From positions 1 to 34,220 of the forward strand of contig JALVTH010000039.1 of the NCBI GenBank assembly GCA_027036015.1: a stretch of 34,220 nt of DNA, read 5' to 3'. The stretch comes from Campylobacteraceae bacterium. Its GTDB lineage: Bacteria; Campylobacterota; Campylobacteria; Campylobacterales; Sulfurovaceae. Shown in pieces: positions 1 to 34,220 of this stretch (positions are counted from its first letter, which is position 1; each line of letters starts with the position of its first letter). The notes under the pieces are model-generated. The model saw only the letters and a program-made list of their open reading frames with translations. It did no database searches and was not told where the DNA came from. The translations under genes were made by a program, and so were the position numbers.

Positions 1-6
1 AAGTCA

Positions 7-36
7 AAGCTAAAGAGATTAAATCTCTTCAGCTTT
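7..36. terminator. Bidirectional terminator-like hairpin after aclA
   Basis: Two arms of about 14 bases (7-20 and 22-35) pair with one mismatch. The stem overlaps the aclA stop codon (19-21). On the plus strand it is followed by a short T run, so it could also end a rightward gene lying outside the window. Confidence 0.5.
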
Positions 37-1836
37 TTGAACGTCATATAAAATATCATCCCACGGATGGCGATACATTGGCATTGCAAGGCGTTTTTCA
101 TCTAAGATATGTCCAATAAATCCAATAGTTCTACCTAAAATGAAGAATGCATTTAAAGTTCCAGATTTAATAAACTCATCAATTTCTTTTTCTCTATAAC
201 CTAAAGCTCTCCACATATCAACCATTAAAATACCAATAGTTCCATCAACATTTAAAATCAAGTTATCTTTTTTCGCAGTTGTTTCTTTTTCTACTTCTAA
301 TGCATAATCAAGCAATGAAGTTGATGGAAAAAATTCTGCTGCATATTTTTTAAGACCTTCAACTCTTTTATCTGGATTTCTAACTGATTTAATTCTATGC
401 CCAATTCCTGGGATTGGAATGCCTTGTTTTTTCATATATGCAACAAATTCTTTTGGAGACATATTATTATCGTATGCATATTTAAAATAATACGCTGCAC
501 CATCAATCGCGCCACCAAATCTTGGTCCAATTGTAAGTAAACCAGTAACCAAGCTCTCAACTACGCTTTTCCCCGCTCTTGCAGTAACTTTTGCGTTATG
601 TGCTCCAGATACTGCTGGTCCATGGTCAGCAACGGTTTTTAATACAGTTTCAATAAAATCAACCGCCCATCTTGGATAAACTTTTTTAAACCATAGAAGA
701 CTAATGACATCACCAATAGTTTTACCAGTATCAGGTGTTGCAACTGAACTAATAGGGAACCCTGCATATGTTGCTTCTTCTCCTCTATCATCACTAATAG
801 TACAAATAAAGTTTTTCGGTCTTCTATATTTTGGAATTTCTGGAACTGCTGGCTCTTCAATTTCGCTAATAACGCCTTCTTTTTTAAGTTTGTTATATAC
901 TTCGTTAATTACTTTTGGAAGATCGTTAAAACTTGTTGGAACATGAATTCCAGCTTCTCTCATTGCCGCATTTTTAGCCTCAGCTGTTTCTCTTTCTGCA
1001 TTAGCACTTGCACCAGCATGTCCAAATTGAACGCCGCTGCTAAAATGTTTAGCAATAGTTCCAATACACCATGCAATAATTGGTTTTTTAATTTTCCCTG
1101 ATTTTACGGCTTCGATAACTTTATATTCTTCAATACCACCAACTTCACCAAGTAAAATCATATATTTAACGTCTGGATTTTGCTCCATTCTTAATAAATG
1201 ATCAATAAATACGCTTCCTACATATCTATCACCACCAATAGCAACACCTTCTGCAATTCCATCTGCATTAAGTGCAATTATGTTTGAGAGTTCGTTAAAA
1301 AGCCCTCCACTTCTTGTTACAAGACCACAGCTTCCAGGTCTGTGAAGTTTACTTTTTACAATATTTTCAATCGTTCCACCAATATTTGCTACTTTAAAAG
1401 CACCTGGACTAATTGCACCAACGGTTGCTGGACCAATAATAGTAACACCTTCTTTTCTTGCGCGATGATTCATAATTCGAGCCAATCTTTCTGGAATACC
1501 TTCGGCGGTAATCATAATAACTCTAAAACCACCAATATCAAGTGCTTCCATTGTAACATCATAAGCTGTTCTAAAAGAAGCAAAGTTTAACAAAACATCT
1601 GCATTTGGATGAGCTGCTTTTGCCTCTTTAGTGCTTCTATAAACTGGTACCATAATTTCATCGGGACCATAAAAAAACTTTTCAAATTTATTTGAACTTG
1701 TTGGAGCAACGATTGCTGCAACTGATGGCTTTTCTCTTTGAATTACATAATCGTAATCAAGCATTCTTTGAATTGCACTTTTATTATTGTTCCAAAAAAT
1801 TGCTTGCGTATCTTTTGTAAATAATCTATTTTCCAT
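19..1836 (-). CDS. aclA: ATP-citrate lyase, large (alpha) subunit AclA
   Basis: The 605-aa product is the large subunit of two-gene ATP-citrate lyase, which cleaves citrate with ATP and CoA to acetyl-CoA and oxaloacetate, a key step of the reductive TCA cycle. The N-terminal half (about 1-330) is succinyl-CoA-synthetase alpha-like: it has a Rossmann CoA-binding region and the GHAGA motif whose His273 is the expected phosphohistidine. The C-terminal part (about 340-600) is citrate-synthase-like, with PGIGHRIKS near 475. The length matches the Chlorobium-type large subunit (about 608 aa). The ATG shares one base with the aclB stop (TAATG), so the two are co-transcribed and probably translationally coupled. 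The family assignment is firm; direct use in autotrophy is inferred from the pathway. Confidence 0.97.
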   Translation of the reverse strand: MENRLFTKDTQAIFWNNNKSAIQRMLDYDYVIQREKPSVAAIVAPTSSNKFEKFFYGPDEIMVPVYRSTKEAKAAHPNADVLLNFASFRTAYDVTMEALDIGGFRVIMITAEGIPERLARIMNHRARKEGVTIIGPATVGAISPGAFKVANIGGTIENIVKSKLHRPGSCGLVTRSGGLFNELSNIIALNADGIAEGVAIGGDRYVGSVFIDHLLRMEQNPDVKYMILLGEVGGIEEYKVIEAVKSGKIKKPIIAWCIGTIAKHFSSGVQFGHAGASANAERETAEAKNAAMREAGIHVPTSFNDLPKVINEVYNKLKKEGVISEIEEPAVPEIPKYRRPKNFICTISDDRGEEATYAGFPISSVATPDTGKTIGDVISLLWFKKVYPRWAVDFIETVLKTVADHGPAVSGAHNAKVTARAGKSVVESLVTGLLTIGPRFGGAIDGAAYYFKYAYDNNMSPKEFVAYMKKQGIPIPGIGHRIKSVRNPDKRVEGLKKYAAEFFPSTSLLDYALEVEKETTAKKDNLILNVDGTIGILMVDMWRALGYREKEIDEFIKSGTLNAFFILGRTIGFIGHILDEKRLAMPMYRHPWDDILYDVQKAEEI

Positions 1837-3158
1837 TATTTGTCTCCTTTATCAGCTTCGATAGCCATTCTAACGATGTCTGTAATGTGAGTTTCTGGTC
1901 CATAAACTTCAATGTATAGCCCAAGTTTTTCTGCAGCTTCTTTAATGTCTTTTAAACCTTTTTCATAATTTGGCCCGCCGCGTCTTACGTAGATTTTTAC
2001 GTTGTGTTCTTTTAATTTATCTGCATATTTTTCAAGTGCGTTAATAATTCCAGTAAAAGTTTTAGCAACATCAGTAAAGTTTGCAATTGCCCCACCAATA
2101 ATTAAAATTTTGCCTCTTGGATCTTTATGGCGAGTCATTAAATCAAAAATAGTTTCAGCATAAAACTGTGTCTCAGCAGTAGTTGGCCCACCTGAATATT
2201 CACCATAATTTGCTAAATCTTTAACTCCTGCTAAATCAGCGATGGTATCGGCATAAACAACACTTGCTCCACCACCTGCAACCATTGTCCAAATTCTACC
2301 CATTGGATTTAAGATAGTAAGTTTAAGCGAAGCTCCACTTTTTGCATCTGCTTCTGCAATAGCTTGTTCTTCTGGAGATTTTTCTTCCATACCAAAAGGA
2401 GTTGGAAACTCAATATCTCCCCACTTATCTTTCATTAAGAAGCCTGCTGTATCATCAAGGCGCGCAACTAAATCCAAAATTGCCATTTCATTATTATCAA
2501 GCATTACAATTGGGTTAATCTCAAGGTAAGCAAAGTGCAAATCTCTAAAAAATTTATAAAATGCAAACGCAAATGCAGCAAATTCAGCTTGTTTATCTTC
2601 TGGAATTTCACTTGGAATATTGGCTTTAATTGCTTTTTCAATATCGCTGTCACTTAAATCGATTGGAATTCTAACTTCATTTACTTTATCCCAATTCTCT
2701 TCTACTTCCATACCACCTTCGGCACTAAGATACAATACATCATCTTCTCCAACGGTCGTTGCCGCAATGTAATATTCTTGATCTTGAGTATGAGGCGTAA
2801 AAGGTTCTACAATAAAATGAGTTAGTCTTCCAGTTTGTCCAGAAAGAAGGGTTATATCGTGGCTTCTTTTCTCGTCAATCCATTTTGCGGCATCTTCAAG
2901 TGTTACGTCTCCAGGCTTATTTACTTTAAATAAAACAAGGCCGTTTTTCCCTCTTTTTCCAAAAAGCATATCAGGCTTTGCAACTAAAGGCTCTTGTTTA
3001 AGCCATTCAAAACCATGCTCATTTGCTTTTTGTTTTAACTCTTCTCCACTCGTTACTAAAACTGATTTAAAAGGATAGTGGAATCCATCAAAATATTCAT
3101 TCCAATGTTTAGCAAATAGTGCTTTACCATCATATTCGCGTATTGCTCTTTGAGCCAT
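1836..3158 (-). CDS. aclB: ATP-citrate lyase, small (beta) subunit AclB
   Basis: The 440-aa product is the ATP-grasp subunit partnering AclA. The N-terminal region (about 1-240) is ATP-grasp, containing YLEINPIVM, the metal/nucleotide-site signature shared with succinyl-CoA synthetase beta. The C-terminal region (about 270-435) is the ligase/CoA-binding-type domain, with a GGGASVVYAD stretch and a GGAIANFTDV loop. The ATG at 3158 has a strong AAGGAG ribosome-binding site (3164-3170 on the complement). The gene is first in the aclB-aclA operon. An AT-rich leader of about 110 bases upstream holds a possible -10 (3187-3192), but no convincing -35. At 440 aa it is somewhat longer than the roughly 400 aa of green sulfur bacterial AclB. 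Confidence 0.96.
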   Translation of the reverse strand: MAQRAIREYDGKALFAKHWNEYFDGFHYPFKSVLVTSGEELKQKANEHGFEWLKQEPLVAKPDMLFGKRGKNGLVLFKVNKPGDVTLEDAAKWIDEKRSHDITLLSGQTGRLTHFIVEPFTPHTQDQEYYIAATTVGEDDVLYLSAEGGMEVEENWDKVNEVRIPIDLSDSDIEKAIKANIPSEIPEDKQAEFAAFAFAFYKFFRDLHFAYLEINPIVMLDNNEMAILDLVARLDDTAGFLMKDKWGDIEFPTPFGMEEKSPEEQAIAEADAKSGASLKLTILNPMGRIWTMVAGGGASVVYADTIADLAGVKDLANYGEYSGGPTTAETQFYAETIFDLMTRHKDPRGKILIIGGAIANFTDVAKTFTGIINALEKYADKLKEHNVKIYVRRGGPNYEKGLKDIKEAAEKLGLYIEVYGPETHITDIVRMAIEADKGDK

Positions 3159-3271
3159 AAATTCTCCTTCTTAAGTTAATAAAAAAATCATATCATTTCA
3201 ATTATTTAAATTAAATAAGCTTGTTAAAAAGTTACAGGTAAAAAGCCTCTTTTGTGTATTTTAGAAACAAA

Positions 3272-4351
3272 TTAACGACATTTTTGCAGATGATAAAATC
3301 GATAAAGATGAATGTGGCGTCTTTGAAAATCGATAATACATTTTTTCTCTTTTGCTAATTGTGCAATTTTGTAAATTGAGCTATCTATTATTATAATTTT
3401 ACCTTTACTAAGATGTAAAATAGGATAATGAAGTGCTATTAAAAGAGTCTCTAAAAAAAGAAAAAAAACGACTACTTGACAAACTCTTACATAAATCGTG
3501 CGAAATTGAGGTAATCTAATTTCCATGCTTTTTTTCAAAGTAGATACAACTAAAATAGTGGCTGGAACAAGATAAACGGAAAAATCTGTAACTGCAATTT
3601 TTTGCCTGATTGAAAGAAGTAAAGAGAAAAAAAAGGCACTAAAACTGACATACCAGATACTATTTTTAGATTCTTTAATTAAATAACGATAAAGAGCGTA
3701 AATAAGAGCCAAAAGATAAAATGGACTAAATATAACTCCATATATTGCAAAAAGATCAACTAAATGCCCTTTGGGCACTCCTCCTATTTCGTAACGTTCA
3801 AAATAGAGACTTACAATCAATAAAACAAAATTAAAAACAGCAAAAAGATACTTTTTGCGAAAGTATCCATAAAAAAAGAAAGCTACATAAAGAGCAAATT
3901 GTGCCGTGGATGAGAAAAAAAGTAACATCAAAAATAAGCTTGCAAGAAAAAACTTTTCTTTTTCAATAAAAAAAAGCACACTCAAAGTAAATAGCATTGC
4001 ATAGCTTGCATAATTTGCAATAATAAACGAAACAAAAACACCAGGTATTAAAAGAAAAATGAGTGCCGATAAATAGACAAATTCTTCTTTATCAAGAAAT
4101 TTCTTAGCAAGTTTTATAAAGAAAAAAAGCGAAAATAAAGAGGCCAAGAAAAAAAGAAGTCGAATAGTTACTAAACTATGTGTTAAGGCATAAATTTTTT
4201 GAACCAAAAAAGTCGTAATTGAAGCTTTTTGCAAATACAAGAACGCTGCTTCTTTATGCGTTATAGGCGTAAAGACAAGTAAAATCAAAGTAATTACAAG
4301 ATAAAAAAAGAAAAAAGCAAAAAAAACCTTTTTCGAAACTAAGCAACGCAT
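3272..4351 (-). CDS. Polytopic membrane protein, possible GT-C-type glycosyltransferase
   Basis: The 359-aa, very Phe/Leu-rich protein has about nine to ten predicted membrane segments by eye: one at about 8-28, a dense series at about 62-270, and one at about 290-310. A short soluble tail of about 45 residues is rich in His and Arg. After the first membrane segment comes an extracytoplasmic loop containing THKEAAFLYL. This recalls the acidic first-loop motif of GT39/ArnT-like lipid-linked glycosyltransferases, but the match is weak and the protein is shorter than most of that family. Its ATG directly follows the stop codon of the amidotransferase gene with no gap, so it is the second gene of that operon; no metabolic link is obvious. 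The fold class is an inference. Confidence 0.7.
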   Translation of the reverse strand: MRCLVSKKVFFAFFFFYLVITLILLVFTPITHKEAAFLYLQKASITTFLVQKIYALTHSLVTIRLLFFLASLFSLFFFIKLAKKFLDKEEFVYLSALIFLLIPGVFVSFIIANYASYAMLFTLSVLFFIEKEKFFLASLFLMLLFFSSTAQFALYVAFFFYGYFRKKYLFAVFNFVLLIVSLYFERYEIGGVPKGHLVDLFAIYGVIFSPFYLLALIYALYRYLIKESKNSIWYVSFSAFFFSLLLSIRQKIAVTDFSVYLVPATILVVSTLKKSMEIRLPQFRTIYVRVCQVVVFFLFLETLLIALHYPILHLSKGKIIIIDSSIYKIAQLAKEKKCIIDFQRRHIHLYRFYHLQKCR

Positions 4352-4921
4352 TTATAATCGTAAAAAGTTATCTAAAATTTTATGACCATATTCACTCATA
4401 ATCGATTCTGGATGAAATTGCACTCCATAAATTGGTTTTCCTTTAATTTGTAAAGCCATAATTTCATTATCATCTTTGCTTAATGCAGTTACTTCGATAA
4501 TATCTGGTACACTTTCTTTTTGCACAACTAATGAGTGGTATCTTGTTTGGCGAAATTCACTTGGCAAATCCTCAAAAATTGGGCTTTCTTTAACTTTTTG
4601 AATTTGTGAAGTTTTGCCATGCATCATATTTTTAGCTCTTACAACTTTTGCTCCAAAAGCTTGTGCAATTGCTTGATGCCCTAAACATACACCAAAAATA
4701 GGTGTTGTATTACTAAAACTTTTAATCACTTCAAGCGTAACACCTGCATCATCTGGCGTTGAAGGTCCAGGAGAGAGAATAATTTTTGAAGGATGCAGTG
4801 CTTTAATCTCTTCTATACTTAATTCATCATTTCTAATTACTTTTAAATTGGCTCCAAGCTCTTTGCAATATTGCACGATATTATAGGTAAAACTATCATA
4901 ATTATCTATCATTAATACCAT
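4352..4921 (-). CDS. trpG: Glutamine amidotransferase, anthranilate/aminodeoxychorismate synthase component II
   Basis: The 189-aa class I glutamine amidotransferase supplies ammonia to a chorismate-using partner (TrpE or PabB). The catalytic triad is visible: Cys79 in GVCLGHQ, and His170 and Glu172 in FHPES. The N-terminal MIDNYDSFTYN and the SPGPSTPDDAG oxyanion region are typical. TrpG and PabA cannot be separated by sequence alone, and one protein often serves both roles. No trpE or pabB is in the window; the next gene is a membrane protein. The start ATG has a weak AAGAG site 5 bases upstream; a second ATG three codons in is the alternative. A TATAAT lies about 25 bases upstream. Confidence 0.93.
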   Translation of the reverse strand: MVLMIDNYDSFTYNIVQYCKELGANLKVIRNDELSIEEIKALHPSKIILSPGPSTPDDAGVTLEVIKSFSNTTPIFGVCLGHQAIAQAFGAKVVRAKNMMHGKTSQIQKVKESPIFEDLPSEFRQTRYHSLVVQKESVPDIIEVTALSKDDNEIMALQIKGKPIYGVQFHPESIMSEYGHKILDNFLRL

Positions 4922-4942
4922 TGAAACTCTTTTTTTCTTATA

Positions 4943-4948
4943 ATTATA
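4943..4948 (-). promoter_or_regulatory. Candidate -10 element for the trpG operon
   Basis: The minus strand reads GATATAAT here, 22 to 27 bases upstream of the trpG ATG, in AT-rich DNA without a clear -35. This is the usual look of Campylobacterota sigma-70 promoters. Confidence 0.45.
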
Positions 4949-5073
4949 TCCAAATTTTTTATAAAGCCAACTATGTTACCTTAAGTTTATATAAATAAAA
5001 ATCATTTGCTTTTTTTATTAATTTCATTTAAGTTTATGGTATCATTATAGTAACTAATTTGATAAGGGTGCAA

Positions 5074-5772
5074 ATGTATAAAATCGAGGAGATTCCACTT
5101 TTTGCAAAACTGAGCCCAAAAAATCTTGAAATTGTTAAGGATAATCTTTTTATCAAAGAGTACAAAAAAAATTCTATTGTCTTTTATGAAGGTGAAAAGG
5201 GAAACTCTTTGTATATTGTTCTTGAAGGAAGAGTAAAACTTTATAAAACTACACCAAAAGGAAATCATATTAATATTAATATCCTAAAAGCTCCATCACT
5301 CGTTGGTGAATTTGCCTGTTTTGAAGAAGCTCCTTTTCCTGCAACTTGTGAATTTCAAAGTGATGGTGTAATGGGAAAAATCTCATTTGATATTATTAAA
5401 AAACTATTATGTTATGAAGATGTTGCTTTAGCAATTATTAAGTCACTTACGGCAAAAGTAATGTTACTCTCAGCTTTAGTACACAAAGAAACTGTTTATT
5501 CATCTGAGGCAAAAGTTGCAGATATTTTAGTCAATAATATTGATGTATTTAAGCGTCTTAAGCATAGTGAAATAGCTGATATTTTAAATATGACACCAGA
5601 GACACTCTCAAGAATTTTATCTAAATTTAAAAAAGAAAAAATTATTGCAATGAACAAGCATGAAATTACTATTTTGCAACTTGATGCACTAAAAGAGATT
5701 TTGGAACACAATCAAATCAAAGAGTGTACAAACTGCATTGCCAATTTTAAAGCTCAAATGGGGCTTAGCTAA
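5074..5772 (+). CDS. Crp/Fnr-family transcriptional regulator
   Basis: The 232-aa protein has an N-terminal cyclic-nucleotide-binding-like beta-barrel (about 5-115) and a C-terminal winged helix-turn-helix (about 150-205), with recognition-helix stretch MTPETLSRILSKF at 173-185. There is no Fnr-type N-terminal cysteine cluster. Cysteines occur at 82, 92 and 113, and a CTNC pair (218 and 221) lies near the C-terminus. The HTH sequence ETLSR resembles the ExxSR of Crp/Fnr regulators of nitrosative or respiratory genes. An upstream in-frame TTG at 5059 exists, but AAGGG (5064-5068) sits 5 bases before ATG 5074, which decides the start. The PEBP gene follows 9 bases downstream. The target regulon is unknown. 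Confidence 0.9.
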   Translation: MYKIEEIPLFAKLSPKNLEIVKDNLFIKEYKKNSIVFYEGEKGNSLYIVLEGRVKLYKTTPKGNHININILKAPSLVGEFACFEEAPFPATCEFQSDGVMGKISFDIIKKLLCYEDVALAIIKSLTAKVMLLSALVHKETVYSSEAKVADILVNNIDVFKRLKHSEIADILNMTPETLSRILSKFKKEKIIAMNKHEITILQLDALKEILEHNQIKECTNCIANFKAQMGLS

Positions 5773-5781
5773 GGAGCACAA

Positions 5782-6276
5782 ATGAAAAAAGTTATTTTTT
5801 TGATAATATTTTCTCAAGTAATTTTTGCTTTTTCTATACAAGCTCCAAATTTTGCACCAAAAGTAAATAAAAAGTTTGTTTATAACCTTTGTGGTGGGCA
5901 AAATATTTCGCCAAAGATTATAGTTAAAGATATCCCAAAAGAGGCAAAATCTTTAGCTGTTACAATATTTGACCCCGACGCTCCACGAATTGGCGGATGG
6001 TGGCACTGGGCAGCTTTTAATCTGCCAGCTGGTAATGAAATAAAAGAGGGTATAAAAGCAGATGAATTTCTACAGTTAAAAAACGATTACGGCACGTTTG
6101 GCTACGGCGGCCCATGCCCGCCTCCAGGAAAACCGCACCGTTATATAATTACAGTTTATGCACTAAAAGATAAAGTGAGCTTTTCAAAAACCATCCCTAT
6201 AAAAAAAGCTTTAGAGTTAATTAAGCCTTTAATTATTAAAAAAGCTCAAATTGTAGGAAAGTATGGAAGAAATTAA
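5782..6276 (+). CDS. Exported PEBP / YbhB-YbcL (Raf kinase inhibitor-like) family protein
   Basis: The 164-aa protein has a Sec-type signal peptide (about 1-16, MKKVIF followed by a hydrophobic core), so it should be periplasmic. The phosphatidylethanolamine-binding-protein fold is shown by DPDAP at 64-68, WWHWAAFNLP around 73-82 and GPCPPPGKPHRY at 110-121. These conserved residues line the anion-binding pocket in the family. The biochemical role of bacterial PEBPs is not settled. It has a good AAGGAG site and starts 9 bases after the Crp/Fnr gene, so the two are probably co-transcribed. Its end overlaps the convergent Uma2 gene by 4 bases, leaving no room for a separate terminator. Confidence 0.92.
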   Translation: MKKVIFLIIFSQVIFAFSIQAPNFAPKVNKKFVYNLCGGQNISPKIIVKDIPKEAKSLAVTIFDPDAPRIGGWWHWAAFNLPAGNEIKEGIKADEFLQLKNDYGTFGYGGPCPPPGKPHRYIITVYALKDKVSFSKTIPIKKALELIKPLIIKKAQIVGKYGRN

Positions 6277-6815
6277 CTCTCTGCTTCAAAAACCTCTTTT
6301 AACTCAATATTTTCTTCTAAACACTCAATTGGCAATTCATCCTCTTGTCCAAAAGCGCCGGCATATTCATATTTGCCATTTTTTAAAATAAATTTTTCAA
6401 CAATTTTATACTCAATATTAACCAAAAAATACTCTTTAATAGCGCTTTTTTCATAAAGCTCTTTTTTTACTGTTTTATCTTTAAGAGCAGTAGATGGGGA
6501 TAAAACTTCAAAAATAGCACAAGGTTTTTCATCATCTTCGCAAAAAAGCATAATATCCGGCTGAACAATATTTATTTCATTATTAACTTCAAGCTTTAAA
6601 TCATAAGGAGCAACTCTTGGTAAACACTTTTGTTTGACTTTACTAAAAGTTTTTAATAGATAAAAAATATTTCCTACAATATCTTGATGCAAAGCACTTG
6701 CTCCTGCCATCATATAAATTTTTCCAAAAATAAGCTCTACACGCTCTTTTGTTGAATTAGCAATATCAAGATAATCTTGGTAAGAGTAATTTTCTAATAC
6801 TTTAGCTTCATCCAT
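6273..6815 (-). CDS. Uma2-family (DUF820) putative restriction-endonuclease-fold protein
   Basis: The 180-aa protein matches the Uma2/DUF820 family, which has a PD-(D/E)XK nuclease fold. The core is visible: QPDIML with Asp87, FEVLSPST with Glu103, a Lys-rich KDKTVKKELYE helix, then AIKEYFLVN. The N-terminal YSYQDYLDI and ERVELIFGKIYMMAGAS are also family-typical. The biological role of these proteins is largely unknown; they are abundant in cyanobacteria and scattered elsewhere, and are often thought to be transferred genes. It lies convergent to the PEBP gene and downstream of the 622-aa gene on the same strand. It has its own likely extended -10 promoter, so it need not depend on that gene. 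Confidence 0.88.
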   Translation of the reverse strand: MDEAKVLENYSYQDYLDIANSTKERVELIFGKIYMMAGASALHQDIVGNIFYLLKTFSKVKQKCLPRVAPYDLKLEVNNEINIVQPDIMLFCEDDEKPCAIFEVLSPSTALKDKTVKKELYEKSAIKEYFLVNIEYKIVEKFILKNGKYEYAGAFGQEDELPIECLEENIELKEVFEAES

Positions 6816-6840
6816 TTTAAGCCTTTGCTATTTTTTTCAT

Positions 6841-6849
6841 ATTATAGCA
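6841..6849 (-). promoter_or_regulatory. Extended -10 promoter for the Uma2-family gene
   Basis: The minus strand reads TGCTATAAT about 26 bases upstream of the Uma2 ATG (6815), an extended -10 element with the expected short leader. No clear -35 is seen. Confidence 0.5.
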
Positions 6850-6872
6850 TAAACTAATGCACTAAAGATTTT

Positions 6873-8741
6873 TTACTTTCCATATTTTTCAAAAACAAAA
6901 TTGCTAAGCCTCTCTTTTATTCCGCTACAGTTACAATATAGAGTTTCATCTTGCAATAGATTTTTAACTTCATTAATATCTAATTTCTCTTTAGAAGCTA
7001 TAGATATACTAAATATTGTTTCACTTTGCATATAAGCTTTTGCAGTTGTATAGAGTAAAAAGATATCTTGATTAACACTATTGTTATCAAAATAAAAAAC
7101 CTGACTTTTGTTGCTTTTTGTATCTTCTGCAACAATAATAGACTGCTCTTTATTTTTTATTAAAATGCCTTTTTCTATTATATTATTTTTGTAGCTAATG
7201 GTTACGCTATTATCTTCAAAAATTATTAACAAAAGCTCCCATAATTGCTGAGTGCCTTGTGTATATAAATACCAAGTATTATAAATATTCTCTTTTTTTG
7301 CACAAATTTTACTTTGTAAATCTTGCAATTTGGTAGCTAAGTATCTAAGCTCTGCAAAAAAGCTATCAATATATTCTACAAACTCTTTATCTGTAGAGTA
7401 TTTATAGATATTTTTATAAGAGCGGTTGGGTTTGTATAAAATAAAATCTCTTTTATTGTTATAAATAAACTCATTAGTTGTATAGTTTTTATCTATTTTA
7501 TCTTTGTGTATAAAGTAGATAGTTGCAACTTTCTCTAAAATAGATAGATTTTTCTTAAATGGTTCATTAAAATTTTTTGCACAAGAGTTAGTAATAAAGA
7601 TTATCTCTATCTCTATGCTTTTTTCATTAATATTTTTTAAAAGTGCTAAAATATTATTTGCATCTTTTGAGATGTAGTTAAAGATAAAATCTTTATTATA
7701 AATTGGCATTAGCATATATAACTTTATATATCTCTCATTTCTAAAAGAGAGTAATATACTCTTAAGACCTTGATAAAAACTACTTATATAAAACTCTTGA
7801 TTATTTTTTACCTTTTCAAAAATTTTAGTAACAGAGTGAAACTGCTCTTTTGCAAGACGATATTTAATATAATTAAAATCATTTTGAACCAAAATATTAA
7901 AAAAGCTATCTATTTTAAATATCTTATCGTAATATTTTGCAAAATGTCTATTTAAAATATTGCTTTGCTCTATTTCAAAATTAAAAATATTTTCATTAGC
8001 AAAGATAATCTCGCTTTGATTAAGCGTTAAGTATAAACTGTTTAAATCACTCTCGTTTGGTTTTTGTTGATATAAAGTAACCTTTTTTGCAACAGGAATT
8101 TTTTGATTAATATCTGATATTCCTATTGCAACACCAACCAACTCTTTAGATTTACTATTTAACATCTCTAAATTAAAAATAGCCATAATTTGGTCGCTAT
8201 CGTTGCTAAATTCTAAAATCAGCTTTTGCTCTTTAGTATATATCTGCCCACTATAATACGATTTATTTGGACTTTCTATATTATATAGCTTTATCTCTTG
8301 CCTTGTAGCCGAAGGCTTACTACTGCTATAAACAATTTGAAGCTGCTTAATATTAAATTTGTTTTGACTCTCTTGAGAGTAGTATAAAAAATATTCAAAT
8401 CTAAATTCATTATATGGATTATCAATTATATTAATATAGCTATTAACTCTTTGACAAAACTCTTCCAAAGAAATCTCTAAAAACTCCTCCCCGCTTTTAA
8501 AAAGAGGCTTGCCATCAATAGCGATTGTTTTATAGAACGGATACGAAAAATACTCTTTTTTAAATGCCCTTGGCTTGTAATCTTTATTTGATTTTCTTAA
8601 CCATTTATTCTGAATATGTATAGTCCTATGCTTTTTACTGGTTCCATTTTCAAAAAGCTCAACTAAAGCAGAAAGGTTTAATTTAGCTATATTTTTGTAA
8701 ATACATTCTATTTTTTGAGTAAAATTGTAACTCTTGTTCAT
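6873..8741 (-). CDS. Unrecognised 622-aa protein with a possible duplicated beta-rich domain
   Basis: I do not recognise the family. There is no signal peptide and no membrane segment, so it is probably cytoplasmic. Three parts can be seen. An N-terminal basic stretch (about 30-65, rich in Lys/Arg with KHRTIHIQNKWLRK) is followed by a beta-rich region (about 110-250). A central alternating alpha/beta region (about 300-460) contains hydrophobic strands such as YIKLYMLMPIYN and IEIEIIFITN, Rossmann-like in character. A second beta-rich region (about 490-600) repeats the first in outline: an aromatic-rich strand, a Gly-Ile turn followed by Lys, Gln and Ile/Leu strands, and an ending with GVAIG/FLLYTT-type strands. 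It has a strong GGGGAGGAG ribosome-binding site and is divergent from the giant lipoprotein, with operator-like repeats between. A ligand-sensing regulator is possible but unproved. Confidence 0.75.
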   Translation of the reverse strand: MNKSYNFTQKIECIYKNIAKLNLSALVELFENGTSKKHRTIHIQNKWLRKSNKDYKPRAFKKEYFSYPFYKTIAIDGKPLFKSGEEFLEISLEEFCQRVNSYINIIDNPYNEFRFEYFLYYSQESQNKFNIKQLQIVYSSSKPSATRQEIKLYNIESPNKSYYSGQIYTKEQKLILEFSNDSDQIMAIFNLEMLNSKSKELVGVAIGISDINQKIPVAKKVTLYQQKPNESDLNSLYLTLNQSEIIFANENIFNFEIEQSNILNRHFAKYYDKIFKIDSFFNILVQNDFNYIKYRLAKEQFHSVTKIFEKVKNNQEFYISSFYQGLKSILLSFRNERYIKLYMLMPIYNKDFIFNYISKDANNILALLKNINEKSIEIEIIFITNSCAKNFNEPFKKNLSILEKVATIYFIHKDKIDKNYTTNEFIYNNKRDFILYKPNRSYKNIYKYSTDKEFVEYIDSFFAELRYLATKLQDLQSKICAKKENIYNTWYLYTQGTQQLWELLLIIFEDNSVTISYKNNIIEKGILIKNKEQSIIVAEDTKSNKSQVFYFDNNSVNQDIFLLYTTAKAYMQSETIFSISIASKEKLDINEVKNLLQDETLYCNCSGIKERLSNFVFEKYGK

Positions 8742-8775
8742 TTTATCTCCTCCTCCCCTAAGTAGAAAATAATTT

Positions 8776-8864
8776 ATAGATTATAAATTTTACTTCCTTA
8801 TAATCTAATAAAGCAAAGATAGATTTTATATAAGTTTTATAGATTAGTGGGATAATCTATAAAA
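8776..8864. promoter_or_regulatory. Cluster of four ATAGATTA / TAATCTAT half-sites between divergent genes
   Basis: Half-sites lie at 8776-8783 (+), 8801-8807 (-), 8839-8846 (+) and 8853-8860 (-). The second pair is part of a perfect 12-base inverted repeat (8835-8846 and 8853-8864) with a 6-base spacer. Two inverted pairs of the same word in the intergenic region of divergent genes look like binding sites for a dimeric regulator. They could instead form a transcript hairpin. Confidence 0.5.
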
Positions 8865-8878
8865 ATGCTTTAGCATTT
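8863..8878. repeat. Short perfect hairpin (7-base arms)
   Basis: AAATGCT (8863-8869) and AGCATTT (8872-8878) pair perfectly. The hairpin directly abuts the operator-like repeat and lies in the probable leader of the giant lipoprotein gene. Confidence 0.4.
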
Positions 8879-8930
8879 AATAATTATTGTCATAAAATTG
8901 TTTAAAATTGAAATTTTAGGGGGAAATTTA

Positions 8931-11900
8931 ATGTTTCGTATTTTTAAAATCTTTTTAACTGGAATCTTTTTAGTAATTTTAACAGCTTGCGGTGGGAGCA
9001 GTGGTAATGGAACATCACATAAAAATCCAGTGACTAAATTGGATAAAGAAGCACCTTATGTTCCTAAAATAGTCTCTGTTTCTTCTTTAGGTAGCGATTC
9101 AATACATATACAGTGGTTGCCTGTATCGGATAATATTACACCAGATGACAAAATTAAGTATAAAATATATGCTTCTACAACTAAAAATATTATTCCCAAC
9201 TCTGCTAATCTTAAAAAAGAATTAATAGCTACTGATGATGCAAATATTACAGGACTTAAGTCTAATACAATGTATTATATAAGAGTTGTAGCAGAAGATG
9301 AAAACAATAACACTGCTTGGAGTGAAATAGAGACTATAAAAACAAACTCTATTGATACACAAATCTCTAGTAATAAAATAGCAGAAACTAATAAAACTAT
9401 TAATTCTAATGAAACAGAAGTGGATAAAAATACTACTCAGGGTGAAATTATATTTAATGCAGACCCAAATAAAGGTTTCTTAAAAAAAGTAGAAAAAATA
9501 GAAACTAAAAATGGTAAGAAAATAGCAATTCTCAAAGATGCTACTATAGAAGATGTATATAAAAAATATGAATATAATACAAAAATAAAGCTAATCGATC
9601 CTACACATACTGTAACTACAAATAATCCAAGCAATTCACATAATAAGTTTTCTAAACTAATGAAAATAAGTTTAGGTAATAATGTTAAGTATAGCCGTGT
9701 TTGGAAAAATGGAATGATTATTACAGAAAATAAAACTGACGCGAGAGTTATTAGTAGCCCTAGTAAAAGAGCAAAACAAATTGGCTACACATACTCTAAT
9801 GATACTAAAACAGTATCAAATGATTTAGGGGAAATATCTATACCTACAAAAAACATTGTAGAGGCTGGACATGAAATTGAAATTCCTATAAAATTTAGCC
9901 AAAATTTAGATTATGAATTGAAAGTAGAAAATGATGATTATAATAACAAATGCTATGTGTATAGATGTAAAAATATAAATCCTTCTGAAGTAAAAATAGA
10001 TTCTGTAAAAATTAGTAAATTTATAAATGCAAATAATAGAAGTAGTAAACCTAGAATAAAGCTAAAGAACGGCAAATATTATTTGGTCTGGAAACCTGCA
10101 AATAGCGATGCTTCAGATGAACCGCATGAGTTTACACTTTCTGTGATTTTAGCACCTTATTATGGGCAACAAAAAATTGAGGTATATAATGAAAATATTT
10201 CTATAAAAGGGAAAATATATGTTTCTAAAGGAAAAGTAGAGCCAAGTAAAAACAAAGTTCAAAATGTAACTTTCAGTTCAAGTGCAGGATTTAAGGTAAA
10301 AAATACTTTTACAATGGGATTTGAACCTACTATATATTTATCTGAAAAGTTTGAGGATATAAAAAAAGAAGGCAATAGTAAGGATATTAAAGTTACTGGA
10401 AGTATTGTATTGAATCAAACATTAAATATAAATGCTTATGCAAATACTTCACTGGAGCAAACTAAAAATATTTGGAGTAGAGGTTTTGTAAAAGTTGTAT
10501 TTGTCGGAGAGGTTCCAGTTTTATTAAAAGGAACAATGGCAGTAGATATAAAATTTGAGGGTAGTGCAAGTGCAAATATAGATATTGTAGAGAAATTTAT
10601 AAATAAATTTGATTTAACATTAGGTTTTAATATTAATCATACAAAAGATGGTAAATACAAAATAACACCTATTAAAGAGTTTAATAAAAGTTATTCTTTA
10701 ACTATAGATGGAAAAGCAGAAGGAAAGTTATCAGCTAAAATTACTATAATTCCAGATTTAAAATTAAAAGTTTATGAATTAGTTGCTACAAGAGTTAGAT
10801 TGCTACCTTATATGTATGGTGATGTTGATATAGATGGCTTCTTTAATTATAGAAATAGTAGTAACGAAAATAGTTCATTTGATGCAGATTATAAATTTAA
10901 TAATATAGAAGCAGGTGTAGGTGCAGATTTAAGTTTATTTATAGGTCGTGGCTGGGGCAGAACATGGGTTGATGATTGGATTCAATTAACATATCCCGAA
11001 AATGCAGAAGTAGATGATGTATCTACACATAAAATTTTTCATATAGTAAAACAGACACCATTAATTAAATTACCGACATTAAGTAGTAGTTATGATATAT
11101 CAAAATTGCCTCCTAAAAATATTGATAACAGAGCAATTTGGATAAAAGGAAATTATAGTAATGAAAGTGGAGTAATAGAGACTTCTAAATTTAAGTCTTG
11201 GGATAAAGCAAAAATTGTAAATAACGAGAATCTAGATGCCCAAATTATAAAAAGTAATACTGATGGCGGATATTGGTTAATCCCTGGGAAAGAGGGAGAG
11301 TATAATATAAGATTAATAGGTCATTCTAAATTAGGAAGATGGGCAAGACAATATACAACAGTAACTTTTGCATTGAACGATGATAATAACAATGGCATAT
11401 TAGATTATTGGGAAAATAGGTATCCTAAACCTGCTAATATGCCTGAAGAGTTATACTTAAAAGCTTTTCAAAATGGTGAAGATCCAAAAACTATAAAAAT
11501 AGAAGATCCTGCAAAAGAAGATGATAATCAAAACCATAAACCTAATATAGATATTAAAGTATCTAAACATTTAGTTTATGAAGGAGAAGAAGTTACATTA
11601 GATGCATCTAATAGTAGTGATAAAGATGGCGATAATTTAACATTTGAGTGGAGTGATGCCGAATATTGGTTAGGAAATAAACCGATTATAAAAAAGAAGT
11701 TTAAAAAAGGTGTTCATAAAATTAAATTAGTTGTATCTGATGGTAAAGATAAATCTAGCAAAACAGTTGTTGTTTTAGTAAAAAGAAAAATAAAAGAAAA
11801 TACTAATAAAGCAATTGTAGATGGTGTTAGTCCAACTGTTGCTTACGAAGATAAACCAACAGTGTTTACTATTACAGGTTCTAATCTGGATAGTAATATA

Positions 11901-14900
11901 AGTGGTTATTTAACTAATAGTAATGATTGTAAAAAAATATCTTCAACAAAAGAGAATATTAAAATTTCTTGCACACCTAAATTAAATGGAAGTAATTCGA
12001 CATATAAAAACTTTATTATTACCAATTATGATGGGGAAAAGTTATATAAGATATATATTAAGAGAAATAATGTAGTAGAATATCAGGGTTCCACTAAGCC
12101 TTATGATACGTGTCACTCTTTCTATGAAAAAGGATGCGAAGCTACTGCTCTGCCTGATAAAAGTTATACAAAAAGCTGGACTTTCAAAAAATCAACAAAT
12201 AAGAAATTTAAAAACTTAAGAGTAGTTGCTATAAATGAAGATCCTAAAGTTGTTGTTCACATTGATAAAGTAGAAGAGAATAAAAATATTATTACTGTAA
12301 CAATGACGTTAACTGTTTCTAAAGATGCTATTGGAATTCATAAAGGAAACTTTAAACTAGTGGATGAGTATGGAGATATTGTTTATAAAGCTACAGGAAG
12401 AAGCTCATATTTTTGGTATATGCTAAATGTTCAGCCAGAATTGCCTAAGACAATAACTTTAAATAAAATAGAAGACGGCGTAGAAGGCGATGTATTTACA
12501 TTTAAAGCTCAATTATCTGATTCTTTAGATAATGCTTATAGCGTAAAATTGAGTCTTGGCGATGGCAGTGGTGGTTGGTTGAAACCGATTGATATGATTG
12601 CAAATAATAATAGAACACTATTCGCATTAGCCAAAAAAATAACTACAGCAGGTGATAGAGTTTATCGTGTAGCTATTTTTAATGGTAACACTAGAATATC
12701 TGATTGGATACAAGGCAGTTATAAAGTTTATGAAAAATCTAAAATTCCTAAAAATGTAAAAGTTAGGGAAAATAATGATGGTTCTGTTACTGTCCAATGG
12801 GATCCTGTAAAAGATGCACCATCTTATACGCTTATGTATTCACTTGATGGTGCATATTATGGTAATTACAAAACAATCAAAAATATTAAAGAAACCTATT
12901 ATACATTTAATAGTGACACTTTTTTAGATAATGAAATAGTTTATTTTTCTGTCGGTGTTACAGGAGGAAAACAATCTGAAAAAGTAAGTATTATTTATAA
13001 AAAAAATAATAATATATATTATAATAATCTTGCAGGTAAAACTTTATATGCTTTAACTAAATATAATATAGTAGAGTTTAATTTTAATAAAGATTTAACC
13101 AGTTTTATTGTTGATTCAAATGAAACGATTACAATAAAAACTAAACTTGACAATAATGGTCTAAAATTATTAGGTAAAAAAAATTATTACTTAATTATCA
13201 AGAAAGTTAATCAAAACTATTTAGATGTAGAATATGATGAGTTAAGCGACAGTGGTGCAATTATTAAAACAGAGAAGAAATTTAAACTATATTTTGACGA
13301 AAAAGATGTTCCTATAATTACTGGTGATTTAGCTAAGATAATTGTAGGTAAAACATTCTATCAGCATTGTAAAGATGATAGCGGCAATGTAGGAATAGAT
13401 AGTATAACTTTCCAAAGAGACGGTAAAATTAAAATAGAAGAACATAATGGAAACACTTTCTATATTGAATACACAATTAACGATAATGTAATTACAACAA
13501 AAGAAAAAGATGATAATGAATATAAAACTCATACATTTGTAAAAGAGACTAATGAATATATACAGTTAAATGAAGAGAATGGAGAAGTTACAAAGCTATA
13601 TAAAACATATCAGGCAGCACAAAATGCACCGGTAGATGATTGCGGCGGGGATGATGGAGAAACAGAATACAATCCTAGAGGAAAAATAACTTACTTGGGA
13701 GCAGATTATCAAATTGTTAAAGCTCATTCTTATATGTCTAATATGGACAACAATGAAGTTCAAATTTTTCTTCAAACAGATAAAAATAATCCTCATGCAA
13801 AAGGAGGATTGCAATTTACTTTAAAGAAAAGTTTTGCAAAAGATAATGAAAGTTTCAAATCTCTTTTACGGAACAAAAAAATATTGTATATAAATAGAAA
13901 CAATATAATAGATTATGGTATTCAGTTTATGGCAAAAAACAACACTCCTACTGGTGTTACTTGGAGAAGTGGTAGCATAAAATTAATATGGCAAAGAGAT
14001 AATATATTTACAATAGAACAAAATGGAGCCTCTTTAGGCATAAAAGATTTTGAAAATAATGCAATAAATATGATTTATTTTACTAAAACTTATATTCAAT
14101 GGACAGATAAAAATTATAAAAATAATGATCCTGAAGAAAAAGTAAGTGGATTGGTTTCTGGGCATGTTGATTTTAGCGATTATGGCTATGTTCCTTCTGA
14201 TGCTTGGGTTGGAATTACACCTTTAAGATTCCAAAATGATGCTTCTGGATGGAATAGGCTTACTTGTAAAATAGATTCAAATGGTAATTTTGGAAATGAA
14301 TGTTACATAGATCATAATGTACAAGGAATGAAGCAAGCACTACAAGATAGAAATGAAAAATTCCAAGTAGTAGTATTCAAAAATACAAAAGAACCTGAAA
14401 AACATGATTGGAATGGTGGCGAAGATGTATATAAATATGTTGGAAGTGAAGAAGATTATGGAAGTTGGAAAAGTATAAAAGTTAATAAAGAAGATTATCA
14501 AGATAGAAGTGATGAAAAAGATACAGATAGTGATTCTAAAAAAGTTTCAGACCTTGTTTCTGGTCATTTTAATTTTGTAGATGAAAATGGTAGCAAAGTA
14601 TCTATCCCATCTAATCTTTGGGTTAGAATTACTCCGCAGGAGTATCAAGTAGAAGGTCACTGGACTGGGGTTAATTGTAAAATAGACAGCAATGGCAACT
14701 TTGGCAATGAATGCTATATACACCGTTCAGAAGAAGAGATGCGTAGTAAATTTAATAGTAATCATAAAGGAACTTATCAGGTAGTAATTTATCAAGAGAC
14801 TACTGGTGATACACATTATAACAGAGAAGAAGAAGGTTTTGCATGTATAAATAACTGCGAGGATGTTCGATACAACGCTTGGAAAAATGCTACTGCGAGA

Positions 14901-15206
14901 GTTTTTAATAACAGTGGAGGACACTCAAGTTCTGATAATACTCCAGTAGATCCAAATTTAACAGTATCTATTAGCTTATCGGGCAATACTTTGACAGCAA
15001 TTTTTAATAAAGATATGGAACATACTTATAGTGTAAGAGGGGTAGGTAACTATCATATATCTAGAAGTTATTGGGTTAATGATAAAATATTTAAGATGGA
15101 TTTTGATTATTATGATAGTAATGTAACCATAAGATTGGAAGCATCAGGTTTTATTACTAAAGAAGGTAAAAGATTATCAGAAGATGTTACTTTTACATTT
15201 CCATAA
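8931..15206 (+). CDS. Giant multidomain surface lipoprotein (about 2,091 aa)
   Basis: The product has a lipoprotein signal peptide ending LTAC, with Cys20 as the lipidation site. Visible domains by residue: fibronectin type III-like (about 41-139); a long beta-rich region (about 150-800) of unrecognised type; a Ca-binding-like loop DDNNNG (about 817); a PKD-like domain (about 871-953) with DASNSSDKDGD; an IPT/TIG-like domain (about 961-1046); a second fibronectin type III domain (about 1272-1359); lipocalin-like strands (about 1368-1560); a tandem pair of about 120-aa modules (from 1737 and 1871); and a C-terminal Ig-like domain (about 2010-2091). An upstream TTG at 8898 is possible, but AGGGGG at 8918-8923 supports ATG 8931. 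This architecture suggests a surface-exposed adhesive or carbohydrate-binding protein. No catalytic motif was recognised. Confidence 0.88.
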   Translation: MFRIFKIFLTGIFLVILTACGGSSGNGTSHKNPVTKLDKEAPYVPKIVSVSSLGSDSIHIQWLPVSDNITPDDKIKYKIYASTTKNIIPNSANLKKELIATDDANITGLKSNTMYYIRVVAEDENNNTAWSEIETIKTNSIDTQISSNKIAETNKTINSNETEVDKNTTQGEIIFNADPNKGFLKKVEKIETKNGKKIAILKDATIEDVYKKYEYNTKIKLIDPTHTVTTNNPSNSHNKFSKLMKISLGNNVKYSRVWKNGMIITENKTDARVISSPSKRAKQIGYTYSNDTKTVSNDLGEISIPTKNIVEAGHEIEIPIKFSQNLDYELKVENDDYNNKCYVYRCKNINPSEVKIDSVKISKFINANNRSSKPRIKLKNGKYYLVWKPANSDASDEPHEFTLSVILAPYYGQQKIEVYNENISIKGKIYVSKGKVEPSKNKVQNVTFSSSAGFKVKNTFTMGFEPTIYLSEKFEDIKKEGNSKDIKVTGSIVLNQTLNINAYANTSLEQTKNIWSRGFVKVVFVGEVPVLLKGTMAVDIKFEGSASANIDIVEKFINKFDLTLGFNINHTKDGKYKITPIKEFNKSYSLTIDGKAEGKLSAKITIIPDLKLKVYELVATRVRLLPYMYGDVDIDGFFNYRNSSNENSSFDADYKFNNIEAGVGADLSLFIGRGWGRTWVDDWIQLTYPENAEVDDVSTHKIFHIVKQTPLIKLPTLSSSYDISKLPPKNIDNRAIWIKGNYSNESGVIETSKFKSWDKAKIVNNENLDAQIIKSNTDGGYWLIPGKEGEYNIRLIGHSKLGRWARQYTTVTFALNDDNNNGILDYWENRYPKPANMPEELYLKAFQNGEDPKTIKIEDPAKEDDNQNHKPNIDIKVSKHLVYEGEEVTLDASNSSDKDGDNLTFEWSDAEYWLGNKPIIKKKFKKGVHKIKLVVSDGKDKSSKTVVVLVKRKIKENTNKAIVDGVSPTVAYEDKPTVFTITGSNLDSNISGYLTNSNDCKKISSTKENIKISCTPKLNGSNSTYKNFIITNYDGEKLYKIYIKRNNVVEYQGSTKPYDTCHSFYEKGCEATALPDKSYTKSWTFKKSTNKKFKNLRVVAINEDPKVVVHIDKVEENKNIITVTMTLTVSKDAIGIHKGNFKLVDEYGDIVYKATGRSSYFWYMLNVQPELPKTITLNKIEDGVEGDVFTFKAQLSDSLDNAYSVKLSLGDGSGGWLKPIDMIANNNRTLFALAKKITTAGDRVYRVAIFNGNTRISDWIQGSYKVYEKSKIPKNVKVRENNDGSVTVQWDPVKDAPSYTLMYSLDGAYYGNYKTIKNIKETYYTFNSDTFLDNEIVYFSVGVTGGKQSEKVSIIYKKNNNIYYNNLAGKTLYALTKYNIVEFNFNKDLTSFIVDSNETITIKTKLDNNGLKLLGKKNYYLIIKKVNQNYLDVEYDELSDSGAIIKTEKKFKLYFDEKDVPIITGDLAKIIVGKTFYQHCKDDSGNVGIDSITFQRDGKIKIEEHNGNTFYIEYTINDNVITTKEKDDNEYKTHTFVKETNEYIQLNEENGEVTKLYKTYQAAQNAPVDDCGGDDGETEYNPRGKITYLGADYQIVKAHSYMSNMDNNEVQIFLQTDKNNPHAKGGLQFTLKKSFAKDNESFKSLLRNKKILYINRNNIIDYGIQFMAKNNTPTGVTWRSGSIKLIWQRDNIFTIEQNGASLGIKDFENNAINMIYFTKTYIQWTDKNYKNNDPEEKVSGLVSGHVDFSDYGYVPSDAWVGITPLRFQNDASGWNRLTCKIDSNGNFGNECYIDHNVQGMKQALQDRNEKFQVVVFKNTKEPEKHDWNGGEDVYKYVGSEEDYGSWKSIKVNKEDYQDRSDEKDTDSDSKKVSDLVSGHFNFVDENGSKVSIPSNLWVRITPQEYQVEGHWTGVNCKIDSNGNFGNECYIHRSEEEMRSKFNSNHKGTYQVVIYQETTGDTHYNREEEGFACINNCEDVRYNAWKNATARVFNNSGGHSSSDNTPVDPNLTVSISLSGNTLTAIFNKDMEHTYSVRGVGNYHISRSYWVNDKIFKMDFDYYDSNVTIRLEASGFITKEGKRLSEDVTFTFP
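14139..14924 (+). repeat. Tandem protein module encoded in the giant lipoprotein
   Basis: Two copies begin at 14139 (residue 1737) and 14541 (residue 1871). Both open with KVS-x-LVSGH and share the identical 15-residue stretch CKIDSNGNFGNECYI. Both then carry a QVV-strand and end near a Trp-Lys (SWKS / AWKN) segment. The nucleotide sequences differ at many third positions, so the duplication is not recent. Confidence 0.85.
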
Positions 15207-15221
15207 AAAATTGAGGAGCAA

Positions 15222-15278
15222 ATGATAAGAATAACTTCCCTTCATCCCAAAGTTCCAGCTTTGGGATGCATTTATTAA
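15222..15278 (+). CDS. Possible 18-codon small ORF overlapping a hairpin
   Basis: ATG 15222 has a GAGGAG site 4 bases upstream and opens an 18-residue frame (MIRITSLHPKVPALGCIY) that runs through the hairpin at 15243-15268. The strong ribosome-binding site is the only support. It may be a chance frame downstream of the lipoprotein stop, or a small translated peptide. Confidence 0.2.
   Translation: MIRITSLHPKVPALGCIY
15243..15268 (+). terminator. Hairpin terminator of the giant lipoprotein gene
   Basis: A perfect 10-base stem (CATCCCAAAG / CTTTGGGATG) with a 6-base loop lies 36 bases after the stop codon. The T tract after it is weak (CATTTATT), so termination is likely but perhaps not efficient. 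Confidence 0.6.
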
Positions 15279-15397
15279 GTTTTCATTAAGATGATGATAA
15301 CAAGAGAAAAGTATTTGCATAGAATCTATATTAATTTATATAGTTTCTGTGGAGATACTAAAATGTATCTACCAAAATTATTTAGTAGGAGATGAAA

Positions 15398-15646
15398 ATG
15401 AAAAAAGTTTTAGCATTTGCAGTAGTATTTGGAACATTGACACTTTTTGCTGGTGTTAGTAAAATTGTAAGTAATGGGAATATCAGCGGTGTGCCTTCGT
15501 GGCAAGTAACTTGTAGTTCAGGTTCCACTCATATTATTTATAAAAAAAATGGAACTTGGTATCATGGCTCATTAGGCCACATGGGACATAAATATGACTC
15601 TTGGTCAAAAGAAGAAGTAGCAAATTATGTGTGTGATAACTTGTAA
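15398..15646 (+). CDS. Small secreted protein with a predicted disulfide (82 aa)
   Basis: The product has a clear signal peptide (MKKVLAFAVVFGTLTLFAG, cleavage near residue 18 or 19). The mature part of about 63 aa holds two cysteines, one in QVTCSSG and one in YVCDNL, that could pair in the periplasm. It is rich in Trp, Gly and His (SWQVTC, GTWYHGSLGHMGHKYDSW). The function is unknown. ATG 15392 is in frame, but it touches the AGGAG site (15387-15391) with no spacing; ATG 15398, 6 bases away, is the better start. It follows the giant lipoprotein after a hairpin terminator and is itself followed by one, so it is probably transcribed on its own. Both neighbours are also exported. Confidence 0.75.
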   Translation: MKKVLAFAVVFGTLTLFAGVSKIVSNGNISGVPSWQVTCSSGSTHIIYKKNGTWYHGSLGHMGHKYDSWSKEEVANYVCDNL

Positions 15647-15682
15647 TTGTTGCTAAATAACATTTTATATATAGTAAAATTT

Positions 15683-15724
15683 AAAATGGGCTTCAGCTAA
15701 TATTTAGGAATTGAAGTCCATTTT
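15683..15724. terminator. Hairpin terminator after the small secreted protein
   Basis: Arms 15683-15695 and 15712-15724 pair over 13 bases with one G-T wobble, with A4 before and T4 after. It is symmetrical and could act in both directions. Confidence 0.65.
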
Positions 15725-15744
15725 ATGATACTAATATTTATTAC

Positions 15745-15779
15745 CACTAAATTGGATATATAGATTTATACAATTAGTG
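15745..15779. repeat. Imperfect inverted repeat upstream of the 288-aa lipoprotein gene
   Basis: CACTAA...TTG...ATA at 15745-15760 mirrors TATACAATTAGTG at 15767-15779 with two interruptions. It lies about 65 bases upstream of the next ATG and could be an operator or a weak hairpin. Confidence 0.3.
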
Positions 15780-15843
15780 CTTAATAACAAAAAAATTATT
15801 TTAACTAAGTTTCAAACTATCTATATGAACTTAGGAGTAAAAA

Positions 15844-16710
15844 ATGAGAAATTCAATTCTATTAATTATAAGTTCATTATTCATTTTTAATGGTTGTTTG
15901 CAAGAAAACTTTCAGAATGGTTATTTACAAGCTTCAACTAAAAATAAACTTGAAAAACTGGATTATAAAGAGTGGCGTAATTTACTTTCAGGTAATACAG
16001 TAATACTAAATAGGGGTTCAAATAAAATTATTTGGCTCCTAAGTGAAAAAAGCTCTAATTTTCATGATGATGCAATAGAGATTAATGTAAACAAAAAAAC
16101 TGTTATAGATACTGTATGGGGAAAATGTGCCGGTTATGATTCTTATCTTTGTCTTGGGAGTGCTCATGGACCATTAAAAAATTTTTCAAATTACTATTTT
16201 GTAAACTCTGATAAAACAAAATTTTATTTTATTAATGATAATCAAAGATATGTTTTTCATATAATCAAAGGATGGCCTAAAAAATATATTCAATTAAGCA
16301 AGTCTCCAGACTATAAACATATAAAAAATAAACAAGAAGGTCTGGGAGGTATATTAGTAAATATAATAGCAAATACTTTAAGAAATATCAAACAAGATAA
16401 TTATACAAATTCACATAAAAATATCCACATTTGTAAACCACCTCTTCCTGCACCGTATGAAACTACTGAATGTAATAATGCACAAACTTCAAGTGGTAAA
16501 CTTGCTACAATTAAATTGAGACGAGCAGGTAAAAGTATAATAGATGGTAAAGCTAATTGCTTTGATTTATATATTTATACTTCAAATGGCTTTGGCAGTG
16601 GCAATACTTGTGATGGAATTAATGGAAATTGGTCAATAATAGTTAATGGACAAACTAGAGCAATAAGTGGATTTGATAATGCTATTACTTGGGTTTTAGA
16701 AAAATTATAA
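15844..16710 (+). CDS. Unrecognised lipoprotein (288 aa)
   Basis: An AGGAG site lies 7 bases before the ATG. The N-terminus is a lipoprotein signal (MRNSILLIISSLFIFNGC) with Cys18 as the probable lipidated residue, so it is membrane-anchored outside the cytoplasm. The mature protein has several cysteines (WGKCAGYDSYLCLG, HICKPPLP, TECNN, ANCFDLY, NTCDG), which suggests disulfides. The C-terminal 70 residues are beta-rich and Gly/Asn-rich and end with a Trp-containing helix (AITWVLEKL). I see no enzyme motif and do not recognise the family. It is flanked by the small secreted protein and the transposase unit. Together with the giant lipoprotein, three exported proteins lie in a row on this strand. 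Confidence 0.7.
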   Translation: MRNSILLIISSLFIFNGCLQENFQNGYLQASTKNKLEKLDYKEWRNLLSGNTVILNRGSNKIIWLLSEKSSNFHDDAIEINVNKKTVIDTVWGKCAGYDSYLCLGSAHGPLKNFSNYYFVNSDKTKFYFINDNQRYVFHIIKGWPKKYIQLSKSPDYKHIKNKQEGLGGILVNIIANTLRNIKQDNYTNSHKNIHICKPPLPAPYETTECNNAQTSSGKLATIKLRRAGKSIIDGKANCFDLYIYTSNGFGSGNTCDGINGNWSIIVNGQTRAISGFDNAITWVLEKL

Positions 16711-16735
16711 GTTTCAAATAGGGATTTTAATATAA

Positions 16736-16757
16736 GTCAGGCGTTGAAAATTTACTT
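16736..16757 (+). repeat. Left 22-bp inverted repeat of the transposase unit
   Basis: It starts GTCAGGCGTTGAAAATTTAC and is the exact reverse complement of 17548-17569. It lies 34 bases upstream of the transposase ATG. Confidence 0.9.
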
Positions 16758-16763
16758 TTTTAT

Positions 16764-16771
16764 GTTATAAT
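16764..16771 (+). promoter_or_regulatory. Candidate -10 of the transposase gene
   Basis: The bases read TGTTATAAT-like (TATAAT 16766-16771) inside the element, just after the left repeat and about 20 bases before the ATG. The resulting leader would be very short, with the ribosome-binding site at 16777-16783. Confidence 0.35.
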
Positions 16772-16791
16772 TGTTAAAAAAGGATTTTTCA

Positions 16792-17553
16792 ATGCCAAGA
16801 AAGCCTCGTATAGAGTTGGCTGGGTTTCATCATGTTATTAACCGCGGGGTAAATGGAAATAACATTTTTAAAGAAGCCAGTGATTATGATACTTTTTTGA
16901 AAATTGTTTGTAAAGCTTGTAGGCAGTATCAAGTTGTTTTGCACGATTACTGTTTGATGGGCAACCATTTTCATCTTTTGGTTGAAACAAAATTAAGAAA
17001 TCTTTCTCTTTTTATGAAACATATAAACTCTAACTATGCAATTTTTGCCAATAAAAAATATAACCGTTCGGGGCATTTTTGGCAAGGGAGGTTTTATTCC
17101 CGTTATGTTGCCAGTGAAAATTACTACTATACTTTAATACGATATATTGAACAAAATCCAATAACTGCAGGAGTAGCAAAAAAAGTTGGAGAATATCCAT
17201 ATACACTAGCTTCGGTAATTATAAACAAAAAAACTCCCGCCCCTTGCACAATAGAATCTAAACTGTTAAAAGAGTTAAAATATGAAAATATTCAAGAGAT
17301 AATTGGTGCTAAACTAAGAGATGATGAGTTGGATTTTTTAGAAGAGCTTAAAAAACAAAAAAGTGTAACTGTTAATAAAACAAATAAATTAGCTTTTAGT
17401 AAAACTTTAAAAGAGCATTTTCAAAACCAAGATAGAGATAAAGCAATAATCTCTGCATTAAAGGATGGATATACTCAAGCCCAGATTGCAAAATATCTTA
17501 ATGTTTCGAGGTCTTTGGTTTGTAAGATTGTTAAAAAGATGCAAGAGAAGTAA
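16792..17553 (+). CDS. REP-associated tyrosine transposase-like protein (Y1/HUH transposase)
   Basis: The 253-aa protein belongs to the Y1_Tnp (IS200/RAYT) family of HUH single-strand transposases. It has the opening MPRKPRIELAGFHHVINRGVN-type strand, the metal-binding HxH as His59 and His61 in GNHFHLLVE, and the catalytic tyrosine in RYIEQNP (Tyr118). A C-terminal extension carries a helix-turn-helix (about 222-250, QIAKYLNVSRSLVCKI), common in RAYTs. An in-frame TTG at 16771 is upstream, but AAAAAGGA (16777-16783) points to ATG 16792. All catalytic residues are present and the frame is open, so it could be active. Its stop codon lies within the right inverted repeat. Confidence 0.9.
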   Translation: MPRKPRIELAGFHHVINRGVNGNNIFKEASDYDTFLKIVCKACRQYQVVLHDYCLMGNHFHLLVETKLRNLSLFMKHINSNYAIFANKKYNRSGHFWQGRFYSRYVASENYYYTLIRYIEQNPITAGVAKKVGEYPYTLASVIINKKTPAPCTIESKLLKELKYENIQEIIGAKLRDDELDFLEELKKQKSVTVNKTNKLAFSKTLKEHFQNQDRDKAIISALKDGYTQAQIAKYLNVSRSLVCKIVKKMQEK

Positions 17554-17569
17554 ATTTTCAACGCCTGAC
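17548..17569 (-). repeat. Right 22-bp inverted repeat of the transposase unit
   Basis: It is the exact reverse complement of 16736-16757 and overlaps the last codon and stop of the transposase gene. Confidence 0.9.
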
Positions 17570-17587
17570 CCTTAAGAAAAATCTAGA

Positions 17588-17709
17588 ATCTTTTATGAAA
17601 AGTTCGAAAATTGCGTAAAAGAGGTAAAAAAGATAATGGCGGAGAATTGGAAGAAACTACACTTTGGGACTTAATAAATGAGCTTAACAATAATAGTGCC
17701 GACTCCTAA
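17588..17709 (+). pseudogene. Antitoxin-gene remnant (5' truncated, frame-broken)
   Basis: No start codon with a ribosome-binding site is present. One frame reads a plausible helical segment (KSRIFYEKFENCVKEVKK) from about 17582, then continuity passes to another frame (GGELEETTLWDLINELNNN) that ends at TAA 17707-17709. The last part looks like the C-terminus of a RelB/ParD-type antitoxin and overlaps the start of the toxin-like frame, as in real toxin-antitoxin operons. The 5' part is missing where the transposase unit ends. The assignment rests on arrangement and general character only. Confidence 0.45.
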
Positions 17710-17827
17710 ATTTAAAAAATCTGTTAAAAGGCTTTTTAAGCGATATAAACATATAGCTAAAGATTTAGCCGATTTAGAAAATATCGACGAGAAAAGATTG
17801 GTCGAAATTTTAACAGCCAATGGCTAG
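17678..17827 (+). pseudogene. Truncated RelE/ParE-family toxin gene (49 codons)
   Basis: ATG 17678 opens a frame with VPTPKFKKSVKRLFKRYKHI, the N-terminal strand and basic helix typical of RelE/ParE-superfamily toxins, followed by KDLADL. It stops after VEILTANG at 49 residues, where a full toxin has about 90-110. The C-terminal catalytic strands are missing, so it should not be active. It overlaps the antitoxin-like frame. The remnant sits between the transposase unit and uppP, suggesting loss by insertion and deletion at this site. Confidence 0.6.
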
Positions 17828-17861
17828 GGTAGATTTTAGCATTTTTGCCTTTACAGCAAAA

Positions 17862-18638
17862 TTATTGTGCTAAATAATAAAGCAAAAATACCCCAAAGAT
17901 TATTCTATAGGCTCCAAACCATTCAAGCGAGTAGTGTTGCACGAATTTTAAGAAAAGTTTTACGGCAATGTAGGCAGAGATAAAGCTTACAATAAAACCT
18001 ACGGCTAAAATTGCGCCATTAACGCTTGTGAAGGTGTGGATATTTTTTAAAAATTCATATCCGCTTGCGGCAAACATTGTTGGAATTGCTAATAAAAAGC
18101 TAAAATCTGCTGCCGTTTTTCTGGTTAAGCCGCCAAGCATTCCGCCAACAATTGTTGCGCCGCTTCTGCTAGTACCTGGAATTAGGGCGAATACTTGCGA
18201 AAAACCGACAATTAGGGCTTGCTTTAGGCTGACATTTTCTACATCGTTAACCATTTTGCTTTCGTCTTTTCTTTTGTAAAAAAATTCAACTATAAAAAAG
18301 ATAACTCCGCCTATTATAAACATAATTGCTGAAGTTTGCACACTAAATAGCTCTTTAATTTGGTGGCGGAAAATAAAGCCAATAATTGCCAAAGGCAAGA
18401 ATGCCGCAATAACCTTTTTCCAAAGATTTATCTCTTTAAGATTTAGTTTGTTTAGGTAAATTAAAACAATTGCCAAAGTGGCTCCAAGCTGAATAATAAC
18501 TTCAAAAGCAACATTTGCTTCGCTCTGCTTTAATTTTAAAAAATCCGATGCAATAATCATGTGGGCAGTAGAAGAGATAGGCAAAAATTCGGTTATTCCT
18601 TCTACTACTCCTAAAATTGTGCTCTCTATTATGTTCAT
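17862..18638 (-). CDS. uppP: Undecaprenyl-diphosphatase UppP (BacA)
   Basis: The 258-aa polytopic inner-membrane enzyme dephosphorylates undecaprenyl pyrophosphate to the carrier lipid used for peptidoglycan and surface glycans. Both active-site motifs are intact: [14 protein letters not shown] at 13-26, with Glu17 and His26, and PGTSRSGAT at 154-162, with Arg158. Its length is usual for the family. A GAGG-type site precedes the ATG. It lies 13 bases downstream of the dedA-family gene on the same strand, so the two form an operon. The gene end borders the decayed toxin-antitoxin remnant. Confidence 0.97.
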
Positions 18639-18651
18639 TTCCTCTATTCCT

Positions 18652-19242
18652 TTAAATTAATTTCTTAGTTTTTTTATGCCGCCATATATAAAAAATAATC
18701 AACATAGTAACCAAAATTAGCGTAATTACGGTTATCTCTTTTAAATATTTATGAATTAAATCTTCATTTGCACCTAAAAAGTAGCCAAGGAGTGTTAGCA
18801 CTATTACCCATATTCCAGCGCCAAAAGCTGTATAAAAGCTAAATTTTAGCGGATTCATATTTGCCAAGCCTGCTGGAAAAGAGATATATTGCCTAATTCC
18901 TGGAATCAAGCGCCCTGTAAAGGTAGAGATGTGTCCGTGGTGCTCAAAAAAGTTTTCTAGCTTGTCAACTTTCTCTTTGTTCATTAGTTTTAGCAAAAGG
19001 GCGCGCCCAAATTTTGATGCTAAAATATAATTAAACCAAGCTCCAGCAAGCGAGCCTAAAATGCCTGTTGCAATCACTAAAGCGAGATTCATATTCCCTT
19101 TAAAGGCAAGGTATCCGGCAGGAATCATAACAACTTCGCTTGGAAATGGAAAAAAAGAACTCTCTAAAAACATCAAGGCAAAAATGCCAAAATAACCCAT
19201 TGCCCCAATTGTATCAACTAAAAAATTGACAATTTCTTGCAC
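18652..19242 (-). CDS. DedA-family membrane protein
   Basis: The 196-aa protein of the DedA/SNARE-associated (VTT) family has several membrane helices and the family signature region [17 protein letters not shown] (about 31-47). [16 protein letters not shown] (about 111-126) contains the conserved Arg and Pro residues of the re-entrant loop. Members of the family translocate polyprenyl phosphates or phospholipids across the membrane; some act as undecaprenyl-phosphate flippases. Being first in an operon with uppP supports that role here, though this is inference. The start is a GTG with GAGGAG 5 bases upstream. A TGTATAAT element lies about 22 bases further up. Confidence 0.93.
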
Positions 19243-19263
19243 CTACACTCCTCTTTTTGCCAA

Positions 19264-19271
19264 ATTATACA
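19264..19271 (-). promoter_or_regulatory. Candidate -10 of the dedA-uppP operon
   Basis: The minus strand reads TGTATAAT, 22 to 29 bases upstream of the GTG start of the dedA-family gene. Confidence 0.5.
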
Positions 19272-19394
19272 AAAATTTGACTTACCTTCTTTTTTTTATT
19301 ACTTATTGACCCATTTATATAATAAGAAAATTGCTAACTAAGCCAGTTTTTTAATTTCTCTGAATGCTCTTTAATAAATGCTAACAAAATTTAT

Positions 19395-19757
19395 CTAACT
19401 TCGCAACCACTCTCTTGCTTTTTCAATTTCGCTATTTGAAAAAGTTTTAACATCTCCTGGCACCATAAATGAAAATATCTTAACCCCATTAATAATCCAT
19501 TTTATATCACTAACAACTGCAATTTTTTCCCACGCATCAAAAAATAGCAGCCCCGCTTTTGCATCATCTAACATGGCGCCAAATTCATAAGATTCAAACT
19601 CCGGCGTTACATGATACAAAACCCTGATTTTAGGAAATTTTTTAAGCTTATTCTTAATGGCAGGAATGAGAACCTCTTCGTAATCTTTAGCAGTTACTAT
19701 TTTGCTTAAATGAAACTCTAAAATATTGCTGTTTGGATCGTTTATAAGCTCAATCAT
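19395..19757 (-). CDS. SpoIIAA-like (STAS-fold) protein
   Basis: The 120-aa protein resembles the SpoIIAA-like family (a lipid-binding STAS-related fold). It opens MIELINDPNSNILEFHLSK, followed by alternating strands and helices with a KDYEEVLIPAIK helix, a KIRVLYHV strand, and the FFDAWEKIAVVSD segment characteristic of the family. It ends with KAREWLRS. Members are small soluble proteins of unclear function, sometimes thought to bind hydrophobic ligands. An in-frame TTG at 19775 is upstream, but AAGGAGGA lies 5 to 12 bases before ATG 19757, which is therefore the start. The gene stands alone between the dedA-uppP operon and the MFS gene. Confidence 0.85.
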   Translation of the reverse strand: MIELINDPNSNILEFHLSKIVTAKDYEEVLIPAIKNKLKKFPKIRVLYHVTPEFESYEFGAMLDDAKAGLLFFDAWEKIAVVSDIKWIINGVKIFSFMVPGDVKTFSNSEIEKAREWLRS

Positions 19758-19859
19758 CGTATCCTCCTTAAACAAGGTAAAAGTCTAAAGCACAAAGTTT
19801 GAATTTGATGTAAAAAATATTTTAGCAGATAATTATGACTTTTAAAACTTTTTCAAAAG

Positions 19860-21008
19860 TCATTTTATACCACTAAATTTAACTTTTTTTCTTGTTAGAA
19901 CAAAAAATATTACAAAAATCAAACTTAGTCCAATTATTGAAAATTCTATTGCTCTTCTTTGGTTAAAAGTTTGCCAAATAAGCCCAGTAACTGTTGCGCC
20001 AAGGGCGCTAAATGCTGCTACTCCTGCATAAAGAGTTCCATAGAGTGTGGCTTTGTTTTTAGCCTCTATTGAAATGAAAGTACGGATTGCATTAAGGCTG
20101 GCAACTATATAGATAGCAAGCAAAATAAAGCTTACAATTACTCCTTTAAACAACAAAGAAACCATTGCCAAAATTCCTATAAAAAATGAAAAAATAAGCA
20201 CAATTTTAGCGCTAAATCTATCTATTAACATACCTAAAAAGTAACTGCTTATTGTTTGCACAAAGTTATAAAGCACTATCAAAAGTGGAATATAGATAAT
20301 ATCGATACCACTCTCTTTAGCTTTGATAATAAAAAAGCTATCATTAAAAATAAAAAAATTAAATGCAAAATAGACAAAAAGCACAGGTAGCAGTTTTTTA
20401 TCTTCTTTAAGTTGGAATTTTGTTTTTCTCTTCTGTTTATAGGGTGTATCTTTAACAAAAAATGCAGCAATTATTACCGAAATCAGACCTGGCAGAAGAG
20501 TCCAGGCAAAAAGCTCTCTAAAAGTGCTTTCGTTTTTTCCAAAAAAATAAAGCACCCCAAAAGCAATCAGTGCACCGCTCATTTCACCCGCAACATCCAT
20601 CATTTTATGAAAACCGAAACTCTTGCCGCTCTTACCGCCGCTGTATTCAGAAATCAGGCTGTCTTTGGACGCGCTTCGAACCGCTTTGCCCATCCGCTCA
20701 AGTGCTCTTAAAACTGCAACACTTTGCCAAGAGTGTGAAAATGCTAAAAGAGGTTTAGTAAAAGCTGAAATAAAATATCCAGCTACTACAAATGGCTTTA
20801 CAATCTGCAATCTATCGCTCAAAATTCCAAAAAGAACCCTAAATCCATATGAAACAAATGTAGCAACTGCTACTACAAATCCAAGCTTATCAACTCCTTG
20901 ATTCAAAACATAAACAATAAAAAGAGGCAATATTGAAGTAACCATTGCACTTGCTAAATCGGTAAAAAAACTAACAAATCCAAGTGCTATTATGTTTTTA
21001 TGAATCAT
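19860..21008 (-). CDS. Major facilitator superfamily transporter
   Basis: The 382-aa protein has about 12 membrane helices and typical MFS features. The loop 2-3 region (YGFRVLFGILSDRL, about 60-73) matches motif A, and the central cytoplasmic loop is basic (KDTPYKQKRKTK, about 194-205). The middle stretch RALERMGKAVRSASKDSLISEY resembles the subgroup of bacterial MFS proteins with a GKxxRxxxxDxLI signature. The substrate is unknown. ATG 21008 is chosen over an upstream TTG (21032); the ribosome-binding site before it (AAAGAG) is modest. The leader contains a widely spaced perfect 12-base inverted repeat that might control it. Confidence 0.88.
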   Translation of the reverse strand: MIHKNIIALGFVSFFTDLASAMVTSILPLFIVYVLNQGVDKLGFVVAVATFVSYGFRVLFGILSDRLQIVKPFVVAGYFISAFTKPLLAFSHSWQSVAVLRALERMGKAVRSASKDSLISEYSGGKSGKSFGFHKMMDVAGEMSGALIAFGVLYFFGKNESTFRELFAWTLLPGLISVIIAAFFVKDTPYKQKRKTKFQLKEDKKLLPVLFVYFAFNFFIFNDSFFIIKAKESGIDIIYIPLLIVLYNFVQTISSYFLGMLIDRFSAKIVLIFSFFIGILAMVSLLFKGVIVSFILLAIYIVASLNAIRTFISIEAKNKATLYGTLYAGVAAFSALGATVTGLIWQTFNQRRAIEFSIIGLSLIFVIFFVLTRKKVKFSGIK

Positions 21009-21024
21009 TACACACTCTTTCGCA

Positions 21025-21092
21025 CAAAGCAAAACGGCTTTTAAAAGGGGTAAGTAGTTTAGAAGGGCTTATATGAAGAGCGTTTTGCTTTG
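21025..21092. repeat. Perfect 12-base inverted repeat in the MFS gene leader
   Basis: CAAAGCAAAACG (21025-21036) and CGTTTTGCTTTG (21081-21092) are exact reverse complements 44 bases apart. They lie directly upstream of the MFS ATG. They could close a long hairpin in the leader RNA or be two copies of an operator half. Confidence 0.55.
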
Positions 21093-21160
21093 CTGTTTTA
21101 TTATAATCTTTTTTTACAAGCAATTTATTGATTTTTATCAAAAATAAACTAAAAATAATC

Positions 21161-21169
21161 TTGTATAAT
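21161..21169 (+). promoter_or_regulatory. Candidate extended -10 for the siroheme gene
   Basis: The bases read TTGTATAAT, giving an extended -10 about 30 bases before the ATG at 21200. No clear -35. Confidence 0.45.
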
Positions 21170-21199
21170 AAAGAAAAATAATTTAAAAAAGAGTTTGCA

Positions 21200-21766
21200 A
21201 TGAGTTATTTTCCATTTTATTTAGATATAAATGAAAAAAAAATTTTATTAATTGGGGGCGGGAAAATTGCGTTGCAAAAACTAAAAGCACTTTTGCCTTT
21301 TAGTAAAAATATTACAGTTATTGCACCAGAAATCAAATATAATAACTATCTTTTAATAAAAGAACACAATTTGCCTTATTTTCAAAGAAGCTATCAAAAA
21401 GGAGATATTGAAAAGTTTGATATAGTAATTGTTGCAATCAATGATGAAAAATTGCAAGAAGCAATTTTTTATGAATCAAGAGGAAAAAATATTTTAATAA
21501 ATTGTGTTGATAATATTAAATATTGTGACTTTATCTTTCCATCAATTATAAAAAGAGGTGATATTACTATTACAATTTCAACAAATGGTGCTTCCCCTGC
21601 TCTATCAAGAGGACTGAGAGAGTATATTGAATCTTTATTGCCAAAAGATTTGGAAAGTTTTGTAGCATTGTTAAAACAGATGCGCCAAGAATTACCAAAG
21701 GGAGATGAGAGAATGAAAAAATTTAAAGATGTGGTAAAAGCATATTTTAAAAGAATGAATTTGTAA
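21200..21766 (+). CDS. Precorrin-2 dehydrogenase / sirohydrochlorin ferrochelatase (siroheme synthase N-domain type)
   Basis: The 188-aa protein corresponds to the NAD-dependent dehydrogenase/ferrochelatase half of CysG (Met8/SirC type), which oxidises precorrin-2 to sirohydrochlorin and may insert iron to give siroheme. The NAD-binding Rossmann motif GGGKIA lies at about 19-24. NCVDNIKYCDFIFPSIIKRG (about 101-120) contains the expected catalytic Asp, and ITISTNGASPALSR matches the family. The methyltransferase half is absent, so a separate CobA/SumT is expected elsewhere. Siroheme serves nitrite and sulfite reductases. The ribosome-binding site is weak (AAGAG). A small acidic-protein gene follows 41 bases later. 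Confidence 0.92.
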   Translation: MSYFPFYLDINEKKILLIGGGKIALQKLKALLPFSKNITVIAPEIKYNNYLLIKEHNLPYFQRSYQKGDIEKFDIVIVAINDEKLQEAIFYESRGKNILINCVDNIKYCDFIFPSIIKRGDITITISTNGASPALSRGLREYIESLLPKDLESFVALLKQMRQELPKGDERMKKFKDVVKAYFKRMNL

Positions 21767-21807
21767 GAAATATGTTACAATAACTAAACTCAAAAAGGGG
21801 GACAGCA

Positions 21808-22077
21808 ATGAAGAGTGAACAAAGCAGTATTCAAAAATTAAAAAGCATTCTTGAAAATATTGTAATGCCCGATTTAGAAGAAGTAATTGATGGTATTTAC
21901 CAAACTATTGCAAATGGAGAGGAAATTTCATTAGGAGAGAGGGAAGAGCTTGAAGAACTGCAAGAAATTCATAATGAATGCCGTGAAATTTTAATTGAGA
22001 TTGAAAGCGGCGAAATGGAGGAGGAGGAAGCAAAAGAGCTTTTGGCTGAACTTATTGATATTGTTCAAAAAGATTAG
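21808..22077 (+). CDS. Small acidic helical protein (89 aa), unknown function
   Basis: This 89-aa protein is strongly acidic and almost wholly helical by composition, with long Glu/Leu-rich stretches (EEAKELLAELIDIVQKD at the C-terminus) suggesting a helical hairpin or coiled-coil. It has no signal peptide and no cysteine pair, although a single Cys lies in HNECREIL. I do not recognise a named family. The AAAGGGGG ribosome-binding site is strong. It lies 41 bases after the siroheme gene and overlaps the convergent glnD gene by 4 bases. A role with either neighbour is possible but not shown. Confidence 0.8.
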   Translation: MKSEQSSIQKLKSILENIVMPDLEEVIDGIYQTIANGEEISLGEREELEELQEIHNECREILIEIESGEMEEEEAKELLAELIDIVQKD

Positions 22078-24524
22078 CTCGAAAGCCTTTTGACTATCTC
22101 TTCTTTATGGATGCAAAAATTTCCATTTTTCTCAATTAAAAAGAGATCGTAGGCTATTTTTTTAATCGTACTTGATTTGGCTGAAACAATTTCTATTTGA
22201 TACTCTTCAAACAAATTCATAATAAAAGCTAAAAGCCCTTTAGTATCTGGGGCTTTGAGTTTTAAAAGAGCATAATCGTTTGTATGATCGCAATCGATAA
22301 AAATATCTTCTTTTTTAATTTGAGGAGATTTAAGTATTGGACGCTTTTGTTCTTTAAAAGAAGCTTCTATAATTTGCTCAATTCTTTGAATTTCGTCTTC
22401 TTCTACCTTTTGATTAAAATCAATTTTAAAATATTTTGCTCCATCAAATAGTCTTACAATATCCAAGTTAGCAATATTTAAATGGCGTAATTTACTAAGC
22501 AAATAACCCAAATCTATCGGTTCTTTTCGAATAATTTCAATGGTTAAAAATTTATTATTTGTAATGATATAGCGATAATTTGTTGTCTCAAGCGCTTGGC
22601 GGGCAATTTCGATAATGCGGTTGGTTGTATATTTAATAAAAGGTAAATTAGATTCTATCTCCAAAATTTTTCGCTGCAATTTTTTGGGCAATGCTTTAAA
22701 TTGGGCTGAGCGTTTTAATGACAAAATACGATTAATTCTTTGTTCCATTTCACTAACAAACTCTTTATGTTGCAAAAAGTTCATAGCATTTTCATAAAGT
22801 GTCTTAAAAAGTCTTGCGTTAAATTCATTATAGATATTATTGCCAACACCACTTGTATCTGCATAGGTTAAAAGTAAAATTAAATCAAGCTCTCTTTTGC
22901 TTGGAAAAAAGCCTGCAAATTTTGCAATAACTTTATGAGAATAGATATCTTCTCTTTGAGCTGTTTGGCTAAGGAGAGAATGGTGCATTATTAGTTTGCT
23001 TCCAAGATTAATAAAATCTTCATCTAAGCCTAAATTTTTTGCATAAACCCTAAAAAGTGCTGCTCCAAGTTCGTGATGATCTTTTATTCGCCCTTTTCCT
23101 GCATCATGTAATAGAGTAATCATTTTGAGTAATAATTTATCTTTGCTATTTAAACTTTCAAAAAGCTCTTTTATAAAAGAGTCTTGAATATTTTCAAGTG
23201 CTTCTACACACTTAATTAAATGCATATCAACAGTATATTTATGGTAACCATCAAATTGAGGCAGTGCATCAATTTTTTTAAGTGGTGGAATATAAAAACC
23301 AAGTACTCCAACTTCGTTTAAAGCTTGTAAAATCGAACTTGTATAAGGAGCTTTAAAAAGCTCTATAATCATGGTAGTATCTGGCTTTGTAGGCTCTTTT
23401 TCGTGCAAACGTAAAAATTGTTCGTTTAGTCTTGGATGAGCGCGAAAAGGAGTATTTGCATTTTTGATTAAAAATTCAAGCGCCTCTTGTGTTGAAGAAA
23501 AAGTGCTATTAGAACAAAGATAACCACTATATAAAACGACACCTTTTAAACTTGCAATTTTTTCAAGCCAAATTCTAGAATAAAGCCAAATAGTTCTTAA
23601 AGCTTTGTGCACCCTTTTGCTAAAAATCATATGGCGTTTGCCATAACCTAATAGCTCACTAACATCTGGAATATATTCAAGTCGTAAATGGTCTGTTTTT
23701 TTCTCAACTACCAAATGAAGTGCTGAGCGGACTTTAAACAAAAACTCAAGTGCACTTCGAAATTTTGCATAGTCTCTTTCATTTACAATTGAAGTTGGAA
23801 GCTCTTTAATATTTGGCACATTAAAAAGCAGCTTTCCTATCCAAAAGACAATATTTGCATCTCGAAAGCCTCCAACGCCTTCTTTTAAGTTTGGTTCCAT
23901 CATTAAAGGATATTTTTTTCGTAACTCACGGCGCTCTTTAATTTTTGCTTTGACAAACTCAAGCTGCTTTGTTTGTCTAATACGGCTTAAAACATTTTCA
24001 ATCTCTACCCATAAATATTTTGAACCATCAACAAATCGCGCTTCAAGCATTGCTGTTTTGATTGTTACATCAGAATCTGCCACAGCTTCAAGTTCACTTA
24101 TTTCATGGACTCTATGACCAAGTTTTAAGCCAACATCCCAAAGTAGATATAAGATATTTTGAATAATCTCTTTGGTGTTATAACCAGGAATCTCTTTATA
24201 AATAAACATAATATCAATATCAGATTTTGGGCTTAATTGCTCTCTTCCATAACTTCCAAGTGCATTAATAGTTAGAGGAATTGCATTTTTACTTGGAAAA
24301 AATTCAAAAAAGCTCTCTCTGGTAGCCACATAATAGGCAAGTTTTATGATTGAATCAATCTTTCTTATATGTTTAATTAAAAAATCTTTTCCTCCACTTT
24401 TTTTAAAAACTTCAGATAAAGTGGCATAATAGTTTTTTAAATTCTCTTTTATCACTTTGGCAATTTCAAAGTTTGAGGCATTGTTACTTATTAAATCTTC
24501 TATTTTTCTTTTTAACTCTTCCAA
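22074..24524 (-). CDS. glnD: [Protein-PII] uridylyltransferase / uridylyl-removing enzyme GlnD
   Basis: The 816-aa protein has the full GlnD architecture. The nucleotidyltransferase domain carries GSYGREQLSPKSDIDIMF (90-107), with Asp102 and Asp104 as metal ligands. The HD domain, which removes uridylyl groups, has LLHDAGKGRIKDHHELGA with His473 and Asp474. Two ACT domains (about 655-725 and 745-810) bind glutamine. It senses glutamine and modifies PII at Tyr51; glnB and amtB lie 1.4 kb away. The start is a TTG supported by AAGGGAAA 5 bases upstream; no nearby ATG fits better. It is divergent from mqnE. GlnD is missing from many host-associated Campylobacterota, so its presence fits a free-living autotroph. 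Confidence 0.95.
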   Translation of the reverse strand: MEELKRKIEDLISNNASNFEIAKVIKENLKNYYATLSEVFKKSGGKDFLIKHIRKIDSIIKLAYYVATRESFFEFFPSKNAIPLTINALGSYGREQLSPKSDIDIMFIYKEIPGYNTKEIIQNILYLLWDVGLKLGHRVHEISELEAVADSDVTIKTAMLEARFVDGSKYLWVEIENVLSRIRQTKQLEFVKAKIKERRELRKKYPLMMEPNLKEGVGGFRDANIVFWIGKLLFNVPNIKELPTSIVNERDYAKFRSALEFLFKVRSALHLVVEKKTDHLRLEYIPDVSELLGYGKRHMIFSKRVHKALRTIWLYSRIWLEKIASLKGVVLYSGYLCSNSTFSSTQEALEFLIKNANTPFRAHPRLNEQFLRLHEKEPTKPDTTMIIELFKAPYTSSILQALNEVGVLGFYIPPLKKIDALPQFDGYHKYTVDMHLIKCVEALENIQDSFIKELFESLNSKDKLLLKMITLLHDAGKGRIKDHHELGAALFRVYAKNLGLDEDFINLGSKLIMHHSLLSQTAQREDIYSHKVIAKFAGFFPSKRELDLILLLTYADTSGVGNNIYNEFNARLFKTLYENAMNFLQHKEFVSEMEQRINRILSLKRSAQFKALPKKLQRKILEIESNLPFIKYTTNRIIEIARQALETTNYRYIITNNKFLTIEIIRKEPIDLGYLLSKLRHLNIANLDIVRLFDGAKYFKIDFNQKVEEDEIQRIEQIIEASFKEQKRPILKSPQIKKEDIFIDCDHTNDYALLKLKAPDTKGLLAFIMNLFEEYQIEIVSAKSSTIKKIAYDLFLIEKNGNFCIHKEEIVKRLSS

Positions 24525-24545
24525 AGTTTCCCTTGCGTTTTTATT

Positions 24546-24553
24546 GCTATAAT
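24546..24553 (+). promoter_or_regulatory. Extended -10 promoter of mqnE
   Basis: GCTATAAT, preceded by T, gives TGCTATAAT 36 to 44 bases before the mqnE ATG. It lies between the divergent glnD and mqnE genes. No -35 is visible. Confidence 0.5.
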
Positions 24554-24589
24554 ATCACAAGAAATTTAGCAAATGCTTAAAGGATTTTA

Positions 24590-25657
24590 ATGCTTGATAT
24601 TGTAAAAGAAAAAGTAAAAAATAACCAAAGAATCACTCCAAAAGAGGCTTTGGCACTATATGATTATAACCTTTTAGATATTGCTCCAATAGCAAATGAA
24701 ATACGACTCAAAAAGCATGGCAAAAAGAGTTTTTTTAATGTTAATCGCCATATTAATCCAACAAATATATGTAAAGATACATGTAAATTTTGTGCCTATT
24801 CTGCTACAAGAAAAAATCCAAACCCTTATACGCTCACAATTGATGAAATTGTTGCTATTGCCAAAGATGCTGCTAATAAAGGCGCAAAAGAGCTTCATAT
24901 TGTATCAGCCCATAATCCAAATGTAGGGCTTAATTGGTATTTTGATGCTTTTAGAGCTATCAAAAAGGAGTTGCCAAATATCCATATTAAAGCCTTAACT
25001 GCTGCAGAAGTACACTTTTTGTCAACTGAGTATAATTTAAGTTATGATGAAGTGCTTGATATGATGATAGAAAGTGGGGTTGATTCAATGCCAGGAGGTG
25101 GTGCTGAGATATTTGATGAAACAATTCGAGATAAAATTTGCAAAGGAAAAGTTGATTCTAAAAATTGGCTCTTAATTCATCAAAAGTGGCATGAGCGAGG
25201 AAGACAAAGCAATGCAACAATGCTTTTTGGTCATATTGAAAAAAGAGAGCACCGCATTGATCATATGAATAGATTACGAGAGCTTCAAGATAAAACAAAA
25301 GGATTTAATACTTTTATTCCTTTAGTCTATCAAAGAGAAAATAACTATTTAAAAGTTGAAAAGTTTTTAACTGCAAATGAGATTTTAAAAACTTTTGCAA
25401 TAGCAAGAATCTTTCTTGATAATTTTGAGCATATCAAAGCTTATTGGGCAACTACAACAATTAATTTAGCTTTAGTTGCACAAGAATTTGGCTGTGATGA
25501 TTTAGATGGCACAATTCAAAAAGAATCAATCCAAAGTGCAGCTGGAGCTAAAAGTGCAAATGGTATCAGCCAAGATGAACTTGTTGGACTTATTAAAAAT
25601 AGTGGGTTTATTCCAGTTGAACGCGATAGTTTATATAATGAACTCAAGGTGTGGTAA
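24590..25657 (+). CDS. mqnE: Aminofutalosine synthase MqnE (radical SAM)
   Basis: The 355-aa radical SAM enzyme joins the adenosyl radical to a chorismate-derived enolpyruvyl benzoate, forming aminofutalosine in the futalosine route to menaquinone. The CxxxCxxC iron-sulfur motif is at Cys61, Cys65 and Cys68 in TNICKDTCKFCAYS. HINPTNIC, MPGGGAEI and HERGRQSNATMLFGHIE are typical of MqnE rather than MqnC or CofH. Its length is usual. The AAAGGA site lies 6 bases before ATG 24590. It stands alone, divergent from glnD. Menaquinone is the respiratory quinone of Campylobacterota, which fits. Confidence 0.94.
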   Translation: MLDIVKEKVKNNQRITPKEALALYDYNLLDIAPIANEIRLKKHGKKSFFNVNRHINPTNICKDTCKFCAYSATRKNPNPYTLTIDEIVAIAKDAANKGAKELHIVSAHNPNVGLNWYFDAFRAIKKELPNIHIKALTAAEVHFLSTEYNLSYDEVLDMMIESGVDSMPGGGAEIFDETIRDKICKGKVDSKNWLLIHQKWHERGRQSNATMLFGHIEKREHRIDHMNRLRELQDKTKGFNTFIPLVYQRENNYLKVEKFLTANEILKTFAIARIFLDNFEHIKAYWATTTINLALVAQEFGCDDLDGTIQKESIQSAAGAKSANGISQDELVGLIKNSGFIPVERDSLYNELKVW

Positions 25658-25753
25658 AAGTTAAAAAAATTGATATTTAATAGCAAAATTTTAAATTAGA
25701 TTAAGAAAAATTCACTTCAATTATTTTTTATTAAGAACTTTAGGAGGGCTTAT

Positions 25754-25937
25754 ATAAAAACTATTGCAACAATCTTAACAGCACTTGGAATCTTAGCTTT
25801 TGAGCAACAACACTTATGGCTGATGAAGCAAATAACAGTGCTGCAAAAGTAGAAGCTAATGCTACTAAAGCTAATACTACACAAGCCCATGTAAATAAAA
25901 CTAAATAAAAGTAGCTAAAGCAAACGCTACAAAATAA
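25754..25937 (+). pseudogene. Decayed small secreted-protein gene
   Basis: A strong AGGAGG (25742-25747) is followed 6 bases later by ATA where an ATG is expected (25754). The frame reads a signal-peptide-like KTIATILTALGILAF. An extra two bases near 25802 break it; in the corrected frame it continues TTLMADEANNSAAKVEA and ends with KANTTQAHVNKTK at TAA 25906. A further frame change would append KVAKANATK, ending at 25937. At least two and probably three lesions are present. The original was a small exported Ala/Lys/Asn-rich protein of about 60 residues. The rest of the 300-base gap after mqnE is AT-rich DNA with nothing recognised. Confidence 0.65.
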
Positions 25938-25942
25938 AACAC

Positions 25943-25961
25943 AAAGGGCTTTTACCCTTTT

Positions 25962-25963
<2 letters not shown>
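25943..25963. terminator. Terminator between the pseudogene and glnB
   Basis: AAAGGG (25943-25948) pairs with CCCTTT (25955-25960), followed by a run of T on the plus strand. On the minus strand it lies just after the glnB stop and is followed by GTGTTTTATTTT, so it probably serves both directions. Confidence 0.7.
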
Positions 25964-26306
<343 letters not shown>

Positions 26307-26313
26307 CTATCCT

Positions 26314-27477
26314 TTAAATGTTTTGTTTAAATTCTGGATATGATTCAATTCCACACTCAATTGCATCAAGTCCTTCAATTTGCTCTTCTTCAGTTGCACG
26401 AAGCGGCATAATTTTATTAATAATAAATAAAATTACAAAAGATAACGGAAATACAATTGCACCAACCACTACGACTCCTTTTAGTTGAGCCAAAAATGAG
26501 GCTTTCCCAAAAATACCAACAGCAAGAGTTCCCCAAATTCCATTAATCAAATGAACAGAAAGTGCTCCAACTGGATCATCGATTTTTAATTTATCAAAAA
26601 ATGGCACAAATAATACAACAAGCACACCACCAATTGCACCTACAGCAAGCGGCGAGTAGATATCCATTACATCAGCTCCAGCGGTAATTGCAACAAGCCC
26701 TCCAAGAGCACCGTTTAAAATCATTGTAACATCATACTTTTTATAGCGTACATAAGTCATAAGCCAAGCCGCAATTGCTCCTGCAAGTCCTGCATTGTTT
26801 GTATTAATAATTGTTGTTGCAACTGCATCTAAATTGTCTTTACTTGCTATTCCTCCAACACTTCCACCATTAAAACCAATCCAGCCAATCCAAAGCAAAA
26901 AAGCTCCGAGCACTACAAGAGGAATATTTGAAGCTGGAATGACATGAACTTTGCCATCTTTATAACGTCTATATCTTGGTCCCATAATTAAAATTGCAGC
27001 AAGAAGTGCCCATCCACCAGTTGAATGAATTACAGTAGAACCTGCCAAATCATGCATTGCAGAAATATCAAAAAGTGTCCCTTTTAACCAATTTACACCC
27101 CATGTTAAATTGACAATAAATGGATATAAAAATGCACCAACAATAAAAGTAAAAATTACTAAAGGAGTAACTTTAACGCGCTCACTTACCCCTCCACTCA
27201 TAATATTTATAACTTTTCCAACAAATGCCATTTGAAATAAAAAGAAAATATAAGGATGAATTGAGTTTTGAAAATTAAAGCCACCAAATGCAACTTTATG
27301 CCCTATAAGAAAAAAAGCCATAGAAGCAATCACATAAATCATTGTATTAACTGTTAAAACAGTCGTTACATTTTTTGTTCGAATAAGCCCTGCCTCAAGC
27401 ATTGCAAAACCTGGCACCATAAACAAAATCAACACCATACTAAAAATCATAAAAAGTGAATCAACAAAAGTTTCCAT
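26314..27477 (-). CDS. amtB: Ammonium transporter AmtB
   Basis: The 387-aa protein belongs to the Amt/Rh family. It has about 11 membrane helices and family signatures: FMVPGFAMLEAGLIRTKN near the start, DLAGSTVIHSTGGWALLAA, and the LGALGGLVAITAGAD-like NGALGGLVAITAGADV. The twin-His pore residues are expected at the DLAGSTVIH and later VHLINGIWGTLAVG histidines. No N-terminal signal extension is seen; an in-frame upstream ORF to 27549 exists, but AAGGAAGG directly precedes ATG 27477. It is first in the amtB-glnB operon. A perfect palindrome lies about 50 to 75 bases upstream and may carry nitrogen control. Confidence 0.96.
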   Translation of the reverse strand: METFVDSLFMIFSMVLILFMVPGFAMLEAGLIRTKNVTTVLTVNTMIYVIASMAFFLIGHKVAFGGFNFQNSIHPYIFFLFQMAFVGKVINIMSGGVSERVKVTPLVIFTFIVGAFLYPFIVNLTWGVNWLKGTLFDISAMHDLAGSTVIHSTGGWALLAAILIMGPRYRRYKDGKVHVIPASNIPLVVLGAFLLWIGWIGFNGGSVGGIASKDNLDAVATTIINTNNAGLAGAIAAWLMTYVRYKKYDVTMILNGALGGLVAITAGADVMDIYSPLAVGAIGGVLVVLFVPFFDKLKIDDPVGALSVHLINGIWGTLAVGIFGKASFLAQLKGVVVVGAIVFPLSFVILFIINKIMPLRATEEEQIEGLDAIECGIESYPEFKQNI

Positions 27478-27526
27478 TTTCCTTCCTTGTATAATTTTTT
27501 TATAATGATAACATATTTGCAAGAGC

Positions 27527-27553
27527 TTAATTGTATATTTTTTATACAATTAA
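27527..27553. promoter_or_regulatory. Perfect 11-base inverted repeat upstream of amtB
   Basis: TTAATTGTATA (27527-27537) and TATACAATTAA (27543-27553) pair exactly around a 5-base T spacer. The site is 50 to 76 bases upstream of the amtB ATG, where an operator could lie. The binding protein is unknown. Confidence 0.5.
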
Positions 27554-27593
27554 AGAGAAAAAAACGCTTTTTTGTAGTATAGTTTGAAGCAAG

Positions 27594-27610
27594 ATACCTA
27601 TTTTAGGTAT
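27594..27610. repeat. Short hairpin in the mrp-amtB gap
   Basis: ATACCTA (27594-27600) and TAGGTAT (27604-27610) pair around TTT. On the plus strand it is followed by T-rich DNA, but both flanking genes run leftward, so terminator function is uncertain. The rest of the gap (27478-27670) holds a weak AAGCC/GGCTT stem at the mrp stop (27658-27672). Confidence 0.35.
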
Positions 27611-27670
27611 TTTAATTTTTTAACAAAATTTTAGAATTTTTTAAAAAAGTAGTTGCCAAGCCAAAAAGGC

Positions 27671-28795
27671 TTAGCGCATAGAACAAGCAGAAACACCTGG
27701 AGGAGTTGTTGGTTGAATTGCAGAGTTGTCCGCTTTTCCTTCTTCTTGTACCTTTTGCATAAAATCCCAAAGCTTACTTGCCGCTTCTTGAAAGCGTTTT
27801 GCTGTTTCGCTTTCAGGTTGATAGTAAGTTACTGGTTTACCGCTATCTCCACCTTCGCGAATAGCTGGCTCAATTGGAATTCTAGCAATTAACTGGGTTC
27901 CATACTCTTTGGCAACTGGTTCACTTGTTCCCATTCCAAAGATATCATACTCTTTTCCATCACCCGGACAAATAAAGCCGCTCATATTTTCAATAATTCC
28001 TGCAATTGGAATATGAAGTTTTTTAAACATATCAAGACTTCGTTTGCTATCATCAAGGCTTACTTTTTGAGGAGTTGTAACAGTAAGTCCAGCAGTTACT
28101 GGAACAGATTGGGCTAAGGTTAGCTGTGCATCACCTGTTCCTGGTGGCATATCAATAACTAATACATCTAAATCACTCCATAAAATATCTCTTAAAAATT
28201 GCTCAATTGCTTTCATAACCATTGAGCCTCTCCAAATGACCGATTGCCCCTCTTCCATTAAGCTACCCATAGACATTACTTCAATACCAAGCGCTTTTAT
28301 TGGAAGTACTTTATTGCCTGCTACTTCTGGACGAACTCCTTCAATTCCAAGCATTCTTGGCACATTTGGTCCATAAATATCAGCATCTAAAAGTCCAACT
28401 TTTTTCCCTTGCATTGCAAGTGCAACAGCTAAATTTACTGAAGTTGTTGATTTTCCAACTCCACCTTTTCCAGAACTTACCATTAAAAAGTTTTTAATTT
28501 GCGGAGCTATATTTTTGCCTGTCATATAGTTGCTTCGCTCAATTGGTGCTTTTGGAGCACTTATATCAATATAAGCATTTTTAATACCAAGTTTTTTAAG
28601 CTCAGTCTCTGCATCTTGAATAATTTGTTTTTTAACCTCCTCGGCACTTGAAGTAATATCGACAAAAACTCTTACTTCATCATCACTTATTGCAATATCT
28701 TTTACAAAACCAAAATCTACAATGGATTTTGTAAATCCTGGATAAATTACATTTTTTAGTGCCTCTAAAATTTGTTCTTTACTTACATTTGCCAA
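27671..28795 (-). CDS. mrp: Mrp/ApbC-family iron-sulfur cluster carrier ATPase
   Basis: The 374-aa protein has an N-terminal MIP18/DUF59-type domain (about 1-80) and a C-terminal P-loop ATPase of the Mrp/NBP35 type. The deviant Walker A SSGKGGVGKST is at 107-117, with LLDADIYGPNVPRMLG and DMPPGTGDAQLT following. It is believed to carry Fe-S clusters to target proteins such as ThiC, the preceding gene. The usual CxxC region reads CPGD here, with only one Cys, as in some other homologues; another Cys lies at the extreme C-terminus (SACSMR). The start is TTG, with AAAGGAG 6 bases upstream. It is 30 bases after thiC. Confidence 0.93.
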   Translation of the reverse strand: MANVSKEQILEALKNVIYPGFTKSIVDFGFVKDIAISDDEVRVFVDITSSAEEVKKQIIQDAETELKKLGIKNAYIDISAPKAPIERSNYMTGKNIAPQIKNFLMVSSGKGGVGKSTTSVNLAVALAMQGKKVGLLDADIYGPNVPRMLGIEGVRPEVAGNKVLPIKALGIEVMSMGSLMEEGQSVIWRGSMVMKAIEQFLRDILWSDLDVLVIDMPPGTGDAQLTLAQSVPVTAGLTVTTPQKVSLDDSKRSLDMFKKLHIPIAGIIENMSGFICPGDGKEYDIFGMGTSEPVAKEYGTQLIARIPIEPAIREGGDSGKPVTYYQPESETAKRFQEAASKLWDFMQKVQEEGKADNSAIQPTTPPGVSACSMR

Positions 28796-28825
28796 TTTTT
28801 TCTCCTTTAAATTTTTTTGTAAGCT

Positions 28826-30217
<1,392 letters not shown>

Positions 30218-30394
30218 TTAAACTTTAGCAAAATTATCCTTGCTGATAGTTGCAGTTTACCAATGAAATCTTAAAAAATTATAAAGAATTGCTTAAATAA
30301 GAGAATTTTTCTCTTAATTACATCTTTTTCCTATTTTTTATTTTTTTTCACAAAAAAATTGTAACGATTATACACATCTTTAAGATTGAGTTGT

Positions 30395-30400
30395 TATAAT
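30395..30400 (+). promoter_or_regulatory. Candidate -10 of the ispDF operon
   Basis: TATAAT lies 29 bases before the GTG start of ispDF. Between it and the start is CGTAACA (30410-30416). The reverse complement TGTTACG matches six of seven bases of the HP1021-box consensus TGTTWCW as I recall it. Confidence 0.5.
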
Positions 30401-30428
30401 TATACAAATCGTAACAATAAGGGCCAAA

Positions 30429-31556
30429 GTGCAACAAGAAGTAACATTAATACTCTTAGCAGCTGGCAATTCAACGCGCTTTAACTTACCCGTTAAGAAG
30501 CAATGGCTCAAAATTGGCACCAAGCTATTGTGGCAATTTGTAGCAGATAAATTTAATAGTGTTACAAAGTTTACTCAAACTATTATAGTAATGAATGAAA
30601 ATGAAATAAAATTAGCTAAACGCATTGCACCTGAGTATCTTTTTGTAAAAGGAAGCAGCAAATCTCGCCAAGAATCAGTTGCAAATGCTCTAAAAGAAGT
30701 AAAAACCCCTTTTGTTTTAATTAGTGATGTTGCAAGAGCCTGTATCGAAAAAGAATTAATCGAAAATCTTTTACAAAATAAAAAAAGTAACTTTTGCATA
30801 GCACCTGCAATTAAAGTTAGTGATACTTGCTATTTTGATGGTAAACCAATTGATCGCGAAAAAGTGCTTCGAATTCAAACCCCTCAGCTTTGTGATACCA
30901 ATACACTGAAAAAAGCCCATGCATTAGGTGAATTTAGTGATGAAAGCTCTGCTTTTTATGCTTTCAATAAAAATGTTTTATTTGTACAAGGTTCAAATAA
31001 AGCACATAAACTAACCTATAAAGAAGATTTAGCACTTCTATCTTGTCTAAGAGGACCTCTCATTGAGCAAAGAAGCGGAATTGGTATTGATATACACCCT
31101 TTTGATGCAAATAAAAAGATGTATCTTTGCGGAGTTGAAATAAAAAGCGATATTGGATTTAAAGCCCATAGCGATGGAGATGTAGCAATTCATGCCATCA
31201 TTGATGCTTTGCTTGGCGCAGCCGCGCTGGGAGATATTGGAGAATTTTTCCCAGATAATGATAAAAAGTATAAAAACGCCGATTCAAAAGAGTTACTCAA
31301 AGAAATTGTTACTTTGATAACTCAAATTGGATATGAAATTGTCAATATTGATATAAGTATCATTGCACAATTTCCAAAAATCACCCCTTATAAAGAAGAA
31401 ATGATAAAGACTTTGGCTTCTTTATTAAATATTTCACCAAGCAAAATCAACATTAAAGCTACAACAGCAGAAAAACTTGGCTTTATAGGCCGAAAAGAAG
31501 GGGTTCTCGTGCAAGCTATTGCAACATTAAAAACTTTTAGATGGGATGAGGCATGA
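30429..31556 (+). CDS. ispDF: Bifunctional IspD/IspF
   Basis: The 375-aa fusion catalyses two non-consecutive steps of the MEP isoprenoid pathway: CTP-dependent formation of CDP-methylerythritol (IspD) and cyclisation to MEcPP (IspF). The IspD part (about 1-210) has LLAAGNSTRF at its N-terminus and the nucleotide-binding VKKQW. The IspF part (about 215-375) has GIDIHPF, HSDGD and DIGEFFPD, containing the zinc-binding Asp and His residues, plus KATTAEKLGFIG. The fusion is typical of Campylobacterota and some Alphaproteobacteria. The start is GTG 30429, with AAGGG 5 bases upstream. Its stop overlaps the next start by 4 bases (ATGA). Confidence 0.97.
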   Translation: MQQEVTLILLAAGNSTRFNLPVKKQWLKIGTKLLWQFVADKFNSVTKFTQTIIVMNENEIKLAKRIAPEYLFVKGSSKSRQESVANALKEVKTPFVLISDVARACIEKELIENLLQNKKSNFCIAPAIKVSDTCYFDGKPIDREKVLRIQTPQLCDTNTLKKAHALGEFSDESSAFYAFNKNVLFVQGSNKAHKLTYKEDLALLSCLRGPLIEQRSGIGIDIHPFDANKKMYLCGVEIKSDIGFKAHSDGDVAIHAIIDALLGAAALGDIGEFFPDNDKKYKNADSKELLKEIVTLITQIGYEIVNIDISIIAQFPKITPYKEEMIKTLASLLNISPSKINIKATTAEKLGFIGRKEGVLVQAIATLKTFRWDEA

Positions 31557-32434
31557 AAGTAATCATTATTGATAACGAACTTTATTTGGCTCAAAGTATT
31601 GCAAGTAAATTAGAGCAGTTTAATTACGAAACAGAAGTTTACTCTTCAATTAAAGATGCAATGAGTGCAGAAGGCGATATCTACTTGCTCTCAACCACAA
31701 TTCCAAATCAAGATCCAATCAAGTTAATTCAAAAGCGCAAAAACAAAATTATTATTTTAATGGTAAGTTATATCAATAATGATACTGTAGGAAACCCTTT
31801 AAAAGCTGGCGCAAACGATTACATTCAAAAGCCTTTCGTTATTGAAGAGCTTGTTCGAAAGATTGAGCACTTTTACGAATATAATAGATTAAAAAAGCAA
31901 AATCAATTCTACAACGATTTATTAAACTCAATGTTTAAAGAAATTGACATCACAATTGATGTTAAAAAGCTCAAAATCCCATTAACGATTTATACCAATT
32001 ATCAAAGAGTTGCAGATAAGGTAGCCATTGATTTATCGGCAAAATATAAAAAGAATCTTTTATTTATCGATTTACAATGTGATGGGTGGGAAGAGAAGCT
32101 CAAAAAGCTTGATAGTAGAAAAATTGCGTATCTTTCACGCATCGATAAGTTAAAAAAAGATGACAGAATGAAATTATTTGATTTAATTAATGGAAAACAG
32201 TTTATAATATCTTCATTAGATGAGAATATCGATACGCCTTTTGAAAAGGTAACGATCAATAGTTCAAATAAAATGTATGACCAAAACAATATTTTAACAA
32301 TTAACGAATATGTCCAATATATCATTAAAAAATTCCAACATCAATATCCAGATACGGAACTGAGTAAAAAACTTGGAATATCAAGAAAAAGTTTGTGGGA
32401 AAAAAGGCGAAAATTTCAACTCTTTAAAAAATAG
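31553..32434 (+). CDS. HP1021-family orphan atypical response regulator
   Basis: The 293-aa protein has a receiver-like N-terminal domain (1-115) and a C-terminal Fis-type HTH (about 265-293, LSKKLGISRKSLWEKRRKF). The usual phosphoacceptor Asp is replaced by Ser47 (YLLST); Asp7 and Lys93 (QKPF) remain. It therefore should not be switched by phosphorylation. The HP1021 orphan regulator of Helicobacter shares the Ser replacement, length and position after ispDF; it binds oriC and redox- and growth-related genes. The middle (about 130-250) is weakly reminiscent of a degenerate AAA domain but has no Walker A. It overlaps ispDF by 4 bases. No sensor kinase is adjacent. Confidence 0.88.
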   Translation: MKVIIIDNELYLAQSIASKLEQFNYETEVYSSIKDAMSAEGDIYLLSTTIPNQDPIKLIQKRKNKIIILMVSYINNDTVGNPLKAGANDYIQKPFVIEELVRKIEHFYEYNRLKKQNQFYNDLLNSMFKEIDITIDVKKLKIPLTIYTNYQRVADKVAIDLSAKYKKNLLFIDLQCDGWEEKLKKLDSRKIAYLSRIDKLKKDDRMKLFDLINGKQFIISSLDENIDTPFEKVTINSSNKMYDQNNILTINEYVQYIIKKFQHQYPDTELSKKLGISRKSLWEKRRKFQLFKK

Positions 32435-32449
32435 TTTATAGGAGAAGAT

Positions 32450-33640
32450 TTGAGTTTTTCTAAAAGAAATGATACGCTCTATATTGATACCGAAGCTCTT
32501 TCAACCTTAGCCTTAATTCAAGAGGGCTTACTCTATCCAGTAACTGGGCTAATGAATCAAAAAGAAGCAAAAGAAGTAGATGAAAGCAGACGCTTTAAAG
32601 GACTTCCTTTTCCTTTTTCTTTTACACTCTCTCCTCGCGGCAAAAGAAACGAAGAAAATATCAAGCAATTTAAAAAAGGGCAAAAAGTTACTTTAATTAA
32701 CAATAATAAAGAAGTTGGATACATTATTGTTGAAGAAGTCTTTCCTATCGATCCAAAAGAGCGTATCTTTAACATTTATGGCACCAAAGATCTCTCCATC
32801 CCAGCTGTTAATAGAGCCTATAAACGCCTTGGAAATTGGGCTGTGAGTGGAAAATATCACGTTGAATATCCTTTAATTAAAAAAACCAAACAAGCACTCA
32901 AGCTTCACATAGAACAAACAGGAGCTCAAAAAATTTCAGCCATCATGCTTGGAGCAAATCCACTAACTAGGGCACAAGAGCGCGTTATTCGCGATGCTTT
33001 AACCTTTAGTGATTTATTGATAATTTTTTTGATCAAACCATTTACCAAAGAGGGAATGGATTATGAAATTAGAAAACACACACTTGATACTTTTGTAAGC
33101 AATTACTTACCAAGTAAAAAGGTTATTGTTATTCCATTTGAAAATAGCTATATTTTTGCAGGATATAACGAACTTATTTTAGACGCACTTGTAGCCAAAA
33201 ATTATGGAGCGCACAACTTAATCGTTGGGAAAAATCACAGAGCTCTTGGAATGGTTTATGCACAAGGTAAAGAAAATACCATTTTTGATACCTTAAAAGA
33301 TATAGGAATTAATATTATTCTAAATCAAGAGTACGTCTATTGCAATGTTTGCCGAACTTTAGTAACAACTGAAACTTGCCCTCACGGACAACATCATCAT
33401 ATCCACTATCATAGTGCTCCTATTATGGAGCTTATAAATAGCGGTATTTTGCCACCTTCGATTTTGGTTCGAAAAGAGATTTCTGCTTATATTATGGCTT
33501 CACTCTTTCCAAATCGTTTCAAAAATCTCCAACAAACCTATGATATGTTAATTCCAGGAAGTGGGCTTTTAGAAGATAAAAACGAAGAAGAATTTTATAT
33601 TAAACTTATGAAACTTTATCAAACTACTTCTCTTACATAA
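32450..33640 (+). CDS. ATP sulfurylase-like protein lacking the HxxH catalytic motif
   Basis: The 396-aa protein aligns in outline with dissimilatory-type sulfate adenylyltransferase: an N-terminal PUA-like domain, a catalytic nucleotidyltransferase domain, and a C-terminal Cys cluster (Cys298, Cys301, Cys310 with His312) as in the zinc-containing type. However, the QxRNPxHxxHE motif reads LGANPLTRAQE (167-177): both His are replaced (Thr173, Gln176) and Gln and Arg are lost. The later VGRDHAG motif reads VGKNHRALG (259-267). Normal sulfate activation is therefore doubtful. The start is TTG 32450, with AGGAG 5 bases upstream. I recall a homologue in the same position next to the HP1021-like gene and pgpA in Campylobacter. 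Confidence 0.82.
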   Translation: MSFSKRNDTLYIDTEALSTLALIQEGLLYPVTGLMNQKEAKEVDESRRFKGLPFPFSFTLSPRGKRNEENIKQFKKGQKVTLINNNKEVGYIIVEEVFPIDPKERIFNIYGTKDLSIPAVNRAYKRLGNWAVSGKYHVEYPLIKKTKQALKLHIEQTGAQKISAIMLGANPLTRAQERVIRDALTFSDLLIIFLIKPFTKEGMDYEIRKHTLDTFVSNYLPSKKVIVIPFENSYIFAGYNELILDALVAKNYGAHNLIVGKNHRALGMVYAQGKENTIFDTLKDIGINIILNQEYVYCNVCRTLVTTETCPHGQHHHIHYHSAPIMELINSGILPPSILVRKEISAYIMASLFPNRFKNLQQTYDMLIPGSGLLEDKNEEEFYIKLMKLYQTTSLT

Positions 33641-33648
33641 GGGTAAAA

Positions 33649-34146
33649 ATGCAAAAGCTCTTTTTAACTTTTTTTGGTGCAGGATATAGCAAAATTGCTC
33701 CAGGAACTGTTGGTAGCATTGTGGCAATGCCAATTGGGCTTTTGATACTTTATTATTTAGGGCTTAATTCATTAGTCTCAATTATTTTAGTTGGAAGTAT
33801 AATTGCTATTTTAGAAATTAATAAATTTGAAAAAAATGGCGGTGCGCATGATGATAAAACTATCGTCATTGATGAAGCATTAGGAATTTGGCTAACAATG
33901 GCCTTTACTTTTGGAATTTATCCATATATTTACAAAGGTCCTTATGGATTTTATATTGCTTTAATTTTGAGTTTTGCTTCTTTTAGACTCTTTGATATTT
34001 GGAAGCCTTCTACTATTGGAAAAATAGACAAAGAAGCAAAAGGCGGCCTTGGAGTTGTAGGAGATGATTTACTTGCAGGAATAGCTGCAGGTATGCTAAA
34101 TCTTGTAATATTTAAAATTTTGGCTTTAGTTATTGGATATTTTTAA
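33649..34146 (+). CDS. pgpA: Phosphatidylglycerophosphatase A
   Basis: The 165-aa inner-membrane enzyme dephosphorylates phosphatidylglycerophosphate to phosphatidylglycerol. It has about four membrane segments. Family motifs are present: GAGYSKIAPGTVGS at the N-terminus, VIDEALGIWLTM in the middle, FDIWKPSTIGKIDKEAKGGLGVVGDDLLAGI towards the end (given here only as markers FDIWKPS and GDDLLAG). The Asp and Glu residues in DEA and GDD are the likely metal ligands. It starts 8 bases after the ATP-sulfurylase-like gene and closes the ispDF run as seen in this window. Confidence 0.95.
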   Translation: MQKLFLTFFGAGYSKIAPGTVGSIVAMPIGLLILYYLGLNSLVSIILVGSIIAILEINKFEKNGGAHDDKTIVIDEALGIWLTMAFTFGIYPYIYKGPYGFYIALILSFASFRLFDIWKPSTIGKIDKEAKGGLGVVGDDLLAGIAAGMLNLVIFKILALVIGYF

Positions 34147-34220
34147 AATTTATTTTGTTTATTAAAGGAGTATATAATTGCTTGTTTATAATTAATTAAA
34201 GTATAAAAATGTCTTTTATA
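34147..34220 (+). other. AT-rich end of window, possible start of a further gene
   Basis: The last 74 bases contain an AAGGAG-like site followed by a TTG whose frame stops after five codons, and an ATG at 34209 with four codons before the edge. Neither can be judged here. Confidence 0.2.

Follow-up and report, generated by a model that had tools for sequence, protein, structure and literature searches.

The window, by which we mean the whole 34,220-nucleotide stretch of DNA analysed, carries on its minus strand a gene for the protein P0001. It lies head-to-head with a gene for a giant lipoprotein, across an intergenic gap at positions 8742-8930 (Table 1). The first-pass annotation had listed P0001 as an unrecognised 622-aa protein, and that description held. 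The ORF is real and lies on the minus strand, while translation of the same interval on the plus strand is interrupted by many stops. P0001 had no match in Pfam-A (none at E 10), NCBIfam, PHROGs or PADLOC. Comparison with PDB sequences gave no meaningful match and a PDB profile search was likewise negative, so that the statement "no known family" is true at the sequence level. No membrane-spanning hydrophobic stretch was predicted, with the top 19-residue hydropathy mean reaching 0.89.

The divergent lipoprotein has an N-terminal lipobox (LTAC). The ORF caller placed its start at TTG 8898, compared with the ATG given in Table 1. By eye, two stretches encoded within 12900-13700 (starting AGKTLYALTK and VGKTFYQHCK) have the look of lipocalin-type beta domains. 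Other genes of the window were also read by eye. Another exported lipoprotein-like gene lies downstream of the lipoprotein (15844-16710), and it is followed by a gene resembling a REP-associated tyrosine transposase (16771-17553). Two genes at 19-3158 resemble subunits of ATP-citrate lyase, which is consistent with a reverse-TCA autotroph.

Table 1. Features of the P0001 locus (positions are those of the window)
Feature	Position	Strand	Basis or remark
P0001 CDS	6873..8741	minus	ATG start, stop included, 622 aa; probable one-component transcription regulator
Helical N-terminal domain, residues 1-106, probable XRE-like HTH	8424..8741	minus	AF2 helices and alignments
Barrel 1, predicted lipocalin-like, residues 112-241	8019..8408	minus	AF2: eight strands 117-224 and helix 230-241
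Phospholipase-D-like alpha/beta domain, TrmB-like, residues 316-470	7332..7796	minus	Foldseek; HxKxxxxD motif absent
Barrel 2, duplicate of barrel 1, residues 486-596	6954..7286	minus	AF2: eight strands 486-583 and helix 589-596
Uma2-family (PF05685) protein	6273..6815	minus	E 7e-25; directly downstream of P0001, same strand
Giant lipoprotein (fn3, PKD domains), proposed target	8931..15206	plus	ATG 8931 after AGGGGG ribosome-binding-like site
Perfect palindrome TTTTATAGATTA-GTGGGA-TAATCTATAAAA, candidate operator	8835..8864	strandless	two TTTATAGATTA copies
Palindrome AATTTATA-GAT-TATAAATT, second candidate operator	8771..8789	strandless	contains third TTTATAGATTA

Structural models were generated with AF2 from five sequences (P0001 and four relatives), and both are of moderate confidence. 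The full-length model had a mean pLDDT of 65.6 and a pTM of 0.36; much of the central domain and of the second barrel scored higher, at roughly 70-89. A model of residues 1-262 had a pLDDT of 65.8 and a pTM of 0.50. The predicted order of domains is HTH, lipocalin-like barrel, inactive PLD-like domain and lipocalin-like barrel, which is probably a new architecture.

Within the N-terminal domain, helices were predicted at residues 3-28, 36-47, 57-66, 84-89 and 92-106. Alignments revealed a recognition-like helix, R-[KR]-x-[TV]-[VIL]-x-x-W-[LI], that is conserved in most members of the family and leads into a turn with a proline. A classical HTH has a shorter loop between helices 2 and 3 than this domain, and no HTH family model of Pfam or NCBIfam matched the domain. 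Its profile showed weak similarity to the HTH of short members (E 0.016 over 28 columns). Two relatives (L075 and L133) have a more ordinary HTH preceding the barrel; the Pfam HTH matches of L075 were weak and below cut-off, as were all HTH family matches of the short relatives. The N-terminus of P0001 is probably an HTH and the DNA-binding head of the protein. As the domain itself matches no HTH model, this step is one that we infer from the predicted helices and the alignments.

The two beta-rich regions of P0001 had been proposed to represent an internal duplication. Rather than unrelated folds, the AF2 models (whole protein and residues 1-262) assigned to both regions eight strands and a C-terminal helix in identical order. 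The barrels are thus predicted to adopt an eight-stranded, up-and-down, lipocalin-like (calycin) fold. Foldseek searches with the model of residues 1-262 returned mostly lipocalins or designed barrels among the good matches (probability up to 1.00, best E 4.4e-3), and the barrel of Cap15 also appeared in the list of hits (7n35, TMt 0.52). No Pfam match to the lipocalin family proper was obtained for P0001.

Profile-profile alignment of barrel 1 with barrel 2 gave a score of 24.0 over 71 columns, compared with 13.4 for the reversed control, and this score was reached by none of 200 block shuffles. Predicted strands 4 to 8 are displaced between the two barrels by the same ~360 residues as the alignment. 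As sequences were added, the E-value improved from 0.029 to 0.0023 (probability 12%). Barrel t1 of the three-barrel relative L133 provided a decisive intermediate, with E-values of 1.7e-5 against barrel 1 and 9.5e-8 against barrel 2, while the HTH-region and PLD-like-region profiles gave 0.3-0.9 in the same comparison. The barrel of the short members is clearly homologous to barrel 2 of P0001 (profile E 1.4e-27). Second barrels start with G-x-W in most relatives, and with N-T-W in P0001.

The region between the barrels had been described as a Rossmann-like core. This reading was dropped, since Foldseek favours a phospholipase-D-like alpha/beta fold. Searching the whole model against 350,542 PDB chains yielded TrmB as the best match (3qph, E 2.5e-5, prob 1.00), followed by TrmBL2 (5bpd, 9.1e-5) and then by PLD3 and other PLDs. 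A conserved HxKxxxxD motif was absent from 29 full or partial relatives, which contained two isolated matches to the pattern, neither of them at a conserved position. The central domain probably serves in ligand binding or dimerisation.

Two other readings of these domains have to be weighed. The barrels could be convergent, non-homologous eight-stranded folds, as small barrels are a common fold and the direct similarity of the two sequences is weak. We regard this as very improbable, given that the alignment register coincides with the strand offset, that the score exceeds all shuffles, that the L133 barrel matches both profiles and that some relatives carry two or three barrels in tandem. 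Predicted fold, profile register and intermediate sequences together support homology of barrels 1 and 2 through duplication. Alternatively, the PLD-like domain could be an active phosphodiesterase or nuclease and P0001 an enzyme, in keeping with the fold matches (prob 1.00) to PLDs, PLD3 among them. However, no member has the conserved HxKxxxxD motif and the best match, TrmB, is non-enzymatic. We therefore set this reading aside as almost certainly wrong.

A single-sequence scan of the genome contigs for relatives of P0001 returned none, while a scan with a closer alignment returned four. A full-length paralogue (38% identity) is present in the same genome as P0001. Within the family, a profile search identified relatives in 35 of the 175 genomes covered (4 of 11 genera). 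Outside the family, two samples of 397 genomes, drawn from the class and from the phylum, contained none, and none were found in viral contigs, phages and plasmids. Two candidates (L006 and L008) were set aside as chance matches, with L008 sitting inside an asparaginase gene. Those relatives that have a name are MAGs, for example Nitratifractor sp. S142_10, and Nitratifractor belongs to Sulfurovaceae; on our own reading of isolate names, they come from hydrothermal vents. So far, the family is known from Sulfurovaceae-type vent bacteria only.

Members differ in architecture. Some are full length as P0001 is, others comprise ~480 aa without the second barrel, and one (L073, 466 aa) has both barrels but is missing the central domain. 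Short members, consisting of an HTH and one barrel, are many and often occur several per cluster. L075 combines an HTH with two barrels, and L133 an HTH with three.

The arrangement seen in the window recurs among these relatives. Among full-length or near-full-length members, 25 had an upstream gene that could be read, and 24 of these were head-to-head with it. The paralogue in the same genome is not divergent from its neighbour. After members were collected into independent groups, drawn by eye from partner sequences, 9 of 10 were divergent against a background of 61 of 276 (22%; p 1.7e-5), the background being neighbours taken from the same loci. Partners were exported or membrane proteins in 7 of 10 groups compared with 20 of 276 (p 3e-6), as judged by a simple home-made signal-peptide rule. 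The partners themselves vary, and include the fn3/PKD lipoprotein of P0001, DUF4214/PKD and Ig-like surface proteins, an 1832-aa surface protein and a TerC/DUF475 membrane protein. No homologue of the second half of the giant lipoprotein was found in 60 relatives, and a conserved lipoprotein partner was rejected on this ground. For the same reason, the putative regulator family seems to be paired with unrelated cargo.

Other neighbours were observed around the short members and elsewhere. Short HTH-barrel genes immediately precede TPR-CHAT (caspase-like) genes in L024 (7674-10465), L028 (4969-7750), L056 (13360-17482), L057 (7760-11855), L058 (2317-6442) and L074 (2328-5492). These TPR-CHAT clusters are conserved, with signal peptides on some of the CHAT proteins and with metacaspase-like lipoproteins and outer membrane proteins nearby. 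Uma2-family (DUF820) genes occur beside or near members at four loci (the window, L058 7759-8295, L064 4712-5248 and L133 1142-1702). By eye, AAA-ATPase-like genes (AAA-ATPase_like/PDDEXK_9 type) are next to or near members in L021/L079, L025, L027 and L018 (14916-15401), and such genes seem abundant in this bacterial family.

Repeats shared between P0001 and the lipoprotein had been noted before, and they are real in one sense. TTTATAGATTA occurs three times in the gap (0.15 expected per window), with two of the copies within a perfect palindrome that has no other copy in the genome allowing up to 3 mismatches. Genome-wide, TTTATAGATTA occurs 8 times in 1.69 Mb. A genome-wide regulon was rejected, as the other five copies are mostly inside genes. 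Read by eye, a -10-like TATAAT (minus strand, 8785-8780) located 38 bp before the P0001 start overlaps the second palindrome, and a scan revealed no good -35.

Comparable repeats were present in gaps of relatives. In about ten genomes (L023 6808-7800, L066, L109-L115 and L120), the 480-aa member is head-to-head with a TerC/DUF475 membrane protein and is a candidate for regulating this family of membrane proteins, which is poorly understood. The gaps of the ten TerC-linked orthologous loci have diverged apart from the promoter and from AACTTT repeats, which are 10-bp phased and occupy two places, one close to the TerC gene and the other immediately past the -10 of the putative regulator. Among the candidate operators, these repeats are the best conserved. 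AACTTT was counted 46 times (9.7 expected, highest shuffle 22) and GAAATTT, in a second orthologue group, 17 times (2.1 expected), with both counts inflated by orthologues that are not independent. Direct repeats of 10-11 bp were moderately enriched across all members relative to control upstream regions (p 7e-4; 9e-3 minus orthologues).

Our data suggest that P0001 is likely a cytosolic one-component regulator that controls itself and the divergent surface lipoprotein. That it acts as a regulator or sensor of this surface protein had been put forward in the first-pass annotation. The idea gained from the probable HTH, the TrmB-like PLD domain and the lipocalin-like barrels, and further from the recurrence of head-to-head placement across non-orthologous loci and from operator-like palindromes and tandem repeats. 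Under the proposed mechanism, P0001 would bind as a dimer to the palindromic TTTATAGATTA sites in the gap common with the lipoprotein gene, where it would repress its own promoter and control that of the lipoprotein. The barrels and the PLD-like domain would sense a small molecule and/or dimerise. Binding of a small ligand by one or both barrels and/or by the PLD-like domain may alter DNA binding, and the analogy to lipocalins/VtrC and TrmB would point to a ligand resembling a lipid or a sugar. HTH function, DNA binding, the ligand and the direction of control are parts of the mechanism that we infer from the predicted domains and the arrangement of the locus.

The candidate operators could belong to another regulator, which would weigh against this model. 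P0001 might instead assist the exported neighbour from the cytosol, as its partner or chaperone, or bind RNA, with the palindromes being sites of an unrelated factor. Such a role would agree with the lack of a formal HTH family match, with the mostly exported partners and with the binding of lipids or hydrophobic cargo by many lipocalin-like folds. We nevertheless judge it unlikely. The partners are unrelated in sequence, which is easier to reconcile with a promoter regulator than with a dedicated chaperone, and the genes are placed head-to-head rather than co-transcribed. In addition, the palindromes are local and unique, without a genome-wide regulon. Distinctly improbable, in our view, is a conflict or programmed-death system in which the barrels would sense a phage or stress signal (e.g. 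a cyclic nucleotide, like the Cap15 barrel) and the neighbours would be effectors (TPR-CHAT, caspase-like, Uma2 and AAA-ATPase/nuclease-like). In several loci, short HTH-barrel members do adjoin genes of the TPR-CHAT and C14 caspase-like kinds, Uma2 genes are beside or near members in four, and Cap15 was among the barrel matches. However, PADLOC gave no match for the family and one weak AbiTi match on a neighbour, and relatives are absent from viral contigs, phages and plasmids. The partners of full-length members are instead surface proteins, exported proteins or membrane proteins of the TerC type, and several of the CHAT neighbours have signal peptides. Even a conflict system would remain regulation by an HTH protein.

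Returning to P0001 as a regulator, a broader proposal can be advanced with much less assurance. The family may consist of modular, lineage-specific regulators whose intracellular ligand sensors are lipocalin-like barrels, one to three per protein, accompanied by a dead PLD domain in some members and not in others. Copies would be wired singly to a fast-changing set of surface lipoproteins, membrane proteins and secreted caspase-like (TPR-CHAT) proteins that are unrelated to one another, and the operator would have diverged from pair to pair. If true, each surface gene of these vent bacteria would have a dedicated local switch. For P0001 itself, the regulator reading, if true, would add a one-component architecture absent from the family libraries and literature searched; a limited literature search found no paper on an HTH with cytosolic lipocalin-like barrels. 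Lipocalin-like barrels would then serve as duplicated sensor modules in the cytosol. The operator sequences and divergent targets would offer a handle on how Sulfurovaceae-type vent bacteria control giant, species-specific surface proteins.

TrmB is a sugar-responsive regulator composed of an HTH and a PLD-like domain. As in the TrmB family (3qph, 5bpd), P0001 is predicted to join an HTH domain to a non-catalytic PLD-like effector domain, and it has a candidate palindromic operator. Palindromic sites are known for the TrmB family, and some members are autoregulated (PMC4158304). Unlike that family, P0001 has no PF01978 in its N-terminal domain and no Pfam match to PF11495, adds a lipocalin-like barrel on either side of the PLD-like domain, and occurs in bacterial Sulfurovaceae-type rather than archaeal hosts. 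Its central domain shares the alpha/beta fold of the phospholipase D superfamily (PLD3 and bacterial PLD), but is single and lacks the HKD catalytic motif. With lipocalins and calycin-like barrels, including MoaF-like proteins and the Cap15 receptor barrel, P0001 shares an up-and-down barrel that is predicted to have eight strands and a helix after them. In contrast to lipocalins, the barrels of the P0001 family are predicted to be cytosolic, are fused to an HTH in one to three copies, and show no sequence match to lipocalin families. P0001 would work in a similar way to TrmB and VtrA/VtrC. Since the TrmB domain models are unmatched and P0001 has no membrane or periplasmic part, it is a member of neither the TrmB family nor the VtrA/VtrC group. 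Even so, VtrA/VtrC and ToxR/ToxS likewise couple an eight-stranded lipocalin-like sensor, of the VtrC type, to an HTH regulator (PMC9214523). Whereas those systems use a separate periplasmic sensor and a membrane-spanning regulator, P0001 would place both functions in one chain with no membrane segment, in which two copies of the barrel flank a PLD-like domain.

Follow-up and report, generated by a model that had tools for sequence, protein, structure and literature searches.

The window (the whole stretch of DNA analysed, 34,220 nucleotides) carries a same-strand run of genes in which an intact open reading frame for an ATP sulfurylase-like protein lies between cemR and pgpA (Table 1). The frame is preceded closely by an AGGAG sequence and is separated from cemR by 15 bases and from pgpA by 8 bases. 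Pfam analysis of the translated frame identified an ATP-sulfurylase domain (PF01747) at 165.8 bits against a cut-off of 24.3 and a PUA_2 domain (PF14306) at 64.5 bits against a cut-off of 27. An AlphaFold model of the protein (mean pLDDT 83, pTM 0.82) found its best matches among ATP sulfurylases, which are the best solved structures for this protein both by sequence and by fold. The Foldseek match to 8a8d, the zinc-type ATP sulfurylase of Methanothermococcus thermolithotrophicus, had an E value of 5.1e-25 and places the model in the Sat fold; structural superposition gave a Z of 29.6 to 8a8d and a Z of 30.4 to the Thermus thermophilus enzyme 1v47 (rmsd 3.0 over 331 residues). The likeness extends over model residues 1-353, and the PUA-like domain I and the Cys3-His zinc site are common to all of these proteins. 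The Pfam scores and the fold match led to the rejection of chance or a wrong frame as the origin of the ORF, and they bear out an earlier statement, made in a preliminary description of this DNA, that the fold markers remain.

Table 1 Features of the cemR-pgpA locus, in window coordinates
Feature	Position	Strand	Remarks
ispDF	30429..31556	+	First gene of the same-strand run; upstream in 144/151 loci
cemR (HP1021/Cj1608-type atypical response regulator)	31553..32434	+	Directly upstream; adjacent in 156/163 loci
ATP sulfurylase-like gene	32450..33640	+	396 aa, TTG start; sole PF01747 match of the genome
Domain I, PUA-like, residues 8-136	32471..32857	+	
Domain II, nucleotidyltransferase-like, residues 144-290	32879..33319	+	Lower edge from the Pfam match, upper edge approximate
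Motif 1, LGANPLTRAQE, residues 167-177	32948..32980	+	In place of QTRNPxHxxHE
Motif 2, GKNHRALG, residues 260-267	33227..33250	+	In place of GRDHAGVG; ribose-contacting Gly and His kept (roles from the available text of PMC3779200)
Zinc knuckle and His cluster, C298-x2-C301-x8-C310-P-H-G-x-H-H-H-x-x-Y-H321	33341..33412	+	Candidate functional core
Place of the lost SGTxxR, residues 321-326	33410..33427	+	Arg replaced by Met326
C-terminal tail, residues 369-396	33554..33637	+	Conserved in the family; absent from 6 canonical Campylobacterota sulfurylases
pgpA	33649..34146	+	Directly downstream; adjacent in 140/164 loci

Despite the shared fold, the protein does not score as a typical sulfurylase. 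It fell below the NCBIfam cut-offs for sopT (129.5 against 323) and PRK04149 (165.6 against 387), and all eight relatives scanned were likewise far under these cut-offs (76-145 bits on sopT). Two canonical sulfurylases used as controls scored 279 and 328 bits on sopT; one cleared the cut-offs of both models and the other fell narrowly short of both. In three relatives from one family, f3 (L166:1719-2627, L169:1350-3191 and L170:2290-3399), the PUA-like domain has been lost, has shrunk or has given way to low-complexity sequence, and domains II and III are retained. Elsewhere in the window, positions 19-3158 hold two ATP-citrate lyase type genes by Pfam, pointing to a reductive TCA cycle, and positions 8898-15206 hold a 2102-residue ORF with a fibronectin type III domain and weaker matches to PKD_4 and the purple acid phosphatase N-terminal domain.

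The neighbour counts of Table 1 derive from 165 loci, duplicates included, with denominators restricted to loci having enough flanking sequence, and they agree with the earlier proposal that the gene is kept between the regulator and pgpA. The same description had termed the regulator essential. This is not borne out by the available text of PMC11334517, in which CemR controls energy metabolism and its orthologs were deleted in Campylobacter jejuni and A. butzleri. The proximity of the two genes raises the alternative that the protein works with CemR in a regulatory or scaffolding capacity, as a pseudoenzyme that senses a nucleotide or a metal and is translated beside this energy and redox regulator. 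The adjacency itself, the function of CemR and the position of the family gene's start codon, which lies inside the end of cemR in several of 10 loci compared, speak for such a partnership. The family gene stands apart from cemR at five loci (L111, L112, L114, L115 and L117), and all five of the genomes behind them encode CemR elsewhere. Moreover, a search of 16 genomes for CemR returned a match of at least 226 bits in 14, including 7 of the 9 searched genomes that have no family member, and these findings make a CemR partnership improbable. The other two genomes, G387 and G007, gave generic regulator matches only (51 and 49 bits); these near-complete genomes lack both CemR and the ATP sulfurylase-like family.

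No partner gene for the protein emerged from the neighbourhoods and the CemR co-occurrence search of 16 genomes. At four loci belonging to one family, f6 (L111, L112, L115 and L117), ispDF, cemR and pgpA are all absent nearby. By eye, a small lipoprotein-like ORF follows the gene at all four; Pfam found nothing in the two of these ORFs that were scanned. Upstream, Pfam identifies a divergent gene of L111 as QueH, and that of L115 is similar by eye.

Residues of sulfate activation

In the available text of PMC3779200, sulfate is held by Gln199, Arg201 and Ala299 of the ATP sulfurylase, the pyrophosphate side is formed by Asn202, His205, His208 and Arg365, and the ribose is contacted by Gly295, Arg296 and His298. 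The corresponding positions were counted in 153 distinct family sequences, consisting of 54 relatives from a contig scan, 98 from whole genomes and the window protein. These sequences are a chosen sample and not all 305 genomes that carry the family; ten duplicate pairs were merged to give 154, from which the fragment L055 was dropped. The sulfate-binding Gln of QxRN occurs in none of the 153 sequences under either gap placement, and the sulfate-binding Arg likewise occurs in none, with an Arg one position earlier in two. Both residues are present in all six canonical Campylobacterota sulfurylases. The GRDHAG motif is also found in 6/6 canonical enzymes and in 0/153 family members, the window protein reading GKNHRA. 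The alteration of this second motif had been noted before and is borne out, with G260 and H263 preserved; the ribose-side His is retained in 143 of the family sequences. At the place of SGTxxR the pyrophosphate-site Arg survives in 10/153 sequences and SGT in none, and the six family sequences compared do not preserve the GxxKxxD loop. The absence of the sulfate Gln and Arg, together with the loss of most SGTxxR arginines, constitutes a family-wide argument against sulfate chemistry. The window protein differs from 8a8d and 1v47 in lacking the sulfate Gln/Arg, GRDHAG and SGTxxR, and its family differs further in having a His cluster and a C-terminal tail.

The HxxH motif presents a different picture. 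In the window the first motif contains L167, A169, T173, Q176 and E177, so that HxxH reads TxxQ, and the replacement of the catalytic histidines described earlier is correct for this protein. It does not define the family. The 153 sequences comprise 75 with HxxH, 71 with NxxH and 3 with TxxH, along with single instances of NxxQ, HxxQ, HxxL and TxxQ, the last being the window alone; the second His is thus present in 149, and the first position is occupied by His (77), Asn (72) or Thr (4). Judged from the sequences, TxxQ is a change local to the window lineage, because the closest relatives carry HxxH (L001 and L002) or NxxH (L003-L006). A single base separates the Thr codon ACT from Asn, and likewise the Gln codon CAA from His. 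The four members that have lost the second His are scattered over the tree, and parsimony on a tree of 150 sequences counted four changes at H176 and seven at H173.

The remaining genes of sulfate use were sought in the window genome, which is rated 100% complete and contains no second PF01747 match. No APS kinase was found in this genome, the best AprA match scored 23.7 bits against a cut-off of 641.75, and no PAPS reductase was present, the two PAPS_reduct matches being TilS and MnmA. With a second sulfurylase, an APS kinase, a PAPS reductase and AprA all missing from the genome, it is very unlikely, as far as gene content and residues can indicate, that the window protein activates sulfate. 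Among the six canonical Campylobacterota sulfurylases, two (G161 and G121) have an APS-kinase match within 30 bases, that of G161 being under the cut-off and interrupted. If the protein were a genuine ATP sulfurylase whose motifs have relaxed, or one running in reverse, this would account for the fold, the PUA-like domain and the zinc site, all of which are common to true sulfurylases. Such an enzyme would have to work without the Gln and Arg lost from every family sequence read, in a genome lacking the downstream enzymes, and the low sopT scores of 8/8 members would need explaining, although one canonical control also fell short; we consider this reading highly improbable. The earlier suggestion of a selected function other than sulfate activation is supported by the loss of the sulfate Gln/Arg, combined with the retention of conserved sites described below.

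The zinc/His region and constraint across the protein

The Cys/His metal site, which had been reported to remain, is indeed present as C298, C301, C310 and H312. All 153 family sequences contain C298, C301, C310, P311, H312, G313 and, in motif 1, E177. The adjoining histidines are nearly as constant, with H315 in 152, H316 in 149, H317 in 149 and H321 in 117 of the 153. Parsimony on the 150-sequence tree, from which L171, L166 and L052 were left out, assigned 1.0 changes per site to the ten zinc/His cluster positions versus 17.7 for domain III, and 0 of 10,000 random sets were as low. Constraint is strongest in the zinc/His region, which adjoins the former pyrophosphate loop. H316 changed four times, as often as H176. 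The Cys3-His site also occurs in canonical enzymes, where a role in thermal stability has been suggested (available text of PMC10322725). Model pLDDT is below 50 at residues 315-318, so the model does not fix the location of the His cluster. The C-terminal tail contains Y383, which is invariant in the 162 rows that extend to it within a conservation alignment of 164 rows (L054, L057 and L172 left out and the six canonical sequences kept apart). A search for a conserved alternative active site had been suggested; the alignment revealed a zinc knuckle and His cluster that are invariant or nearly so, and their service as such a site is what we infer.

Constraint is also visible at the old active site. 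Eleven domain II active-site positions averaged 16.5 steps against 27.7, with 1.3% of random domain II sets as low, and H176, G260 and H263 were among the slower sites. These slow positions fit an old site that is still catalytic in most members, insofar as substitution counts reflect function. They would favour an alternative in which the family is a nucleotidyltransferase with a new acceptor, acting through the classical (H/N/T)xxH site, and in which the window lineage has drifted, its activity being weakened or lost. Enzymes of the TxGH type have Thr in the first motif place, a precedent for the Thr of the window, and the second His persists in almost all of the family. Domains II-III of the window model also match the CoaD-like phosphopantetheine adenylyltransferase structure 6cck_B (Z 13.7, rmsd 3.3, 155 residues) and contain the Rossmann-like nucleotidyltransferase core. 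To our knowledge, CoaD has neither a PUA-like domain nor a zinc/His cluster. In comparison with the HxGH/TxGH nucleotidyltransferases, the second motif His is replaced by Gln176 in the window. The near disappearance of the SGTxxR Arg, the absence of the GxxKxxD loop from the six sequences compared, the dispersed losses of the second His and the lack of any other sign of relaxed constraint in the window all weigh against this alternative, which we regard as possible though rather unlikely.

The substitution of both HxxH histidines might instead suggest that the window gene is decaying and functionless. The frame is open, and 41 of the 42 positions with at least 95% conservation are retained in the window; Q176 is the exception. 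Where the window departs from its sisters, most of the differences fall on the third codon position (0.30, 0.16 and 0.58 for the three positions in the comparison with L001). In 21 three-way rate tests (18 distinct, because L006 and L088 are identical), the window was never the faster sequence beyond 3.84, and the single test over this value (4.46) had the relative faster than the window. A pseudogene was consequently rejected, and with the family present in 305 of 397 genomes, decay is an extremely improbable account of the gene.

Distribution of the family and its possible role

The contig scan recovered 56 relatives of the window protein. A search of 397 whole Campylobacterota genomes matched 306, of which G121 has a canonical sulfurylase only, leaving 305 that carry the family. 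At least five genomes encode both a family protein and a canonical sulfurylase; at most four candidates per genome were scored, so the canonical counts are a lower bound. Behind the canonical sulfurylase of one f3 genome (L157:2325-5615) come a pyruvate-kinase-barrel protein and a protein resembling sodium/hydrogen exchangers. When 31 selected family members were placed in a tree with 15 other PF01747 proteins, the family formed one clade with a support of 83 and a branch of 1.18. Two of the 15 outsiders, encoded on Phaeobacter (L202) and Ensifer (L205) plasmids, have odd first motifs with His for Gln, and the Phaeobacter protein also lacks the first His of HxxH.

A phage or mobile origin of the gene was rejected: no relative occurred among 88 pattern matches in viral contigs, and phages gave no match to the family. 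Plasmid searches returned 26 matching records, of which 15 were listed and 10 retrieved; among those listed there was one family member, from Sulfurovum mangrovi, and the remaining listed matches were 22-33% identical. Four of the nine PF01747 genes retrieved from plasmids of other phyla adjoin cysC or a PAPS reductase. The Sulfurovum mangrovi protein LN246_RS15180, named a sulfate adenylyltransferase in RefSeq, is 52% identical to the window protein and is encoded in the order ispDF-regulator-gene-pgpA; it has NxxH, unlike the TxxQ of the window. Its frame (L199:2262-3440, in a record of 395 kb that is described as a plasmid) contains an interruption close to the C-terminus, through a sequencing error or a real truncation.

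Because the sulfate residues have been lost and yet the same neighbours have been kept, the protein that databases call ATP sulfurylase in Campylobacter and its relatives very probably does a job other than sulfate activation. It is most likely a nucleotide-binding protein that has been repurposed, with the zinc/His region as its selected site. The explanation that we favour over the others, while giving it slightly less than an even chance, is a neofunctionalised ATP sulfurylase-fold protein of Campylobacterota whose work is performed at that region. The protein has retained the ATP sulfurylase fold, the ribose-side Gly and His and the Cys3-His metal site; it has lost the sulfate Gln and Arg, and most of the sequences read have also lost the pyrophosphate-site Arg; and it has the invariant or near-invariant Pro-His-Gly-x-His-His-His-x-x-Tyr cluster and a conserved C-terminal tail lacking in the canonical sulfurylases of the phylum. 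The old cleft may bind an adenine nucleotide, alone or within a larger molecule. The selected work would then fall to the metal/His region in domain III, at the cleft mouth, and would consist in sensing a ligand other than sulfate or in a transfer to such a ligand. If HxxH is now auxiliary, the window lineage could turn to TxxQ without losing constraint elsewhere. The bootstrap support of only 83 for the split between the family and other PF01747 proteins counts against this explanation. In a more specific version, the HxxH cleft has ceded catalysis or ligand sensing to the domain III zinc/His site, and the protein is a new Campylobacterota core enzyme or sensor that is tied to CemR, is essential in C. 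jejuni and goes unrecognised behind the name sat. This version is speculative and appears to us doubtful.

The C. jejuni gene for the 'sulfate adenyltransferase' Cj1609 occupies the same place, following Cj1607 (ispDF) and Cj1608 (cemR), and would on gene order rather than on sequence be a family member; its named activity is unsupported by the family residues. According to the available text of PMC10077673, Cj1609 belongs to the core genes of four species but is essential in just two, C. jejuni and C. coli, and the main text of that report does not mention cj1608 or cj1610. The essentiality of Cj1609 could reflect a polar effect on pgpA. A reconstruction of Campylobacterales metabolism lists a sat gene but lacks the other steps of sulfate activation (available text of PMC4674564); the family may explain this lone sat, the placement of that gene in the family being conjectural. 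A literature search, with subscription journals largely outside its scope, found no study of the family's function. A gene reported as essential, from a family spread over 305 of 397 genomes, bears a name for which its residues give no support, and the natural HxxH, NxxH and TxxQ members make its function directly testable.
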